From: Brachybacterium aquaticum | GTDB taxonomy: Bacteria > Actinomycetota > Actinomycetes > Actinomycetales > Dermabacteraceae | Length of the DNA: 64,000 nucleotides | Assembly: GCF_014204755.1 (NCBI RefSeq) | Contig: NZ_JACHLZ010000001.1 | Coordinates: 3,038,001-3,102,000 of the forward strand | Direction of reading: 5' to 3' | Part shown: positions 1 through 64,000 of the stretch, in pieces | Layout: every line of letters begins with the position of its first letter | Position numbering within the stretch: the stretch's first letter is position 1 | Program-made: the position numbers and the translations under genes | The notes under the pieces: model-generated | Database searches by the model: none | What the model saw: the letters and a program-made list of their open reading frames with translations, nothing else | Told to the model about the DNA's origin: nothing

Positions 1-303
1 CTGGTCACCGCGAGCTTCTTCCAGTCGAACGTTGCGCTCGACCGCACGGCGATCCTGCGCCGGGCCATGACGGCGCTGCGCCCCGGCGGGCGCCTGGTCA
101 CGATCTCGCACGCGGCACCGCCGTCCTGGGCGAAGGACCACCCTGCGAAGATGGTCTCCGTGCAGGAGGAGGCCGAGCAGCTCGTCGGCTCCTCCGAGGA
201 GTGGGAGGTCGAGCTCGCCGAGGAGCGGACCCGTGCCGCGACTGCCCCCGACGGCTCGGTGGGCGAGCACCTCGACGCAGTGCTGGTGCTGCGGCGGCGC
301 TGA
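1..303 (+). CDS. Class I SAM-dependent methyltransferase, C-terminal part
   Basis: The reading frame is open from the first base, so the gene begins outside the window and only the last 100 residues are present. The segment SFFQSNVALDR, then LRPGGRLVTISHAAPP, is the late strand-turn region of a Rossmann-type SAM-dependent methyltransferase; the LRPGG turn before a beta strand is typical of the family. The SAM-binding N-terminal half is not visible, so the substrate cannot be named. It ends in an Arg-rich tail just before a 94-bp gap to a convergent gene. Family call moderately sure; substrate unknown. Confidence 0.65.
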   Translation: MVTASFFQSNVALDRTAILRRAMTALRPGGRLVTISHAAPPSWAKDHPAKMVSVQEEAEQLVGSSEEWEVELAEERTRAATAPDGSVGEHLDAVLVLRRR

Positions 304-397
304 CGACCGCTCGCCCTCAGCAGGCACAGCAGACAGGGGCAAGAATCCTCCGCCAGGCGCGGGCGTGACCGGTCAGGTCATGGCCGCGCCGTCGGCC

Positions 398-1966
398 TCA
401 TTCGCAGCCGACCCCGTCGCCGTCGCGGTCCAGCTTCCTGCTGTAGCCGGGGTCGCCGGCGTGCACGGGTGCAGCTCCGGCCGCGCGAGCCGCGTCGCAG
501 TTCTTGAAGTAGACGCTGCCGCCGCCGGAGCCGCCGTCGTTCGACTCCTCCTTCGGCGCGGGCTCGTACACCGGAGCGGGGGCCGGCGCAGGCTCGGGCG
601 CGGGTTCCGGCTCGGGCTCCGGGGCGGGCTCCGGGGCGGGCTCGGGCGCGGGGGCCGGTTCCGGCGCGGGCTCCTCCTCGGTGGCGACGACGTCGCCCTC
701 GCCGGTCGCGGGCCACGGGTCCTGGTCGGTGATCGCTTCGAAGCCCTCGCAGTCGTTGAGCACGCGCTCCATGGCGTCGGCCTCGGCGGGCTTCACCCAC
801 AGGTCGTACTTGTCCTTCACCGCGAGCTGCCGTGCCACGTACTCGCAGCGGAAGGACTTGTTCGGCGGGAGCCAGGTGGCGGCGTCGCCGTCGCCCTTCT
901 GCCGGTTCAGGCTCGACTCGACAGCCAACAGGTTCAGCGGGTCGTTGGCGAACTCGCGGCGGGTCTGTTCGTCCCAGCTCGCGGCACCGGTCTGCCACGC
1001 GTCGGAGAGGGCGACGACGTGGTCGATGTCGACCGTGCTGTTCGCACGGTCGAAGTCGACGGTGCTGCCGCTGTACGGCGAGTCGAGGGTGCCGGTGAGG
1101 ACCACGCACCCGTTCGTGCCGGCCTTGAGCGTGAAGGCGGTGAGGTCGCGGCGCAGGATGTCGTTGCGGGTGTCGCAACCGTTGCGATCCATGTCCTCAC
1201 GCCAGCCGAACAGCTCCCGGTCATACCCGGTCTTCGGCGCGCGACCCTTCTCCTCGAGCCCCACCAGCATGGCGAGCGCCGTCCCGTTGGCCGCCTCCAC
1301 GACCTCGGGAGTCGGGCTGGGGGTGGCCGACGGTGTGGGGCGCGGGGACGGGCTGGGCGACGCGGTGGTGGTGGCTACGGGCGTCGGGGTGACGGTCTCG
1401 GTCGGCTTCGCCGTGGTCGGCTCCTCGCTCGGGACCGCATCCTCCTCGACCACCGCCGCCTTGACACCGGCGGCTTCGGTGGGCGGGGTCTCGGACGTGT
1501 CGACCGAGGCTCCGATCGCGAACATGCCGACGAGCCCGAGCGTGACCAGTCCCGAGATCACGCGAGAGGGCCACTTCACGGTGTCGAACTGGCGCAGGGG
1601 CCGGCCCTTGGCGTCCTTCACCCTGCCGGTGGTCAGCAGGAGAAGGTCGATCAGCCACCAGATCCACAGGCCGCCGAAGGTGACGAGCTTCAGCAGTCCG
1701 GTCTTCCACCTGCCCAGGTAGAAGCGGTCCACACCCCACACACCGAGGAACAGCGACAGCGCCCAGGCGACCGGAAAGCTCTTCAGCGTCGCAGGGACCG
1801 GGCGCTGAGGAGTCGGGCCCGTACGGCGGGCGTTCTGCGGGGGTCGCGGGGCCACCGGGGTGAAACGCTGCTCGCGCCCTCCGGTGGGCGAGGTGCCGAA
1901 GCTGGGGGCCGAGGGCCAGGATCCGATGTCGTCGGATTCCGGCGTCGTGGGGTGCTGAGGGGCCAT
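398..1966 (-). CDS. TM2 domain / HNH nuclease (DUF1524-type) / excalibur protein
   Basis: A predicted 522-residue membrane-anchored protein. Residues about 62-115 form a TM2 domain (two helices around GVDRFYLGRWKTG), with a further helix near 133-152. After a Thr/Pro-rich stretch comes an HNH region of the DUF1524 kind (DIDHVVALSDAW, NDPLNLLAV, LNRQKGDGDAATWLPP), then a Pro-Ala-Glu repeat linker and a C-terminal excalibur calcium-binding motif (DRDGDGVGCE). Secreted HNH plus excalibur proteins are common in actinobacteria, sometimes as extracellular nucleases; joining them to TM2 places the catalytic part outside the membrane. Start chosen at ATG 1966 because AGAAGGA lies 6 nt upstream; a longer frame to 2113 has no comparable site. 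Substrate is inferred (DNA), not shown. Confidence 0.8.
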   Translation of the reverse strand: MAPQHPTTPESDDIGSWPSAPSFGTSPTGGREQRFTPVAPRPPQNARRTGPTPQRPVPATLKSFPVAWALSLFLGVWGVDRFYLGRWKTGLLKLVTFGGLWIWWLIDLLLLTTGRVKDAKGRPLRQFDTVKWPSRVISGLVTLGLVGMFAIGASVDTSETPPTEAAGVKAAVVEEDAVPSEEPTTAKPTETVTPTPVATTTASPSPSPRPTPSATPSPTPEVVEAANGTALAMLVGLEEKGRAPKTGYDRELFGWREDMDRNGCDTRNDILRRDLTAFTLKAGTNGCVVLTGTLDSPYSGSTVDFDRANSTVDIDHVVALSDAWQTGAASWDEQTRREFANDPLNLLAVESSLNRQKGDGDAATWLPPNKSFRCEYVARQLAVKDKYDLWVKPAEADAMERVLNDCEGFEAITDQDPWPATGEGDVVATEEEPAPEPAPAPEPAPEPAPEPEPEPAPEPAPAPAPVYEPAPKEESNDGGSGGGSVYFKNCDAARAAGAAPVHAGDPGYSRKLDRDGDGVGCE

Positions 1967-2226
1967 GCCCGTCCTTCTGACTCGTCGCCTGGTCCGCGCG
2001 CGCGGACGAGGGCGTCGGCCGCGATGCTCCGCCCCCTCGCTCCACCGAGGGAGCCGCCGAAAGATTATGGTCCAACGACCGCCTGGCACGGGACTTTCGT
2101 CCATGACCACCATATTCAGACAGATGTACTGATCTGTCTCACGGTGGAGAGGAGCCGTTCAGGGTGCGGTGCAGCAGCCGGATCTTCGACGCTCCAAGAT
2201 CGAGTCGGCGGGCTCTCGTGGGCCCC

Positions 2227-2409
2227 TCAGAGCCCCATCAGCACGATGACTACGAACACCGCCACGAGCGCGATTCCCACCCCGGCGGTGGTGCGCCAGG
2301 TGGTGGTGCGCTCGCCCGCGTCGGCCGCGGTGGGGAGAGCCGGGATCTGCCCGGTCTCGGTGGTGACGGCAAGCTCGGGGAGCAGGGGGTTCTCGGGGCG
2401 AGGATCCAC
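2227..2409 (-). CDS. Small single-span membrane protein
   Basis: A 60-residue product with a hydrophilic N-terminal half and one C-terminal membrane helix (GVGIALVAVFVVIVLMGL) that ends at the stop codon, as in a tail-anchored protein. The start is GTG at 2409, set by GGAGGT 7 nt upstream; an upstream TTG at 2478 would add 23 Arg-rich residues without a ribosome site. I do not recognise a family. It stands alone between the TM2/HNH gene and the M20 pseudogene. The well-placed ribosome site makes it likely to be real despite its size. Confidence 0.5.
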   Translation of the reverse strand: MDPRPENPLLPELAVTTETGQIPALPTAADAGERTTTWRTTAGVGIALVAVFVVIVLMGL

Positions 2410-2600
2410 GCCGCGGACCTCCGTTCGTACTACAGGGCCACGCCCACATCGAGGGGCGCGTCGTGCCAGGTCAGACAAGAAATACGCACACTTCTGGTGC
2501 GCAGGACAAGACTAGGGGCGTGCGGCCCGCCCAGGGAAGGTCGCAGGTCCCCTCGTCGGCGGGATCACACACGCGCCCGCGCGAGCCGCGCCCCGAGGAC

Positions 2601-3565
2601 TTCAGTCGCGGTGACCTGCCCGCGCACCTGACCGCCGCGCTCGAGGACTGCGCCGAGCAGGCGACCATGCACGCCTGCGGCCACGACACCCACGTCACCG
2701 CCGCGCTCGGTGCCGCGACCGTGCTCGCCGAGCACCGGGGCGACTGGACCGGCACCTGCATCGCCCTGTTCCAGCGCGGCGAGGAGATCGCCGCCGGCGC
2801 CCGCTCGATGGTCGAGGACGGCCTGGTCGACAAGGTCCCCACGCCGGACGTGTGCCTGGGCCAGCACGTGCTCGCAGGGCCCGTGGCCGGGAAGGTCGCG
2901 GTGACGGCGGGGCCGGCGATGAGCGCGGCGGTGTCGATGAGCATCGTCGTGCACGGCGCCTGCTCCCACGGCTCCATGCCGCACCTGGGCGTGGATCCGG
3001 TGGTGCTCGCCGCTGCGATCGTCACCCGCATCCAGACCCTGGTGGCGCGCGAGATCGCCCCGGGCGACTTCGGCGCGGTCACGGTCGGTTCTCTGCATGC
3101 AGGCTCCAGCGCGAACGTCATCCCCGACCGGGCGACCATGGAGCTGAACTTCCGCGCCTACGACGACTTGGTGCTCGACCACCCCGTCGCGTGCGTGCAG
3201 CGGATCGTGCACGCCGAGTGCGAGGCGGCCCATTCCCGAAGGACCCGGAGATCGAGCTGTACAACCACGTCCCCCTGACCAGCAACGACGCCCAGGTCGC
3301 AGAGCGCGTCCGGCAGGCGTTCGTGGCGCAGCTCGGCGAGGAGAACGTGGAGCACCTGGACCCGGTGACCGCCTCGGAGGACTTCTCCACGATCCCCGAT
3401 GCGTTCGGCGCCCCGTACTGCTACTGGGTGTTCGGCGGTTTCGTCGAGGGGCGGGAGACGTTCCCGAACCACTCCCCCTTCTTCGCCCCGGATGAGCAGC
3501 CCACCCTCACCACAGGCACCACGGCCGCGGCGACCGCGGTGCTCGCGATGCTGGCGGGCGACTGA
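2601..3565 (+). pseudogene. M20 family amidohydrolase/peptidase, N-truncated and frameshifted
   Basis: From about 2667 the frame encodes M20 family sequence: MHACGHDTH (zinc-ligand region), RGEEIAAGA, then the dimerisation domain and SANVIPDRATMELNFR. Near 3229 the homology moves to another frame and continues as FPKDPEIELYNHVP through EDFSTIPDAFGAPYCYW to the stop at 3563. The first 60-70 residues expected for this family are missing; upstream sequence is unrelated. Intact relatives hydrolyse N-acyl amino acids or similar amides in the cytosol. A head deletion plus a frameshift make a working enzyme unlikely; the frameshift alone could be a sequencing error, the missing head could not. Confidence 0.8.
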
Positions 3566-4075
3566 GCAGCTCATCGCCTGGCGGACCGACTGCAGTCAGA
3601 GCGCACAGCGGAGGCGGGATCCCGGAGCCCCCGCTCAGCGTCCCGCCTCCTTCACCGGGCGCAAGGCCCTGCGGGCCGGCTCCGCCCCCGCGGAGCCTCG
3701 TCGGCCCTTCCCCCGTGTGTGCGGGACGGAGCACGGGGACCAGACCTGCCACGATCCGCGCCGTCCGGACGGCCCCCGCCGTCCGGTCCGACTCCCGCGA
3801 AGGCCGGTCCCGTGCCCTGTTCCCGCGCCCCTTGCGAGGCCCGCACCCAGTACCTGAAATCTAGGGCGTGACCGGCGGGAGCGCGATGGGGTGAACTCCC
3901 TGGGGAGAACTCCCCATCCCTGGCGGATCGGGCATCTCGCCGGCAGTGGTAGGTCGTGCGGTGGTGGTGCAGGCGGCGGGCGGCGGGCCGGGGGATCGCG
4001 CCCATGCACCGTCCGGTTAACCCCCATGTTCCGCGGAGGCCGGCGCGATAGCCTTCCAGAAGCCCGCCACTTCCA
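3566..4075. other. Intergenic region upstream of xpaC-telA
   Basis: Apart from the hairpin at 3610-3650 I find no gene here. Two adjacent similar blocks, GGGGTGAACTCCC (3888-3900) and GGGGAGAACTCCCC (3902-3915), the second a perfect palindrome with a 2-nt centre, look like a paired protein-binding site. TAGCCT at 4049-4054 could be the -10 box of the downstream pair. Confidence 0.4.
3610..3650. terminator. Hairpin after the M20 pseudogene
   Basis: Perfect 10-bp arms, GGAGGCGGGA (3610-3619) and TCCCGCCTCC (3641-3650), about 45 nt after the stop codon. No T-run follows, as is usual in high-GC actinobacteria. Confidence 0.5.
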
Positions 4076-5113
4076 GTGAGCCATGAGGAGCCAGTGACCC
4101 GAGGACACGAGCCGTCGGCCGACGGGAGCTCCGGCGCCAGCCGCCTCCCGGACCCCGCTGTGCCTGGAGACGCCGTGCCCGAAGCCGCTCTGCCCGAAGG
4201 CGCTGTGCCCGCGCCCGAGCACGCCGGTCCGTCGGCAGAGGCCCGCCCGTCGGCCGACGCCCGCCCCGAGCACGTGCGGCCCGGGGACCAGGACCTGCCG
4301 TGGAAGGCGACGGCCGAGCGGCGCGACCTGTGGGGCCCGAAGGCGCCCGACGAGAACCGCGCGCTCGAGGGCACGGTCCGCTCCCCCGCCTCGCGCGCCC
4401 TGGACCGCCCCCGCGGCCACAGCCCCCTGCTGCGGTTCGGCGTGCCGCTGCTGGTGGGCGGGATCGCCGGGGTCGCCACCCTCGTGCTCGGCCTCGGCAC
4501 CGGGATCGTCGGCCCCCTGCTCGCGCTCGTCGCCGCGGCGGGCGTGGGCATCGTCGCCGGCAGCGGCACCGGCGCGGCCGTGCGCCTGCTGCCCGAGAAG
4601 GAGAGTGCCGACCGGCCGGTGCTGGACACGTCCCTGCACGGCGGCACCCGCGAGGTGCTCCAGCGGATCCTGGACGCGAACGCGAGCACCCGCGAGCGGC
4701 TCGTGAGCCTGCGCCCTGCGGCGAGCGCGGCGCCGGCCGCCAAGCTGCTCACCGACGTGGAGACGCTGCTGGAGCGGATCGACGCGCTCGTCGGCTCCGA
4801 GCAGGTGCAGTCGCTGCGCCCGTCGGCCGGGGAGGTGACCATGCTTGAGGGCATGGCGACCCGCTACGTCCCCGACCTCGTCGACTCCGCCGCCGACATC
4901 ATCGGCTTCCTGCGCACCTTCGCCGGCACCGCCCGCGAGGAGGCGCTGGCGAACCTCACCGCCATCGACCAGCAGCTCGGCGTGCTCGGCGAGGGCGTGG
5001 AGAGGATCGAGCGGGACGTCGTGGGCGGGGTCTCCCATTCCCTCGAGGTGCACGCCGAGTTCCTCCGCGCCCGCTTCGCCGACCAGCACCTGAACCCGAT
5101 CATCGACGTCTGA
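4076..5113 (+). CDS. XpaC-like protein (5-bromo-4-chloroindolyl phosphate hydrolysis family), TelA partner
   Basis: A predicted 345-residue protein: a charged, Pro/Ala-rich N-terminal 115 residues, two adjacent membrane helices (PLLVGGIAGVATLVLGLGTG and GPLLALVAAAGVGIVAG), and an alpha-helical C-terminal half with coiled-coil character containing EGMATRYVPDLVDSA. It lies 104 nt before a telA gene; xpaC-telA pairing is known in Firmicutes and actinobacteria, where the function is envelope-associated and poorly understood. Starts are uncertain: GTG 4076 has no ribosome site, GTG 4094 has AGGAG only 3 nt upstream. A clear paralogue lies at 33388-34362. Family call from gene context plus architecture. 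Confidence 0.7.
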   Translation: MSHEEPVTRGHEPSADGSSGASRLPDPAVPGDAVPEAALPEGAVPAPEHAGPSAEARPSADARPEHVRPGDQDLPWKATAERRDLWGPKAPDENRALEGTVRSPASRALDRPRGHSPLLRFGVPLLVGGIAGVATLVLGLGTGIVGPLLALVAAAGVGIVAGSGTGAAVRLLPEKESADRPVLDTSLHGGTREVLQRILDANASTRERLVSLRPAASAAPAAKLLTDVETLLERIDALVGSEQVQSLRPSAGEVTMLEGMATRYVPDLVDSAADIIGFLRTFAGTAREEALANLTAIDQQLGVLGEGVERIERDVVGGVSHSLEVHAEFLRARFADQHLNPIIDV

Positions 5114-5217
5114 CCCGACCCGTCGGCAGACCCCGTCGGCCGATCCCGTCGGTCGACCCGCCCAGACCCACACAGACAGACCCGCAGACCATCCCACCGA
5201 CCCGCCAGGAGGCACCG

Positions 5218-6432
5218 ATGGACAAGCTCCAGCCCCCCACCCCCGCCCAGGAGATCACCCCGGCCGAGCCGGTCGAGGAGATCAGCGACTCCGACGCCGT
5301 CTCCGTGCTCCCGGACCTGCCCGCCGAGCAGCAGCAGCAGCTCGAGCAGCGCGCCGACGCCTGGGTGGACCAGGTCTCGGCGATGAACCCGCACTCCCAG
5401 GAGTTCACCGACCAGGTCAACGCCCTCGGCGCCGTGGCCCGCCGCACCTTCGAGCGCACCTCCCAGACGTCGTCGCGGTTCATGGAGCAGTCGCTGCGCC
5501 AGGCGAAGGACAAGGGCAACGCCCAGGAGTCGGTCGCCAAGTCGCTCAGCGAGCTGCGCACCACCATGGAGGAACTCGCCCCCAAGGAGGAGACCTTCCG
5601 CGACAAGGCGCTCGGCTTCCTGCCCGGCCGCAACCGCGCCAAACGCTACTTCCGCAGCTTCGAGTCGAACCAGGACCAGCTCGACGCCGTCCTCTCCTCC
5701 CTCTCCCGCGGGCAGGAGGGTCTGCAGCGCGACAACGCGGAGCTGGCCGTGGAGCGAAGGGCGCTGTGGGACGACCTCGGCGCCCTGCAGAAGGCCTCAC
5801 ACCTGCTGGGACTGCTGGACGACCGGGCGGTCGCGAAGGCCGACGAGCTGCGCGCCACCGGCAAGCAGGCCGAGGCGGACGCGCTCGAGCGCGACGTGCT
5901 CTTCGCCGTGCGCCAGCGGCGCCAGGACGTGGCCACCCAGATCGCGGTGACCGTCCAGGCCTACATGTCCATGGGCGTCATCGAGGACAACAACACCAAG
6001 CTCCAGCAGGGCGTGGAGCGGGCACGCACGACCACCGTCACGGCACTGCGCACCGCGGTGATCACGGCGCAGGCGCTGGAGAACCAGAAGCTGGTGCTCG
6101 ACCAGATCGATGCCGTCAACGCCACCACCGACGGCCTCATCAACAGCACCTCGAAGATGCTGGCCGAGAACTCGGTGAAGATCCAGCAGCAGGCCGCGAC
6201 CTCGGGCGTCTCCGCGGAGACGCTGCAGAAGGCGTTCGACAACCTGTTCACCACGATGGACGGCATCGACACCTTCCGCACCCAGGCGAACCAGAACTTC
6301 CTCACCACGGTGACGAACCTGGAGCACCAGGTCCAGCGCGCCCGCCCCTACCTGGAGCGGATGCAGCAGGAGCGCCCCGAGCACGCCGAGATCGAGAGCG
6401 CCGCGAGCCTGCTGGAGATCGAGGACCGGTGA
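5218..6432 (+). CDS. telA: Toxic anion resistance protein TelA
   Basis: A 404-residue, almost wholly helical protein typical of the TelA family (usual length 370-420). Recognisable blocks are EQRADAWVDQVSAMNPHSQEF near residue 45, SLSELRTTMEELAP, a KALGFLPGRNRAKRYFRSFES segment, QAYMSMGVIEDNN and ENQKLVLDQIDAVNATTDGL (shortened here). No signal peptide or membrane helix is seen, so it is probably cytoplasmic and meets the membrane through the XpaC-like partner. AGGAGG lies 6 nt before ATG 5218. The family was named for tellurite resistance; its molecular role is unknown, and phage or envelope-stress roles have been suggested. Confidence 0.9.
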   Translation: MDKLQPPTPAQEITPAEPVEEISDSDAVSVLPDLPAEQQQQLEQRADAWVDQVSAMNPHSQEFTDQVNALGAVARRTFERTSQTSSRFMEQSLRQAKDKGNAQESVAKSLSELRTTMEELAPKEETFRDKALGFLPGRNRAKRYFRSFESNQDQLDAVLSSLSRGQEGLQRDNAELAVERRALWDDLGALQKASHLLGLLDDRAVAKADELRATGKQAEADALERDVLFAVRQRRQDVATQIAVTVQAYMSMGVIEDNNTKLQQGVERARTTTVTALRTAVITAQALENQKLVLDQIDAVNATTDGLINSTSKMLAENSVKIQQQAATSGVSAETLQKAFDNLFTTMDGIDTFRTQANQNFLTTVTNLEHQVQRARPYLERMQQERPEHAEIESAASLLEIEDR

Positions 6433-6507
6433 CGCGGGTGGGGGCGCGCTGAGGGCAGGTGGCCGAGGCGCGGTGCTGAGGCGCCCCTCCCCCGGTTACT
6501 GACAAGT

Positions 6508-6549
6508 CATGTGCGTTTGTGTTCCATCCATGGAACACAGACGCACATG
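6508..6549. terminator. Long hairpin between telA and the VOC gene
   Basis: Two 20-nt arms, 6508-6527 and 6530-6549, with one T/G mismatch and a 2-nt centre. It is much less GC-rich than the surroundings and contains CATGTGCG and its complement at the outer ends. It lies between two convergent genes, so it may end both transcripts, but the near-perfect symmetry also fits a protein site. Confidence 0.6.
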
Positions 6550-6578
6550 CCTTTCGGGTAACCCCTACGGGGCAGGAC

Positions 6579-7049
6579 TCACTTGGCCTCGGGATCGGGC
6601 TGGTGGATGCCGAAGACGTTGTTCTCGGTGTCGTGGAAGTAGCCCTGCCATGCCATGCCCGGCAGCGCGTACTTGGGCAGCGCCTCCGTGCCGCCGGCGG
6701 CGAGGATCTTCGCGGCGACCGCGTCGTAGTCGGCAACCCCCATCGTGATCACGGCGCCCATGACCGGGCCACCCACCTCGGCGTTCGTCCCGCCCGGACG
6801 TCCCATGATCGCGCCGTCGATGCCAGCGCCCGAGGTGCCGGTAGTGATCCCGAAGTAGGGCATGCCCGCGAACCCGGACCAGTCCTCGCTCCTCCACCCG
6901 AACACCTCGGAGTAGAAGGCGACGGCGCGAGCGGGGTCCTCGGCCTGGATCTCGAAGTGGACGGGCCTGCCGAGCGTGTAGTCGCCCTCGGCGGGGGCGG
7001 TGTCGCTCTGCTCGGCAGAGTTCCCGGGGGTGGGGTCGTTCTCGGTCAT
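6579..7049 (-). CDS. VOC (glyoxalase/bleomycin resistance) family protein
   Basis: A 156-residue protein with the paired beta-alpha-beta pattern of the vicinal oxygen chelate fold: GRPVHFEIQAEDPARAVAFY at the first module and GPVMGAVITMGVADYDAVAA at the second, ending WQGYFHDTENNVFGIHQPD. Metal-ligand candidates are His in VHFEIQ and Glu in the late GYFHDTENN block. Members include glyoxalases, dioxygenases and binding proteins; the substrate is not clear. Start ATG 7049 with GAGAGGA 6 nt upstream; the longer frame to 7238 is low-complexity shadow sequence. Convergent with telA. Confidence 0.85.
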   Translation of the reverse strand: MTENDPTPGNSAEQSDTAPAEGDYTLGRPVHFEIQAEDPARAVAFYSEVFGWRSEDWSGFAGMPYFGITTGTSGAGIDGAIMGRPGGTNAEVGGPVMGAVITMGVADYDAVAAKILAAGGTEALPKYALPGMAWQGYFHDTENNVFGIHQPDPEAK

Positions 7050-7238
7050 CGCGGGTCCTCTCGATGCTGCGGGCGGGACGCACGGGGTGGGCGTCCCTGT
7101 CCGGCGACAGGGTAGGCCGACGCCGCCGCGGGGGCGAGGGGCTGACCGGGTGGGCGCCCGATCGGGTGGGCTCCGGGCGATGGGTGGATGCCCGGCGGAT
7201 GGGTGCCAGCCGAATGGCTGCCGGCCGACGCCCACCAC

Positions 7239-7540
7239 TCACCCCAGGCGCACGACCTCCCCGGTCTCCGCGGAGCGGCGGGCGGCGGCGAACTGCTCGT
7301 AGTACTCGACTTAGGAGCCCTGGGCCGAGGGGATCTCGCGGTCGCCGGCGGCGGTGTGGAGGGTGCCCCAGTACTCAGGGGCGTCGTAGCCCCAGGATCT
7401 CGGGTCGTCCGCGGGACGCTTGCCGGCGAAGATCGCCTGGGCCTGCACATCAGTGCTTTCCGCCTCGTAGGAGCCGGCCTCGCCGTAGGCGCGCAGGGTG
7501 CGGCGGTGGAGATGGTTGAGCTTGGTGGAGCTCGCATAGC
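7239..7540 (-). pseudogene. Gfo/Idh/MocA oxidoreductase, C-terminal remnant with an in-frame stop
   Basis: Read on the minus strand, the frame gives LRAYGEAGSYEAESTDVQAQ, WGYDAPEYWGTL and IPSAQGS, then a TAA, then in the same frame VEYYEQFAAARRSAETGEVV and a second stop. This is the C-terminal substrate-domain end of a Gfo/Idh/MocA sugar oxidoreductase with one nonsense mutation (7311-7313). The NAD-binding N-terminal half is absent; upstream of 7540 the sequence is that of another decayed oxidoreductase on the other strand. Confidence 0.65.
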
Positions 7541-7545
7541 TGGTC

Positions 7546-8088
7546 ATGCCCGAAGTGTGGCGCACCGTGATCACCGAGCGCCCGAAGCCCGCCGCCGGCG
7601 CGATCGGCCACGGCGCCTCGACCTCCACCGAGCGCGGCCCCGTCGACAACGACGACATCGCGCTGCTGAACGTCGCCTTCGAGAACGGTGCGGCCGGCCA
7701 GATCGAGCTCAGCCGCATCGCCCAGGGCGTTCCCAACTCCCTCGGCGTCGAGGTGTTCGCCACGAACGGGCACGTCACCTTCGAGTCCCAGCGCGCCGGC
7801 GAGTTCACGATCTTCGAGGCCGGGCTCACCGACGACGCCTACAACGGCCCGCGCACCGTGGTCACCGGCCCCGAGCACCCCTACTTCCGCGACGTCGCCG
7901 CGATGCCGGGCGGCGGCGTCGGCACCGGCTACGCCGAGGCGTTCACCGCCGAGATCCAGGAGTTCGTACGCGCGATCGGCGAGGGCTCCGCGATGGACAC
8001 CGACTTCGCCGCGGCGACGGCGATGATGCGCGTGGTCGGCGCGGCGCTGGAGTCCAGCCGCACCGGCGCGGCGGTCCAGGTGGGCTGA
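7546..8088 (+). pseudogene. Gfo/Idh/MocA oxidoreductase, C-terminal half only
   Basis: 180 residues open from ATG 7546: VWRTVITERP, then NDDIALLNVAFENGAAGQIE, SRIAQGVPNSLGVEVFATNG and a final AEIQEFVRAIGEGSAMDTDF. This is the C-terminal half of a Gfo/Idh/MocA family dehydrogenase (usual length 330-390); the Rossmann NAD-binding half with its GxGxxG and EKP motifs is missing. No ribosome site is evident. It meets, head to head at about 7543, a second C-terminal remnant of the same superfamily. Confidence 0.7.
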
Positions 8089-8120
8089 CAGCCTTCTCGA
8101 TCCTCCTCGACCCTCAGCGG

Positions 8121-8158
8121 GCCGGTCCCGGCGCGGGTGCTCCCGCGGCGGGACCGGC
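8121..8158. terminator. Hairpin before the DHFR-like gene
   Basis: 17-nt arms 8121-8137 and 8142-8158 with one mismatch and a 4-nt loop, just after the oxidoreductase remnant. Confidence 0.55.
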
Positions 8159-8213
8159 TCGTCGTCATGCAGGGCGCCGCAGGATCGGACACACCCCGCC
8201 GGTGCGCCTGCCC

Positions 8214-8219
8214 TACGGT
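8214..8219 (+). promoter_or_regulatory. -10 box of the DHFR-like gene
   Basis: TACGGT, 22 nt before ATG 8242, with AAGGAGG between them; a conventional leader, unlike the leaderless promoters elsewhere in the window with the same hexamer. Confidence 0.45.
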
Positions 8220-8241
8220 GGAGGGGACCGAAGGAGGCCTC

Positions 8242-8853
8242 ATGCGCCCGCTCGTCCTCACCCAGAACGTCACCGCCGACGGCAGCATCGAGATGCTCGA
8301 CGACTGGTTCGACCCGTCGGCCGACGATTCCGACCAGCTCGAGATCACCGCCCGCGGCAGCGCTGCCTGCAACGCGATCCTGCTGGGCAGGAAGACCTTC
8401 GAGGACTTCCGCGGCTACTGGCCGCAGCAGGCCGACGACACCACCGGCATCACCGACGAGCTGAACGCGCTGCAGAAGTACGTGGTCAGCTCGACCATGA
8501 CCGACCCCGGCTGGCAGAACTCCACCATCCTGTCCGGCGACCCCGTCGCGCAGGTGCGGGGGCTGAAGGCGACGGAGGGCGAGGAGATCTCGCTGACCGG
8601 CTCGATCACGCTGTGCCACGCCCTGATCGCGGCGGGGCTCGTGGACGCCTACGTCCTGTGGACATATCCGTACGTCCAGGGGCGCGGCCGTCGCCTGTTC
8701 CCCGAGGGGCATGTCGAGTCGCTGGAGCTCGTCGAGCACCTCTCCTTCGCCTCCGGCATCACCTACACCCGCTGGAACGCCGCCCGAGCCCGACAGACCG
8801 CACCCGACGCACCGCCCGAGCACCACTCCGAGCACGAGGAGGAGTCGCCATGA
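8242..8853 (+). CDS. Dihydrofolate reductase family (RibD C-terminal-like) protein
   Basis: A 203-residue protein of the RibD C-terminal/DHFR-like fold: LVLTQNVTADGSIE at the first strand, AILLGRKTFEDFRGYW, then QKYVVSSTMTDPGW and the nucleotide-binding ITLCHALIAAGLVDAYVLWT with the late GRRLFPEG. Such stand-alone proteins are NADPH-binding reductases of unknown substrate, not true folate enzymes. ATG 8242 follows AAGGAGG by 4 nt. It overlaps the next gene by 4 nt (ATGA), so the two are probably co-translated. Confidence 0.85.
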   Translation: MRPLVLTQNVTADGSIEMLDDWFDPSADDSDQLEITARGSAACNAILLGRKTFEDFRGYWPQQADDTTGITDELNALQKYVVSSTMTDPGWQNSTILSGDPVAQVRGLKATEGEEISLTGSITLCHALIAAGLVDAYVLWTYPYVQGRGRRLFPEGHVESLELVEHLSFASGITYTRWNAARARQTAPDAPPEHHSEHEEESP

Positions 8854-9251
8854 CCGCCACGCAGGACCAGTCCACCGCCCAGATGTCCGCCCGCCGACAG
8901 GTGAATGCCCCGCTCTCCGCGGTCTTCGCCCTGGAGCCGAACCGCGTGATCGCCTGGATGCCCGGGCAGTACGGGCCGGACGGCGAGATCGGCGCGGCCG
9001 GGTGGACCTGGCGGTACGACCTCGCGCCGACCGCGGGCCCGTCGGCCGACGGGGCTGCCGCCGACGGGACTGCCGCCGACGGGACTGCCGCCGACGGAGC
9101 TGCCGCCGCGACCGACGTGACCCTGACCTACGACTGGTCCGCCGTGCCCGAGCCCCTGCGCGAGAGGTTCAGCCTCCCGCCCTTCGGCCAGGAGTTCCTC
9201 GAGCAGTCGCTCGAGAGCCTGGCGCAGGCGGTCGAGGGGAGGCATGACTGA
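8850..9251 (+). CDS. SRPBCC-like protein, internally shortened
   Basis: A 133-residue frame overlapping the DHFR-like gene at ATGA. The start (RQVNAPLSAVFA) and the end (TDVTLTYDWSAVPEPLRERF, FGQEFLEQSLESLAQ) match the first helix and last strand-helix of SRPBCC/polyketide cyclase proteins, but roughly 40-45 residues of the central ligand-binding sheet seem to be missing between PLSAVFA and LEPNRVIAW. A 15-bp tandem repeat (four units, 9045-9104) codes ADGAA/ADGTA inside the domain. The frame is open and has a good ribosome site, so it may be expressed, but a normal ligand cavity is doubtful. Confidence 0.6.
   Translation: MTATQDQSTAQMSARRQVNAPLSAVFALEPNRVIAWMPGQYGPDGEIGAAGWTWRYDLAPTAGPSADGAAADGTAADGTAADGAAAATDVTLTYDWSAVPEPLRERFSLPPFGQEFLEQSLESLAQAVEGRHD
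9045..9104 (+). repeat. 15-bp tandem repeat, four units
   Basis: Units GCCGACGGGACTGCC at 9045-9059, 9060-9074, 9075-9089 and 9090-9104 with one or two changes; in-frame Ala-Asp-Gly repeats in the SRPBCC-like gene. The first overlaps a GTCGGCCGAC palindrome. Confidence 0.85.
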
Positions 9252-9289
9252 GGACGCGCGCCGCGTCCTCGTCGCGTGAGCGCCGGAGT

Positions 9290-9320
9290 GCGGGCACCGG
9301 AGCATCGCTCCGGCACCCGC
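9290..9320. terminator. Hairpin between convergent genes
   Basis: Arms 9290-9303 and 9307-9320 with two mismatches; a second short hairpin, GAGGACGCG/CGCGTCCTC, lies at 9250-9270. Together they can end the SRPBCC and PIG-L transcripts. Confidence 0.5.
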
Positions 9321-9354
9321 CTTCCCCGCATGAGCAGGAACTACTCCGCGTCGC

Positions 9355-12087
9355 TCACTTCACTGCCACGGTCCCGGCAACGGCTCCGTGGTCGTTCTCG
9401 AGCGACACCGCGACCGTCAGGGACGTTCCCGCGGGAACATCTGCGTCGACCGGGATCGCGTAGGTGGACCGGCCGGCGCCGACGTCCTGGGCGTCCAGCG
9501 CACCGACCCGCTTCTCCCCGTCCCAAAGGTACGCGCGCAGCGTCCCCGCCTCACCGGTGCGGATCCGCACCGACACCTCGCCGCCGCGGCGAGAGGCCTG
9601 GTCCAGGCGCAGCGCGCCGCTGCCCAGCCAGGGGAACCCGCCGAGCCCGACCTCGTCGGCCGCCGCCTGCAGGATCGACTGCACGGACTCGACAGAGCGC
9701 GCGGACGTATCGGGGATGCGCGGCTCCACCGGCGCGTCGGGCCCCGGCGCGAGGCCGGGAAGCTCGAGCACGCCCCAGCGGAACGGATCCGCCTGCACCC
9801 CGGGGAAGGTCGACCAGCCGATACGCGACTGACCGGTGTTGTCCTGGGTGTCGGAGTCGTAGACGACCACGTTGAAGCCGACCTTCGTCGGGTCGATCCC
9901 GTCGGGCAGCTCCGCGAAGGGGATCGTCGTCTCGACGACGTACCCCTCGTAGGGGTCCGAGATCTTCGCGGCGATCCGCACGGACGGGGCGACCTGGTCG
10001 ATCGGGCCCTGGCGGTTGTCGTGGTCGCGCCCGGCGACCGGGCCTCCGATCCCGCCGTCCACCGCGGTGCCGGGCAGGGCACCGAGGATGAAGGTGGTGG
10101 CGGTGTTGTCGGAGGTGCCGCGCGGGTCGATCATGATCTCGATCGAGTCGGTGCGGAAGCGCTGCTTGTTGTCCTCCGGGGGCAGCAGGGTGCCGAGCAC
10201 GTCGTCGGTGACCTGCACGAACACGTGCAGCGCCGTGTCGTCGTAGGTGACCCAGGTGGTGCCGGAGGCGTCCTCGGGGGTGACGGCCTGGCCCTCCCAC
10301 AGGGTGCCGATGTCGATCGGGTCGCCCGGGTACTCGCCCGTGCCGCGCTGCGCATCGACCTCCACGCCCTCGGTGCGGGTGGCGACCAGGCGCGGCACCA
10401 GGTGCAGGCCCTGCGCCCTCGGCGCGCTCACGCCGCCCGCCGCGGCGGTGACCGTCACCGCGTACACCCCGCCGTCCGGGGCGCGGTTGGCGGTGGGCAA
10501 TGAAGGATCGGTGTTCTCGATCCGCACCGTCGCCGTCGCCTCGCCGAGCGCGGGCACGCCCTCGACGAGCAGCTGCGGCGGGTCGGCGGCGAAGCCCTCC
10601 GGCAGCTCGAGGGTGACCTCCGCGTCGCGCACCTCTTCGGAGTTGTTGCGCACCACGATGCCGAACTCCTCGGCGCGGCCCTGGCCGAGCGAGCGCCGGG
10701 TGGGGACCAGCGCGTCCAGGCGCTGCATCCCGAGCTCCTCGGTCCACTGCAGGAATGCCGCGATCTCGGGGCGGTCGGCGATCCCGGCCTCCACGATCCC
10801 GGCGGTGCGCAGAGGCAGCACGTTCTCGCCGCTGCCCTTCTTCGAGGTCGCACGGGCACGCAGCAGGACATGCTGCCCGGGGGCGGCGTCAGCCGGGACC
10901 TGCACCGTGAAGGTCGCGGTGCGGGACTGCTTGGCAGGGACGGTGCCGACGTTCTGGGCACGGCCGACGGACCAGCCCTCGGGCACCTCGAGAGCGACGC
11001 TCACCCCCGGCAGCGCGCTGCCGGGCGCGCCGATCACCACGTCGACGTCGACGCTCGCGCCGGGACGGACGGCGAACAGCTCGCTGCGCAGCTCGAGCGT
11101 GGTGCCCAGCGGCAGCCCGCCCTCGATCGGGAGGGTCGCGCCCTGCAGCGCTGCGGTGTCCGAGCTGGTCGGGTCCGCGAGCGGGGTGCGGGAGTCGATG
11201 AGGGTGAACCAGGCAGCAGGGATCTTCGCGGGGTCGGAGGTGGTGGGCGGGAAGACGTGCCAGCCCTGGGTGCGGTAGGCGTGGATCGAATCGTCACGCA
11301 CAGCGCTCCACCGCTTGCCGTGGCGGCGCGACTCGGTGCCGTTCCAGGCGCCGAAGACAACGTCGCTCGCGATCACGGGGGTGTACCCGGTGGAGACCGC
11401 GTCCGGTCCCGTGGGTCCCTGCCCGTCGGACCCCGAGCGCAGCAGGCGTCGCGGGGAGAACGGCTTCAGGCCCTCGTCGAAGTGCTCCGGGAAGACGTCC
11501 TCGCGCCCGGCCAGGAGGTAGGCCTCGACGGCGAACATCGCGGCCTGCTGGTGGTTGCCGTGGTTGCCCTGCACGGCCGAAGGATTCATCGTCACGATGA
11601 CGTCCGGCCGAGTCGCGCGGACCACGCGGATCACACGGCTGAGCACGTTCTGCCCGCCCCACACGTCGTAGCTCAGCGGCGCCGAGAGCGTGTAGAAGAA
11701 GTCGACCGCGTCGAGGTTGAAGACGTGCTCGATGCCGGCGAAGCCGACGGCCGTGCGCTCCTCGCCCTCGCGGATCAGACCCAGCGGCGGGCCCTCCTCC
11801 AGGCCCACGGCGTTGCCGCCGCCCTCACCGCGGGTGATCGTGATGACGCCGGCCTGCTGCCCCTCGTACTCGTTCCACTGGCCGAAGGCGGCGAGGGTCC
11901 AGGCCTCGTCATCCGGGTGGGCTCCGATGTAGAGGATGTCGAGGTCGACGCCGCCATCGGCGAGCGCTCGCTCCGTCGGGGTGAGCTCGGTGAGGTCGAG
12001 GGCGGTCGCGCCGGCGGCGAGACCGAGGACGGCCGTGCCCTGCAGCAGGCGACGGCGGGAGACGGTGAGGGTGGACTGTTGCGACAT
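9355..12087 (-). CDS. Tat-exported PIG-L family deacetylase with sugar-binding module
   Basis: A 910-residue protein. Residues 1-44 are a twin-arginine signal (SRRRLLQG, then an alanine-rich core). The PIG-L zinc deacetylase domain follows: AHPDDEAW near residue 56 holds the usual metal ligands and base, and QGNHGNHQQ near 170 the third histidine. A beta-rich NEW3-like part covers about 300-560, and 600-770 resembles a CBM9/DOMON-type sugar-binding domain (GTLWEGQAVTPEDASGTTWV, shortened; DSIEIMIDPRG). PIG-L enzymes remove acetyl groups from N-acetylglucosaminyl substrates, so extracellular deacetylation of an amino sugar is likely. It lies downstream of the ABC transporter and PfkB genes, after a 213-bp gap that makes co-transcription uncertain. 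Confidence 0.85.
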   Translation of the reverse strand: MSQQSTLTVSRRRLLQGTAVLGLAAGATALDLTELTPTERALADGGVDLDILYIGAHPDDEAWTLAAFGQWNEYEGQQAGVITITRGEGGGNAVGLEEGPPLGLIREGEERTAVGFAGIEHVFNLDAVDFFYTLSAPLSYDVWGGQNVLSRVIRVVRATRPDVIVTMNPSAVQGNHGNHQQAAMFAVEAYLLAGREDVFPEHFDEGLKPFSPRRLLRSGSDGQGPTGPDAVSTGYTPVIASDVVFGAWNGTESRRHGKRWSAVRDDSIHAYRTQGWHVFPPTTSDPAKIPAAWFTLIDSRTPLADPTSSDTAALQGATLPIEGGLPLGTTLELRSELFAVRPGASVDVDVVIGAPGSALPGVSVALEVPEGWSVGRAQNVGTVPAKQSRTATFTVQVPADAAPGQHVLLRARATSKKGSGENVLPLRTAGIVEAGIADRPEIAAFLQWTEELGMQRLDALVPTRRSLGQGRAEEFGIVVRNNSEEVRDAEVTLELPEGFAADPPQLLVEGVPALGEATATVRIENTDPSLPTANRAPDGGVYAVTVTAAAGGVSAPRAQGLHLVPRLVATRTEGVEVDAQRGTGEYPGDPIDIGTLWEGQAVTPEDASGTTWVTYDDTALHVFVQVTDDVLGTLLPPEDNKQRFRTDSIEIMIDPRGTSDNTATTFILGALPGTAVDGGIGGPVAGRDHDNRQGPIDQVAPSVRIAAKISDPYEGYVVETTIPFAELPDGIDPTKVGFNVVVYDSDTQDNTGQSRIGWSTFPGVQADPFRWGVLELPGLAPGPDAPVEPRIPDTSARSVESVQSILQAAADEVGLGGFPWLGSGALRLDQASRRGGEVSVRIRTGEAGTLRAYLWDGEKRVGALDAQDVGAGRSTYAIPVDADVPAGTSLTVAVSLENDHGAVAGTVAVK

Positions 12088-12300
12088 GGGTGCTGACTTC
12101 TCTCGTGCGGCGGCGCGTCACTGCGCCGGGCGGACGGCGTCGCGGGGGCGCCGGTGGGGTTCACGCCGAGTCGTGCAGACGTGGGGATGCTGCGATCAGG
12201 GAGGAGGAGGGTCCTTTCGTCGTGGGGAGGTCGTGGGGAGAAGGGAGGTGTTGACGCCGGCGGCACCACAGATCGGGAGCACCACTCGAGGCGCTCCCGG

Positions 12301-13476
12301 TCAGTGCCCGCCCGCGTCGCTGCGCAGCGCGAACGTGCCCTGGGCGCGGCGTCGGCCCAGCACCGGGTGGTCCGGGACCACGCCGTCGAGGAACTCGTAG
12401 CCGCCGCGGGTGTAGGCGGCGCGCAGGTCCCCGTCGGCCGCGGCCGCCGAGAGGTGGCGCCACCAGTCGGTGATGTCGCCCCAGCCGGGGGCCGCCAGCG
12501 AGCCGCCGAACTGCTGGACGGCGAGGGCGGAGCAGAGCGACGCGAAGCGGAGCCGCTGCGCGAGCGGCCACTGCGCGAGGGTGCCGAGCACGAGCCCGGC
12601 GGCGAACACGTCCCCGGCGCCGGTGGTGTCGATGGCGTGCACGGGCACGGCGGGGCAGTACACCTCCTCGCCCGTGGAGGAGTCGATCGCGTAGGCGCCG
12701 TCCACCCCGTCGGTCACCACCGCAAGGGGCACCAGGTCGGCGAGCGCGCGCACCGCCTTCCCGGGGCTGTCGGTGCGGGTGTAGGCCGTGGCCTCCAGCG
12801 CGTTGGGGGTGAAGGCGTGGCAGTGCTGGAGCGGGGCGAGGTCGGCAGGGTCCCACTTCCCGGTGCTGTCGTAGCCGATGTCGGCGAAGATCAGCGCGCC
12901 GCCGCGGGCGAGCTCCGACCACCAGGACGTCTCCCCTGCCAGGTCCACCACGGCCGCACGGGCGGCGGGGGCGCGGGCGATGAGGGAGGAGAGGGGCTCC
13001 GGCAGCTCGTGCCCGTGGGTGACCATGGCGCGGTCGCCGTGGGCGGCGATCGACGCGGTCAGCGCCGAGTGGAAGTCCCGGAACTGCTTCGAGGCGGACA
13101 GGTCGATGCCCTCCTCGTCGGCCAGGGTGTGCCACATCCAGTCGCCGTAGGCGTCGTCGCCGAACCCCGCCACGAGCCCGGTGCGCAGGCCCAGCCGCGC
13201 GGTGGCGGTGGCGAGGTTCGCGATGCCGCCGGGGCTGGAGCCCATGCCCTTGGACCATAGCTCCTCGCCGGGCTGCGGGAGGCGGTCCATGCCGGTGAAG
13301 ACGATGTCGAAGAAGACCGTGCCGGACAGCAGCACGTCCAGCGGCGGGTCGTCGGCGGTGCGCTGCGCGGCCAGCGGGTCCCAGTCCCCCACCTCGGGAG
13401 CCTCCGGAGGGGCGGGCACGGGGCCGCCGGCGGCGGGAGCCCCGTTGGCCGACAGGATCTTGCTGTTCTCGGTCAT
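12301..13476 (-). CDS. PfkB family carbohydrate kinase
   Basis: A 391-residue kinase of the ribokinase/PfkB fold. LSGTVFFDIVFTGMDRLPQP is the substrate-side start, SSPGGIANLATATARLG the conserved Gly-rich sugar loop, and DTTGAGDVFAAGLVLG the C-terminal signature with the catalytic Asp and anion hole. Cytosolic; it phosphorylates an imported sugar or nucleoside with ATP. The start (ATG 13476) shares one base with the stop of the permease gene, so it is translationally linked to the ABC transporter. With the divergent GH4 gene this suggests that the imported sugar is phosphorylated inside the cell before hydrolysis; the sugar is not known. Confidence 0.9.
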   Translation of the reverse strand: MTENSKILSANGAPAAGGPVPAPPEAPEVGDWDPLAAQRTADDPPLDVLLSGTVFFDIVFTGMDRLPQPGEELWSKGMGSSPGGIANLATATARLGLRTGLVAGFGDDAYGDWMWHTLADEEGIDLSASKQFRDFHSALTASIAAHGDRAMVTHGHELPEPLSSLIARAPAARAAVVDLAGETSWWSELARGGALIFADIGYDSTGKWDPADLAPLQHCHAFTPNALEATAYTRTDSPGKAVRALADLVPLAVVTDGVDGAYAIDSSTGEEVYCPAVPVHAIDTTGAGDVFAAGLVLGTLAQWPLAQRLRFASLCSALAVQQFGGSLAAPGWGDITDWWRHLSAAAADGDLRAAYTRGGYEFLDGVVPDHPVLGRRRAQGTFALRSDAGGH

Positions 13477-14279
13477 CACTTGGCGACTCCTTCGAGCATC
13501 CCGCGGATGAAGTGGCGCTGCAGGAAGAGGAACAGGATCACGGTGGGAAGCGCGACGATCACGGCGCCGGCGGAGAGCAGCGCGATCTCGGAGGTGTACT
13601 GGCCCTGGAAGTTCGCGAGGCCCAGCGGCGCGGTGCGCAGCTTCCCCGACGGAGTCATGATCAGGGCGATGAGGAACTCGTTCCAGGTCCACATGAACAC
13701 CAGCACCAGCATCGTCACGATCGCGGGGCGGCTGGCGGGGACGAGGATGCTCCTGAGGGCCCGGAAGGCGCCGGCGCCGTCGAGCGCCGCGGCCTCGAGG
13801 AGGCTCACGGGCATGGCGCGGAACTGGGCGCGAAGCCAGAAGGTGCCGAAGGCGATGGACTGGGCGACCTGGGGCAGGGCGATCGCGAGGTACGTGTCGG
13901 TCAGGCCCAGGGTGCGCAGGTCGAAGAACAGCGGGATGATCGTCGCCTCGGCGGGGATCATCATGCCGAGCAGGAACAGGTAGAACAGCGCCGTCGCGCC
14001 GCGGAAGCGCATGGTCCCGAAGGCGTAGCCGGACAGGATCGACAGCGCGGTCGCGGCCACCACCACGATCGCGGCGACCACGATCGAGTTCTGCAGGGAC
14101 CTGCCGAAGCCGCCGATCGTCCAGGCGTCGACGAAGTTGGAGAGGTAGAACCCGGCCGGCTCCCCCAGCGGCGCGGAGACGGAGGTCGCGAGGATCGTCA
14201 GGACCGGGCCGAGAGCGAAGGCCGCGAAGGCGATCAGCAGCACGTAGTTCATGACGGCCTCGCCGCGGGAGACCCTCAT
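13476..14279 (-). CDS. Carbohydrate ABC transporter permease (MalG type)
   Basis: A 267-residue integral membrane protein with about six helices. The cytoplasmic EAA loop is visible as [20 protein letters not shown], and the early segment YGFGTMRF-like (GYAFGTMRFRG) and late FLQRHFIRGMLEGVAK match the MalG subfamily of CUT1 importers. ATG 14279 overlaps the stop of the partner permease by 4 nt. No ATPase gene is in the operon, so it must share a house ATPase such as MsmK/UgpC, as is common in actinobacteria. Confidence 0.92.
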   Translation of the reverse strand: MRVSRGEAVMNYVLLIAFAAFALGPVLTILATSVSAPLGEPAGFYLSNFVDAWTIGGFGRSLQNSIVVAAIVVVAATALSILSGYAFGTMRFRGATALFYLFLLGMMIPAEATIIPLFFDLRTLGLTDTYLAIALPQVAQSIAFGTFWLRAQFRAMPVSLLEAAALDGAGAFRALRSILVPASRPAIVTMLVLVFMWTWNEFLIALIMTPSGKLRTAPLGLANFQGQYTSEIALLSAGAVIVALPTVILFLFLQRHFIRGMLEGVAK

Positions 14280-15241
14280 GACTCGCGCTCCCCGATGCGG
14301 GTGACGCCCACGTTGATCGCGAAGATCAGCAGCGTCAGCACGATCGCGACGGCGGACGCGGAGCCCACCTCGCGCAGGTCGAAGGCGCGGAAGTACACCT
14401 CGTAGCTGGGCACGGTCGTGGCGTTGCCGGGCCCGCCGGAGGTGGTCATGTAGACGAGGTCGAAGGTCTTCAGCGCCGCGATGATCGTGAGCACCAGCGC
14501 GACGGTGATCTCGCCGCGCACGGCGGGCAGGGTGATCGCGAAGAACTCGCGCAGCGGACCCGCGCCGTCCAGCCGCGCGGCCTCGTACAGCTCCGCGGGG
14601 ATGCGGCTCATGCCGGACAGCATCAGCAGCATCACGAGCCCCATCTCGATCCAGGTGCCGATGAACCCGACGGACGCGAGCGCGGTCTGCGGGTCGCCGA
14701 GCCAGCCGCGGGTGAGACCGTCGAGGCCCACGGCGCTGAGCAGCTGGTTCAGCGGGCCGACGGGCGAGTAGATCTGCCGCCACGCGACCGCGACGACGAC
14801 CAGGGCGATCACCTGGGGCAGGAAGATCACGGTGCGGAAGAAGCCCATGCCGCGCACCTGGCCGCGGCGCAGGATCGCGGCGAGCACGAGCCCGACGACC
14901 AGCGGGATCACCGCATAGAACACGATGAGCACGAGCGCGTTCCCGATCGCGGCGCGGAAGGCGGCGTCCCCGGCGAGGTCGATGTAGTTCTGCAGGCCCA
15001 CGAAGGTGCTGGCGCCGAAGCCCCGCCACTCGTAGAGGGAGAACTGAGCGGCGCGCAGCAGCGGGTACAGCGCGAACGCGCCGTAGACCAGCAGGGCGGG
15101 GAAAATGAACAGGTACGGCGAGAGGGCGGAGCGGGCGACCGCGGAGGGCCGCCCGCTCCGCCCCCGGGCCCGGGACTCGCCCGCGGTGGGGGCAGAGCCC
15201 GCGGCCGGGGTGCTGCGAGGGGCCGGGGTGGTCACCGACAT
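14276..15241 (-). CDS. Sugar ABC transporter permease (MalF/UgpA type)
   Basis: 321 residues; a basic, Pro/Ala-rich N-terminus of about 35 residues, then six predicted helices beginning LSPYLFIFPALLVYGAFALY. The EAA loop is ELYEAARLDGAGPLREFFAI. Forms the membrane channel with the MalG-type partner. ATG 15241 lies 6 nt after the stop of the binding-protein gene. Confidence 0.92.
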   Translation of the reverse strand: MSVTTPAPRSTPAAGSAPTAGESRARGRSGRPSAVARSALSPYLFIFPALLVYGAFALYPLLRAAQFSLYEWRGFGASTFVGLQNYIDLAGDAAFRAAIGNALVLIVFYAVIPLVVGLVLAAILRRGQVRGMGFFRTVIFLPQVIALVVVAVAWRQIYSPVGPLNQLLSAVGLDGLTRGWLGDPQTALASVGFIGTWIEMGLVMLLMLSGMSRIPAELYEAARLDGAGPLREFFAITLPAVRGEITVALVLTIIAALKTFDLVYMTTSGGPGNATTVPSYEVYFRAFDLREVGSASAVAIVLTLLIFAINVGVTRIGERES

Positions 15242-15247
15242 GGGGTG

Positions 15248-16621
15248 TCAGGAGCCCTCGGTGAACGCCGCGTAGTCCTCCTGGAGCGCCTGGGCGGCCG
15301 TGACCGGGTCGGTCTGCCCGCCGATGACCTCCTGGAGGGTGGCGCCGGCGGTGTCAGCGAAGGACGGGGTCGCGTAGTCGAGGTAGGGCAGCAGGGTGCC
15401 CTCGGTGGAGACCGCGTCGAACGCCTCGTAGATGTCCTTGTTGACGCCGGACTCCGGCGCCAGCTCGGCGGTGCGGTTCACGGGCATGCCGCCGTTCTCG
15501 GCGATCAGCGCCATCGCGTCGTCGCTGGTGATGAAGTCGATGTACGCAGCAGCGGCGTCCTTGTTCGCGGCCGCGGCGGGGATCGAGAAGGGGATGCCGG
15601 TGCCGCCGGTGGTGGCGACGCCTCCGTCGACGCCGGGCGGCGGGGCCATGAAGCGCAGGTCCTCGCCCATCACGGCCTCCATGTCCGGGCCGAGCCAGGA
15701 CCCGCCGATGAGGAGCACACCGGTGCCCTTGGTGAACAGCGGCCACGCGTCGTCGTAGGCGAGACCGTTCGGGGAGTCGCCGAGGGCCCCGGAGCTGCCC
15801 CACTCGGCGAGCTTCGCGAGCGCCTCCCCGTTCGCGTCGTCGGTCCAGGCGGCACCGGCGTTGCCCATGCCGAGGGTGACGATCTCGTCGGCCGGGACGT
15901 AGTTCGCCTGCAGCGGTCCGAAGACGTGCAGCGCCGGCCACTGGTCGAGGTTGCCGAGCATGATCGGCTGCTCCCCGGCTGCGGAGGCGGCGTCGACCAG
16001 GGCGAACACCTCCTCCCAGGTGGTGGGGGCCTCGAGGCCCAGGGCGTCCAACTTCGCCTGGGAGTAGTAGATACCGCAGACCTCGCCGGTCTGGGCGAGG
16101 CCGTAGAGGTTGCCCTCGCCGAAGGTGACGCCGTCCTCGGAGTAGCGCATCTTGCCCAGCACGCTCGCGCTGAAGCGGTCCTCCCAGCCGTAGGCCTCGG
16201 CGTAGCCGGACAGGTCGGTGAGCAGCTGGTCGGCGACGTAGGTGCCCATGTCGCCGCGGGCGTTGTTGACCTGGAGGACGTCGGGGACGTCGTTGCCGGA
16301 CAGTGCCAGGCCCGTCTGCTGTTGGAGGTCGTCGAAGGACTGGCTCTGCCGCTCGACGGTGATGTTCGGGTACTTCTCCTGGAACGCGTCGATCAGCGCG
16401 GTGATCGCGTCGTTCTGGGCGCCGCGGACCTCCTGGTCCCACACCACGAGGGTGACGTCGCCGAGGGAGGCGACGTCGGTGACGACCTCGTCGGCCGACG
16501 GGGCCGCGGCGCCGCCGTCGGAGGCATCCCCGCCGCCGGAGTCGGAGCCGGGCGCGCAGGCGGCGAGCAGGCCGAGGGCGCCGAGGGCGGCACCGGTGAG
16601 CAGGACGGGACGACGACGCAT
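15248..16621 (-). CDS. Extracellular sugar-binding lipoprotein (ABC importer)
   Basis: 457 residues with a lipoprotein signal: MRRRPVLLTGAALGALG then the lipobox LLAAC, giving a lipid-anchored Cys near residue 22. The mature part is a family 1 solute-binding protein (LVVWDQEVRGAQNDAITALI, KYPNITVERQSQSFDDLQQQ, IGGSWLGPDME, GTGIPFSIPAAAANKDAAAA). It delivers a carbohydrate to the two permeases. Start at ATG 16621 rather than 16669 because CAGGAGG lies 6 nt upstream and the signal peptide then starts correctly. It is the first gene of the minus-strand operon, divergent from the GH4 gene. Confidence 0.92.
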   Translation of the reverse strand: MRRRPVLLTGAALGALGLLAACAPGSDSGGGDASDGGAAAPSADEVVTDVASLGDVTLVVWDQEVRGAQNDAITALIDAFQEKYPNITVERQSQSFDDLQQQTGLALSGNDVPDVLQVNNARGDMGTYVADQLLTDLSGYAEAYGWEDRFSASVLGKMRYSEDGVTFGEGNLYGLAQTGEVCGIYYSQAKLDALGLEAPTTWEEVFALVDAASAAGEQPIMLGNLDQWPALHVFGPLQANYVPADEIVTLGMGNAGAAWTDDANGEALAKLAEWGSSGALGDSPNGLAYDDAWPLFTKGTGVLLIGGSWLGPDMEAVMGEDLRFMAPPPGVDGGVATTGGTGIPFSIPAAAANKDAAAAYIDFITSDDAMALIAENGGMPVNRTAELAPESGVNKDIYEAFDAVSTEGTLLPYLDYATPSFADTAGATLQEVIGGQTDPVTAAQALQEDYAAFTEGS

Positions 16622-16755
16622 GGCAGGCCTCCTGAGCAGCGACCGGGCCGGGACGCCCGGGCTCGTCATCGTCTCACGCGCGAGGCCTCGCGGCGCGAAC
16701 CGTGACCAGGTGGTGACCTGCGATGACGGGTCTCGGCGCGGCTGAGGTGCGGTGC

Positions 16756-16761
16756 TACGGT
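16756..16761 (+). promoter_or_regulatory. -10 box, leaderless start of the GH4 gene
   Basis: TACGGT, 6 nt before ATG 16768, so transcription should begin at or next to the A of the start codon. A direct repeat GTGACC-AGGTG-GTGACC upstream in the divergent region could be a regulator site. Confidence 0.55.
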
Positions 16762-16767
16762 GACGCC

Positions 16768-18201
16768 ATGAGGCTCACGATCCTGGGCGGAGGCGGGTTC
16801 CGCGTCCCGCTGGTCTACGAGGCAGCGGCCATCGGCGCGACGGGTCTGGTGGTCGACGAGATCTCCCTGCAGGACGTCGATGCGGCGCGCCTGCGCACCA
16901 TCACCTCGGTCATCGAGGGGCTCGGCGCGCAGCTCCTCGCCTCGGGTCGGGTGGCGGCGCTGCCGCGGCTGACCGCCACGACCGACGTGCGCGAGGCCGT
17001 GACCGGCGCGGACTTCGTGTTCAGCGCGATCCGGGTGGGCGGTGCCGAGGCCCGCACCGTCGACGAGCGGGTGGCGCTCGGCCTCGGCCTGCTGGGCCAG
17101 GAGACCATCGGCCCCGGCGGCCTCGCCTACGCTCTGCGCACCCTTCCCGTCGCGCTCGACATCGCCCGGACCATCGCCGAGGTCGCGCCGAACGCCTGGG
17201 TCATCAACTTCACCAACCCCGCCGGGATCGTCACCGAGGCGCTGCGCGGCGTGCTCGGCGACCGCGCCGTGGGCATCTGCGACACCCCCATCGGCCTGGT
17301 GCGCCGCGTGGGCCGACTGCTCGGCGCGGACCTGGTCGCCGGCACGCCGGGCACGGGCGTGGACTACGTGGGCCTGAACCACCTGGGATGGTTGCGCGCG
17401 GCGACCGTGGAGGGCGTGGACCGCCTGCCGGGGCTGCTGGCCGACGACGCGGCGCTCGAGGAGATCGAGGAGGCGCGGCTGATCGGCAAGGACTGGGTCC
17501 GCGCCGACGGGGCGCTGCCGAACGAGTACCTCTTCTACTACCTGCACACCGACGAGGCGATCCGCCGGATCACCGCCGCGGCCACCACGCGCGGCGAGTT
17601 CCTCGCCAAGCAGCAGGGGGACTTCTACCTCGCGGCGGCGGAGGCGGCCGACGGGCCTGCGAGGGCAGGCGGCGCGTGCTGCTCCTCGCCCCTGGACCTC
17701 TGGCGCTCCACCCTGCACGAGCGCGAGGCGACCTACATGGCCGAGTCCCGCGACGAGGAGCGGCGTGAGGAGGACATCGCAGGCGGCGGCTACCAGGAGG
17801 TGGCGATGCGGCTGATGACCGCGATCGCGACCGGCACGAAGGAGCGGATGATCCTGGACGTCGGCAACATCGCCGCAGGCCGTGAGGACGCCCCCGCGAG
17901 CGAACGGATCGTCCCCGAGCTGCCCGCGGACCTCGTGCTCGAGGTGCTGTGCGAGGTCGACGGCGACGGGGTGCACCCCCTGCCCGTCGCCCCGGTGGAG
18001 CTGGGGCGGATCGGCATGATGTCCACGCTGCGCTCCGCCGAGCGGGCGATCCTGGAGGCAGCCCGCACCGGTTCCCGCGAGGCCGCCTGGCGCGGCTTCT
18101 CCACCCACCCGCTGGTCAGCTCCCCGGAGCTGGGGCGGAAGCTGCTCGAGGGATACGAGGCGGGGCACCCGCAGATCGCGGCGCTGTTCGGGAGGGGCTG
18201 A
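16768..18201 (+). CDS. Family 4 glycosidase, 6-phospho-beta-glucosidase type
   Basis: A 477-residue NAD- and metal-dependent GH4 enzyme. LTILGGGGFRVPLVYEA is the NAD-binding start, NFTNPAGIVTEA and GICDTPIG (with the metal-binding Cys) and LNHLGW (metal-binding His) are the family signatures. It cleaves 6-phospho-glucosides in the cytosol by an oxidation-elimination route. GH4 enzymes usually work with PTS uptake; here the divergent operon encodes an ABC importer and a PfkB kinase instead, so the phosphate may come from the kinase (inference). The start is leaderless. A Cys-Cys pair at GGACCSSPLD is unusual. Confidence 0.9.
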   Translation: MRLTILGGGGFRVPLVYEAAAIGATGLVVDEISLQDVDAARLRTITSVIEGLGAQLLASGRVAALPRLTATTDVREAVTGADFVFSAIRVGGAEARTVDERVALGLGLLGQETIGPGGLAYALRTLPVALDIARTIAEVAPNAWVINFTNPAGIVTEALRGVLGDRAVGICDTPIGLVRRVGRLLGADLVAGTPGTGVDYVGLNHLGWLRAATVEGVDRLPGLLADDAALEEIEEARLIGKDWVRADGALPNEYLFYYLHTDEAIRRITAAATTRGEFLAKQQGDFYLAAAEAADGPARAGGACCSSPLDLWRSTLHEREATYMAESRDEERREEDIAGGGYQEVAMRLMTAIATGTKERMILDVGNIAAGREDAPASERIVPELPADLVLEVLCEVDGDGVHPLPVAPVELGRIGMMSTLRSAERAILEAARTGSREAAWRGFSTHPLVSSPELGRKLLEGYEAGHPQIAALFGRG

Positions 18202-18236
18202 GCCGGAGGGGGGCTGAGCCGGAGGGGCTGAGCCCC
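18202..18236 (+). repeat. Short direct repeats after the GH4 gene
   Basis: GGGCTGAGCCGGAGGG-like units repeat about two and a half times directly at and after the stop codon, ending in GGGGCTGAGCCCC. Confidence 0.5.
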
Positions 18237-18250
18237 GAAGCAGGTCGGGC

Positions 18251-18384
18251 CGTGACGTTCATCGGCGGTATGGCGATCACTGGCGGCATGCGGGCAGCTC
18301 CGCTCGTGAGTGCGAGGTCCGCCGTATTCCGCCCCCTTTCACCACGACGGCCCGCTCACCACGACGGCCCTCTGCCCCGGACGG
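18251..18384 (+). repeat. Left imperfect direct repeat flanking the DUF4143 ATPase
   Basis: About 134 bp matching 19822-19957 in the same orientation. Best-conserved parts are GACGTTCATCGGCGGT (GGCGTTCACCGGCGGT in the right copy), GCGAGGTCCGCC, and TTCACCACGA with CTGCCCCGGACG. No gene is seen in it. Confidence 0.65.
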
Positions 18385-18397
18385 GCGAGCTCAGCGG

Positions 18398-18512
18398 TCG
18401 CGCTTGTTCGACCTACGACTCCGCGTTTGTAGCACCTGACTCTCCGCGTTTGTAGCACCTAGTCATCCGCGTTTGTTCGACCTGGCCTACCGCGAATGTT
18501 CGACCTGAGGTA
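18398..18512 (+). repeat. Array of five 23-bp repeats upstream of the ATPase gene
   Basis: Units at 18398-18420, 18421-18443, 18444-18466, 18467-18489 and 18490-18512, each exactly 23 bp: a 16-bp conserved core, CCGCGTTTGTTCGACC in units like the fourth, and a 7-bp variable end. Units two and three carry TAGCA where the others carry TTCGA. The array ends inside the -10 box (18511-18516). Iteron-like; a binding array for a regulator or for the ATPase itself is likely. Confidence 0.9.
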
Positions 18513-18516
18513 CGGT
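18511..18516 (+). promoter_or_regulatory. -10 box, leaderless start of the ATPase gene
   Basis: TACGGT, 6 nt before ATG 18523; its first two bases are the last two of the 23-bp repeat array, so anything bound to the last repeat would touch the promoter. Confidence 0.6.
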
Positions 18517-18522
18517 GCCGTT

Positions 18523-19776
18523 ATGAACTCGCTGTTCACACGGCACCTTCTCCCCCAAGCCACCGACCTGCTCGACGCCTTCCCCGCCGTCGTCATGCAG
18601 GGCGCACGGCAGGTCGGGAAGAGCACTCTCGCCGCGATGGTGGCCGAGGGAAGGCCGCACGTCTCGGTGAGCTTCGACGACGATGATGTCCGGGAGTCCG
18701 CGAAGCTGGATCCTCGTGCGTTCGTGCGTCAGGCGGGCGAGGGCCTCCTCGTGATCGACGAGGTGCAGCGGAGCCCCGAGATCCTGCTCGCGATCAAGTC
18801 GGCGATCGACGCCGACCGCTCGCCCGGACGCTTCCTCCTGACCGGCTCCTCGGATCTCCTGCGCCTCTCCCGCTCCCCCGATTCCCTCGCCGGTCGCGCC
18901 GTGACGCTCGATCTCCATGGACTGAGCCAGGGCGAGATCCGCGGGGAAGCCGAGGACTTCGCACGCTGGGTCCGTGCCGCTGACGGCTCCCTCGCCGGGA
19001 GTCGCCCGGGGTGGCCCCGTGAGGCCTACATCGACGCGGTGATGAAGGGTGGTTACCCGGAGATCCAGAGACTAGCCGAGCGCCACCATCGCACCTGGTT
19101 CGACAGCTACCTGGACCGTCTGCTCACCCGGGATGTCGGTGACGTCTCCCGCGGCCTGTCGACCGACCGGCTCGCGGCCGTCCTCCGACTCGTGGCGGCG
19201 AACCAGGGCGGCGAGCTCGTTCAGGCGCGCCTCGCCGACGAGCTGTCCATGCCCCGCTCCGGCGTCTCCGCATACCTCGCCGCGCTCTCCACGATGTACC
19301 TCACGCACGATCTCCCCCCGTGGCGCGCGAACCTCACCAAGCGAGAGGTCGGCCGCCGCAAGGTCTCCGTCGCCGACTCCGGGCTCGCCACCAGGTTGAC
19401 CCGGCTCCGTGCCGCACAGCTCGCGCAGGTGCGCAGCGCCGAGGTGCTCGGCGCTCAGCTCGAGGCCTTCGTCGTGGCACAACTGCTCGCGCAGCGTGGA
19501 TGGTCCGCGGAGGACTTCGAGGTCTTCCACTTCCGCGATCGCGACGGGCTGGAGGTCGATGTCGTCATGGAGTTCGACGACGGCCGCGTCTTCCTCCTCG
19601 AAGTGAAAGCGTCGTCCACTCTCCGTGCCGATCACTCGAAGGGGATCCGGGCGCTCGCGGAGCGCCTGGGGCCGCGATTCCTCGGAGGGGCCGTGCTCGG
19701 GCTCATCCCCGAGAGCCGTCAGCTGGCCGAGCGCATCTGGGGGCTTCCCGTCTCCGCGCTCTGGGAGCATCCGTAG
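18523..19776 (+). CDS. AAA+ ATPase with DUF4143 C-terminal domain
   Basis: 417 residues. Residues 27-35 are a Walker A motif (GARQVGKST); LLVIDEVQR is Walker B and LLTGSSDLL sensor 1. The C-terminal DUF4143 part contains AYIDAVMKGGYPEI and a helix-turn-helix-like stretch, and ends in a PD-(D/E)XK-like core, DGLEVDVVMEF then VFLLEVKAS. The family is widespread and mobile in bacteria, its role unknown; a DNA-related function is likely from the nuclease-like core (inference). The leaderless start sits behind five 23-bp repeats, and the gene is bracketed by imperfect direct repeats, so the whole unit may have been acquired. Confidence 0.9.
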   Translation: MNSLFTRHLLPQATDLLDAFPAVVMQGARQVGKSTLAAMVAEGRPHVSVSFDDDDVRESAKLDPRAFVRQAGEGLLVIDEVQRSPEILLAIKSAIDADRSPGRFLLTGSSDLLRLSRSPDSLAGRAVTLDLHGLSQGEIRGEAEDFARWVRAADGSLAGSRPGWPREAYIDAVMKGGYPEIQRLAERHHRTWFDSYLDRLLTRDVGDVSRGLSTDRLAAVLRLVAANQGGELVQARLADELSMPRSGVSAYLAALSTMYLTHDLPPWRANLTKREVGRRKVSVADSGLATRLTRLRAAQLAQVRSAEVLGAQLEAFVVAQLLAQRGWSAEDFEVFHFRDRDGLEVDVVMEFDDGRVFLLEVKASSTLRADHSKGIRALAERLGPRFLGGAVLGLIPESRQLAERIWGLPVSALWEHP

Positions 19777-19821
19777 GGCCGTCCCCGATCCGTCGGTCGT
19801 GGGCGGCGGGGCGGATCTGCA

Positions 19822-19957
19822 CCGTGGCGTTCACCGGCGGTGTGGCCTGAGCCGGCGATACGGCGAATGCTGGCGGAAGGCTGCCGAGCGGCCCTCCTGA
19901 GCGCGAGGTCCGCCAGAATCCGCCCCCATTCACCACGAGGGACCGCTGCCCCGGACG
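19822..19957 (+). repeat. Right imperfect direct repeat flanking the DUF4143 ATPase
   Basis: Matches 18251-18384; see that entry. The copy lies between the ATPase stop codon and the promoter of the decayed TauE gene. Confidence 0.65.
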
Positions 19958-19983
19958 CGGTCCCGCCCCACGCGCCCGCTGGA

Positions 19984-19989
19984 TACGGT
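19984..19989 (+). promoter_or_regulatory. -10 box, leaderless start of the TauE pseudogene
   Basis: TACGGT, 6 nt before GTG 19996. Confidence 0.5.
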
Positions 19990-19995
19990 GGCCGG

Positions 19996-20545
19996 GTGAC
20001 GCTCCCCCTCTCCCTCACCCTGATCGGCCTGGTGCTGGTCTGCGCGATCATCCAGCGCGTGGCGGGGATGGGCCTCGGGATCGTGTTCGCTCCGTACGCG
20101 GTGGTGCTGATCGGCGCGCACGAGGGGATCATGCTCGCGAACCTCCTCGGCGGGCTCGTGCCGATCGTGATGCTGCCGCGGATCTGGTCCCGGATCGAAT
20201 AGGGCAAGGTGCTGCGCATCGGCTTGCCCGCGATCGCGGTGATGCCCTTCGCGGCGTGGCTGTCCTCGATCTCCCCACCCGCACCGCTCTACCTCGTGGT
20301 CGCCTCGCTCGTGCTGCTGAGCCTCGTCATCTCCGTCCTGCTGGCCCGGGTGAACACCACTGTGGACGGGGTTCCCGTGCAGGTCGCGACCGGGGTCGGG
20401 GTGGGGCTCGGCACGGTGATCGGGGGCGTTGGCGGGCCGGCCACGACCGTCTACGCCGTCCTGTCGCGCTGGCCCGCGCTGTCCATGGTCGCGACCCTCC
20501 AACCGCTGTGGATCCTCGTGTCACTGGTGCCCTTCGGGACCAAAT
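19996..20545 (+). pseudogene. Sulfite exporter TauE/SafE family membrane protein, broken
   Basis: The frame opens at GTG 19996 and encodes hydrophobic helices of a TauE/SafE protein (IQRVAGMGLGIVFAPYAVVL, ANLLGGLVPIVMLPR). An amber TAG at 20200-20202 interrupts it, after which the same frame continues (GKVLRIGLPAIAVMPFAAWL, GVGVGLGTVIGGVGGPATTV) until it is cut by the left end of the ISL3 element at 20546. Intact proteins of about 250 residues export sulfite or related organosulfur anions. The point mutation plus the lost tail make it a pseudogene. Confidence 0.85.
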
Positions 20546-21847
20546 GGGGCTCTTCACGAACGAGGGTGTAGTCGGTTGAGCGCGTCGGTGGCCGGGTAGG
20601 GGTCGAGGTCTCCCGGATGATGGAAGTTCTTCACGCTCGCCATCCCGAAAGACCTCGACGTGCTCCACCCTACTTTCGCGACCCCTGACCTGACCACGTT
20701 CTGCCGCCTCGACGAGCTCGGCCTCGTCGCCGTCGGCCAGCTGATCGAGCCGGATCGGGCCACGATCGAATGCCGCGTCGTCGAGGACGACCCGTGGTGT
20801 CGGAAGTGCGGTGTCGAGGGCGTGCCGCGGGACACGGTCACGCGTCGACTGGCGCACGAGCCGTTCGGGCACAGGCCGACGACCCTGCTGGTGCGGGTGC
20901 GCCGGTACCGGTGCGGACACTGCCGGCGCACGTGGCGGCAGGACATGACGCGGGCAGCGGCGCCGCGTGCGAAGATCTCCCGCGGCGGCCTGGAGTGGGC
21001 GCTGCGGGGCATCGTCATCGACCACCTCACCGTCACCCGCGTCGCCGCAGGTCTCGGGGTGTCCTGGAGTGCCGCGAACGCCGCCGTCCTCGCGGAAGGC
21101 AAGCGGCGCCTGATCGACGACCCCGCCCGGTTCGACGGGGTCACCACGATCGGTGTCGACGAGCACGTCTGGCGACACACGAGGCTGGGCGACAAGTACG
21201 TCACCGTGATCATCGACCTCACGCCCGCGAGGAACAAGACCGGGCCGGCGAGGCTGCTGGACATGGTCGAGGGCCGCTCCAAGGCGGTGTTCAAGCAGTG
21301 GCTCGCCGCCCGCCCTGCGGACTGGGCGAAGCGGATCGAGGTGGTCGCGATGGACGGCTTCGCCGGGTTCAAGACCGCTGCCGCCGAGGAACTCCCCGAC
21401 GCCGTCCCCGTCATGGACCCGTTCCACGTGGTCCGCCTCACCGGCGACGCGCTGGATGTCTGCCGGCGTCGGGTCCAGCAAGACACCACCGGTCACCGCG
21501 GGCTCAAGGGCGACCCGCTCTACAAAGCCCGCCGCACCCTGCACACCGGGGCGAGCCTGCTCACCGACCGGCAGCGGGCACGCCTGGACGCAGTGTTCGC
21601 GAGCGAGGAGCACGTCGAGGTCGAGGCGACCTGGGGCATCTACCAGCGCATCGTCGCGGCCTACCGGGAGCCCGACAAGAAGAAAGCGAAGGCGATGATG
21701 CAGGAGGTGATCGCTGCGATCAGCAGCGGCGTTCCCGCGGCGCTCGTCGAGGTCCGCAAGCTCGGCCGGACCATGAAGCCGCGGGCGGGCGACATCCTCG
21801 CGTTCTTCGACCGCCCCGGCACCAGCAACGGCCCGACCGAGGCCATC

Positions 21848-22145
21848 TGTGAGTCTGGATCTGGCTGGTCTGGGACTGGCCGGTCAGGATGGATGTCGGT
21901 CGTATCGAACCGGGTGTGACTCTCGAAGCAATTGGCCCGCTTGCGGTGTCTTCCCGTTGAATTGTCCGCCCGGGTCGGTGCGGCCGACACCGTCCGGCCC
22001 ACCTCGGTGACCTCATCAGGAGACTGCCCGGCCCTCGGGCCGTGGCCCATCACAGATTCGCCCCGAAGTGACCTCTTCCCGGACCCGTGCCGGCCGCTTG
22101 GCGACCGTGACCATGTCCGTCTCGAAGAGAGGAGCGTCGATCGCC
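21848..22145 (+). ncRNA. Probable bridge RNA region of IS110 no. 1
   Basis: The non-coding left end is the place where IS110 elements encode the bridge RNA that pairs with target and donor DNA. CCCGTTGA at 21953-21960 is the exact complement of the right-hand target TCAACGGG (23234-23241). Upstream, GAAGCAA near 21926 resembles the left target GAGGCCA at five of seven positions, a weak match. The block ATTGGCCCG (21931-21939) is shared with the second IS110 element at the same place. RNA ends are not visible from sequence alone. Confidence 0.6.
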
Positions 22146-23219
22146 ATGGCTATCGTCGCGCATACCCGCCCGTTCGTCATCGGCGTGGATACCCACGCCC
22201 GCAACCACGCTGTCTCGATCCTGGCCTGCCCGACGGGCGAGATTGTCGATGAGGCTCAGTTTCCCGCAACGGCAGCAGGCTTGTCACGCGCGGTGTCTTG
22301 GGTCGGGCGCCGCACCGGAGGGGACCTCGACACGCTGTGGGTGATCGAGGGCACCGGCACCTACGGCGCACGCCTTGCCCGCACTGCAGCAGACACCGGA
22401 CACACCGTCGTCGAGGCCCCGCGGATGAACGCTCGGGCGAACCGCGGCATCGGCAAGTCCGACCCGCTGGATGCGCGCCGCATCGCCGCAGCAGCGCTCC
22501 CGCTGCAGCAGACGCAACTGCGTCAACCGCGCGCCGACGAAGGTATTCGCGCTGCCATAAAGGTCCTGCTGGCCTCCCGCGACCACATGAGCACCGAGCG
22601 CACCGCGACGATCAACGCGCTCACCGCGCTACTGCGCGTGGTCGACCTCGGTATCGATGCCCGCCGCCCGCTCACCGCGACCCAGATCGCCACGACCGCG
22701 GCGTGGCGCACCCGCGACGAAGAGCTCGCCACGGCCACCGCCCGTGGTGAAGCGATCCGGCTCGCCAAACGCGTCGCCGCCCTCGACGGCGAGCTCAAGG
22801 AGATCACCACGCGGATCACGGACCTGGTCCGGCAGAGCCCCGCCGGTGGCCTGCTCAACCAGCCCGGCATCGGCCCAGTCACCGCCGCCGTCGCTCTGAC
22901 CGCGTGGTCACACCTGGGCCGCATTCGATCCGAGTCCGCGTTCGCCAGCCTCGCTGGAACCAGCCCCATCCCCGCGTCATCGGGCAACACCGTCCGGCAC
23001 CGGATCAACCGGGGTGGCGACCGGCGCCTCAACCGAGCACTCCACATGGCCGTCGTCACCCGCATGCGAATGGACCCGCGAACCCGCGCCTACGTCGAGC
23101 GCCGTACCGCCGAAGGGCGCACCCTCCGGGAGATCCGTCGCTGCCTCAAGCGCTACCTCGCCCGCGACATCTACCGCCGCCTCAACACCGCCGCTCAGAA
23201 TGAGCTCACCGGGGCTTGA
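22146..23219 (+). CDS. IS110 family transposase (DEDD recombinase)
   Basis: 357 residues. N-terminal RuvC-like DEDD domain: FVIGVDTHARNHAVS holds the first Asp, WVIEGTGTYG the Glu, KSDPLDARRIAA the last acidic pair. The C-terminal Tnp_20 domain has QPGIGPVTAAVAL, LAGTSPIPASSGNTVRHRIN with the likely catalytic serine, and NRGGDRRLNRALH. Such enzymes join DNA with a bridge RNA guide. ATG 22146 is chosen for the MAIVAHTRPF start, with AGAGGAG 11 nt upstream; ATG 22113 is an alternative. The gene looks intact. Confidence 0.92.
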   Translation: MAIVAHTRPFVIGVDTHARNHAVSILACPTGEIVDEAQFPATAAGLSRAVSWVGRRTGGDLDTLWVIEGTGTYGARLARTAADTGHTVVEAPRMNARANRGIGKSDPLDARRIAAAALPLQQTQLRQPRADEGIRAAIKVLLASRDHMSTERTATINALTALLRVVDLGIDARRPLTATQIATTAAWRTRDEELATATARGEAIRLAKRVAALDGELKEITTRITDLVRQSPAGGLLNQPGIGPVTAAVALTAWSHLGRIRSESAFASLAGTSPIPASSGNTVRHRINRGGDRRLNRALHMAVVTRMRMDPRTRAYVERRTAEGRTLREIRRCLKRYLARDIYRRLNTAAQNELTGA

Positions 23220-23221
23220 CA
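23216..23221 (+). promoter_or_regulatory. Outward TTGACA box at the right end of IS110 no. 1
   Basis: TTGACA overlaps the stop codon and ends 14 nt before the element border. In a circular form it would stand 17 nt before GAGTCT of the left end, a possible junction promoter for the bridge RNA. Confidence 0.5.
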
Positions 23222-23363
23222 GACATAGGAGATTCAACGGGCGACTCGAACACCTCCGCGGCTCCGCCCTCGGCTTCCGCAACCTCACCCACTACATCGC
23301 TCGGTCGCTGCTCGAAGCCGGAGGGTTCAGACCCGCGCTACACCCTCATTCGTGAAGAGCCCC

Positions 23364-24319
23364 TTCCCGCCGCCTACCAGCGCGAACGCCGCCAGCTCGC
23401 CCAGAGGCGCAAGGCGGCATTCGCGGAGGAACCCACCGGGGCGAACCAGGTATGGCAGCTGGACTTCTCCGAGTTCGAGACCAACACCGGCGGGACCTGG
23501 AGGATCGCAGGATGCCGGGACTACTGGAGCAAGTACGAGTATCCCTGGCACGTCTCTCCCACCGCGAACCAGCACGACGCGATCACCGCGATCGAGACCG
23601 CCCTGGAACACTACGAAGCCCTGTTCGGTCATCCGCTGATCGAGACCTGCCAGGCAGACGAGAACGGCGAGGTCATCCCCGCCCTCACGATCGTGACGGA
23701 CAACGGCGGCCCGTTCCGCTCATTCCGATTCGAGCACTTCATCACCAGCCATCCCGAGCTGCGCCACGTCCGCACCAGAATTCGCACTCCGGGACAGAAC
23801 GGGTCCCGTGAACGCGGGTTCGGCACGCTAAAGTACGAAAGACTGTTCCTCGAGGAGATCGACGACGTCCTGGCGCTGGTCGAGCACGCCGACGCCTACC
23901 GCAGCGAGTACAACCAGATCCGTCCTCACGAGGCCCTGGCCTGGAACCGACCGCTGGACGTCCACCTCGACCACGCCGACCCCTACACCCCTACCTTTCC
24001 CACCACCGAAAACGTGCCAACTACTTTACGCGGGACAGTTGTTGTTGTCATGATGGTGGTCTGCCTTCCTGATGGTGGGCACGTCGGTCGGGGGCCGGGC
24101 AGACAAGACGTTGATGGGGCTCTCCAGGCTCATATGAGGTCATGCAAGGCCTTCGACCGGCGCTCCTCGTCGGTCACCCCACCGGCGAAGGGGTCGTGGA
24201 CGGTTCAGATCAAAGACAGACCCCCTGCGGGGCCGCCAGTCAAGTTTCGGGTCACACGCCCCCTTGCCGGGGGACAGTTACATCCTCTACGTCTAGGTTT
24301 GGCAGAACCATTCAGATAA
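23364..24319 (+). pseudogene. Integrase-core (DDE) transposase, N-terminus lost
   Basis: The frame enters from the right end of the ISL3 element, so the N-terminal DNA-binding part is gone. What remains is an rve integrase core: ANQVWQLDFSEFE (first Asp), TIVTDNGGPFRSFRF (second Asp), GSRERGFGTLKYERLF (Glu), then ADAYRSEYNQIRPHEALAW, typical of IS481/IS3-like enzymes. After PTFPTTENVPTT, near 24017, the frame runs on into apparently non-coding DNA up to 24319, so the true end is probably altered too. Confidence 0.75.
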
Positions 24320-24341
24320 CCACACGAAGGAGCGGTGCATC
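24018..24341. other. Non-coding stretch between integrase remnant and cynS
   Basis: No convincing gene. It holds two small GC hairpins, CCCCTGCGGGG near 24222 and CCCCCTTGCCGGGGG near 24261, and looks like leftover insertion-sequence end DNA. The cynS promoter is presumably here; ATCCTCTACGTCTAGG near 24281 is the only promoter-like patch I see. Confidence 0.35.
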
Positions 24342-24785
24342 ATGAACGAGGCCAAGGCGAAGGCTGCCGAGGAGATCCGGGCGACGAAACAGAGGGAGGG
24401 ACTCTCCTGGGCCGAGATCGCCGAGGCGATCGGCAAGCCGAAGGAGTGGACCGTCTCCGCCCTCCTCGGGCAGCATCCCGTCCCCGAGGATGCGGCGGTG
24501 AAGGTGGGCGAACTGCTCGGGCTCAGCGACGAGTCGGTGCAGGCGCTGCAGCGTCAGCCCTACCGGACGGGGCTTGGCGATGCCGCCAACGATCCGACGA
24601 TCTACCGCTTCATCGAGGCGATCAACGTCTACGGCCCGGCGATCAAGGAGTTGATCCACGAGGAGTTCGGCGACGGGATCATGAGCGCGATCAACTTCAA
24701 GCTCGACGTGTCCCGACGGCCCGACCCCTCGGGTGACCGGGTCGTGGTGACCCTCGACGGCAAGTTCCTCGACTACAACTGGTGA
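24342..24785 (+). CDS. cynS: Cyanate hydratase (cyanase)
   Basis: 147 residues, close to the usual 147-156. The N-terminal helical domain (AEEIRATKQREGLSWAEIAE) and C-terminal active-site domain are complete. Arg89, Glu92 and Ser115 in DPTIYRFIEAINVYGPAI and GDGIMSAINFKLD have the same spacing (3 and 23) as the catalytic Arg96, Glu99 and Ser122 of the E. coli enzyme. It converts cyanate and bicarbonate to ammonia and carbon dioxide in the cytosol. GAAGGAG lies 9 nt before the ATG. No transporter or carbonic anhydrase gene is beside it; it is stranded between insertion elements, so it was either brought in by them or isolated by them. Confidence 0.95.
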   Translation: MNEAKAKAAEEIRATKQREGLSWAEIAEAIGKPKEWTVSALLGQHPVPEDAAVKVGELLGLSDESVQALQRQPYRTGLGDAANDPTIYRFIEAINVYGPAIKELIHEEFGDGIMSAINFKLDVSRRPDPSGDRVVVTLDGKFLDYNW

Positions 24786-24792
24786 CCGGGTC

Positions 24793-24816
24793 GGCGGCAC
24801 CGGCCTCGGTGCCGCC
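24793..24816. terminator. Terminator hairpin of cynS
   Basis: Perfect 10-bp arms GGCGGCACCG and CGGTGCCGCC with loop GCCT, 7 nt after the stop codon. Confidence 0.7.
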
Positions 24817-24903
24817 GTCATCGGTTCATGGGATGAGTCGGCTCACTTCTTGGACTGAAGCGCCCTGGGTTCCGTTCCGAGTCTCAGCAAGGAGAATCGG
24901 AGT

Positions 24904-25488
24904 ATGCCCAAGAAGTTCAGTCCGGAGCTGCGTGACCGTGCCGTGCGCATGGTCTACGACCGCCAGGCACTCGAAGGTGGCCCACGATCGGAGTCGATCC
25001 GAGCTGTCGCGCCCCAACTCGGCGTTGGCATGGAGACGCTGAGGATCTGGTGCAACCGCTACGGGCCAGCCGAGCCCTCGGCCGGCCCCGCGGAGTCTCT
25101 CGAGGAGGAGAACCGCAGACTGCGTCGAGAGCTCGCCGAGTCCCGGCGGGCCAACGAGATCCTCAAGGCCGCCTCCGTGTTTTTCGCCAGGGAACCAGGC
25201 CACCCCACGACGAAAAGATTGCCTTCATCGATAGGCATCGCGATCACTTCGGGGTCGAGGCCATCTGCCGCGTCCTGGGCGCGACGGAACGTGGGTTCCT
25301 CACCTCTCGCGGCTACCGTGCCGCGAAGCAGCGCCCGGCATCGGCCAGAGCGGTCCGTGACGAGGTGCTCGTCGAAGAGATCCGTCGGATTCATGCCGAG
25401 AACTACGGCCTCTACGGGTATCGGAAGATGCATCACGCGATGCGCCGTGCCGGATGGGAAGTCGGCCGCGACCAGACCGCTCGGCTGA
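24904..25488 (+). CDS. IS3 transposase OrfA (open frame runs into orfB region)
   Basis: The first 96 or so residues are OrfA: KFSPELRDRAVRMVYDRQ, a helix-turn-helix (IRAVAPQLGVGMETLRIWC) and a leucine-zipper-like coiled coil (LEEENRRLRRELAESRRANE, ILKAASVFF). The frame stays open to 25488, but the extra residues are out-of-frame orfB sequence. GTGTTTTTCG near 25177-25186 is a good slippery site for the -1 shift that makes the OrfAB fusion in this family. ATG 24904 has AAGGAG 11 nt upstream. Confidence 0.75.
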   Translation: MPKKFSPELRDRAVRMVYDRQALEGGPRSESIRAVAPQLGVGMETLRIWCNRYGPAEPSAGPAESLEEENRRLRRELAESRRANEILKAASVFFAREPGHPTTKRLPSSIGIAITSGSRPSAASWARRNVGSSPLAATVPRSSARHRPERSVTRCSSKRSVGFMPRTTASTGIGRCITRCAVPDGKSAATRPLG

Positions 25489-25913
25489 TGAAAGCTGCTG
25501 GTCTGTGCGGGATACGCCGTGGTCGAAAGGTGTTCACGACGAGCCCTGCTGGTGGCCTGGACCGTCGTCCTGATCTGGTCGAGCGGAACTTCACGGCTGC
25601 CGGACCGAATCAGCTCTGGGTCGCTGACATCACCTACGTCCGGATCCCGTCCGGGTTCTGCTACACCGCGTTCATCACAGACGTTTTCACGCGAAGGATC
25701 GTCGGCTGGGCAGTGGCCACCAGCCTCCGCACTGAGGCACTGCCACTGCAGGCTCTCGAGCAGGCCCTCCAGACCTCCCCGGCAGAAGCGTCTCGGACTG
25801 GGCTGACCCATCACAGCGATAGGGGCAACAACTACGTCTCGCTGGCCTACTCCGATGCGCTGATCACCGCCGGAGTCCAGGCCTCGGTCGGATCCGTCGG
25901 AGACAGCTACGAC

Positions 25914-26174
25914 TGTCAGTCTCTTTCTACCCGGTCCCGCGAGGATTGGGGAGCCCCGGCCGGCGCGGTCTGACCCTTGCTTACGATTGGCCCGAGTGGT
26001 GCCTTTGCGTTGATCTGTCGACCGCCCGGCCGGGCACGCAGTAAGCGCTGCCGCCGGATCGGGCGTGACCTAATAGGAGCCTGGAGCAGCATGTCGAGAG
26101 CGTCCCCGTGACAGTCCTGTCCACCCGCCGGCGACAGCGTGAGACCACGTTAACCGTCAAGGGAGACAGGCACC
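25914..26174 (+). ncRNA. Probable bridge RNA region of IS110 no. 2
   Basis: Non-coding left end of 261 bp. GCGTTGA at 26007-26013 is the complement of TCAACGC at the right border (27260-27266). TTACGAT at 25981-25987 shares TACGA with the left target CTACGAC. ATTGGCCCG (25986-25994) sits between the two candidate guides, as in element no. 1. Distances from the left border to the right-target guide are 93 and 105 nt in the two elements. Confidence 0.6.
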
Positions 26175-27245
26175 ATGAGCACACTCGAAACCGTCCGCTC
26201 CGGGCACGTCGTCATCGGCGTCGACACCCATAAGCACATCCATGTCGCCGCCGTGCTCGACACCATCGGCGGCATCCTGGCGACACTCACCGTCCCCACC
26301 GACACGGGTGGCTTCGAGCAGCTTCTCACCTGGGCGGACTCGTTCGGCAAGGTCCTTGCGTTCGGCATCGAGGGCACCGGTTCCTATGGTGCGACGTTGA
26401 CATCGTTCCTGCGCCGCCACGGACACAAGGTCGTCGAAGCAGGACGCCCTGATCGCCGCCAGCGGCGCCTGAACGGGAAATCCGACACCCTCGACGCGGA
26501 GAACGCCGCCCGCTCCGTGCTCGCGGGGTTCGCGACGGTCATTCCGAAGACCGCGGACAGCAGCGTCGAGATGATCAGGCAGCTCAAGATCGCGCACGAT
26601 TCAGCCGTGACCGACCGCTCCGCCGCGATGATCTCGATGAAGGCGATGCTCGTCCACGCCGACGACACGCTGCGCCGGGAGACGAACCGGATGACGCCGA
26701 TCAAGCTCGCCCGACACCTCGCAGCGCTGCGCCCTCGCAACCTCGAGACGCCCGCAGACTCTCTCCGCCATGCGCTGCGGTCACTGGCCCGCAGATGGCA
26801 GCACCTGGACAGCGAAGCCAAGGAACTAAGGGCGTCGATCGAGGCGCTCGTCATTCGCACCGCACCCCAGCTGCTGGAGCAGTTCGGCATCGGCGTCGAT
26901 ACCGCAGCCGAGATCCTGATCGTCGCTGGCGACAACCCCGAGCGGATCCACTCCGAAGCCGCATTCGCGAAGCTCGCCGGTATCAGCCCCGTCCCGACCG
27001 GTTCCGGGATGACCAGCGGTCGACATCGCATCAACCACGGCGGCCATCGGCAGCTGAACGCCGCGATCTACCGCACCGTGATCGTCCGGATGAGGTTCCA
27101 CGAGCCGACCATCGCCTACGTCGCCCGTCGGACCGCCGAAGGCAAGAGCAAGCGCGACATCATCCGCTGCCTGAAGCGCTACGTCATCCGCGAGGTCTAC
27201 CAACTCATCAAGGTCAACCCCCGCACCGGCGAAATCGCGGGTTGA
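26175..27245 (+). CDS. IS110 family transposase (DEDD recombinase)
   Basis: 356 residues with all parts of the family: HVVIGVDTHKHIHVAAVLD (first Asp), AFGIEGTGSYGATL (Glu), NGKSDTLDAENAARS (acidic pair), and in the C-terminal domain QFGIGVDTAAEILI, LAGISPVPTGSGMTSGRHRI with the probable catalytic Ser, and NHGGHRQLNAAIYR. AAGGGAGA lies about 10 nt before ATG 26175. Intact and probably active. Its last 49 codons are repeated nearly exactly at 31923-32070. Confidence 0.92.
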   Translation: MSTLETVRSGHVVIGVDTHKHIHVAAVLDTIGGILATLTVPTDTGGFEQLLTWADSFGKVLAFGIEGTGSYGATLTSFLRRHGHKVVEAGRPDRRQRRLNGKSDTLDAENAARSVLAGFATVIPKTADSSVEMIRQLKIAHDSAVTDRSAAMISMKAMLVHADDTLRRETNRMTPIKLARHLAALRPRNLETPADSLRHALRSLARRWQHLDSEAKELRASIEALVIRTAPQLLEQFGIGVDTAAEILIVAGDNPERIHSEAAFAKLAGISPVPTGSGMTSGRHRINHGGHRQLNAAIYRTVIVRMRFHEPTIAYVARRTAEGKSKRDIIRCLKRYVIREVYQLIKVNPRTGEIAG

Positions 27246-27467
27246 CAACTATAGGAGCGTCAACGCCCTGGCTGAGACCGCCAACGGCCTCTACAAAGCC
27301 GAGCTCATCCACCGACGCCGCACCTGGCCCTCAGCGACCGCCGTCGAGATCGCCACTCTGGACTGGGTCACCTGGTGGAACACGAAGCGCCTGCACGAAG
27401 CACTCGACTATCGCACCCCGGCCGAAGTCGAAGCGGCCTACACTCACCCCACGACGACCGCGCCCGC
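27097..27467 (+). repeat. 371-bp direct repeat, left copy
   Basis: Covers the last 49 codons of the IS110 transposase, the IS110 right end and most of the IS3 orfB tail. The same 371 bp, with about four differences (for example Gln to His in the transposase tail), are present at 31923-32293. Confidence 0.95.
27242..27247 (+). promoter_or_regulatory. Outward TTGACA box at the right end of IS110 no. 2
   Basis: Same arrangement as in element no. 1: TTGACA overlaps the stop codon, 14 nt from the border; on a circle it would be 17 nt from CAGTCT of the left end. Confidence 0.5.
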
Positions 27468-27586
27468 GACCGTCTAACCACGGAACGGAACCCAGGGCGC
27501 TTCAATCCGGGCTTCTTAGCCGACCTGATCGCGCTGATGCTCAAGCTGTGATCACCAGCAGGCGAGATCTTCACAGGCCGCACGTG

Positions 27587-27624
27587 CGACGGCTCCCGGG
27601 GCCTTTCGACCCCGGGAGCCGTCG
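27587..27624. terminator. Bidirectional terminator hairpin
   Basis: Perfect 15-bp arms, 27587-27601 and 27610-27624, with an 8-nt loop containing TTTC. It ends the DUF2382 gene on the minus strand (10 nt after its stop codon) and insulates it from the IS3 element. Confidence 0.8.
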
Positions 27625-27634
27625 AAGCGGGTTG

Positions 27635-28450
27635 TCAGCGCCCGCGCGGATCGGTGTCCCGATCGACGTCAATCTCTTCCTTGCGCAGGTCCGCGCTGAC
27701 GGTCTCAGTCTCCTGCACGGTGCGCTTTCCCACGTTCACCTTCTCGGTGGCGACGGTCTCCTTCTGGACGACGGGCCGCTCCTCCTTGAGGGTGACGACC
27801 TCCTCCTCGTTGGCGGACTCGTCGATCGACCCGGTCGAGCGCGCATCCGCCGAGTCGGGGTCGATCGCCTCGCGCTCGACGACGAGCTCCTCGCGCCGGA
27901 CGGGGACCTCGATGTTCTGGGCCTCGGTGCGGACGCGCTTGCGCAGCCGCGCCCGTCCGGCCTCCTGCTGATGCGTGTCGACGCGGAGCCGCTCCTCGTG
28001 GGCGACCATCTGGCTGTCGTCCTCGACCCCGTCACCCGCGGCGGTGCGTCCCGCCTGGGCGCGAGAATCGTCGCGGCGTTCGTCCCGACCGGCGGTGTCA
28101 GCCGTGGGCGCCGGAGCGGTGCGGTCGGTGGTGCCGCCACCGTTCTGGTAGTAGCGGAACAGTTCCTGCTCCTCCTGGGGCGAGATCTGGCCGTCGGCCT
28201 CGACGCTGGGGGCGTCCTTGATGAAGTCCTTCGTGAAGGGCACCACCAGGTCGCCGTCGGCGGGGCGGGCGGCATCGACGGGCACGAAGGTCTCGCGCGT
28301 GCCGAAGAGACCCGTGTTGACCGTCACAAACGTCGGTCGCCCGGTTTCGTTATCGACGTAGACCTGTCCGACGGACCCAATCTTCTTGTTCTCGCTGTCG
28401 TAGACGGTGGAGTTCTCGAGCGCCTGGAGATCGTTCTTGTCATCGCCCAT
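27635..28450 (-). CDS. PRC-barrel and DUF2382 (YsnF/AvaK) stress protein
   Basis: 271 residues from ATG 28450. The N-terminal 90 residues are a PRC-barrel (NSTVYDSENKKIGSVGQVYV, GLFGTRETFVPVD), followed by a charged, Ala-rich linker and a DUF2382 domain (VAHEERLRVDTHQQEAGRAR, VPVRREELVVEREAID, LKEERPVVQKETVATEKVNV). Such proteins are linked to general stress in actinobacteria and Bacillus; the molecular role is unknown. ATG 28474 is an alternative start (AGAGGG 5 nt upstream); 28450 has AAGGAAG 11 nt upstream. One of the TACRKTGTAAG motifs lies 90 nt upstream. Confidence 0.85.
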   Translation of the reverse strand: MGDDKNDLQALENSTVYDSENKKIGSVGQVYVDNETGRPTFVTVNTGLFGTRETFVPVDAARPADGDLVVPFTKDFIKDAPSVEADGQISPQEEQELFRYYQNGGGTTDRTAPAPTADTAGRDERRDDSRAQAGRTAAGDGVEDDSQMVAHEERLRVDTHQQEAGRARLRKRVRTEAQNIEVPVRREELVVEREAIDPDSADARSTGSIDESANEEEVVTLKEERPVVQKETVATEKVNVGKRTVQETETVSADLRKEEIDVDRDTDPRGR

Positions 28451-28539
28451 GTGATATCTCGCTTCCTTGCTCATCACCGCCCTCTGGCCGGACGGTCTGC
28501 CTTCCCGAATGCCGGGTCTGGCCACCGTATCGCCGTGAG

Positions 28540-28550
28540 CTTACAATGTA
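28540..28550 (-). promoter_or_regulatory. Motif TACRKTGTAAG, site 1
   Basis: TACATTGTAAG on the minus strand, inside the palindrome TTACAATGTAA, upstream of the DUF2382 gene. Confidence 0.5.
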
Positions 28551-28629
28551 AACACGGCGCGTGGAACTCGGTCGGGGTGTGCCCCGAGCGCGTCGCCAGG
28601 AGCCGTCAATGCCTCGGCTGCTCACCCCC

Positions 28630-28655
28630 TACGTTGTAAGGTTGTACGTTGTAAG
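28630..28655 (+). promoter_or_regulatory. Motif TACRKTGTAAG, sites 2 and 3 in tandem
   Basis: TACGTTGTAAG at 28630-28640 and again at 28645-28655, part of a 15-bp tandem repeat TACGTTGTAAGGTTG. About 175-200 nt before the holin-like gene, facing it. Confidence 0.55.
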
Positions 28656-28830
28656 GTTGAACGCATCATCCCCGGTGGGTTAGGTCGTCCGGGGCTCTCG
28701 TCCCCCCGATGTGCGGACGGTTCGTCGTTGCCCGGCGTGATCCTCGGGCGTACGTCCCGGCGATCCGGAACTCATCGTGGAACGGGCGTCCTTGGAGCCG
28801 CTCGCCTCGTCCGAGAGAAAGAGAGTCCCC

Positions 28831-29241
28831 ATGAGTCATCCGGAATCCTCATCGCAGCCATCGCCGGCCGAACTCATCAGCCGTCTGTCGGAGCAGACTT
28901 CGCGCCTCGTGCGCGAGGAGTTCAAGCTCGCACGCGCCGAGATGACCGCTACGGCCAAGCAGGGAGGGGTCGGCGCTGGGCTTCTCGGCGCCGGCGGCGT
29001 GCTCGCCGCCTACGGCTTCGCGGCGCTGATCGCGACTGCCATCATCGCCCTTGCCCTTGTGCTCCCGGCATGGGCGGCAGCACTGATCGTCACGGCCGTC
29101 CTGTTCATCGCGGCGGCCATCGCGGCCCTCGTCGGCAAGAAGAAGGTCCAGGACCTTTCCCTCGCCCCCGAGCGCACAATCGACAGCCTGCAGGAAGACG
29201 TCGCCGAAGTGAAGGGAAACACACACCATGAGCATGCCTGA
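28831..29241 (+). CDS. Phage holin family (DUF1469-type) membrane protein
   Basis: 136 residues: an amphipathic N-terminal helix (ELISRLSEQTSRLVREEFKL, ARAEMTATAKQ), then two membrane helices (GVLAAYGFAALIATAIIALA and AALIVTAVLFIAAAIAALVG), and a charged tail. This is the actinobacterial holin-superfamily/DUF1469 pattern, a house gene of stress clusters and not evidence of a prophage. ATG 28831 is preceded by a GAGAGAAAGAGAG purine run. It overlaps the DUF3618 gene by 14 nt. Confidence 0.85.
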   Translation: MSHPESSSQPSPAELISRLSEQTSRLVREEFKLARAEMTATAKQGGVGAGLLGAGGVLAAYGFAALIATAIIALALVLPAWAAALIVTAVLFIAAAIAALVGKKKVQDLSLAPERTIDSLQEDVAEVKGNTHHEHA

Positions 29242-29578
29242 TCCCCAGCATCCCGAGCCCGACGCCGACGCTTCGCCCGAGGAGCTCGAGGCCGATATCG
29301 CCCGTACCCGTGAGGAGCTCGGCAAGACCGTTGAGCAGCTGACCTCCGCTCTTGATGTCAAGACGCAGGCCAAGCAGCAGGTCGGCCAGGCCACCGAACG
29401 AGCTCGTCGGCAGCTCGACGACGTGAAGGATCGAGCCGCACAACAGTTCTCGGCGGCCCGCGACGCGGTCACCGACGACGACGGTCAGCTCAATCGCAAC
29501 GGTTGGATCGCCGCCTCCGTGGCCGGTGCCGGGGTCGCCCTCGGGATCTACCTGATCATCCACGCGGCCCGCCGCTGA
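29228..29578 (+). CDS. DUF3618 family protein
   Basis: 116 residues: ASPEELEADIARTREELGKT begins the DUF3618 motif, continued by a coiled-coil region (QAKQQVGQATERARRQLDDV) and one C-terminal membrane helix (GWIAASVAGAGVALGIYLII). DUF3618 genes usually follow holin-like DUF1469 genes in actinobacteria, as here with a 14-nt overlap, and are thought to act together at the membrane. AAGGGA lies 9 nt before ATG 29228. Confidence 0.88.
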   Translation: MSMPDPQHPEPDADASPEELEADIARTREELGKTVEQLTSALDVKTQAKQQVGQATERARRQLDDVKDRAAQQFSAARDAVTDDDGQLNRNGWIAASVAGAGVALGIYLIIHAARR

Positions 29579-29614
29579 GGCCACGGGGACCCCGTCGACA
29601 ACGAAAGGCATCGC

Positions 29615-29914
29615 ATGTCCAAGAATGAGTCCACCAGCACGTCTGCCAAGATCCTCTACCGCCCAATCGGCATGCTCGGCGGCCTCGTGAGCGGAGCGAT
29701 CGCCGGGGTCATCTTTAAGCAGGCGTGGAAGCTCCTCACCCCACAATCCAGGAGCAACGAAGCCCCCAAAGCGTTGAAGTCAGACTTCAACCTCGGCCAG
29801 GTACTTCTCGCAGCCGCGCTGCAGGGTGCGATCTTCGCCTTCGTCAAGGCGCTCGTCGACCGCGGAGGTGCGCGAGGGTTCCAGCGCGTGTTCGGAGAAT
29901 GGCCCGGAAACTGA
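29615..29914 (+). CDS. DUF4235 family membrane protein
   Basis: 99 residues: KILYRPIGMLGGLVSGAIAG starts the first helix and LGQVLLAAALQGAIFAFVKA the second; RGGARGFQRVFGEWPG is the conserved tail of DUF4235. Function unknown; it is a regular companion of DUF3618 and the holin-like gene. Third gene of the plus-strand set, 36 nt after DUF3618, with GAAAGG 8 nt before its ATG. Confidence 0.88.
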   Translation: MSKNESTSTSAKILYRPIGMLGGLVSGAIAGVIFKQAWKLLTPQSRSNEAPKALKSDFNLGQVLLAAALQGAIFAFVKALVDRGGARGFQRVFGEWPGN

Positions 29915-29933
29915 CGACCTGGACCCCGCCCCG

Positions 29934-29977
29934 CGAGGGACGCCCCTGAGCCCGGCCGGGCTCAGGGGCGTCCCTCG
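29934..29977. terminator. Perfect 44-bp palindrome, bidirectional terminator
   Basis: 22-nt arms (29934-29955 and 29956-29977) with no mismatch and no spacer, between the convergent DUF4235 and YihY genes. Confidence 0.8.
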
Positions 29978-30001
29978 TCCACCCGCCGTGGTGCGCGGGG
30001 G

Positions 30002-31081
30002 TCACGCGTCCATGTCGCCTTTCTCTTGGCTGCGGCCCGCGGTCTCCCGCAGCCGGCGCGCCCGCTCGACGTCCTCGGCGAACTTCCGCTCGCGCTTGTC
30101 GCTGGCCTTGGTGTCGCGGGCCGGCAGCTGGAGTGTCTCCTCGGCTGACATGCCCGCCTGCAGTTCCCGGCCCCGCTCGATCTCGCTGTCGACCTCCGCG
30201 CCGAACAGCAGGATCGCGTTGATGATGTAGAGCCAGAGCAGCAGGATGATCACCCCGGCCAGGGCACCGTACGTCTTGTTGTAGTTGCCGAAGTTGGAGA
30301 CGTAGAAGAAGAACGCGAGGCTCGCGAGCACAGCGACGATGATCGCGATCAGGGCGCCCAGGCTGATCCAGCGCATCTTCGGCTGGCGGACGTTGGGTGT
30401 CGCGTAGTAGAGCAGCGCGACCACGATCACGACGATTGCCGCGAGTACCACCCACTTCCCAACGTTCCACACGGTGATCGCCGTCGAGCCCAGCCCGATC
30501 GCGCCGCCGACGGCCTCGGCGACCGGGCCGGACAGCACGACGATCATGAGGCCCACCGCGCCGAGTACGAGCACGAGTGCGGTCAGTAGGTACATCTGCA
30601 CGGTTAGCTTGATCGCACCGCGCCCCTCGGGGACGTCGTGGATCTGGTTCATCGCGCGCCCGAAGGCCTTGATGTAGCTCGAGGCGGACCAGAGGGCCGC
30701 GAGGAGGCCGATGACCAGGCCCAGACCGGGGGCGGGAGCGGTCAGGACGGACTCGAGAGCGGGCCGGATCGTCTGCCACGTGTCGGCCGGGATGATGCCC
30801 TCAGCCTGATCGAGGATCGAGGTCAACGATCCGCTCTGGCCGAAGAGGCTGAGAATCGAGACGAGCGCCACGAGCGCGGGGAACATCGAGAGCACGGTGC
30901 GGTAGGTGAGCCCGGACGCGAGGTCCGTGCACCCATCGGCCGAGAACTCCCGCACGGTCGTGCGCATCACGTATTTCCAGGATGGAGCCGTGATCTCCGC
31001 CGGACTGTCGGGCTTACGGTCGTCTTCAGGGTCAGGGGCATCAGCCGGGTTCTCGTGGTCGTGGGTCGCCTGTCGTGACAT
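30002..31081 (-). CDS. YihY/virulence factor BrkB family membrane protein
   Basis: 359 residues; a charged N-terminal tail of about 45, then six membrane helices. Family motifs are ASGLTYRTVLSMFPALVALV, ALWSASSYIKAFGRAMNQIH, LLYYATPNVRQPKMRWISLG and NFGNYNKTYGALAGVIILLL. YihY proteins are inner-membrane proteins of unknown transport role, once misnamed RNase BN. GAGAGGA lies 7 nt before ATG 31081. A TACRKTGTAAG motif at 31104-31114 lies just upstream, and the TetR gene diverges from it. Confidence 0.9.
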   Translation of the reverse strand: MSRQATHDHENPADAPDPEDDRKPDSPAEITAPSWKYVMRTTVREFSADGCTDLASGLTYRTVLSMFPALVALVSILSLFGQSGSLTSILDQAEGIIPADTWQTIRPALESVLTAPAPGLGLVIGLLAALWSASSYIKAFGRAMNQIHDVPEGRGAIKLTVQMYLLTALVLVLGAVGLMIVVLSGPVAEAVGGAIGLGSTAITVWNVGKWVVLAAIVVIVVALLYYATPNVRQPKMRWISLGALIAIIVAVLASLAFFFYVSNFGNYNKTYGALAGVIILLLWLYIINAILLFGAEVDSEIERGRELQAGMSAEETLQLPARDTKASDKRERKFAEDVERARRLRETAGRSQEKGDMDA

Positions 31082-31103
31082 CGTCCATCCTCTCAATCGC
31101 GTT

Positions 31104-31114
31104 CTTACACCGTA
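31104..31114 (-). promoter_or_regulatory. Motif TACRKTGTAAG, site 4
   Basis: TACGGTGTAAG on the minus strand, within TTACACCGTAA, in the divergent YihY/TetR control region; it also contains a TACGGT -10-like box facing YihY. Confidence 0.5.
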
Positions 31115-31165
31115 AGGCTAACGATGTACTGCGAGGTCGGGGTGGCATCGAATCAGCGAGGACTG

Positions 31166-31171
31166 GATACT
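31166..31171 (+). promoter_or_regulatory. -10 box, leaderless start of the TetR gene
   Basis: GATACT, 6 nt before ATG 31178. Confidence 0.45.
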
Positions 31172-31177
31172 GGCTCC

Positions 31178-31894
31178 ATGGACAGCACGGCAGAGGGCAC
31201 GGAATCCCGCAGGAGCGGTCGGCGGCTCGACCGCGACACGGTCATCAAGGAGGCGCTGCGCGTGGTCGATCGAGAAGGTTCTCGCGCGCTCACGATGCGC
31301 GGCCTCGGTCAGGAGCTCGGCGTCGAGGCCATGTCGCTGTACCGCTACGTCACGGGTCGTGAGGATCTTCTCGAGGGCATCGTCGTGTGCTTGCTCGAGG
31401 GCGTCACGGCCGAGCTCGCGAACGCGCGCCCGGCGAGCTGGCAGCAGTATCTGCAAACCCTCGCGCACATCGTGCGTGATCTAGCTCTCGAGCACCCGCT
31501 CGCCTTCCCGCTCGTCGCGACCCGGCATCCTGCCGCCCCGTGGCTGCGGCCGCCGCTGCGCAGCCTCGAGGTGGTCGAGGACTTCCTCACGACGCTCGGC
31601 GAGTTCGGCTTCAGCGACGAGCAGAAGGTCGGCGCGTATCGCTCCTTCACGAGCTTCCTGCTGGGCCAGCTGCTTCTCGAGGCGGCCGCGCGCGGCGACG
31701 GGGTCGCGCCGCCGGAGGAACCGTTCGACGAGGGGGACGCGGACGTGCCCAACCGGGACGGGCGCATCCAGCTCTCCCCGGGCAGCGAGGTGCTGCGACT
31801 GCGCCCGATGCTGAGCGAGAACCACGGCGCCGAGGAGTTCGAGTTGTCGCTCGAGTCACTGCTCGACCGTATCGAGCTCGAGGTCTCCCAGTAG
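31178..31894 (+). CDS. TetR/AcrR family regulator (TetR_C-type)
   Basis: 238 residues. The N-terminal helix-turn-helix is LDRDTVIKEALRVVDREG, TMRGLGQELGVEAMSLYRYV, which is the TetR-subclass signature, followed by a ligand domain (LAHIVRDLALEHPLAFPLVA, AYRSFTSFLLGQLLLEAAAR) of the tetracycline-repressor C-terminal type. It probably represses its own gene and its neighbours. The divergent YihY promoter carries TTACACCGTAA, a plausible TetR palindrome, and related motifs occur before the other stress genes. Only 28 bp after its stop the 371-bp repeat begins. Confidence 0.9.
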   Translation: MDSTAEGTESRRSGRRLDRDTVIKEALRVVDREGSRALTMRGLGQELGVEAMSLYRYVTGREDLLEGIVVCLLEGVTAELANARPASWQQYLQTLAHIVRDLALEHPLAFPLVATRHPAAPWLRPPLRSLEVVEDFLTTLGEFGFSDEQKVGAYRSFTSFLLGQLLLEAAARGDGVAPPEEPFDEGDADVPNRDGRIQLSPGSEVLRLRPMLSENHGAEEFELSLESLLDRIELEVSQ

Positions 31895-31922
31895 GTGGGT
31901 CGTGCGTCGATCCCTCCGAAGC

Positions 31923-32293
31923 TCCACGAGCCGACCATCGCCTACGTTGCCCGTCGGACCGCCGAGGGCAAGAGCAAGCGCGACATCATCCGCTGCCTGA
32001 AGCGCTACGTCATCCGCGAGGTCTACCACCTCATCAAGGTCAACCCCCGCACCGGCGAAATCGCGGGTTGACAACTATAGGAGCGTCAACGCCCTGGCTG
32101 AGACCGTCAACGGCCTCTACAAAGCCGAGCTCATCCACCGACGCCGCACCTGGCCCTCAGCGACCGCCGTCGAGATCGCCACTCTGGACTGGGTCACCTG
32201 GTGGAACACGAAGCGCCTGCACGAAGCACTCGACTATCGCACCCCGGCCGAAGTCGAAGCGGCCTACACTCACCCCACGACGACCGCGCCCGC
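31923..32293 (+). pseudogene. Second copy of the IS110/IS3 junction (371-bp direct repeat, right copy)
   Basis: Contains the last 49 codons of an IS110 transposase (EPTIAYVARRTAEGKSKRDI), its right end with TTGACA at 32068-32073, and IS3 orfB from NALAET to TTTAPA. It is about 99% identical to 27097-27467. Neither gene is whole. The left edge abuts the TetR gene, the right edge the decayed flavoprotein gene. Confidence 0.92.
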
Positions 32294-33035
32294 CTGGAGG
32301 CCGAGGGTGATGCCGTCGCCCTGGATGGCCCGGGAGTTCGGCGTGGTGGTGTCGTCGACGATCTCCGCCCAATAGGTGTTGTACTTCTGCAGCATCTTGG
32401 TGTTCGCGCCGAAGCCGCCGGAGGCGAGCACCACGGCGCCGGCCCGCACGATGACGCGCTGGTCGGTGTTCTGCGCCTCGACGCCCACCACGCGGCCGTC
32501 CTCGAGGACGAGCTTCTTGACGTCAGGGTGCCGTAGTCGAACTCGACGCCGATGTCCTCGAGCCAGTGCACGGAGTCGAGCACGTTGTCGGTGAGCATCT
32601 TGACCAGGTCGCAGTTGCCGTAGACGCTGCGGCCAGTGAGGTCGGTGCGCTTGCCGGCCTTGTAGGTCTGGATCCGGTACCGCAGCGAGGGTCGAGGAGG
32701 TGCTGCTCCGTGCGCTCGACAACGGCGAGGTACGCCCGGAGGCGAGGCCCGCACCGCCGGCGCCGACCACGACCACGTCGGTCTCGAGGTGTACCGGGGC
32801 GGAGAACGAGGGGTCGTACTCCGGGGTGGCGATGATGACGCCGTCCGAGGCGGAGACCGCGTCGATCAAAGCGCACCTCCGGGGTCTGCGAGTCCTTCGC
32901 GCGGAACGCCGGGAGCGGACGGATCTCGAACGGCTCGACCTGCACCCTGTCCGCGAAGTGAGCGGCGATGCACTGCATCAGGGACCGGTTCGTCGAGTCC
33001 GTGGAGTTGTTGCGGACGATGCCTACGAATGCCAT
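32290..33035 (-). pseudogene. FMN-reductase/FAD flavoprotein fusion (fumarate or acrylate reductase type), heavily decayed
   Basis: From ATG 33035 the frame reads [20 protein letters not shown] and [13 protein letters not shown], the start of an NADPH-dependent FMN reductase domain. After a frameshift near 32880 comes [20 protein letters not shown], then directly [18 protein letters not shown], an FAD-binding GxGxxG motif, so most of the first domain is deleted. Further pieces in other frames are [34 protein letters not shown] and [20 protein letters not shown], typical of fumarate-reductase-like flavoproteins. The gene is cut at 32293 by insertion-sequence DNA. Intact fusions reduce C=C bonds of unsaturated acids with NAD(P)H. 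Confidence 0.8.
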
Positions 33036-33387
33036 GTGTGTCTTCTGGTCCCGAAGGGGCGTGTCCGGACGGGACCGACCGCGGGAGGCCGCGCAGGCGG
33101 GACGAGCCGCTGCGTGACTATCGGCGCAAATCGGGAGGGGGGACGGCTGATTCAGTCTTAGAGATGGGGGTGACCGGTGGGTATGGCGGGTGGGCGGGGC
33201 GCGCGGGTGGGGAGGTCGGCCGACCGGGGCGGGCGGCGCGTTGCCCATGGAGTTCGCTCAACGACGGGGAAGCGCCCCGGTACCGAGCTGATCCGCACCG
33301 AGCCCCGGGGGCCATCCCCCGCCCCGGCGGCGCGTCAGCCCCCAGTCGGCTCTCGGAGGCCGCGACTAGGCTGAGGACCTGGCCGCC
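33036..33387. other. Non-coding stretch before the xpaC paralogue
   Basis: No gene supported. It should hold the promoter of the decayed flavoprotein gene (minus) and, on the plus strand, TAGGCT at 33367-33372 as a possible -10 box for the xpaC paralogue. Confidence 0.35.
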
Positions 33388-34362
33388 GTGCCGGCGGCCC
33401 GCCCCCACCGGACGACGCCGCGAGCCCCGAGAGGTCTGCACCCCGCTGTGAACACCCAGAACCGACTGCCGAGGAACGGCCGGCCCGTCCAGGGCCGTGC
33501 TCCCTCACGGCCCGGGGGGATACCCGGTCTTCCGCAGTCCTGGGCACGGCAGCGGGAGACCTGGTCGCAGCCGCAGCAGAGGTGGGCCCCGCCGCGCAAC
33601 GAGGTGCACGAGGGCACGATCCTCCCGCCCCGTTCCCGCGCCCTGTCGAAGCATCGTCGCCGCGGGCGCTGGCTCACCGTCGGCGTGCCGACCGTGCTCG
33701 GCGGCACCCTCGGCTTCACAACCTTCCTGATCCTCGGCGTCAGCAGCCTCGTCGGCGGTGCCGGTCTGCTCGCCCCCACCCTCGCCGGACTCGGCGTCAC
33801 CGCCGTGATCGGTGGTGGCAGCGCGTTCCTGCTGCGGAACCGGCGGCCGAAGCGGGTGACGCTCAGCGGCTCATCCGAGGAGCTCACCGCCGGCACCCGC
33901 GCCGTCTTCGTGAAGATCCTCCACGCCACGTCCCAGCAGCGCCGCCGACTGTTTCGGGCCCGGCGCCACACCCGCGGTCCACTTCTCACCCCGGCGCTGG
34001 ACCGCGCCGACACGCTGCTGCAGCGGATCGACGGGCTCCTCGCCTCCGGCACCCTGCAGTCCCGCCGCGCCTCGGACGCGGACGTGCTGGCGCTGGAGGG
34101 GATGGCGACCCGCTACGTCCCCGAGCTGCTGGACGCGCTCGAGGAGACCGCGGGGATCCTCACCACCGTGGAGGGCGATGCGCAGCGGAAGGCGATGACG
34201 AACCTCCAGCGCATCGAGCAGCAGCTGACCACGCTGGACGGCCGGGTCGCGAGGATCGAGGACGACGTCGTCTCCGGCGTCACCCGCACCCTCGACGTGC
34301 ACCAGGAGTTCCTGCGCACCCGTTTCGCCGACGATGAGGACGGCCCGGCGACCGGCCGCTGA
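33388..34362 (+). CDS. XpaC-like protein, paralogue of the 4076-5113 gene
   Basis: Up to 324 residues: a basic, proline-rich N-terminal 90, two or three membrane helices (PTVLGGTLGFTTFLILGVSS, GLLAPTLAGLGVTAVIGGGS), then a helical domain that aligns with the 4076 gene along its whole length: LLQRIDGLLASGTLQSRRAS, ALEGMATRYVPELLDALEET, RIEDDVVSGVTRTLDVHQEF, LRTRFAD. Unlike the first copy it has no telA next to it. Start uncertain between GTG 33388 and GTG 33448; neither has a good ribosome site. Confidence 0.7.
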   Translation: MPAARPHRTTPRAPRGLHPAVNTQNRLPRNGRPVQGRAPSRPGGIPGLPQSWARQRETWSQPQQRWAPPRNEVHEGTILPPRSRALSKHRRRGRWLTVGVPTVLGGTLGFTTFLILGVSSLVGGAGLLAPTLAGLGVTAVIGGGSAFLLRNRRPKRVTLSGSSEELTAGTRAVFVKILHATSQQRRRLFRARRHTRGPLLTPALDRADTLLQRIDGLLASGTLQSRRASDADVLALEGMATRYVPELLDALEETAGILTTVEGDAQRKAMTNLQRIEQQLTTLDGRVARIEDDVVSGVTRTLDVHQEFLRTRFADDEDGPATGR

Positions 34363-34372
34363 GCTCTCCCCC

Positions 34373-35584
34373 TCACCTCGCCAGCGCGTTCGGGAACCCG
34401 AGGTGCCTGGCGATGATCGCGAGCTGCACTTCGTTGGTGCCCTCGCCGACCTGGAGCACGCGCGAGTCGCGGTAGTGGCGGGCGACGACGTTCTCGTTGA
34501 GGAAGCCCTGGCCGCCCCAGATGTGGCAGGCGTCGCGGGCGTTGTCGGCCGCGGCCTCGCTGCCCACGAGCTTGGCGATCGAGGCCTCCTTCGAGAAGGG
34601 CATCCCGGCGTCGAGGCGGCGCGCGGCCTCGTGCATGAGGGCGCGCGCCCCGGCCACGCGGGCCTGCATGCGAGCGAGGGTGAAGGCGACGTGCTGGTGC
34701 TCGCCGAGGGGGCGGTCGAACACGATGCGGCTCTTCGAGCGCTCGACCGCCTGCTCGAGGCAGCCCTGGGCGGCGCCGACGCACAGCGCCGCGATCGCGA
34801 CGCGGCCCTGGTCGAGGCTGGCGAGGAAGTTCGCGAAGCCGCGGCCCCGCTCCCCCAGCAGGTTCTCCTCGGGCACGCGCACGTCCTCGAGCAGCAGCGG
34901 GTGGGTGTCCGAGGTGTGCCAGCCGACCTTGTCGTAGCTCGGCAGGACGGTGAGCCCGGGGGTGTTCGCGGGGACGATGATCGTGGACAGCTCGGGGACC
35001 TGCTTCCCGTCCCGTCCCTCCTTCTGCCCGGTCACGGCGGTGACGGTGATCAGCGAGGTGATGGGGGTGCCGGAGTTGGTGATGAACTGCTTGGACCCGT
35101 CGATCACCCAGGTCCCGTCCTCGAGGCGGGCGGTGGTGCGGGTGGCACCGGCGTCGGAGCCGGCGTCCGCCTCGGTGAGTCCGAAGGCGGCGAGCTGCTC
35201 CCCACGGGCGAGCGACGGCAGGTAGCGCTCCTGCTGGGCGCGGGTGCCGTAGCTGAGGATCGGCATGGTGCCGAGACCGAGCCCCGCCTCGAGGGTGACG
35301 GCGATCGACTGGTCCACGCGAGCGAGCTGCTCGACGGCGACGCAGAGGGAGAGGTAATCGCGGCCCTGACCGTCGAACTCGCGCGGCACCGGCAGGCCGA
35401 ACAGGCCCATCCTCCCCATCTCGGCGATGATCTCCATCGGCAGGCGGCGCTCGGTGTCGTAGGTGTAGCTGGCGGGGGCGACGACCTCGTCGGCGAAGTC
35501 GCGCACCTGCGCGGCGAGGCGCTGGTGGTCCTCGGGGAGCATCTCGGTGCCGGGCGGGGGCGAGGGGGCGACGGTGGTGGTCAT
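34373..35584 (-). CDS. Acyl-CoA dehydrogenase (isovaleryl-CoA dehydrogenase type)
   Basis: 403 residues, complete. Family signatures are LAAFGLTEADAGSDAGATRT (FAD/substrate loop), SKQFITNSGTPITSLITVTA, and near the C-terminus IWGGQGFLNENVVARHYRDS, VLQVGEGTNEVQLAIIARHL with a likely catalytic Glu. It oxidises a short or branched acyl-CoA to the enoyl-CoA, passing electrons to ETF. Last gene of the branched-chain operon, 28 nt after the CitE-like gene, with AAGGAG before ATG 35584. In Mycobacterium tuberculosis the fadE19 gene holds a similar place. Confidence 0.9.
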   Translation of the reverse strand: MTTTVAPSPPPGTEMLPEDHQRLAAQVRDFADEVVAPASYTYDTERRLPMEIIAEMGRMGLFGLPVPREFDGQGRDYLSLCVAVEQLARVDQSIAVTLEAGLGLGTMPILSYGTRAQQERYLPSLARGEQLAAFGLTEADAGSDAGATRTTARLEDGTWVIDGSKQFITNSGTPITSLITVTAVTGQKEGRDGKQVPELSTIIVPANTPGLTVLPSYDKVGWHTSDTHPLLLEDVRVPEENLLGERGRGFANFLASLDQGRVAIAALCVGAAQGCLEQAVERSKSRIVFDRPLGEHQHVAFTLARMQARVAGARALMHEAARRLDAGMPFSKEASIAKLVGSEAAADNARDACHIWGGQGFLNENVVARHYRDSRVLQVGEGTNEVQLAIIARHLGFPNALAR

Positions 35585-35612
35585 GGGGTTCTCCTTCGAG
35601 CGGCGCTGCTGG

Positions 35613-36554
35613 TCAGGTGGGGAACGGGACGGGATCGACGGCTTCTGGCACCTCAGGATCGGGGGCGTGCTCCGCGCGGGCGACGAGGGTGCGGGCGTGA
35701 CGCAGGAGCGGCTCGTCGACCATCGCGCCCTCGTGGGCGAACACCCCACCGTGATGCTCCGCGGCGGCGGCGAGCAGGTCCCGGGCGCGGGCGAGCTGGG
35801 CGGGATCCGGGGCGTGGGCGGCACGGACCACGGCCACCTGGTCCGGGTGCAGGCAGGCGGTGGCGGTGAAGCCAGAGGCCGCGGCGTCCTCCGCCTCCTC
35901 ACGCAGACCCTCGAGATCGGCGAGGTGGAGGTGGACAGCGTCGATCGCGGCGCGCTGGTGGGCCCGGGCGGCGAGCAGCACGGCCGAGCGGGCGTGGAGG
36001 ACCACGTCGCGGTAGCTCCCGTCGGACCGGCGGGAGGAGGTGCCGCCGAGCGAGGCGATGAGGTCCTCCCCGCCCCACATGAGCGCGGCGACGTCGGGAT
36101 GCGCGGCGATCTCCCCGGCGGCGAGCACGCCGCGCGCCGTCTCGCACAGGGCGATGACGCGCGTCCCGGGAAGGCGGGCGACGAGGCGGCCGACGTCCGC
36201 GGCGCTCTCGGTCTTGGCGAGCATCACCCACGTGGGGCGGCGGGCGGCGAGAGCGGCGGTGTCGGCCTCGAACTCGGCGGTGCGTGCGGGGTTCACGCGC
36301 ACGATGGTGCGTGCGGGGTCGAGCTGGTGGGCGGCGACCGCGGCGCGCGCGACGGGCTTGTCCGGGAGGGCGACCGCGTCCTCGAGGTCGAGGATGACGG
36401 CATCGGCGCGGGCGGCGGCCTTCGCGAAGCGGTCCGGGCGGTCTCCGGGGCAGAACAGCAGGGCAGGGCCGAGGGCGGCGAGCTCCTCCGCGCCCAACGG
36501 CACCTCCCCGGCCCGGCGCTGGACATGCTCGCCGGGGGCCGGCTCGCGCGTCAT
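35613..36554 (-). CDS. CitE-like CoA ester lyase (HpcH/HpaI family)
   Basis: 313 residues with the TIM-barrel lyase pattern: ALLFCPGDRPDRFAKAAARA, AVILDLEDAVALPDKPVARA (metal-binding Glu/Asp), TIVRVNPARTAEFEAD, VIALCETARGVLAAGEIAA, ALMWGGEDLIASLGG and CLHPDQVAVVRAAH. Family members cleave citramalyl-CoA or beta-hydroxyacyl-CoA, giving acetyl-CoA. It overlaps the MaoC gene by 4 nt (ATGA). Its place between MaoC and the dehydrogenase in a leucine-type operon is like Rv2498c in M. tuberculosis. Confidence 0.88.
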   Translation of the reverse strand: MTREPAPGEHVQRRAGEVPLGAEELAALGPALLFCPGDRPDRFAKAAARADAVILDLEDAVALPDKPVARAAVAAHQLDPARTIVRVNPARTAEFEADTAALAARRPTWVMLAKTESAADVGRLVARLPGTRVIALCETARGVLAAGEIAAHPDVAALMWGGEDLIASLGGTSSRRSDGSYRDVVLHARSAVLLAARAHQRAAIDAVHLHLADLEGLREEAEDAAASGFTATACLHPDQVAVVRAAHAPDPAQLARARDLLAAAAEHHGGVFAHEGAMVDEPLLRHARTLVARAEHAPDPEVPEAVDPVPFPT

Positions 36555-37063
36555 GACGGGCTCCCAGGAGCGGGCTCGTCCGTCGGCGCGCAGTGCATGA
36601 GCGTGGTGCGCACGGCGCGGACCACGACCTCACCGTGCTGGTTGCGGCCGGTGTGGACGAGGGAGACCACCGCCTTACCGGGGCGGGAGCGGGAGGGCCG
36701 CACCGCGGTCACCTCGGTCTCGGAGTACAGGGTGTCGCCGAGCAGCAGCGGTGCGGGGAAGGTGACCTCGCCGAACCCGAGGTTCGCGACCAGCGTGCCC
36801 TGGGTGAGCTGGGCGACCGAGGCACCGACCACGGTGGCGAGGGTGAACATCGAGTTCACCAGGCGCTGCCCGAACTCGGTGCCCGCCGCCCACGCCGCAT
36901 CGAGGTGCAGGGCCTGCGGGTTCATGGTCATGGTCGTGAACAGGACGTTGTCCGCCTCGGTGACGGTGCGGCCGGGCCGGTGCTCGTAGATCGCGCCGAT
37001 CTGCAGCTCGTCGGCGTAGAGGCCGCGCTGCACGATCCGCGGCGGGGCGGGGCGCTCGTTCAT
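36551..37063 (-). CDS. MaoC family dehydratase
   Basis: 170 residues, one hot-dog domain: IGAIYEHRPGRTVTEADNVL, FTTMTMNPQALHLDAAWAAG with the hydratase-2 motif residues around Asn-His, and FGEVTFPAPLLLGDTLYSET. It hydrates an enoyl-CoA, probably a methyl-branched one such as mesaconyl- or itaconyl-type CoA, to feed the CitE-like lyase (inference from order). Start ATG 37063 overlaps the carboxylase stop by 4 nt, with AGGAGG 6 nt upstream. The 382-codon open frame beyond it is a shadow of the carboxylase gene. Confidence 0.88.
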   Translation of the reverse strand: MNERPAPPRIVQRGLYADELQIGAIYEHRPGRTVTEADNVLFTTMTMNPQALHLDAAWAAGTEFGQRLVNSMFTLATVVGASVAQLTQGTLVANLGFGEVTFPAPLLLGDTLYSETEVTAVRPSRSRPGKAVVSLVHTGRNQHGEVVVRAVRTTLMHCAPTDEPAPGSPS

Positions 37064-39081
37064 GGGTGCACCTCCTGGAGCGATGGGGCGGCCAGCGGGG
37101 TCTCTTCCGTGACGACCTGGGCGAGCTCCTGGCCGCGCACCACGCGGTCTCCGCGGCGGACGTGCAGGCGCACGGTGCCGTCGCTCGGGGCGGTGAGGGT
37201 GTGCTCCATCTTCATCGCCTCGACCACGAGCACGGGGTCCCCGGCGGTGACCGCGCTGCCGCCCTCGGCGAGGACGGCGGTGACGATGCCCGGCATCGGG
37301 GAGGCGAGGGTGGGGGCCGCGGCACCGGGACCCGTGCGACGAGCAGGGACGTGGAAGGCCAGCTCGTGGTCTCCGCCCGGCAATCCGAGCCATACGGCCT
37401 GCGCGGTGGTCGCCCAGGTCATCGGCACGCGGTGGCCGTCGACGGTGACCGCCCCGGGGTGCAGCTCGACCACGTGCTCGGCCGTCGCGGACAGGGCCGC
37501 CGTCGAGCCGCTGCGCACCTCCGCCACCGCACGCTCGGGCGTGCCGGTCAGCGCGACCTCGACCGCCTCCCCGTCGGCCGCGAAGCGGACCACGAGCGGA
37601 GCCTGCGCGCCGAGGCGCCAGCCCGTCGGCGCCTGCCAGATCCCCGACCGGCGCGCCGCCGCGATCTCCTGCCAGCGCACCGCCGCGGCGACCGCCCACA
37701 CCGCCGCGCCCGGGGACGCCGGCGCGAGCCGGTCCAGGGAGCGCTCGATGAGGCCGGTGTCGACCCTCCCGGCGCGGGTCTCGGGCAGGGCGAGCAGTGC
37801 GCGCAGGAACGACGCGTTGGTGCGGACGCCGAGGATGTGGGTCTGCTCGAGGGCGCGGTCGAGCGCGGTGAGGGCGGCCTCGCGGGTTCCGGCGTGGGTG
37901 ATGACCTTGGCGAGCATGGGGTCATAGCTGCTGGTCACGTCCATGCCGGTGGCGAGCGCGTGGTCCACCCGGGCGCTCTGCGGCAGGGCGAGGGAGAGGA
38001 CGGTACCGCCGGTGGGGAGGAACCCGGCGGCGGGGTCCTCGGCGTAGACGCGGGCCTCGAGCGCATGGCCGCGCACCTGGACGTCCTCCTGCCGGGCGGC
38101 GAGCCGCTGGCCGTCCGCGATGCGGAGCTGGGCGGCGACGAGGTCCGTGCCGGTGACCTCCTCGGTGACGGCGTGCTCGACCTGGAGGCGGGTGTTCATC
38201 TCGAGGAAGTACGGCTCGTCCGGGGAGGCAGCGTCGAGCAGGAACTCGACGGTGCCGGCGCCCACGTAGTCCACGGAGCGGGCGACCTCGAGCGCGAGCG
38301 CGCCAAGGCGTTCGCGCTGGTCAGCGGTGAGGTCGGGGCTCGGCGCCTCCTCGATGACCTTCTGGTGGCGACGCTGGAGGGAGCACTCCCGCTCACCGAG
38401 GTGGAGGGCGCGGCCGTGGGCGTCGGCGAGGATCTGCACCTCGAGGTGGCGGGGCGCGGCGACGTACCGCTCGAGGAAGAGGGTGTCGTCGCCGAAGGCC
38501 CCCACGGCCTCACGCCGCGCGGCGGCGAGCGCGGCGGGCAGCGCGTCCGCGGACTCGACGACGTGCATGCCCTTGCCTCCCCCACCCGCCGCTGGCTTGA
38601 CCAGCAGCGGGAACCCGACCTCCGCCGCGCCGGCTACGAGCACCGCGTCGTCGAGGCCCGGCGCGGACAGCCCCGGCACGACCGGGACACCGCGTGCGGT
38701 GACCGCGGCGCGGGCGGCGATCTTGTCGCCCATGGTCTCGATCGCGCGGGCCGAGGGGCCGACGAAGGCGATGCCCGCCTCCTCGCAGGCGCGGGCGAGG
38801 GCCGGGCGCTCGGAGAGGAAGCCGTAGCCGGGGTGGAGCGCGTCGGCCCCTGCGGCCCGGGCCGCGGCGATCAGGCCGTCGACGTCGAGATAGGAGTCGA
38901 GGCGCACGGCGCGGTCGGCAGCGGCGACGTGCGGCGCGTCCACGTCCTCGTCAGTGTGGACGGCGATCGCGGTGAGGCCGAGGGCATGGACGGTGCGCAG
39001 GATGCGCAGCGCGATCTCGCCGCGGTTGGCGATGAGGACCGTGGTGAGGGACAGGGGTGCCGGGGTGAAGAGGCTGGTCAT
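37060..39081 (-). CDS. accA1: Acyl-CoA carboxylase alpha subunit (biotin carboxylase and biotin carrier)
   Basis: 673 residues. Biotin carboxylase domain 15-460 (IANRGEIALRILRTVHALGL, PAAGGGGKGMHVVES ATP-grasp loop, FLEMNTRLQVEHAVTEEVTG), a linker domain, and a C-terminal biotin carrier with EAMKMEHTL at about residue 630. It carboxylates its own biotin with ATP and bicarbonate and passes the carboxyl group to the beta subunit encoded next to it. From the operon the substrate is probably 3-methylcrotonyl-CoA (leucine pathway), though acetyl- or propionyl-CoA cannot be excluded. Confidence 0.92.
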   Translation of the reverse strand: MTSLFTPAPLSLTTVLIANRGEIALRILRTVHALGLTAIAVHTDEDVDAPHVAAADRAVRLDSYLDVDGLIAAARAAGADALHPGYGFLSERPALARACEEAGIAFVGPSARAIETMGDKIAARAAVTARGVPVVPGLSAPGLDDAVLVAGAAEVGFPLLVKPAAGGGGKGMHVVESADALPAALAAARREAVGAFGDDTLFLERYVAAPRHLEVQILADAHGRALHLGERECSLQRRHQKVIEEAPSPDLTADQRERLGALALEVARSVDYVGAGTVEFLLDAASPDEPYFLEMNTRLQVEHAVTEEVTGTDLVAAQLRIADGQRLAARQEDVQVRGHALEARVYAEDPAAGFLPTGGTVLSLALPQSARVDHALATGMDVTSSYDPMLAKVITHAGTREAALTALDRALEQTHILGVRTNASFLRALLALPETRAGRVDTGLIERSLDRLAPASPGAAVWAVAAAVRWQEIAAARRSGIWQAPTGWRLGAQAPLVVRFAADGEAVEVALTGTPERAVAEVRSGSTAALSATAEHVVELHPGAVTVDGHRVPMTWATTAQAVWLGLPGGDHELAFHVPARRTGPGAAAPTLASPMPGIVTAVLAEGGSAVTAGDPVLVVEAMKMEHTLTAPSDGTVRLHVRRGDRVVRGQELAQVVTEETPLAAPSLQEVHP

Positions 39082-39088
39082 CGCGGCC

Positions 39089-40699
39089 TCACATCCGGTA
39101 GATCGGTCGCGCGGGCGGGGGCAGCGGGGTGCGGGTGACGACGTCGAGGGCGAGGGAGAGGACGGTGCGGGTCTCGGCGGGGTCGATGATCCCGTCGTCC
39201 CACAGCCGGGCGCTGGAGTAGTAGGGGCTGCCCTGGGACTCGTAGCGCTCCCGGATCGGGCGGCGGAACTCCTCCTCCTCGGCCTCGCTCCAGGTGCCGC
39301 CGCGGGCTTCGATGCCGTCGCGGCGCACGGTCGCGAGCACGGACGCGGCCTGCGCCCCGCCCATCACGGAGACGCGCGCGTTCGGCCACAGCCACAGGAA
39401 GCGCGGCGAGTAGGCGCGCCCGCACATGGAATAGGTGCCCGCGCCGAAGGAGCCGCCGATGACGACGGTCAGCTTGGGCACGCGGGCGCAGGCGACGGCG
39501 GCGACCATCTTCGCGCCGTCCTTGGCGATGCCGCCGCGCTCGTACTCGGCGCCGACCATGAACCCGGCGATGTTCTGCAGGAACAAGAGCGGGATGCCGC
39601 GCTGGTCGCACAGCTCGAGGAAGTGGGCGCCCTTGAGCGCGGACTCGCTGAACAGCACCCCGTTGTTCGCGACGATGCCCACGTGGTGCCCGTCGATCCG
39701 GGCGAAGGCGGTGACGAGGGTGGTGCCGTAGAGCGGCTTGAACTCGCTGACGGAACCGGCGTCGACGAGGCGGTCGATCACCTCGTGCACGTCGTAGGGG
39801 GTGGAGAGGTCCACGGGGACCACGTCCGCGAGGGTCGCGGGATCCTTCGCGGGCGGCGCAGGCTCGCTCCGAGCGCCGGTCGCGGGCTCGGCCGACGGCG
39901 GGAGGGTGTCGACGATGTCGCGGAGGATCTCGAGGGCGTGCGCGTCGTCCTCGGCGAGGTGGTCGGCGACGCCGGAGACCTCGGTGTGCAGCACTCCCCC
40001 GCCGAGCTCCTCGGCGCTGACCTCCTCGCCGGTCGCGGCCTTCACCAGCGGCGGCCCGCCGAGGAAGATCGTGCCCTGGCCGCGGACGATGACGGTCTGG
40101 TCGCTCATGGCGGGCACGTACGCGCCGCCGGCGGTGGAGGAGCCGAGCACGGCGGCGAGCTGCGGGATCCCGTCGGCGCTCATCCTCGCCTGGTGGTAGA
40201 AGATCCGCCCGAAGTGGTCGCGGTCGGGGAACACCTCGTCCTGCAGCGGGAGGTAGGCGCCGCCGGAGTCGACGAGGTACACGCAGGGCAGGCGGTTCTC
40301 CTGCGCGATCTCCTGGGCGCGCAGGTGCTTCTTCACGGTGAGCGGGAAGTAGGTGCCGCCCTTCACGGTCGCGTCGTTGGCGAGGACCAGGCAGTGGCGG
40401 CCGTGGATCATGCCGATCCCTGCGACGACCCCGGCCGACGGGGCCTCGTCCTCGTACATCCCCCACGCGGCCAGCGGCGCGATCTCGAGGAAGGGGCTGC
40501 CAGGGTCGAGGAGCCGGTCGATCCGCTCCCGGGCGAGCAGCTTCCCGCGGGCGCGGTGCTTCGCGCGGGCGCTCACCGGTCCGCCCTCGGCGACGGCGGC
40601 GAGGCGGGTGCGCAGCTCGGTGACCAGCGCGTCCATGGTCAGCTGGGTGCTGGTCACGGGGTCTGTGCGGGTGCTGGGCTCGCTGCGGGTGCTGGTCAT
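39089..40699 (-). CDS. accD1: Acyl-CoA carboxylase beta subunit (carboxyltransferase)
   Basis: 536 residues of the methylcrotonyl-CoA carboxylase beta type: [80 protein letters not shown] and [20 protein letters not shown]. The two oxyanion-hole glycine segments are present. ATG 40699 lies 2 nt after the E2 stop region, and the alpha subunit follows 7 nt downstream. The motif [18 protein letters not shown] is typical of methylcrotonyl- and geranyl-CoA enzymes rather than propionyl-CoA carboxylase, supporting a role in leucine breakdown. Confidence 0.92.
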
Positions 40700-40701
40700 G
40701 G

Positions 40702-42182
40702 TCACCTCGTCAGCAGCAGGCCAGGGTCGGCGAGCACGTCGGCGACGTCGCGAAGGAACGCGGAGGCCTCGGCCCCGTCCAGGACGCGGTGGTCGAAGGA
40801 GACGGTGAGGGTGACGACCTCGCGCAGCCGGATCCGTCCCCTGTGCTCCCAGGGCTGGGTGCGCACGGCGCCGATCGCGAGGATGACTCTCTGGCCGGGG
40901 TTCAGCAGAGGCACGCCGCCCTCGACGCCGAACACGCCGACGTTGGTGAGGGTGAGGGTGGAGCCGGTGAGCTCGGCCGGGGTCGCCGAGCCCTCGCGGG
41001 CGCGGGCGGCGGCGCGGGCGATGCGGGCGGTGAGGGCGGGTCCGCCCGCGAGATGGCCGGTGTGTGCCGGGGCGTCCTCGTCCGTCCCGGTGGGTACGCG
41101 CACGACGACGAGGCCGCGGTCGGTGGCGACGGCGATCCCGAGCGCGACGTCGTCGAACTGCTCGATCTCGCCGGTGCCGGCGTCGAAGCGGGCGTTCGCG
41201 AGGGGCGTCCGGTCGACGGCGGGGAGGACCGCCCGACACACCGCCGCGAGGAAGGAGGTGCGCCGTCCCTCCTGCTCCGCTCGCCGCAGGCGCTTCAGGG
41301 TGGGCGTGACGTCGACGGTGTGGAACACCGCGGCCTGCGGCGCTGTGGTCGAGGCGGTCATCGCCGCCGCGGTCGCGCGGCGCAGCCCCATCACCGGGAT
41401 CCGGTGGGAGGCGGGGGCGGCCGACGGGGGCTGGGCGGTGGTCGCCTCGGCGGGGCTCGCCGCCTTCGCAGCAGAATCGGCCAGCGCGGTGTCTGGGCGC
41501 ACCGTGTCGGAGCATGCGCTGGGGGAGCGCGTGGTGCCTGGAGCCGGGCAGGTCGCTGTGCCGCCCTTCGCGCACGCGTCGACGTCCTCGCGGAGGATGC
41601 GCCCGCCCGGTCCGCTGCCGTGCACGGTCTCGAGGTCGACGCCCAGGTCACGGGCGTGTCGGCGCACCGGCGGCATCGCGGCCGGCCGTTCGCGGGCGGC
41701 GGCCTCGGCGCTTCGCCCCACAAAGGCGACGGTCTCGAAGACGCGGGGCCGACGACGAGGTCGGCCGGTGGTGGGGAGCTTCGGGCCGTAGCCGACGAGC
41801 ACCTGCTGGCGGCGCGGACCACGCGTGCCCTCGGGCGCGGGCGCGTCGGCCGACCTCGCCACGTCGGCCGCACTCTCCCCGTCGGCCGCGCCGATCCCGT
41901 CGGCCGCGCCGATCCCGTCGGCCGGCCCCGCCGGGGCGTCCCCGTCGGCCGCGATCTCCGCGAACTCGACGAGCGGCGCGCCCACGTCGAGGGTCTCCCC
42001 CTCCTCGGCGCGCAGGGCGGTGATGCGTCCCGCCCGAGGGCTCGGCAGCTCGACGGTGGCCTTGGCGGTCTCGACCTCGGCGAGGACCTGGTTCAGCGCG
42101 ACCTCGTCGCCGACGGCGACGTGCCAGGTCACGACGGTCGCCTCGGTGAGGCCCTCGCCGAGGTCGGGGACGCGGAAGATGC

Positions 42183-42186
<4 letters not shown>
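40702..42186 (-). CDS. bkdC: Branched-chain 2-oxoacid dehydrogenase E2 (dihydrolipoyl acyltransferase)
   Basis: 494 residues. Lipoyl domain 1-80 with the modified Lys42 in [13 protein letters not shown]; a low-complexity linker that includes ADGIG repeats from an 18-bp tandem repeat (about 41875-41930); a peripheral-subunit-binding domain ([20 protein letters not shown]); and the catalytic domain ending with [19 protein letters not shown], whose His/Asp act in acyl transfer. It moves the branched acyl group to CoA. 4-nt overlap with E1 beta. E3 (lpd) is not in the operon. Confidence 0.92.
41875..41930 (-). repeat. 18-bp tandem repeat in the E2 linker
   Basis: About two and a half units of ATCCCGTCGGCCGCGCCG, coding ADGIGA repeats in the flexible linker after the lipoyl domain; contains the same CCCGTCGGCCG word that is frequent elsewhere in the window. 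Confidence 0.7.
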
Positions 42187-43240
<1,054 letters not shown>

Positions 43241-43244
<4 letters not shown>

Positions 43245-44371
43245 GAGTCCTCCCCGAGCGCGGGGCCGAGGGAGGCCTCGAGGGCGGCGAGCTGATCGCG
43301 CTGGCGCACGAGGCCGGGGTGCTCGGTCTCCAGGACGTGGCGGAACATGCTCTCCACGTCCGGCGGGGTGAGCTCGGCGAGCGCGGCGCGCAGGGCGGTG
43401 GCAGCCTCGGCCGCACGCTCGGCGGCCCGGGCCCGGACCTGCTCCACGGGCGCGCCGAGCTGCTCGAGGTGGCGCTCGAGGCGCAGGATCGGGTCGCGCC
43501 GGCGCCAGCGGTCGAGCTCGGCCTCATCGCGGTAGCGGGTGGGGTCGTCGCTGGTGGTGTGGGGGCCGAGGCGGTAGGTGACGGCCTCGAGGAACATCGG
43601 GCCGCCGCCGGCGCGGATACGCTGGGCGGCGAGCCGGCTCGCGGCGCGGACGGCGAGGACGTCGTTGCCGTCCACGCGCAGCACGGGGATGCCGACGCCG
43701 ACGGGCCGGTGGGACAGCGGCACGATGGACTGCACCCCGATCGGCTCGGAGATCGCGTACTGGTTGTTCTGGCAGAAGAACAGCACCGGGACCTGGAACG
43801 ACGCGGCGAACACGAGTGCCTCGGCGAAGTCGCCCTGGCTCGTGGCGCCGTCGCCGAAGCAGGCGACGGTGATCCCGTCCTCCCCGCGGGTGCGGGTGGC
43901 CATGGCGTGGCCGACGGCGTGGAGGGTCTGGGCGGCGATGACCACCTGCGGGGTGGCCATGCGGCGCGCGAAGGGGTCCCAGCCGGACAGGGCGGTGCCG
44001 CGCCAGACGGCGAGCATCTCCGCCGGGGTGACCCCGCGCAGCCAGGCCAGGCCGTTCTCGCGGTAGGAGGTGAACAGGAAGTCGTCCGGGTCCAGGGCGC
44101 GGCTGAGCCCGATCTGCGCGGCCTCCTGCCCCTTCAGCGGCGGCCACAGCCCGAGCTCGCCCTGGCGCTGCAGGGCGACGGCCTCGTCGTCGATCGCGCG
44201 CAGCACGGTCATGTCGGCGAGCAGGTCGGCGAGGGCGTCCTGGTCGAGGTCGGTGAGCAGGGGGTCGAGCGTAGGGCTGCGATGGCGGGTGCCGTCCTCG
44301 GCGAGCACCTGCAGCGGCTGGTCCGGGCCGCCGACCAGATCGTGGTCGGTCTCCGGGATGGTCGTCGACAT
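43241..44371 (-). CDS. bkdA: Branched-chain 2-oxoacid dehydrogenase E1 alpha
   Basis: 376 residues. The thiamine-diphosphate motif is ITVACFGDGATSQGDFAEAL through FFCQNNQYAIS; LGPHTTSDDPTRYRDEAELD is the conserved phosphorylation-loop region. It decarboxylates 2-oxoacids from leucine, isoleucine or valine; a pyruvate dehydrogenase role is less likely given the acyl-CoA genes in the same operon. First gene of the operon; GGAGGT 4 nt before ATG 44371. Confidence 0.92.
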
Positions 44372-44428
44372 ACGGACCTCCAGGTTCCGCGGCGCCTTGT
44401 GGGCGCCGTGACGTCGTCGTCCCGTTCC

Positions 44429-44457
44429 ACGCTACGCGCCCGGTGCAGTCCGAGCAA
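44429..44457 (-). promoter_or_regulatory. Promoter of the bkd operon
   Basis: Minus strand TTGCTC (44457-44452), 17-bp spacer, TAGCGT (44434-44429); the start codon is 57 nt further. Confidence 0.5.
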
Positions 44458-44473
44458 TCATGCCGTCCCAGAT

Positions 44474-44530
44474 TGTGCATAACGCTCTTCCTGGGAGCCT
44501 ACGGTCCCGTAGGATCACGCACTATGCACA
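44474..44530. promoter_or_regulatory. Inverted repeats in the bkd/lrp divergent region
   Basis: TGTGCATA (44474-44481) and TATGCACA (44523-44530) form one inverted pair; between them CCTACGG-TC-CCGTAGG (44498-44513) is a perfect palindrome that overlaps TAGGAT (44510-44515), the likely -10 box of the Lrp gene, 8 nt before its ATG. Good candidates for Lrp binding and autoregulation. Confidence 0.6.
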
Positions 44531-44994
44531 CCGTGGATGACACCGATCGTCGGATCCTGCTGGCGATGACCGAGAACCCCCGCTCGACGATCGTGGCGCT
44601 CGCGGAGAAGCTGGGCCTGTCCCGCAACACCGTCCAGGCACGGCTCGCGGCGCTCGAGGCGGGCCCGGCGCTGCAGGGCTATGACCGGCGCCTGCACGCC
44701 GCCTCGCTCGGCTACCCGCTGACGGTCTTCATGACCACGCAGGTGGACCAGCCGCACCTCGAGCACGTGGTGGAGCAGCTGCGGGAGATCCCCGAGGTGG
44801 TGCAGGTCCACGGCCTCTCGGGCCTGAACGACATCCTGGTGCGCTGCGTGTGCCGGGACACCGAGGACCTCTACCGGGTCAACAAGCTCGTGCTCGGCTG
44901 CGAGGGCGTGATCCGCACGGACACGTCGCTCGCCATGGGCGAGCTGATCCCGTTCCGCCTCGCGCCGGTGCTGGAGCGGGATCTGGAGGGGTGA
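44524..44994 (+). CDS. Lrp/AsnC family regulator, probably of the bkd operon
   Basis: 156 residues: an N-terminal helix-turn-helix (VDDTDRRILLAMTENPRSTI, LAEKLGLSRNTVQARLAAL) and a C-terminal ligand-binding RAM domain (VFMTTQVDQPHLEHVVEQLR, VHGLSGLNDILVRCVCRDTE). Divergent from the bkd operon with 152 bp between start codons containing strong palindromes. Related Lrp proteins (BkdR) sense branched-chain amino acids and control this pathway; that role here is inferred from position. Confidence 0.88.
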   Translation: MHTVDDTDRRILLAMTENPRSTIVALAEKLGLSRNTVQARLAALEAGPALQGYDRRLHAASLGYPLTVFMTTQVDQPHLEHVVEQLREIPEVVQVHGLSGLNDILVRCVCRDTEDLYRVNKLVLGCEGVIRTDTSLAMGELIPFRLAPVLERDLEG

Positions 44995-45054
44995 GGGCGC
45001 TGCGGAATTGGGGGCGCCGTCGACGTGAGGGCGCTGTCGACCAGAGGGCGCAGG

Positions 45055-46080
45055 TCAGCGCGCCAGCGCGACCGGCTGCCCGGTGCGCACCGACTCCTGC
45101 GCTGCGGCGACCACGCGGAGAGTCCGCAGCCCCACCTCGCCGTCCGGCGCCGCGGCCTCCCCACGCCGCACGGCGGTGAGGAAGGAGTCCAGCAGCAGGG
45201 CGTCGAGATCGGTGCCGTAGGGCAGCCAGCGTCCGGGCCCGCCCACGTGCTGGGCGAAGGCGTCGATCTGCAGCTGTCCGCCGGTGCCGACGGCCTGGAG
45301 GGTCAGGCCGCCCCAGGTGGGGGCGTCGGCCGGCTGGGACCAGGAGCAGTCGATCGTCGCGACGACGCCGGAGTCGTAGGTCAGGGTCACCAGTCCCCCG
45401 GTCTCGGCGCCCTCCCCCGCCCGGTCGGCGGCGAGGATGCGGTTCGTGACGGCGTGGACGCTCGCGGGCTCGCCGAGCACGGAGTCGAGGATCTCGGCGA
45501 CGTGCACGGTGTGGTCCACGAGCGATCCGCCGCCGGCGAGCGCGACGTCGGTGAACCAATCCCGCGCGGTGGGAAGCACGCCGTTGTTCGTACCGGTCAG
45601 GCCCACGACCTCGCCGAGCGTGCCGTCCGCGATCGCGGCGCGCAGCGCCTGCACGGCCGGGGAGAAATGGACGGGGAAGGCGGTCATGAGCACCACGCCG
45701 GCCTCGTCGCATGCGGCACGCATGGCCTCGGCGTCGGCGACGGTGGTGGCCAGCGGCTTCTCGCACAGCACGTGGACACCGCGCCGTGCGGCCTCGAGCA
45801 CGAGGTCGCAGTGGTGGGCGTTGGCGCTGGTGACGATGACGGCGTCGGGCCCGCCCGGCCAGGCCTCCCACGCCTCCTCGTAGCCGGCGACGACCCGCAC
45901 GCCCTGCACGTCCCCGTACCCGTCGGGGTCGGCGACGACGAGTTCCACGTCGTCGCGCGCCTCGAGGAGGGCCGCGTAGGTGGCGGCGTGGGTGTGGGCG
46001 CAGCTCAGCAGCGCGATGCGCAGGGGCCGACGCGCGGCCTGGGACTGGGGCTGGGGCGAGGTGGAGGGCGAGGTCAGCAT
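45055..46080 (-). CDS. Gfo/Idh/MocA family oxidoreductase
   Basis: 341 residues. N-terminal NAD-binding domain: LRIALLSCAHTHAATYAALL (GxGxxG replaced by SCAHTHA, which is unusual), VIVTSANAHHCDLVLEAARR, GVHVLCEKPLATTVADAEAM with the EKP motif. C-terminal domain: GGGSLVDHTVHVAEILDSVL with the catalytic Asp/His region. It oxidises or isomerises a sugar or polyol. Start ATG 46080 overlaps the stop of the second oxidoreductase gene by 7 nt, so the two form an operon. Confidence 0.87.
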   Translation of the reverse strand: MLTSPSTSPQPQSQAARRPLRIALLSCAHTHAATYAALLEARDDVELVVADPDGYGDVQGVRVVAGYEEAWEAWPGGPDAVIVTSANAHHCDLVLEAARRGVHVLCEKPLATTVADAEAMRAACDEAGVVLMTAFPVHFSPAVQALRAAIADGTLGEVVGLTGTNNGVLPTARDWFTDVALAGGGSLVDHTVHVAEILDSVLGEPASVHAVTNRILAADRAGEGAETGGLVTLTYDSGVVATIDCSWSQPADAPTWGGLTLQAVGTGGQLQIDAFAQHVGGPGRWLPYGTDLDALLLDSFLTAVRRGEAAAPDGEVGLRTLRVVAAAQESVRTGQPVALAR

Positions 46081-47084
46081 GCGATGCTCCGTCCGGTGCG
46101 GAGGGACTCGAGGGCCGCACGGGCGACCTCGACGGCGCGAGCCCCGTCCGCCGCCTCGACCCGGGCGGGAGCACCCGTGGCGCGGGCGCGCACGAAGTCG
46201 GCGAGCTCGGCCGCGTAGGGATCGCGCATCGTAGAGACGTCCGGGAGGAAGCCGTCGCCGGCGGCCTGGCGCGCGGAGGCGACGGGGTCGAAAGCAATGC
46301 CGACGTCGGCCGCGCTGTCGTACTGGAGGCGCCCGGCGTCCCCGGCGAGGTCGAAGGTGTAGCGGAACTGCGTGCCCTCCGGCCCCCAGAAGCCGCGGCA
46401 GTGGCTGAGCGCGCCGGAGCGGTGGGTGAGGACCACGTGGGCGGTGCGCACGGCGCCGTCGGAGGCGGCGATGCTCTGCTGGGCGTAGACGCGCTCGGCA
46501 TCGCCCGCGAGCCAGAGCGCCTGGTCGAGGTCGTGGATCATCTGGTCCATCACGATCCCGCCGGAGAGCTCCTCGTCCGCGTACCAGGGGCGGTCCGGGA
46601 GCGCGCCGGTGCGCTCGAAGCGCAGTACGGCGAGGGTCCCGATGTCGCCGCGGCGCACCGCCTCGCGCGCCGCGACGTACTGCGGGAAGTAGCGCACCAC
46701 GTGCGCGGGGAACAGCATGCGACCTGCACGCTCGGCATGGGCGACGAGGTCGAGCGCCTCCTCCCCCGTCAGCGCCAGCGGCTTCTCGCAGACCACGTCG
46801 CGGCCCGCGTCGAGGGCGGCGCGCACGATCGCGGGGTGGTCCGGGGTGGGGGTGCACACGTCCACCACGTCGACCGCGGCGAGCAGCGCCTCGAGGGAGC
46901 CGTGGGCGGTCGCACCGGCCTCGCGGGCGAACTCGTCCGCGCCCTGGAGGCCGACGCAGTGCAGCTCCGCACCGAGGTCCTGCCAGCCGGGCAGGTGCGC
47001 ACGGGCGATCTCGCCGGTGCCGACGATGCCGACCCGCAGCGGGGCGGCGAGGTCGTGCATGGCCGGAGGGTCCTGCTGGGGCAT
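46074..47084 (-). CDS. Gfo/Idh/MocA family oxidoreductase
   Basis: 336 residues with LRVGIVGTGEIARAHLPGWQ (GTGxIA nucleotide motif), VDVCTPTPDHPAIVRAALDA, GRDVVCEKPLALTGEEALDL (EKP) and GGIVMDQMIHDLDQALWLAG. First gene of a two-gene operon; partner below. ATG 47084 is preceded by GGAGA 8 nt upstream; ATG 47060 is possible. A long palindrome (47161-47201) lies 77 nt upstream and could be an operator. Confidence 0.87.
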   Translation of the reverse strand: MPQQDPPAMHDLAAPLRVGIVGTGEIARAHLPGWQDLGAELHCVGLQGADEFAREAGATAHGSLEALLAAVDVVDVCTPTPDHPAIVRAALDAGRDVVCEKPLALTGEEALDLVAHAERAGRMLFPAHVVRYFPQYVAAREAVRRGDIGTLAVLRFERTGALPDRPWYADEELSGGIVMDQMIHDLDQALWLAGDAERVYAQQSIAASDGAVRTAHVVLTHRSGALSHCRGFWGPEGTQFRYTFDLAGDAGRLQYDSAADVGIAFDPVASARQAAGDGFLPDVSTMRDPYAAELADFVRARATGAPARVEAADGARAVEVARAALESLRTGRSIAC

Positions 47085-47160
47085 GGGGTGGGTCTCCGTC
47101 GCTGGAGGGGCGTGGGCCGGTGTCGATCCTAGCGAGGGTCGGTGCACGTCGGGCACGGTG

Positions 47161-47201
47161 CCTGGTGCGTCGCTACGGCGCCGTAGCACCGACGCACCAG
47201 G
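47161..47201. repeat. Long palindrome upstream of the oxidoreductase operon
   Basis: Outer arms CCTGGTGCGTCG (47161-47172) and its exact complement (47190-47201), inner perfect 14-bp palindrome CTACGGCGCCGTAG (47173-47186), with a 3-nt asymmetry. The 14-mer TGCCTGGTGCGTCG is shared with the palindrome at 48706-48755. Confidence 0.8.
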
Positions 47202-47256
47202 CGCCGTGGCCTCGGAATTCCGACGTGTCAGGCACCTTGACCGCACCGCACCGACA

Positions 47257-47307
47257 CCACAGGGCCCGCACCTGCTGACCGATGTCAGTGAGGTGCGGGC
47301 CCTGTGG
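47257..47307. terminator. Hairpin downstream of the MFS gene
   Basis: Perfect 17-bp arms, 47257-47273 and 47291-47307, with a 17-nt loop, 21 nt after the MFS stop codon. No T-run. Confidence 0.7.
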
Positions 47308-47327
47308 CGCGTGACGAGCTGACGGGA

Positions 47328-48554
47328 TCAGGACTGCACGGCCGCCGGCTCCGGCGCCTCCTTCTCCTTGAACAGGGTCGCGAAGAAGAGCGTCACGAGC
47401 ACCGCGAGCCCGGCGGGGATCAGCCAGATGGCGCGCCATTCATGGGTGCCGTCGGCGGCGATGAAGGCGTCGACGATCGGGCCGGAGATGAGCGAGCCGA
47501 TCAGCAGGCCCACACCGTAGGTGGCCAGCGAGATGAGGCCCTGCGCGGCCGAGCGCACCTTCGCGGGGGCGAAGCGGTCGGTGTAGATCTGCCCGGCGAC
47601 GAAGAAGCAGTCGTAGCAGATGCCGTGCAGGAGCAGGCCGATGACCACGATCCACAGCAGGGAGCCGGCGTCGCCGAAGGCGAACAGGGTGTACCGCAGG
47701 GCCCAGGCGATCATGCCGAGGAGCAGGGTCTTCTTGATGCCGAGGCGCTTGAGCATCAGCGGCATGATCAGCAGGAACAGTGCCTCGGAGACCTGGCCGA
47801 GGGACTGCAGCGCCGCGGCGCGCTGCACGCCGATCTCGTTGAGGTAGAGGTTGGTGAAGTTGTAGTAGAAGGCGAGCGGGATGCAGATGAGGATCGAGGC
47901 GATGAAGAAGACCAGGTAGGAGCGGGTCTTCAGCAGCGCGAGCGCATCGAGGCCCAGGATGTCGCGCACGGTGGTGGGGCCGTCGGTCTGCTCCGGCGGG
48001 GTGTGCGGGAGGGTGAACGCGTACACGCCGAGCAGCGCGGAGCCGATCGCGGCCATGACGAAGGTGTTGGCGAGCAGTCCGCCGGTCTCCCAGCCGAGCC
48101 AGCCGATGAGGAGGCCCGCGACGATCCAGCCGATGGTGCCGAACACGCGCACGGAGGGGAACTGCCGCTCGGGGCTCTGCATGCGGCGGAAGGAGATCGA
48201 GTTCGCCAGCGCCAGCGTCGGCATGAACGAGATCATCGCCAGCAGCGAGAACACGAAGAACGCCCCGAAGTCGTCCTGCCGCCCGGCGAGGAAGAGCATC
48301 ACGGCGCTGAACAGGTGCAGCACGCCGAGGATGCGCTGGGCGGCGAAGAAGCGGTCGGCGATGAGGCCCACGATGAAGGGCGCGAGGATCGCCCCGAGGG
48401 ACTGGGTGAGGAAGGCCAGCGCGATCTGGCTGCCGGAGGCGCCGAGGTCGGAGGCGAGATAGGTGCCGAGGGTGACGAACCAGGCTCCCCAGACGAAGAA
48501 CTCCAGGAACATCATCGTCGACAGACGGAGGCGGATGACGGGGTCAAGGGTCAT
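47328..48554 (-). CDS. MFS transporter, nucleoside:H+ symporter (NupG-like) family
   Basis: 408 residues, 12 predicted helices. MMFLEFFVWGAWFVTLGTYL at the first helix, then FFAAQRILGVLHLFSAVMLF and the long-conserved ANSISFRRMQSPERQFPSVR with VFGTIGWIVAGLLIGWLGWE are those of the nucleoside/H+ symporter group, which also takes up other sugars in actinobacteria. Start ATG 48554 because the upstream 17 codons are without hydrophobic or ribosome signals. With two Gfo/Idh/MocA genes downstream it may import the sugar or polyol they process (inference); a hairpin between them suggests separate transcripts. Confidence 0.85.
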   Translation of the reverse strand: MTLDPVIRLRLSTMMFLEFFVWGAWFVTLGTYLASDLGASGSQIALAFLTQSLGAILAPFIVGLIADRFFAAQRILGVLHLFSAVMLFLAGRQDDFGAFFVFSLLAMISFMPTLALANSISFRRMQSPERQFPSVRVFGTIGWIVAGLLIGWLGWETGGLLANTFVMAAIGSALLGVYAFTLPHTPPEQTDGPTTVRDILGLDALALLKTRSYLVFFIASILICIPLAFYYNFTNLYLNEIGVQRAAALQSLGQVSEALFLLIMPLMLKRLGIKKTLLLGMIAWALRYTLFAFGDAGSLLWIVVIGLLLHGICYDCFFVAGQIYTDRFAPAKVRSAAQGLISLATYGVGLLIGSLISGPIVDAFIAADGTHEWRAIWLIPAGLAVLVTLFFATLFKEKEAPEPAAVQS

Positions 48555-48631
48555 GTCCCGGGAAGCTGCCCCTCGGGCGGTTGACGGGACAGGGGTCCGG
48601 GGCAACCCTTTTCCATCGTTGCCGAATCCTC

Positions 48632-48649
48632 GCCTGGCACGTGCCAGGC
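48632..48649. repeat. 18-bp perfect palindrome upstream of the MFS gene
   Basis: GCCTGGCACGTGCCAGGC, 78 nt before the MFS start; shares the GCCTGG half-site with the other two palindromes of this locus. Confidence 0.7.
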
Positions 48650-48705
48650 ATCATGCGCGAAGGCCTTGCCGAAGGTTCCCCGAAGCACCTCTCCCTAGAA
48701 CGCGA

Positions 48706-48755
48706 GGATGCCTGGTGCGTCGGTATTCGCGCGAATACCGACGCCCCAGGCATCC
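48706..48755. repeat. 50-bp near-perfect palindrome
   Basis: 25-nt arms with a single mismatch, no spacer; centre between 48730 and 48731 (GTATTCGC/GCGAATAC). Begins GGATGCCTGGTGCGTCGG. A further half-copy, GATGCCGACGCCTCAGGCAT, follows near 48765. Confidence 0.85.
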
Positions 48756-48805
48756 TGGTCCAGCGATGCCGACGCCTCAGGCATCGTGCACCGCGATCGA
48801 GGGGA

Positions 48806-48916
48806 TCAGGCCCCCATGGTCACCACGGTCTTGCCGCGGGAGGAGGCGTCGGCCGCGAAGGCCTCGACGCCCTGGGAGAGCGGGAAGGTGCCCGCGATGC
48901 GCGGGGCCTCGGCGGA
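48806..48916 (-). pseudogene. Quinone oxidoreductase/zinc-type alcohol dehydrogenase, last 35 codons
   Basis: Minus strand: AEAPRIAGTFPLSQGVEAFA then ASSRGKTVVTMGA and TGA. The pattern FPL..GVEAF....RGKTVV is the usual C-terminus of the medium-chain NADP-dependent quinone oxidoreductase family. Nothing of the rest remains upstream. Confidence 0.6.
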
Positions 48917-49011
48917 ACTCTGCGGAGGTCTGCGGATCTGCGCGGTGCTCTGCGGCCCCGTGCCGCGGAGCTGCGCCGATCCAGCGCGCTCCCAGAAGTA
49001 CTCTTCTCCTC

Positions 49012-49482
49012 ATGACGGCCGACGACGAACCCCGCTGGCTCACCGCGGAGGAGCAGGAGACCTGGCGCGCCCTGGGCAGCCTGATCGTGCGCCTGCCGGC
49101 GGCGCTGGACGCGCAGCTGCGCCGGGACGCAGGGATCACCCACTTCGACTACCAGGTGATGTCGCACCTCTCCGAGCAGGAGGGACGCACCCTGCGGATG
49201 AGCGAGCTCGCCGAGCGCACGGACTCGAGCCTGCAGCGCCTCTCGCAGGTGGTCTCACGCCTGGAGAAGAAGGGCTGGATCTCGCGCAGGCTCGATCCGG
49301 CCGACGGCCGCTTCACCCTGGCGACCCTCACCGAGCAGGGCTGGGACAAGGTGGTCGCCACCGCGCCCGGCCACGCCAACGAGGTGCGCGACCTGGCGAT
49401 CGATCCGCTCTCCACCGTCCAGAAGCGGCAGCTCCTGGCCATCAGCCGGCGCATCGTGGGAACGATCGAGGCAAAGGACTGA
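49012..49482 (+). CDS. MarR family transcriptional regulator
   Basis: 156 residues with the MarR winged helix: LDAQLRRDAGITHFDYQVMS, LRMSELAERTDSSLQRLSQV, SRLEKKGWISRRLDPADGRF (wing). It probably binds a short palindrome as a dimer and responds to a small phenolic or oxidant ligand. Probably leaderless. The neighbouring oxidoreductase remnant on the other strand may once have been its target. Confidence 0.9.
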   Translation: MTADDEPRWLTAEEQETWRALGSLIVRLPAALDAQLRRDAGITHFDYQVMSHLSEQEGRTLRMSELAERTDSSLQRLSQVVSRLEKKGWISRRLDPADGRFTLATLTEQGWDKVVATAPGHANEVRDLAIDPLSTVQKRQLLAISRRIVGTIEAKD

Positions 49483-49584
49483 GGTCCAGGGCGCACCCGC
49501 CGGCCGAGCACTCACCGCGTCGGCCGGACCCGGCCCTCCAGGACCTCGGCCCTCACCCCGCGAGCGGCGTCAGCCCTTGAGCAG

Positions 49585-50079
49585 TCAGCCCTTCAGCAGC
49601 GGCGCGATCTCGCGCCCCCAGGCGGCGACCGCGTCGAGGTCGCGGAAGTCGCCGACGGGGGTGCGCATCGACTTCAGCATCACGCGCTCGTGCAGGGGGA
49701 TGCGATCCATGAGCACCCAGCCGGGGAAGTTCGCGACCGCCACCGGGGTGAGCGAGAGGTCCTTCAGCAGGCCGTCGGTGGCCTTGCTGTGCTCGCGCTT
49801 GGCGGGGTTCGCGGCACCGCCGGAGCAGGAGAAGAAGGCGAAGGGCTTCGCGGCCAGGGTCGACTCGTACTTCTTCGCCCAGGAGGAGGCACTCTTCTCG
49901 ACGGACTCGATGCGCACGCCGGAGCCGAGCACCACGGCGTCGTAGCCGGCGGGGTCCGGGGCCTCGGCGAGGTCCACGAGCGCGCAGTCCACCCCCTGCT
50001 CCGTCAGGGCGCCGACGAGCGTCTCGGCGAGGGTGCGGGTGGCTCCGGAATGAGTGGCGTAGGCGACGAGCGCAGTCAT
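49585..50079 (-). CDS. Flavodoxin domain protein (HemG-like)
   Basis: 164 residues: ALVAYATHSGATRTLAETLV is the FMN phosphate loop, YDAVVLGSGVRIESVEKSAS and AFFSCSGGAANPAKREHSK the second and third FMN contacts, FPGWVLMDRIPLHERVMLKS and VGDFRDLDAVAAWGREIAP the tail. This resembles menaquinone-dependent protoporphyrinogen oxidase (HemG) and related flavodoxins. Start at ATG 50079; ATG 50088 is an alternative. Convergent with MarR; no haem genes nearby, so the substrate is open. Confidence 0.82.
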   Translation of the reverse strand: MTALVAYATHSGATRTLAETLVGALTEQGVDCALVDLAEAPDPAGYDAVVLGSGVRIESVEKSASSWAKKYESTLAAKPFAFFSCSGGAANPAKREHSKATDGLLKDLSLTPVAVANFPGWVLMDRIPLHERVMLKSMRTPVGDFRDLDAVAAWGREIAPLLKG

Positions 50080-50419
50080 GCCGCTCATCGTGCCAGGCGC
50101 GTCGGCCGCCCCTTCGGGACCTCTGGCCGCCCGGCCGGCCATCCTGCGCGCCGAAGGGCCCGCAGAACCCCGAGAAATGGGCGAAGAGTGCACGAAAAGC
50201 ATTTCCGAGCCCTTTTCCGCGGGCCGTGTCCGCACCTCCTCCACACCGCCTCCACAGCTCCTCCACTACCGGACGGGAGTGAGCGAAAGCCCAGTTCAGC
50301 CAATTATTACGGTTTGACAGTCATGACTTCCCGGTCACTGGATTCCGGGCGCGGGAAAGGCGCACCATACCTTATCGGCCGTGGTCGCCCGACCCGGTCG
50401 TCCTATGAAGGAGGCTGGG
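50080..50419. other. Intergenic region upstream of the secreted AMIN-like gene
   Basis: No gene visible. It includes a patch of unusually low GC around 50295-50330 (CAATTATTACGGTTTGACAG), with TACGGT and TTGACA, which may hold the promoter of the secreted protein, but a well-spaced -35/-10 pair is not clear. The GAAGGAGG site lies at 50407-50414. Confidence 0.4.
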
Positions 50420-50971
50420 ATGAGAAAGCGTATCCTCGCCGCGCTCGCGAGCGCGGCGTTCGTCCTCGGTCTGGGAATGACCGTCGCACCCGCAGCGGAG
50501 GCCGCACCGTACTGCGGCATCACCTGGGGGTCCCTCCAGAAGTCCAAGGCCGGGATGTCCACGGCCAAGATCACCGATTTCCGCGCCGGCAAGCATGACT
50601 GCTTCGACCGGCTCGTCGTCGACCTGAACTACAAGGTCAAGGGCTACTCCGTGCGCTACGTCGACGTGGTGCGCTCGCCCGGCTCCGGATTCGCTGTGCC
50701 GCTGTCGGGCGCCGCGGATCTCCAGATCACCGTTCTCGCTCCGGCCTATGACGACAACGGCCGGATCACCTACAACCCCCGCTCAAACCCGCGTCAGCTC
50801 GTGAACGTCAGCGGTTACACGACGTTCCGCCAGGTCGCGATGGCGGGCAGCTTCGAGGGCGAGACCACGCTGGGTCTGGGCGTCCGCGCCCGGCTCCCCA
50901 TGAGGGTGCTCGTGCTGGACGGTCCCGGCAACGGGTCCCGCCTCGTCATCGACGTCGCCCACAAGTGGTGA
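50420..50971 (+). CDS. Secreted AMIN-like domain protein
   Basis: 183 residues with a Sec signal peptide (MRKRILAALASAAFVLGLGM, cleavage after AEAA near 28). The mature part is one beta-rich AMIN-like domain: YCGITWGSLQKSKAGMST, HDCFDRLVVDLNYKVKGYSV, TTFRQVAMAGSFEGETTLGL, and ends SRLVIDVAHKW. The single pair of Cys may form a disulfide. AMIN-type domains target proteins to the cell wall; a wall-binding role is inferred. ATG 50420 has GAAGGAGG 5 nt upstream, the strongest ribosome site in this part of the window. Confidence 0.85.
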   Translation: MRKRILAALASAAFVLGLGMTVAPAAEAAPYCGITWGSLQKSKAGMSTAKITDFRAGKHDCFDRLVVDLNYKVKGYSVRYVDVVRSPGSGFAVPLSGAADLQITVLAPAYDDNGRITYNPRSNPRQLVNVSGYTTFRQVAMAGSFEGETTLGLGVRARLPMRVLVLDGPGNGSRLVIDVAHKW

Positions 50972-50995
50972 CCTCGCACCCCGCTCCACCGACGC

Positions 50996-51025
50996 ACCGG
51001 TGATCCCGCCCTCGGGATCACCGGT
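50996..51025. terminator. Bidirectional terminator hairpin
   Basis: Perfect 13-bp arms ACCGGTGATCCCG (50996-51008) and CGGGATCACCGGT (51013-51025), loop CCCT, between the convergent AMIN-like and response-regulator genes. Confidence 0.75.
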
Positions 51026-51043
51026 CCGTCATGTCAGGGCTGC

Positions 51044-51685
51044 TCAGCGGATCAGCCGCCGCTCCCGCGCCACCCGCAGCGCCGCGGTGCGGCTGGTGAC
51101 GCCGAGCTTCTCGTAGAGGTGGACGAGGTGGGTCTTCACCGTGGACTCGGAGATGAACAGCCGTCTGGCGACCTCGCGGTTCGTGGCGCCGGAGGCGAGG
51201 GCCTCGAGGATCTCCGCCTCGCGCGGGGACAGGGCGCCGGCGGGGTCGGTCATCCGCCGCACCAGGCGCTGCTGGACCTCCGGGGAGAGGACGCTGCGGC
51301 CGCTCGCCGCCTCGTGCACGGCGGCGGAGAGCGCCTCGGTCGGGGAATCCTTGAGGACGTAGCCGGTGGCGCCGGCCTCGAGGGCGCCGACGATGTCCGC
51401 CTCGGCGTCGAAGGTGGTCACGGCGAGGACCTGCACGCCGGGATGGGCGGCGCGCAGTCGACGGGTGGTCTCGATGCCGTCGATCCCGGCGCCGAGGTTC
51501 AGGTCCATGAGCACCAGGTCCGGTGCGCCCTCCGGGGCGGCGGCCAGCTCGTCGATCCGCGCGAGCGCCGCCTCGCCGGTGTCGACCTCGGCGACGACCT
51601 CGACGTTCCCGCCGGCCTCGAGCAGGGCGCGCAGCCCGGCACGGACCACGGGGTGGTCGTCCACCATCATCACGCGGATGCTCAT
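51044..51685 (-). CDS. NarL/FixJ-type response regulator
   Basis: 213 residues: receiver domain with VMMVDDHPVVRAGLRALLEA (acidic pair), LVLMDLNLGAGIDGIE (phospho-acceptor Asp) and KDSPTEA (Lys), then a LuxR-type helix-turn-helix (LSPREAEILEALASGATNRE, SESTVKTHLVHLYEKLGVTS). Overlaps the kinase stop by 4 nt. The divergent ABC transporter genes are likely targets. Confidence 0.92.
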   Translation of the reverse strand: MSIRVMMVDDHPVVRAGLRALLEAGGNVEVVAEVDTGEAALARIDELAAAPEGAPDLVLMDLNLGAGIDGIETTRRLRAAHPGVQVLAVTTFDAEADIVGALEAGATGYVLKDSPTEALSAAVHEAASGRSVLSPEVQQRLVRRMTDPAGALSPREAEILEALASGATNREVARRLFISESTVKTHLVHLYEKLGVTSRTAALRVARERRLIR

Positions 51686-52962
51686 CGCGTCTCCCTCTGC
51701 AGGTCAGCCTGTGGCCCCGGCGCCGCGAACGGCAGGGCGAGGCCGACGGTCGTGCCCTCCCCCGGGGTCGAGTCGATGCTCACGGTGCCGCCCGCGGCGG
51801 CGATGCGGGAGCGCAGCAGGCGCAGCCCGTCCCCGCCCTCCCCCGTCGGCCGGGCCGGGGCCGAGGGGTCGAAGCCGATCCCGTCGTCGACGACGTCGAG
51901 GGTGAGCCGGTCCTCGAACCAGCCGAGCGTGAGCACGCACCGCTCGGCGCGCGCGTGGCGAAGCACGTTTGCGAGCAGCGACTGGGCGGCGCGCTGGACG
52001 GTCCCGACCGTGGCCGCGGGCAGCTCGCGGGCCTGCCCGTCCACGCGCAGCTCGAGTCGGGTGGCGGGGGCGAGCGGGGCGGTGCGGTCGACGACGGCGC
52101 GCAGTGCCTGCTCGAGGTCGTCGGCCGACGTGCGCTCGGCGAGGTCGCGCACGAGCAGGCGCGCGTCGGCGAGATTCGCGCGGGCCGTCTCCTCGATGCG
52201 GGTGAAGTCGCCGGCGGCCTGGGGGTGGGCGGCGCCGGCGCTGCGGGAGAGCAGCACGATGGAGTTCAGGCCCTGGGCGAGGGTGTCGTGGATGTCCTGG
52301 GCGAGGCGCTGGCGCTCCTCGGCAACGCCCTTGCGCCGCTCGGAGTCGGCGAGGTCGGCCTGGGCCTCGCGCAGCTGGGCGAGCAGGCGAAGGGTCCGCG
52401 CGGACTCCTCCAGCAGGGAGCGCCACACGGTGTGGGCGACGAGGGTGAACACCGCTCCGACCACGGGGCCCACGATCTCGCCGACGCCGAGGGAGTCCTG
52501 GGCGCCGACGGCGAGCGGGGCGAGTACGGCCCAGGCGGTGACGGCGGCGAGCGCGAGCGGCCCGGCGGGGCGGCCGAGCGTGAACAGGACCAGGAAGAAC
52601 AGCGGGAACGCGACCCACACGAACGCGGCGGAGACGAGCGTCGCGGCGACCCAGGCGGCGAGCAGGCCCAGCATCCAGGCCGGGGAGGGCAGCAGCAGGT
52701 CGGTCGCGGCGACGTCGGCGGGGCCTCGGCCGCGGCGGGCGAGGGCGGAGCCGGCGGCGTAGATCCCGGCGACCAGGAGTGCTGCGGCGATAGCGAGGGC
52801 GGGGTGGACGTGGTCGGCGGTGATCGCGCGCAGCGCCCCGAGCGCCGGCAGCGCCGCGAAGGCCAGGTGCATCGCGCCGCGCAGAACGGTCGCGAGGGTG
52901 CGCGGCGCGGCGGGCTCGGCGGCGCTGGGCAGGGCGGGGTCGGGGGCGGGCAGGGCGGTCAC
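51682..52962 (-). CDS. Sensor histidine kinase (HisKA_3 type)
   Basis: 426 residues from GTG 52962. Several N-terminal membrane helices (LHLAF to GGEIVGPVVGAVFTLV region, about residues 30-180), then ERQRLAQDIHDTLAQGLNSI with the phosphorylated His, and a HATPase domain (LLANVLRHARAERCVLTLGW, DVVDDGIGFDPSAPARPTGE, GLRLLRSRIAAAGGTVSIDS). Partner of the response regulator. The short extracytoplasmic parts suggest sensing within the membrane, as in LiaS or DesK relatives. Confidence 0.92.
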   Translation of the reverse strand: MTALPAPDPALPSAAEPAAPRTLATVLRGAMHLAFAALPALGALRAITADHVHPALAIAAALLVAGIYAAGSALARRGRGPADVAATDLLLPSPAWMLGLLAAWVAATLVSAAFVWVAFPLFFLVLFTLGRPAGPLALAAVTAWAVLAPLAVGAQDSLGVGEIVGPVVGAVFTLVAHTVWRSLLEESARTLRLLAQLREAQADLADSERRKGVAEERQRLAQDIHDTLAQGLNSIVLLSRSAGAAHPQAAGDFTRIEETARANLADARLLVRDLAERTSADDLEQALRAVVDRTAPLAPATRLELRVDGQARELPAATVGTVQRAAQSLLANVLRHARAERCVLTLGWFEDRLTLDVVDDGIGFDPSAPARPTGEGGDGLRLLRSRIAAAGGTVSIDSTPGEGTTVGLALPFAAPGPQADLQRETR

Positions 52963-53092
52963 CCGGCCACTCTAGGTCCGCGCGCTCCGCGCGGCATCGT
53001 CCGAAAGGACCGGTCCGGAACGGTCCGTCCGTCGGCCGACGGGGCCCTCGCGGGCCGATGTGCCCGGGCGCCGGCGGCGATGGGATGGGGGC

Positions 53093-54175
53093 ATGTTCGT
53101 CGCACTGAGAGACATCGTCCACGCCAAGGGGAGGTTCACGCTGATGATCGGCGTGATCGCCCTGCTCACCCTCCTGCTGGTGCTGCTCACGGGCCTCACC
53201 CGGGGCCTCGCCCACCAGAACATCTCCGCCATCGAGGAGCTCCCGGCCGATGCCGTGGTCCTCACCCCCACCCTCGGGGACTCCGTCTCCTGGGCCGACT
53301 CGCAGATCACGACCGACCAGGCCGCGACCTGGGAGGACACCCCCGGGCTCGGGACCGAGCCGCTGTCGGTCGGGCAGATGAGGATCGCGGCCGACGACGC
53401 CGTGACCTCACTGGCCCTGTTCGGCATCGCCCCGGACGGCGAGGTCGCCGCCGCTCTGCCCGCTGCGCCCGCCGACGGCGAGGTGCTGCTGCCGGCCGAC
53501 ATCGCGGACGCACTCGACGTCGCCACCGGCGACCCCGTCAGCGTCAACGGCCAGGACCTCACCGTCGCCGGCACCGTGGGGACGACCTGGTACTCCCACT
53601 CCGAGGTCGGGTACGTGGACGCGGCGACCTTCCGATCGCTCGCCCACCAGGGTGAGGACACGGCGGGCAGCGCGCTGCTGGTGCGCGACGGGGGCGAGGG
53701 TGCGGAGGCTCCTGCCGCCGTGAGCGCCGCGGACGCCACCGGCACCCGCGTGATGAGCGTGGGCGCCTCGCTGCAGGCGCTGCCGAGCTACTCCTCGGAG
53801 AACGGCTCCCTCACCCTCATCCAGGCCTTCCTCTACGGCATCTCCGCCCTGGTCACGATCGCGTTCCTGTCCGTGTGGACGATCCAGCGCACCCGCGACA
53901 TTGCGGTGCTGCGCGCCCTCGGCGCGACCGGCGGCTACGTGCTGCGGGACACCGTGGGCCAGGCCGCGATCCTGCTCGTCGTCGGCGCGGCCGTGGGAGG
54001 TCTCGTCGGCGGCGCCGGCGGGGCGGCCCTCGCGACCGTCGCCCCCTTCGAGTCCTCCGCGCTCACCGTCGCCCTGCCGGTCGGCGGGGTGCTCGTCATC
54101 GGGCTGCTCGGCTCGATCCTCGCCACCCGGCGCGTCACCCGCGTCGATCCGCTGCTCGCCCTGGGAGGGAACTGA
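53093..54175 (+). CDS. ABC transporter permease (FtsX/MacB type)
   Basis: 360 residues: MFVALRDIVHAKGRF, first helix FTLMIGVIALLTLLLVLLTG, a large extracytoplasmic domain of about 200 residues, then three C-terminal helices (FLYGISALVTIAFLSVWTIQ, RDIAVLRALGATGGYVLRDT, AAILLVVGAAVGGLVGGAGG) with the FtsX signature. Such exporters with a cytosolic ATPase move lipids, peptides or antibiotics out. Divergent from the two-component genes and probably controlled by them. Confidence 0.9.
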   Translation: MFVALRDIVHAKGRFTLMIGVIALLTLLLVLLTGLTRGLAHQNISAIEELPADAVVLTPTLGDSVSWADSQITTDQAATWEDTPGLGTEPLSVGQMRIAADDAVTSLALFGIAPDGEVAAALPAAPADGEVLLPADIADALDVATGDPVSVNGQDLTVAGTVGTTWYSHSEVGYVDAATFRSLAHQGEDTAGSALLVRDGGEGAEAPAAVSAADATGTRVMSVGASLQALPSYSSENGSLTLIQAFLYGISALVTIAFLSVWTIQRTRDIAVLRALGATGGYVLRDTVGQAAILLVVGAAVGGLVGGAGGAALATVAPFESSALTVALPVGGVLVIGLLGSILATRRVTRVDPLLALGGN

Positions 54176-54180
54176 TCCCC

Positions 54181-54945
54181 ATGCACACCACCGAACCCAC
54201 TGCCACCACTGACAGCACTGTCATCACCGCCCCCGCCCTCGAGATCTCCGGGGTGAGCGTGCGCTATCCCGACGGTCGCGAGGCCGACGGCACTCCCCGC
54301 ACCGTCACCGCGCTCGACGACGCGCACCTGAGCGTCGGCCGCGGCGAGTTCGCGGTCATCCTCGGCCCCTCGGGCTCGGGGAAGTCCACCCTCCTCTCGG
54401 TCGCCGCCGGGCTCGTCGTCCCCGATGCTGGGCACGTGCTCGTGGGCGGCACGGACCTCGCCGGCCTCTCCGAGAAGCGCCGCACCGCAGTGCGCCGCGA
54501 CCGGATCGGCGTGGTCTTCCAGCAGCCGAACCTGCTGCCCGCCCTCACCGTGCGCAAGCAGCTCACCATCACCGGGCACATCGCAGGGCTCCGCGGGCGC
54601 GCGCTGCAGGCGCTCGGCGAGCGGGCCGACGCGATGCTCGAGCGGGTGGGCATGGGCGAGTACGCCCGGCGCCGCCCCCATGAGCTCTCCGGCGGCCAGC
54701 GTCAGCGGGTGAACATCGCCCGCGCGCTGGTGACGGATCCGGCGGTGCTGCTGGTGGACGAGCCGACCAGCGCCCTGGACCACGAGCGCTCCCGCGCCGT
54801 GGTGGACCTGCTGGTGGGGATCACCCGCGAGCTGCAGGTGGGCACCGTGATGGTCACCCACGACGAGGAGTTCGCCGAGGACGCGGACCGCGTCATCTCC
54901 CTGCGCGACGGGCACGTGCATGCGCTGGAGACCGCGGAGGCGTGA
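54181..54945 (+). CDS. ABC transporter ATP-binding protein (LolD/MacB type)
   Basis: 254 residues: Walker A GPSGSGKSTLLSV, Q-loop VFQQPNLLPALTV, signature HELSGGQRQRVNIARAL, Walker B AVLLVDEPTSALD, H-loop VMVTHDEEFAEDADRV. Partner of the FtsX-type permease, 5 nt downstream. The insert at 30-45 (YPDGREADGTPRTVT) is slightly long for the family. Confidence 0.92.
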   Translation: MHTTEPTATTDSTVITAPALEISGVSVRYPDGREADGTPRTVTALDDAHLSVGRGEFAVILGPSGSGKSTLLSVAAGLVVPDAGHVLVGGTDLAGLSEKRRTAVRRDRIGVVFQQPNLLPALTVRKQLTITGHIAGLRGRALQALGERADAMLERVGMGEYARRRPHELSGGQRQRVNIARALVTDPAVLLVDEPTSALDHERSRAVVDLLVGITRELQVGTVMVTHDEEFAEDADRVISLRDGHVHALETAEA

Positions 54946-54997
54946 GCCTGCTGACCGCCGGAACGGTCGGACGCCCTGTGCTCTCCTCCACCCCGGG

Positions 54998-56416
54998 TCA
55001 GCGGCACGCCGCGGCGAGATCTGCGGCCAGGGCGTCCAGCTCGGCGTCGTCGAGGTCGTGGACGGTGATCCTCAGGTGATCCTCCGCTGCGGCGCCGGGC
55101 TCGTCCGGGACCAGGCGGAACTCGTCCCCGGTGCGCACCAGCCAGCCGCTCCGCGCGAGGTCGGCCGCGACCTGCGCGGCGGGACGGGGCACCGGCACCC
55201 ACAGGCTCATCCCGTCCCCGGGGGTCACCGGCACGCCCTGGGCGGTGAAGCGGCGGGCGGCCTCGGCGCTGCGCTCGGCATAGTGGTCGCCGGCGCGCTC
55301 GATGATCTCCCGCGTCCCCTCCGCGCGCAGCATGCCGTGGGCGAGGCGCTGCAGCAGGTGGCTCACCCAGGTGGTGCCGGGGCTGAGGCGCAGGGCCAGG
55401 CGCCGCGCGGTCTCCGGATCGGTGGCGGTGACGGCGAGGCACAGGTCCGGGCCGAGGAACTTCGAGACCGAGCGGATCAGCGCCCACCGCCGGTGCTCCG
55501 CGGGGACCACCGAGCGGAAGGGGCTGCGGGAGAGCATCGAGTAGTAGTCGTCCTGGATGACCAGCACGTACGGGTGCTCCGCGAGCACCTGTCGCAGCTC
55601 CTCCGCGCGCTGCTCGGTGAGCGAGGCGCCCGTCGGGTTCTGGGCGCGCGGGGTGAGCACCACGGCCCGGGCCCCGGCCTCGAGCGCGGCGCGCAGACCG
55701 TCCGGGGTCATGCCTTCGTCGTCGACCGGCACCGGGTGCGCGCGGTAGCCGGCGTGGCGGACGGTCTGGATGCTCGCGAGGAAGCAGGGGTCCTCGAGCG
55801 CGACCGCGTCGTCGCGGGTCAGGGCCTGGGTGAGCAGGCGCTCGATCGCGTCGACGGCGCCGCTGGTCAGCGTCAGGGCGATCTCCGCGCCGCCGTCGCC
55901 GCCCGCGTCGGCGCTGCCCGGCCCGTCGGCCGCACGGGTCCCGCCCGGCACGTCGGGCGCCATCCACCCCCGCGCCCAGGCCTCGAAGCCGGGGTCGATG
56001 ACCGGTTCGCCGTAGAGCACGGGGCGGCCGACGACGCCGGGCAGCACGGGCGCGGGATCGGGGATGAGGGCGGGGGCGGGGTTGCCGGTGCCGAGGTCGC
56101 GCAGCGTTCCCGCGGGAACGTCTGCGGAGAGCCCTGCGAGCGTGGAGGCGGCGGCGAAGCCCTCCTGGGGGACATCGGGGGTGCCGGCCACGCGGGTGCC
56201 GGCGCGACCCTGTCCGACGACGACCCCGTCGCGGGCGAGGCGGCGATAGGCGGCAACGGCGGTGTTGCGGTTGACGCCGAGGCGCTCGGCGAGGGCGCGC
56301 ACCGGCGGGAGCAGGTCAGCGGCCCCGAGCTCGCCGCGCTCGACGAGGGACCGCACACTGCCCGCGATCTCCGCCGCGGTGGTGCCGCTGATCTGCGCGC
56401 TCGCGGGGGCCTCCAC
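54998..56416 (-). CDS. pdxR: MocR-type regulator PdxR (GntR-aminotransferase fusion)
   Basis: 472 residues from GTG 56416. N-terminal GntR helix-turn-helix (IAGSVRSLVERGELGAADLL, LAERLGVNRNTAVAAYRRLA) joined to a fold-type I aminotransferase domain; the PLP-binding Lys is in IRSVSKFLGPDLCLAV. It senses PLP and activates pdxST, from which it diverges with 134 bp between starts. TACACT 7 nt before GTG makes it probably leaderless. The longer 525-codon frame has no other support. Confidence 0.9.
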   Translation of the reverse strand: MEAPASAQISGTTAAEIAGSVRSLVERGELGAADLLPPVRALAERLGVNRNTAVAAYRRLARDGVVVGQGRAGTRVAGTPDVPQEGFAAASTLAGLSADVPAGTLRDLGTGNPAPALIPDPAPVLPGVVGRPVLYGEPVIDPGFEAWARGWMAPDVPGGTRAADGPGSADAGGDGGAEIALTLTSGAVDAIERLLTQALTRDDAVALEDPCFLASIQTVRHAGYRAHPVPVDDEGMTPDGLRAALEAGARAVVLTPRAQNPTGASLTEQRAEELRQVLAEHPYVLVIQDDYYSMLSRSPFRSVVPAEHRRWALIRSVSKFLGPDLCLAVTATDPETARRLALRLSPGTTWVSHLLQRLAHGMLRAEGTREIIERAGDHYAERSAEAARRFTAQGVPVTPGDGMSLWVPVPRPAAQVAADLARSGWLVRTGDEFRLVPDEPGAAAEDHLRITVHDLDDAELDALAADLAAACR

Positions 56417-56423
56417 GTGCTCG

Positions 56424-56429
56424 AGTGTA
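56424..56429 (-). promoter_or_regulatory. -10 box, leaderless start of pdxR
   Basis: TACACT on the minus strand, 7 nt before GTG 56416. Confidence 0.5.
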
Positions 56430-56460
56430 GGGCGGCCGTCGGCCCCGTGGCCCGCCCGTG

Positions 56461-56487
56461 CTACCTTTTGGCCTAGATCAAAGTGGT
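56461..56487. promoter_or_regulatory. Probable PdxR operator
   Basis: An inverted pair: minus strand TAGGCCAAAAGG and plus strand TAGATCAAAGTGG, around CCTAG. AAAGTGG is like the core of PdxR sites in corynebacteria. It lies between pdxR and pdxS. Confidence 0.55.
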
Positions 56488-56550
56488 GCAGGGAGGGTCG
56501 CGGCGTCAGGAGCCGTCGGCCCGCGCCGCGCGAGCTGCGAAGGAGCTCCG

Positions 56551-57471
56551 ATGAGCGCCCCTGCCCCCACCGCACCCACCTCTGCTGTGCCCAGCACCGG
56601 CACCCGCACCGTCAAGCGCGGCCTCGCCGAGATGCTCAAGGGCGGCGTCATCATGGACGTCGTCACCCCCGAGCAGGCCCGCATCGCCGAGGACGCGGGC
56701 GCCGTGGCCGTCATGGCGCTCGAACGGGTCCCGGCCGACATCCGCGCCGAGGGCGGGGTCTCCCGCATGAGCGACCCCGACATGATCGACGGCATCATCG
56801 AGGCCGTCTCGATCCCGGTCATGGCCAAGGCCCGCATCGGCCACTTCGTGGAGGCGCAGGTGCTGCAGGAGCTGGGCGTGGACTACATCGACGAATCCGA
56901 GGTCCTCTCCCCGGCGGACTACACGCACCACATCGACAAGCACCGCTTCACCGTCCCGTTCGTCTGCGGCGCGACGAACCTCGGCGAGGCCCTGCGCCGC
57001 ATCAGCGAGGGCGCGGCGATGATCCGCTCCAAGGGCGAGGCCGGCACCGGCGACGTCTCCGAGGCCACCAAGCACATCCGCCGCATCCGTGCGGAGATCG
57101 CGGGCCTGCGCCACCTGAGCCCGGATGAGCTATACGTCGCGGCGAAGGAGCTCCAGGCCCCCTACGACCTGGTCGCGGAGGTCGCCGAGACCGGTGAGCT
57201 GCCGGTGGTGCTGTTCACCGCGGGCGGGGTCGCGACCCCGGCGGACGCCGCGATGATGATGCAGCTCGGGGCCGACGGGGTGTTCGTCGGCTCCGGGATC
57301 TTCAAGTCCGGCGAGCCCGCGAAGCGCGCCGCCGCGGTCGTGAAGGCGACGGCCTTCCACGACGATCCCGCGGTGATCGCCGAGGTGTCCCGCGGTCTCG
57401 GCGAGGCGATGGTCGGCATCAACGTCGCCGACCTGCCCGCCCCGCACCGCCTGGCCGAGCGCGGCTGGTGA
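56551..57471 (+). CDS. pdxS: Pyridoxal 5-phosphate synthase subunit PdxS
   Basis: 306 residues, full length: [20 protein letters not shown] with the first active-site Lys/Asp region, [40 protein letters not shown] with the second Lys, and [20 protein letters not shown] (phosphate site). Forms PLP from ribose 5-phosphate, glyceraldehyde 3-phosphate and ammonia from PdxT. AAGGAG lies 5 nt before ATG 56551. Overlaps pdxT by 4 nt. Confidence 0.97.
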
Positions 57472-58073
57472 GCGCCCCGATCGCGCTCCGGGTCGGGATC
57501 CTCGCCCTGCAGGGGGACGTGCGCGAGCACGCCCGCACCCTGCAGCGGCTGGGGGCCGAGGCGGCGGAGGTGCGCCGTCCCGCCGAGCTGGAGGGCCTCG
57601 ACGCGCTCGTGCTTCCGGGCGGGGAGTCCAGCGTGATCGACAAGCTCTCGCGGCAGTTCGGGCTGCGGGAGCCGCTGCGCGCCGCGATCGTGGACGGACT
57701 GCCTGTGTACGGGACGTGCGCGGGGATGATCCTGCTGGCGGACCGGGTCGAGGACGCGATCGCGGGGCAGCAGACCCTCGGCGGGCTCGACGTCACGGTG
57801 CGCCGCAACGCCTTCGGCCGGCAGACGGAGTCCTTCGAGACCACGCTCGCGGTGCCGGCGCTCGGCCCCGCGCCGGTGACGGCGACCTTCATCCGGGCCC
57901 CCGAGGTGACGGAGGTCGGCCCGGGCGCCACCGTCCTGGCGCAGCTCGAGGACGGGCGGATCGTGGCCGTCGAGCAGGGGTCGCTGCTGGCGACGGCCTT
58001 CCATCCGGAGGTCGCCGGGGAGGACCGCTTCCACCGCCGGCTGCTCGAGCGCGCGGCGGCACGGCGGGGTTGA
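57468..58073 (+). CDS. pdxT: Pyridoxal 5-phosphate synthase glutaminase subunit PdxT
   Basis: 201 residues, class I glutaminase: [32 protein letters not shown], nucleophile Cys84 in [10 protein letters not shown] and the His-Glu pair in [14 protein letters not shown]. Releases ammonia from glutamine for PdxS. GTG 57468 lies across the pdxS stop codon. Confidence 0.97.
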
Positions 58074-58122
58074 GGGCGGCACGGCTGAGGGCGGCCGACG
58101 GGGTCAGTCCGGACCCGGACAT

Positions 58123-58164
58123 GACAGCGGCCGGCCCCTCCTCGTGGAGGGACCGGCCGCTGTC
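58123..58164. terminator. Strong hairpin between pdxT and sodA
   Basis: 19-nt arms (58123-58141 and 58146-58164) with one mismatch, loop TCGT, then TTGTC; between convergent genes. Confidence 0.8.
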
Positions 58165-58210
58165 TTGTCACTCCCCCGCGATGACGGGAAGGGAGCGAGC
58201 GGAGTGGGGC

Positions 58211-58840
58211 TCAGGCGCCGGGGACGACGATCCCGGACGCGTTCGAGCGGGCGTTCTCGAACCGTGCCTGGACATCCGCCCAGTTCACGATGTCCCAGAT
58301 CGCCTTGACGTAATCGGCCTTCACGTTCTGGTAGTCCAGGTAGAAGGCGTGCTCCCACATGTCCAGCTGGAACAGCGGGATCGTCGCGACCGGCACACCG
58401 TTCTGCTGATCGTAGAACTGCTCGATCACCAGGTTCCCACCGGCCGGCTCGTAGGCGAGCACGGCCCAGCCGGAGCCCTGGATGCCCAGCGCCGCCGCGG
58501 TGAAGTGCGCACGGAACGCGTCGAACGAGCCGAAGTACTCATCGATCGCGGCCGCCAGCTCGCCGGTCGGCTTGTCGCCGCCCTCCGGGGAGAGGTTCTT
58601 CCAGAAGATCGAGTGGTTGGTGTGACCGCCCAGGTTGAACGCGAGGTCCTTCGAGAGCTGGTTGATCGACCCGAAGTCGTTCGCCTCCCGCGCCGCCGCG
58701 AGCTTCTCCAGCGCCGTGTTCGCGCCCTTGACGTAGGTCGCGTGGTGCTTGGAGTGGTGCAGCTCCATGATCCGGCCCGAGATCGAGGGATCCAGCGCCC
58801 CGTAGTCGTAGTCGAGATCCGGAAGCGTGTAGTCCGCCAT
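58211..58840 (-). CDS. sodA: Superoxide dismutase (Mn type)
   Basis: 209 residues. Metal ligands His28, His76 ([10 protein letters not shown]), Asp160 and His164 (DMWEHAFY) are all present. GGHTNH and [13 protein letters not shown] are of the manganese kind. No signal peptide, so cytosolic. GAAAGGAC precedes ATG 58840. Confidence 0.96.
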
Positions 58841-59018
58841 GATCAGTCCTTTCGTCGAGGTGATGCCTCAACCCTAGATCCTCCCGCCCGGCAGTGGGCA
58901 GCCAGGGCGTCATCGTTCGTCACCAGCGCAATCGGTCACCTCCGCCCATGCGCCTGCCCCCGTCGATTCTCATGAACTCCTCGGACTCGTCGCGCGGAAT
59001 CATCACCCGCCCTCCTCG

Positions 59019-59714
59019 TCATGTCGTGACGTCCCGCGCGAGGTGGCGCGGGCGCTCGGCCTCGGTGGCGGGCCTACCCGGCAGGTCCCGGAACCACTCC
59101 TGGTTGAAGGGCCCGCCGCCGTCAGCTTCAGGACGCCACCAGACGCCTGCCTCGTCGACCTCTGCCCCCTCGAACCCTGCCCCTTCCCACCGCAGCAGGG
59201 CCACGGTGCGCTTACCGACCACGCGGCAGACGAGACCGCGGTCCAGATACGTCGCGGCCATGGCGACCGCGACATCCCCCTCACCGTTGTCGTATCCGTC
59301 GGGGCTGTTCACCGTCCAAGGGCCGATGTCCACCTCGAGCTCCTCCCCGATCTCGTCATCCTGCTCGGAGAGCTCCTCGACCCGCCGGACGACCACCCGC
59401 CGCTGGGCCGCCCCCTGTGCGGTGAGCGTGATGTCCCCGTCCTCACCGACCCGACGGCTCACGGGGCTCGAGCACTGCGACAGGATGGCTGTCGCAACGA
59501 TCTCGCGGCTCGTCTCCTCCTCCGGCCCCCCGATGAGGACGACACCCGTCTCGGGAAGCCGCACTCGCGGCTCCCTCCTCACCATGGCCAGGACCTCTTC
59601 CACGGCCCCGAAGACCGCGGCTATGGGAAGGAGGACGACCATCACTGCGAGCCACAGCGGCGCGAGCACGATCCACCCCAGGACGGTGCCCGCAGCGGTG
59701 AACAGCGTCCTCAT
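59019..59714 (-). CDS. Uncharacterised membrane-anchored protein
   Basis: 231 residues: two closely spaced N-terminal helices (LFTAAGTVLGWIVLAPLWLA, VMVVLLPIAAVFGAVEEVLA), then a soluble part of about 190 residues with acidic clusters (ELSEQDDEIGEELEVD) and two sequential halves, ETGVVLIGGPEEETSREIVA and DGYDNGEGDVAVAMAATYLD. No family recognised. Start ATG 59714 because AGGGAGGGA lies 6 nt upstream. Confidence 0.6.
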   Translation of the reverse strand: MRTLFTAAGTVLGWIVLAPLWLAVMVVLLPIAAVFGAVEEVLAMVRREPRVRLPETGVVLIGGPEEETSREIVATAILSQCSSPVSRRVGEDGDITLTAQGAAQRRVVVRRVEELSEQDDEIGEELEVDIGPWTVNSPDGYDNGEGDVAVAMAATYLDRGLVCRVVGKRTVALLRWEGAGFEGAEVDEAGVWWRPEADGGGPFNQEWFRDLPGRPATEAERPRHLARDVTT

Positions 59715-60076
59715 GAACCGTCCCTCCCTTCCGTGTCCGGAAGGTCCGTCCCTTCCGTGTCCGCCGACCAGTCCCGCAGCACTGAGCGGTCCCCCATGCA
59801 GCGGAGGCGGCGAAGCAAGGCTCGTCCCTCCGTGAGTGGGGTGGTCATTCCGGCTCCCGGGCGTCGTCGGATCAGAGCGGGCGCGGCATGTCATGGTCCG
59901 TCTGCTCGCGTCCGCGAATCGTACTGCGACCTGCGGCCCCCTGGAGGTTGACGGTCCTCGAGCAGGCACCGGCACCGGTGATCGATCCCGTGCTCGCTCG
60001 TGCAGGTCGCGTGCCATCGGCCGCGTGGAGCCGCGCCGCGCGCCCGCCGACCTCCCCACCGCTCTACGATGCGGGC
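59715..60076. other. Divergent intergenic region
   Basis: No gene visible; it contains the promoters of two divergent membrane-protein genes. The direct repeat TCCCTTCCGTGTCCG occurs twice near 59734 and 59749. Confidence 0.35.
60065..60070 (+). promoter_or_regulatory. -10 box, leaderless start
   Basis: TACGAT, 6 nt before ATG 60077. Confidence 0.55.
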
Positions 60077-60358
60077 ATGGACTCCGCCCGTCCGCCCCGA
60101 CGCGGGCGGCGCTCCCCCGGCGATCTCTCCCTCGGCTTCGGGATCATCGCCCTGCTCTGCGCCTTCGTCCCCGTGGTCGGGGACGTGCTCGCGGTGCCGC
60201 CGGGCCTCGCCGCACTGGTGCTCGGCTACCTCGGGGTAAGCCGGCACGACCGCGGGCTCGAGCACCGGGTGCTGCCGGCTGCGTTCGGTGCCGGCCTCGG
60301 GGTGATCGCGCTGTTCATCGTGGTGGTCTCGGTGATCGCCGCGCACGACACCGCCTGA
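60077..60358 (+). CDS. Small membrane protein (DUF4190-like)
   Basis: 93 residues with a basic N-terminus ([11 protein letters not shown]) and two helices, LSLGFGIIALLCAFVPVVGD and AAFGAGLGVIALFIVVVSVI, with a short charged loop (GVSRHDRGLEHR). This is the pattern of DUF4190-like small proteins of actinobacteria. No partner evident. The leaderless promoter decides the start. Confidence 0.7.
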   Translation: MDSARPPRRGRRSPGDLSLGFGIIALLCAFVPVVGDVLAVPPGLAALVLGYLGVSRHDRGLEHRVLPAAFGAGLGVIALFIVVVSVIAAHDTA

Positions 60359-60369
60359 CCCACCCGCCG

Positions 60370-60774
60370 TCAGAGGACCGTCGGCTCTCCGGCGAGCACG
60401 AGGTCGATATGCGGGTGCTCGCCGAAGATCTCGAGCACAGTGTCGAAGTAGATGGGCCCGCCGTCGGCCTCGAGCCGGTCGAGCTTCCGCTGCGCGGCGT
60501 CCCGGTCGAAGCGCGGGTCCTCGAGCTTCGCGAGGAGCTGCGCCCTGGTGGTCTCGAGTCCCAGCGCCTCGGCCGCGATCGCGTGGTCCTGCCAGATCAC
60601 CTTTGCCTCGCCCGCGCCGTGGAGGGCGCCGTAGCCGCCGCGGAGCATGTCGTCCAGCGCGTCGAGGCTCGGCCCGAGCGTCCAGTCCTCCCCGGCCATG
60701 AACACGCGGTTGATCTCGTCGTAGAACGTGGGGATGTCGCGCATGCGGGCGCCGTCGAGGCGGAGGGTCAGCAT
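60370..60774 (-). CDS. Barstar-like protein
   Basis: 134 residues: LDGARMRDIPTFYDEINRVF and MAGEDWTLGPSLDALDDMLR are those of the barstar family of RNase inhibitors, as is GYGALHGAGEAKVIWQDHAI. The C-terminal 60 residues (QRKLDRLEADGGPIYFDTVL) are an addition common to larger bacterial barstar-related proteins. No barnase-like RNase gene is beside it. ATG 60774 with GACACT 7 nt upstream is my preferred start; GTG 60780 is two codons longer. Confidence 0.8.
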   Translation of the reverse strand: MLTLRLDGARMRDIPTFYDEINRVFMAGEDWTLGPSLDALDDMLRGGYGALHGAGEAKVIWQDHAIAAEALGLETTRAQLLAKLEDPRFDRDAAQRKLDRLEADGGPIYFDTVLEIFGEHPHIDLVLAGEPTVL

Positions 60775-60889
60775 GCGCACCAGTGTCCCCCAGCCCCGTC
60801 CGCGCCGCCCCCCACGACCCCAGGGATCACATCAATGTCATTTCCGACGACACGCCGCTGACCTGCACGAATCCTGCGATCCGCACGAG

Positions 60890-60895
60890 TACGGT
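60890..60895 (+). promoter_or_regulatory. -10 box, leaderless start of the MerR gene
   Basis: TACGGT, 6 nt before ATG 60902. Confidence 0.55.
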
Positions 60896-60901
60896 GCTTC
60901 C

Positions 60902-61330
60902 ATGACCGCTCTTGACACCCGTGTGAACGATGCTGACACCCGTGTGAACCCCGCGACCGGGCCCGCCGGGGAGTCGTCCCTGTTCGGGATCGGCGAGCTG
61001 TCGGTGCGCACCGGGGTCAGCCCCCGCTCGCTGCGGTACTACGAGGAGCAGGGACTGCTCGCGCCGCGCCGCACCCCGGCCGGTCACCGCCGCTTCGACG
61101 CCGAGGCGGTGGACCGGGTGCTGCTGATCCAGCGCCTGTTCGCGGCCGGCCTCTCCAGCGCCGAGATCTCGCCGCTGCTGCCGAGCCTGCTGGGCCGGGA
61201 GGACGGCGCGGCCGAAGGGATCGGTGCGCTGCGGGAGCACCGTCGTCGGATCGATGCCCGGATCGCGCGCCTGCGCGACACCGCCGAGATCCTCGACGAG
61301 GTGCTCGAGGAGCACGCCCCGCGGGGCTGA
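60902..61330 (+). CDS. MerR family transcriptional regulator
   Basis: 142 residues: LFGIGELSVRTGVSPRSLRY, YEEQGLLAPRRTPAGHRRFD is a complete MerR DNA-binding domain, followed by a dimerisation coiled coil (LREHRRRIDARIARLRDTAE). No metal-binding Cys. The N-terminal codons hold two 16-bp repeats TGACACCCGTGTGAAC (60913 and 60934), each containing the palindrome ACACCCGTGT, likely its own operator, just after the leaderless start. Confidence 0.88.
   Translation: MTALDTRVNDADTRVNPATGPAGESSLFGIGELSVRTGVSPRSLRYYEEQGLLAPRRTPAGHRRFDAEAVDRVLLIQRLFAAGLSSAEISPLLPSLLGREDGAAEGIGALREHRRRIDARIARLRDTAEILDEVLEEHAPRG
60913..60949 (+). repeat. Two direct repeats in the MerR gene start
   Basis: TGACACCCGTGTGAAC at 60913-60928 and 60934-60949, 21-bp period, coding DTRVN twice. 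Confidence 0.8.
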
Positions 61331-61397
61331 GCCCCGTCGGCCGAATCCCCGAGCCCGCCCGGCCCGTCGGCCGCCCGGAGTGACTCCGCCGCGGCTC

Positions 61398-62879
61398 TCA
61401 GCCGCGGCGCGCCAGCCCGTACTCGCGGCTGTATCCGCTGGTCAGGTCCGTGATCCGCACGCGCACCACGCCGGAGGCGTCCACGGAGTAGATCTCCTCG
61501 ATCTGCGGCCCGCCCTCGCGGCGCTCGACCGGCACCTCGGCGAGCGCGGCCTCGTCCAGGCCGCGCAGCGCCGGATCGAAGGGGAAGAGCACGTCCGCGT
61601 AGGGCACGAGGTCGCCGCGCGGCTCGCCGCCCTCGTCCAGTGCCGAGTGCTCCACGAACCGGAACCAGCCGAGGTTGTGCGCGGCAGTGTAGGTGCGGGT
61701 CACGGTGGTGGTGCCGGACTTCGGCAGGGGCGCGTCGGGGGTGAGGACCTGGTCGAAGGCGACGGCCTCGCCGGCGCGGGCCTCGCGGAACACGCCGATG
61801 CCGCGGGAGAGCCGGTCGGTGAGGGTGGCGTCCGCCTCGGGATCGGCGGCGATCGCGAGCCCGATGGCGGTGGAGGCGGCGGGGTGCGGGGAGCGGTGCA
61901 CGCGGCGGCCGAAGCGCTCGCGCAGCATCCGGCCCACGAGGGGCAGGCCGGAGCCGCCGCCGACGAGGTAGATCCCGGCGATGCCGGAGTCGGCGTCGAG
62001 GTCGCCGACCAGCGGCGCCATCACCTCGAGGGTGCGCTCCACCAGCGGGGTGACCGCGGTGTTGAAGTTCTCGACGGGCAGCACGACGGGGTCGTGGTCG
62101 TCCCCGAGGTCGATCATCATCCGGCGGGTCTGCGGGGTCAGGCGCTCCTTGGCGGCGCGGCACTCCTCGAGCAGCAGCGTCGCGCCCTGCTCCCCGAGGT
62201 CCGCCTCGGTGAGGCCCGCTCGCTCGAGCACGAGCTCGGCGAGGGCGAGGTCGAAGTCGTCGCCGCCGAGGCGGTTCTCGCCGCGGCTGCCGAGCACGGA
62301 GTGCCCGGCCCCGTCGGCCTCCACCAGGGAGCTGTCGAAGGTGCCGCCGCCGAGGTCGTACACCGCGATGCGGGTGCGGCGGGCGGTGAGGCTGCGGGAC
62401 TGGTGGTGGGTGTACTCGAAGCCGGCGGCGGAGGGCTCGTTGAGCATCGCGATCACGTCGATGTCGGCGCGTCGGAAGGCCTCGAGCGTCATGACGCGCT
62501 GGACCGAGTGGGCGTGGGCGGGGACCGAGACGGCGACCTGGCCGGGCGGGACGGGCAGCGCCTCGCGGACGGCGGTGAGGTAGGCGGTCATGAGGTCCAG
62601 CAGCGCGAACTCGCGCCCGCCGAGCTCGACCGTGGTGCCGGGATGGGTGCCCGGGTCGCCGAGCAGGCGCTTGAAGGAGCGCAGGTGCGGGGCGCCGGCG
62701 CGGGCGGCGCGCTCGGCCTCGAAGCCGTGCACGAGCTCCTCGCCGTCCAGGGCGATCAGGGAGGGGAAGTGCTCGTGCGCGTCGCCGTCGGGGTCCAGGA
62801 AGTGCAGCACGGGGTAGTTGCCCCGGTCCGCCCCTGCCGCGATGGTCCTCGTGGTGCCCATGTCGATTCCGATCCGCAT
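61398..62879 (-). CDS. Hsp70/DnaK family protein, short form
   Basis: 493 residues, shorter than DnaK (about 600). ATPase domain is complete: MRIGIDMGTTRTIAAGADRG (phosphate 1), RIAVYDLGGGTFDSSLVEAD (phosphate 2), GIYLVGGGSGLPLVGRMLRE (adenosine). After about residue 370 there is a beta-rich part (TTTVTRTYTAAHNLGWFRFV) but no helical lid or DnaK tail. It is probably a specialised chaperone or actin-like ATPase; no DnaJ or GrpE gene nearby. Start ATG 62879 (TAGATT 7 nt upstream). Confidence 0.85.
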   Translation of the reverse strand: MRIGIDMGTTRTIAAGADRGNYPVLHFLDPDGDAHEHFPSLIALDGEELVHGFEAERAARAGAPHLRSFKRLLGDPGTHPGTTVELGGREFALLDLMTAYLTAVREALPVPPGQVAVSVPAHAHSVQRVMTLEAFRRADIDVIAMLNEPSAAGFEYTHHQSRSLTARRTRIAVYDLGGGTFDSSLVEADGAGHSVLGSRGENRLGGDDFDLALAELVLERAGLTEADLGEQGATLLLEECRAAKERLTPQTRRMMIDLGDDHDPVVLPVENFNTAVTPLVERTLEVMAPLVGDLDADSGIAGIYLVGGGSGLPLVGRMLRERFGRRVHRSPHPAASTAIGLAIAADPEADATLTDRLSRGIGVFREARAGEAVAFDQVLTPDAPLPKSGTTTVTRTYTAAHNLGWFRFVEHSALDEGGEPRGDLVPYADVLFPFDPALRGLDEAALAEVPVERREGGPQIEEIYSVDASGVVRVRITDLTSGYSREYGLARRG

Positions 62880-62886
62880 AGGCATG

Positions 62887-62892
62887 AATCTA
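62887..62892 (-). promoter_or_regulatory. -10 box, leaderless start of the Hsp70-like gene
   Basis: TAGATT on the minus strand, 7 nt before ATG 62879. This decides between ATG 62879 and ATG 62885. Confidence 0.5.
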
Positions 62893-62951
62893 GCCGGGAC
62901 GGGGTGCGGGGCGCCTGATGTTCCAGACTGTTCCCCGCACCCCGCCCCGGC
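62893..62951. terminator. Hairpin downstream of malate synthase
   Basis: 19-nt arms 62893-62911 and 62933-62951 with one mismatch and a 21-nt loop, 43 nt after the malate synthase stop; it also touches the -10 region of the Hsp70-like gene. Confidence 0.6.
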
Positions 62952-62993
62952 GTTCATCCGCAGCGCTCACCGACGGTGGTCAGCGCGCCGGCA

Positions 62994-64000
62994 TCACCCC
63001 AGGTGACGGTCGTACGCGCCGGTGGTGAGGAAGGCCGGGAAGTCCTCCCCCAGCACCGCCTCCTTCAGCAGCTCGGCCGCCTCGGGGACGCGGCTGCCCT
63101 GCTCGGTGTCCAGCTCGAGCACGGCCCGGTCGATGAAGTACTCGACCCGCTCCCGGGTGACCGGCATGCCCTCGTCGGTGAGCATGCCCTGGGTGATCCA
63201 CTGCCACAGCTGCGAGCGGGAGATCTCCACGGTCGCCGCGTCCTCCATGAGGTGGTCGATCGCGACCGCCCCGGAGCCGCGCAGCCACGCGTCGAGATAG
63301 CGCAGGGACACCCGGATGTTCTGCCGGATCCCGGCGGCGGTGATGGTGCCGCCCTCGACGGTGAGGTCGAGCAGGTCCTCGGCGGTGACGTGCACGTCCT
63401 CCCGCAGGCGCTCCAGCTGGTTCGGGCGCTCGCCCATCACCGCGTCGAACTCGGCGCGCGCGGCGGGGACGAGGTCCGGGTGCGCCACCCAGGTGCCGTC
63501 GAAGCCGTCGCCGGCCTCGCGGCGCTTGTCCTCGGAGACCATGACCAGCGCCTGCCGGGTCACCTCCTCGTCCCCGCGGTCGGGGATGAAGGCGCTCATC
63601 CCGCCGATCGCGTGGGCGCCGCGACGGTGGCAGGTGGAGACCAGCAGCTCGGTGTAGGCGCGCATGAAGGGGACGGTCATGGTCAGCTGCGAGCGGTCCG
63701 GCAGCACGCGGCGCCGCCCGCGGTCGCGGAACATCTTGATGATGGAGAAGAGGTAGTCCCACCGCCCCGCGTTCAGGCCCGCGCAGTGCTCGCGCAGCTC
63801 GTAGAGGATCTCCTCCATCTCGAACGCTGCCGGCAGCGTCTCGATGAGCACGGTCGCCCGGATGGTGCCGTGGGTGATGCCCAGCTCCTGCTCGGCGAGC
63901 GTGAACACCTCGTTCCACAGCCGCGCCTCCAGGTGCGACTCGAGCTTGGGCAGGTAGAGGTAGGGGCCGGAGCCGCGGGCGATCAGCTCGGCCGCGTTGT
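62994..64000 (-). CDS. aceB: Malate synthase A, C-terminal part
   Basis: The frame is open to the last base; the gene starts beyond the window, and the last 335 residues are present. [60 protein letters not shown] (active-site region) and [35 protein letters not shown] are those of malate synthase A. It condenses glyoxylate with acetyl-CoA in the glyoxylate cycle. Isocitrate lyase is not in the window. Confidence 0.95.

Follow-up and report, generated by a model that had tools for sequence, protein, structure and literature searches.

In a 64-kb stretch of Brachybacterium aquaticum DNA (hereafter the window), two transposase genes of other insertion sequences are each split by an element of the IS110 group. 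This raises the question of how such elements choose their sites, and whether two short words in their left ends, which a sequence-only reading had noticed as complements of the flanking DNA, are the guides of bridge RNAs. The answer that we favour, with a probability of about 0.96, is that both are IS110-group elements in which a recombinase and a predicted left-end bridge RNA guide scarless insertion. Anatomy, homology, scarless junctions and guide covariation all speak for it. The features are collected in Table 1.

Table 1. Features of the two elements and of the genes that they interrupt (positions in the window).
Feature	Positions	Strand	Basis or remark
ISL3 transposase gene, 5' part	20660..21847	+	NF033550 321.4 bits; PF01610; broken after ...TSNGPTEAI
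Element 1, complete IS110-group insertion sequence, 1388 bp	21848..23235	+	one more copy in the genome, identical
Element 1 predicted bridge RNA, 5' stem-loop	21863..21881	+	consensus fold
Element 1 predicted bridge RNA, target-binding and donor-binding domains	21882..22070	+	model R1, fold
Element 1 left target guide, CGAAGCAATT	21924..21933	+	open internal-loop columns; same sense as left target CGAGGCCATC
Element 1 right target guide, CCCGTTGA	21953..21960	+	complement of TCAACGGG at right junction
Element 1 left donor guide, CAGGAGAC	22017..22024	+	resembles own right end ATAGGAGATTC
Element 1 right donor guide, TCACAG	22050..22055	+	complement of C+TGTGA at element start
Element 1 DEDD recombinase gene, 357 aa	22146..23219	+	NF033542; aligned catalytic residues
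TTGACA in element 1 right end	23216..23221	+	-35 of expected circle-junction promoter
ISL3 transposase gene, 3' part	23236..23355	+	starts NGRLEHLRG...
IS3-family transposase genes, 5' part	24904..25913	+	rve domain; broken after ...GDSYD
Element 2, complete IS110-group insertion sequence, 1348 bp	25914..27261	+	border reading, empty sites
Element 2 predicted bridge RNA	25939..26130	+	models R1, R2; A1 consensus fold
Element 2 left target guide, TTACGAT	25981..25987	+	same sense as left target CTACGAC
Element 2 right target guide, GCGTTGA	26007..26013	+	complement of (T)CAACGC
Element 2 left donor guide, AATAGGAGCCT	26072..26082	+	resembles own right end TATAGGAGCGTC
Element 2 right donor guide, TGACAG	26109..26114	+	complement of C+TGTCA at element start
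Element 2 DEDD recombinase gene, 356 aa	26175..27245	+	NF033542; catalytic residues aligned with IS621
IS3 transposase gene, 3' part	27262..27477	+	starts NALAET...

The proposal of two IS110 elements agrees with their borders, family profiles and catalytic residues. Both proteins, about 40% identical to each other, carry DEDD_Tnp_IS110 (PF01548) and Transposase_20 (PF02371), and both exceed the cut-off of 140 bits of NF033542 (IS110 RNA-guided transposase), with 187.7 bits for element 1 and 165.3 bits for element 2. As whole proteins they are remote from IS621 (E 6e-13 and 2e-7, respectively). The IS621 catalytic residues D11, E60, D102, D105 and S241, as named in PMC11208158, are kept in both; this was judged by eye on phmmer alignments to 8wt6, where the chain numbering is shifted by 2. 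The left ends measure 298 nt (element 1) and 261 nt (element 2). Only 16 bp separate the stop codon from the element end in both, so a long RNA-carrying right end of the IS1111 type is absent. Element 2 is present elsewhere in the genome as two more full copies and one right-end fragment.

The 5' part of the interrupted IS3 gene scores 210.8 bits with NF033516 across 25050-25913. Intact ISL3 copies in two other genomes supply the empty site of element 1 (matches of 24/24 on the left and 40/40 on the right), and intact IS3 copies in two other genomes that of element 2 (24/24 and 39/40). Comparison with these copies shows that both insertions are scarless and that the target was not duplicated. 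The empty site of element 1 reads ATC|AACGGG (the bar marks the insertion point), and TC is thus found in the target as well as in the element end. The TC of TCAACGG and TCAACGC forms the final two bases of each right end. The circle-junction promoter expected of the IS110 group would have its -35 box in the right end and its -10 box in the left. Of 70 distinct right ends from these elements and relatives, 67 carry TTGAC, a candidate for the former; the right-end pattern with TAGGAG had been loosened to admit the TAGAAG ends of the wider lineage of element 1.

Rfam at its curated gathering thresholds gave no match anywhere in the window, and covariance models were therefore made from 10 relatives, with both window elements left out. 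In these models the left ends of the two elements took the top two ranks within the 64 kb, so that the covariance-model check suggested by the sequence-only reading produced a match in each. For element 1, model R1 scored 153.4 bits (E 1.5e-32), and the fold of 21863-22070 had a z of -4.41, with none of 200 shuffles as good. The match of R1 to element 2 was weaker (25.4 bits, E 2.9e-4); model R2 covers 25959-26030 there (E 1.3e-4), and the fold was modestly better than shuffles (z -2.10, 5/200). The consensus fold of 12 element-1-like ends contains 64 pairs, 30 of them with double changes that keep the pair, and that of 19 element-2-like ends contains 53 pairs, 18 with double changes. In the predicted layout, the RNA lies upstream of the recombinase gene and presents a loop for target binding, which carries the left and the right guide, followed by a donor-binding loop.

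The two words noticed at the outset fall on the right target guides. The position of CCCGTTGA and its exact match to the junction were confirmed; on the + strand the window contains this word a single time, and its complement likewise a single time, at the junction. GCGTTGA had been described as the complement of TCAACGC. Its position and the pairing with CAACGC stand, while the leading T does not belong to the target, as the empty site reads GAC|AACGCC and the real complementarity there is CAACGC only. The left-target matches had been called weaker, and they are: GAAGCAATT and the target GAGGCCATC of element 1 are identical at 6/9 positions plus one G-U, and GCTTACGAT and AGCTACGAC of element 2 at 5/9 plus two G-U. 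In 20,000 random draws from this window, the chance of an 8-mer complement in a 298-nt stretch was 0.022, and that of a 7-mer complement in 261 nt was 0.057. The two window cases alone are therefore suggestive rather than decisive, and the decisive support comes from the sequences of relatives.

Related left ends and their flanks were compared as the sequence-only reading had proposed, and the guides were found to covary with the targets on both sides. The target, donor and left-flank counts omit rows L168, L123 and L109, in which the start motif was misplaced, as well as rows whose left end or flank could not be used. Across 38 dereplicated left ends, which include the lineages of both window elements, the left guide matched its own left target at 7.03 of 9 positions, against 5.41 after a kinship-blind permutation (z 10.8); for targets other than [YF]D, z was 10.2 (n=23). 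This test was anchored on the right guide, so that shorter left ends were covered. An alignment-free version using the left-end stretch 50-150, which misses the left guides of shorter left ends, gave z 7.9, and five target-test controls were flat. The right guide matched its target at 141/165 positions in 33 dereplicated elements (z 8.9, likewise kinship-blind) and was perfect, 5/5, in 23 of them; for non-AAYGC targets the mean was 3.65/5 against 1.54 permuted (z 8.0, n=17 dereplicated). Right guides that have changed with the flank include CTAATGA for ATTAGG (L154), GCTGTGA for ACAGC (L025) and CCCGGGA for CCGGG (L015).

The donor guides follow the ends of their own elements in the same manner. 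A letter of the right donor guide complements element position 4 in 36/38 dereplicated elements (it was not found in 2), or in 93/95 rows when repeats are kept. The left donor guide resembles the right end with z 6.4 by kinship-blind permutation, a value to be read beside two controls that were both off zero, with z 3.5 for the antisense of the right end and z -2.7 for the sense strand of the element start.

Could CGTTGA be an invariant structural component of the left end, with its match to the flank due to coincidence or to the common ancestry of both elements? The word is nearly constant within the lineage of element 2, three of whose members (L099, L084, L100) keep GCGTTGA beside another right flank and were scored as misses, and the chance frequencies given above point the same way. 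The target in this lineage is nearly as constant, however: in-frame translation gives N[AS]xx[EK] for 58/75 distinct right flanks, and 6/17 of the others begin with N-A. The word thus seems fixed because the lineage mostly inserts at the same IS3 codons (SYD|NAxxE). Across lineages it shifts with the target, and so do the left guides. CGTTGA mostly changes where the right flank differs, which leaves the guide reading unrefuted, and we regard a fixed word as very improbable. Poor right-guide fits were seen in 7/33 dereplicated insertions (matches of 5: L002, the second copy of element 1, 3; L099 2; L084 0; L100 3; L139 2; L128 3; L140 1), and these may reflect mismatches that the system tolerates or rearrangements that came later. 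The right flank of L018, TGAGGC, is unrelated.

It is hardly more credible that the recombinase protein reads the target directly and that the guide-like words are captured remnants of former target sites. Close relatives do have protein and target both in common, as such reading would predict. Yet elements of the same genus with proteins 54-67% identical to that of element 1 have unrelated targets, which are tracked by their loops. The loops also have a constant position within a covarying fold, their strand sense is opposite on the left and the right, and the donor guides follow the element ends. The bridge-RNA interpretation first offered for the two words is supported by models, folds and covariation in relatives.

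Under RNA guidance, the left target guide, having the top-strand sequence left of the insertion point, would pair with the bottom strand, and the right target guide would pair with the top strand on the right side. The donor guides would read both ends of their own element, and the recombinase-RNA complex would join the circular element to the chosen site without a scar. The guide of element 1 would read the TEAI|NG-motif codons of ISL3 transposases, and that of element 2 the SYD|NA codons of IS3 transposases. RNA expression and binding, the circle and the strand-exchange chemistry are inferred from IS621 and ISEc21. There is a hint, no more than suggestive, that a single guide can accept synonymous codons through G-U pairing: in the third position of the Tyr/Phe codon, a guide U faced a target C 8 times, and the non-pairing guide C/target T occurred 3 times, in 51 rows that include near-identical copies. 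The element 1 guide has A at two third positions, and such a design is thus not general.

A possible sense of these targets is that a widespread set of IS110 elements carries bridge RNAs tuned to conserved codons of other transposases, which would make them RNA-guided parasites of other insertion sequences. We consider the chances of this to be even. In the lineage of element 2, the right guide would be kept on the N-A codons that IS3 transposases have in common, and the left guide would be retuned between the IS3 subgroups SYD/SFD, AGD and CWD. The glutamate just after the SYD|NA site is presumably the catalytic one; if the proposal is true, each such insertion splits the transposase gene of a competitor beside it. 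The targets suggest a rule, namely that guides aim at codons which transposases cannot easily alter, so that they meet conserved sites which are present in several copies and seldom essential for the host. Left guides retuned in this way would offer a natural series for measuring the fewest changes that redirect a bridge RNA.

The mechanism itself has been known since 2024, and what is new here is further members with a noteworthy target class: more natural systems with predicted bridge RNAs, whose ends, guides and targets are read from scarless insertions, with a TC rather than a CT end. The bridge RNA of IS621, also of the IS110 group (Durrant et al. 2024, PMC11208160; Hiraizumi et al. 2024, PMC11208158), has in common with the elements described here a DEDD and serine recombinase and, as predicted for the latter, a left-end RNA with a 5' stem-loop, a -35 box in the right end, and a target loop with left and right guides followed by a donor loop. 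The targets of IS621 are REP sequences and its core is CT, whereas here the right ends finish in TC, with C or T left of the insertion point. The CT core was described for IS621 and related orthologues and not for the whole family (PMC11208158).

ISEc21, of the IS110 type, uses a seekRNA, an upstream non-coding RNA, and targets catalytic-domain codons of IS3-family transposases without duplicating them; a relative is naturally redirected (Siddiquee et al. 2024, PMC11187229). An upstream non-coding RNA (predicted here), a target in transposase codons, natural redirection among relatives and the lack of target duplication are thus shared. The site of ISEc21 lies in the codons that surround the second D of DDE, while element 2 sits at SYD|NA and element 1 in ISL3 transposases. 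ISKrh6 of Kocuria rhizophila is likewise an actinobacterial IS110 element, for which a seekRNA region has been assigned; PMC12500396 left open where exactly it ends and what it targets, whereas ends, guides and targets are read here. In the literature searched, as far as its text was accessible, neither of the two elements was described, and nor were the SYD|NA and TEAI|NG sites; either element may already carry an IS name in ISfinder. IS4321/IS5075 in the ends of the Tn21 family are likewise DEDD elements aimed at another mobile element, but belong to the IS1111 group and target terminal repeats, unlike the two IS110 elements here. A third IS110 element in this genome may resemble IS4321/IS5075, aiming at what look like IS3 ends.

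Two complete IS110-family elements lie in the window, which covers bases 3038001-3102000 of a 3.45-Mb, single-contig genome. Their proteins scored 187.7 bits (element 1) and 165.3 bits (element 2) against the NCBIfam model 'IS110 family RNA-guided transposase' (cut-off 140), and the five IS621 catalytic residues, as named in PMC11208158, align in both. The genome holds one more, identical copy of element 1, and two more full copies of element 2 together with one right-end fragment.

IS110-family features between 21848 and 27261, in window coordinates
Feature	Position	Strand	Site or match
Element 1	21848-23235		ISL3 transposase gene split after TSNGPTEAI
Truncated IS110 left end, between both elements	24049-24264	minus	target-loop model match 24189-24264, E 3.1e-4
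Element 2	25914-27261		IS3 transposase gene split after GDSYD

The ISL3 gene was compared in 11 of 14 returned loci: seven were uninterrupted, three (window included) carried an IS110, always in one and the same position, and one was unaligned. For the IS3 gene, 9 of 14 loci were taken in, of which six were uninterrupted, two interrupted (window included) and one unaligned. The window flanks match 24/24 and 40/40 positions in two uninterrupted ISL3 loci, and 24/24 and 39/40 in the best two uninterrupted IS3 loci; insertion of both elements is therefore scarless. In some relatives the insertion point is GAT|AAC instead of GAC|AAC, with the right end still ending in TC. If GAT was the pre-insertion target there, the top strand would be exchanged directly after the T, as it is in IS621 (PMC11208158).

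A bridge RNA is predicted upstream of both recombinase genes. Twelve aligned element-1-like left ends, element 1 included, gave a consensus of 64 pairs, 30 of them with kept double changes. The fold comprises a 5' stem-loop, a target-binding stem and a donor-binding stem, each stem with an open internal loop, which is the layout reported for IS621 in PMC11208160. Nineteen element-2-like left ends gave a two-domain fold of 53 pairs, 18 with double changes. The sequence-only reading had proposed a covariance-model check, and a model trained on 10 relatives, neither element among them, finds the RNA in both left ends as the first and second hits in the window (E 1.5e-32 for element 1, 2.9e-4 for element 2). 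A 70-position target-loop model likewise matched element 1 (E 4.2e-10) and element 2 (E 1.3e-4). In a test set of 29 chosen loci, it matched the left end in 20/20 IS110-bearing loci (E up to 1, with 3/20 above 0.01), four of which are the training element L015 or near-copies and several others of which repeat one element; no match was found in the nine loci that had an uninterrupted site or were found by target pattern alone. Folded as single sequences, element 1 reached z -4.41 (0/200 shuffles) and element 2 z -2.10 (5/200).

The sequence-only reading held that these left ends carry guides complementary to their own targets. From 152 fetched element hits, several loci repeating one element, 95 rows were kept whose left end and left flank could both be used, three misassigned ones having been dropped, and dereplication by shared 8-mers reduced these to 38. 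The last nine bases of the left flank matched the element's own left-guide region at 7.03/9 positions against 5.41 when permuted (z 10.8, 0/20000). The match persisted in the 23 elements with a non-[YF]D target (7.39 against 5.29, z 10.2), and an alignment-free test over nine bases gave z 7.9; five alignment-free controls (antisense words, neighbouring flank stretches, another left-end part) were flat (|z| <= 1.2). Four left guides are exact over nine bases: CAAGTTGAC (L139), AAAAACAAC (L158), GGGTAGAAC (L029) and TGTGACAAC (L140). The right guide, placed solely by its position before TGTC, was compared with the five right-flank bases next to the element and matched at 141/165 positions (n=33, z 8.9, 0/50000), with 5/5 in 23, 4/5 in three and at most 3/5 in seven of the 33. 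Without AAYGC targets the fit was 3.65/5 against 1.54 (n=17, z 8.0). Permutation takes no account of relatedness, but the guides vary between elements in which the RNA around them remains alignable. The finding is real and was read correctly by the earlier reading; it belongs to a kind that is already known.

The donor guides track the ends of the element. Opposite element position 4, the right donor guide carries the complementary letter in 36 of the 38 dereplicated elements (18 G-C, 14 C-G and 4 A-T pairs; 93/95 with repeats counted); in the other two it was not found. Compared with permutation, the right end fits its own left donor guide region better at z 6.4, and the element start fits its own right donor guide region better at z 7.1. 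Neither control was flat: z 3.5 for right ends in antisense, z -2.7 for element starts in sense.

In the element 2 lineage (at least 44% protein identity), N[AS]xx[EK] is in frame in 58/75 distinct right flanks; six of the remaining 17 start N-A, two of these cut at contig ends. The CGTTGA word looks fixed here because the N-A codons of the target persist, and the right guide accordingly remains GCGTTGA. The left guide varies by IS3 subgroup, mostly SYD or SFD, with CWD in L077 and AGD in L096 and L099. By the pattern used, 45/50 distinct left flanks end in an in-frame Asp codon. Pfam was run on ten left flanks and found the rve integrase domain in all seven of this lineage; the other three gave one rve (element 1 wider lineage), one ISL3 transposase and one solute-binding protein. 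Among the carriers on record are actinobacteria, alphaproteobacteria and a Halomonas. An exact TAYGAYAAYGC search of the own genome returned two uninterrupted sites, by eye one in an IS3-transposase-like frame and one in an unrelated frame; these come in addition to the three sites occupied by full element 2 copies. An unoccupied exact TACGACAACGC site (L171, own genome), in a non-transposase-like frame, matches the element 2 target at 11 bases.

IS110 bridge RNAs, or seekRNAs, are established (PMC11208160, PMC11208158 and PMC11187229), and Siddiquee et al. had already placed the ISEc21 target in IS3 transposases, in codons surrounding the second D of DDE (PMC11187229). In the open-access papers searched, no report was found of either element, of SYD|NA or TEAI|NG as target sites, or of a right guide that stays constant while the left one is retuned. 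The added interest is that these elements aim repeatedly at codons conserved in other transposases.

The site that element 1 and its close relatives occupy in ISL3 transposases is TEAI|NG. The second copy of element 1 (L002) lies inside a solute-binding protein gene (PF00496), where the left target fits as well as in the ISL3 gene and the right side, sharing only TCAAC, fits poorly; it is a natural off-target insertion. L022-L024, relatives of element 1, are inserted at HHYNY|HRPH in the coding sequence of an rve-type transposase; by Pfam, the L022 left flank matches rve, and the left guides of L022 and L023, the counted rows, match at 8/9 bases. A third intact IS110 (L003-L006), 55% identical in protein to element 1, has four copies in the own genome at TGAATCGNC|CCNGG. 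Two of the four have an open frame on the right side, which we take to be an IS3 OrfA start, and its target may therefore be the terminal sequence of IS3-type elements.

The truncated left end carries donor-loop-like words and, apparently, the opening codons of a gene. Over 103 bases, its donor part shares 80.6% identity with IS110 elements from Rhodococcus plasmids; a comparison with 37 further genomes of the genus gave no close copy, just matches of 24-39 bases. Insertion sequences, some nested and some truncated, are piled up across 20660-27500, counting an apparent integrase-like transposase fragment, read by eye, between both elements (23360-24010).
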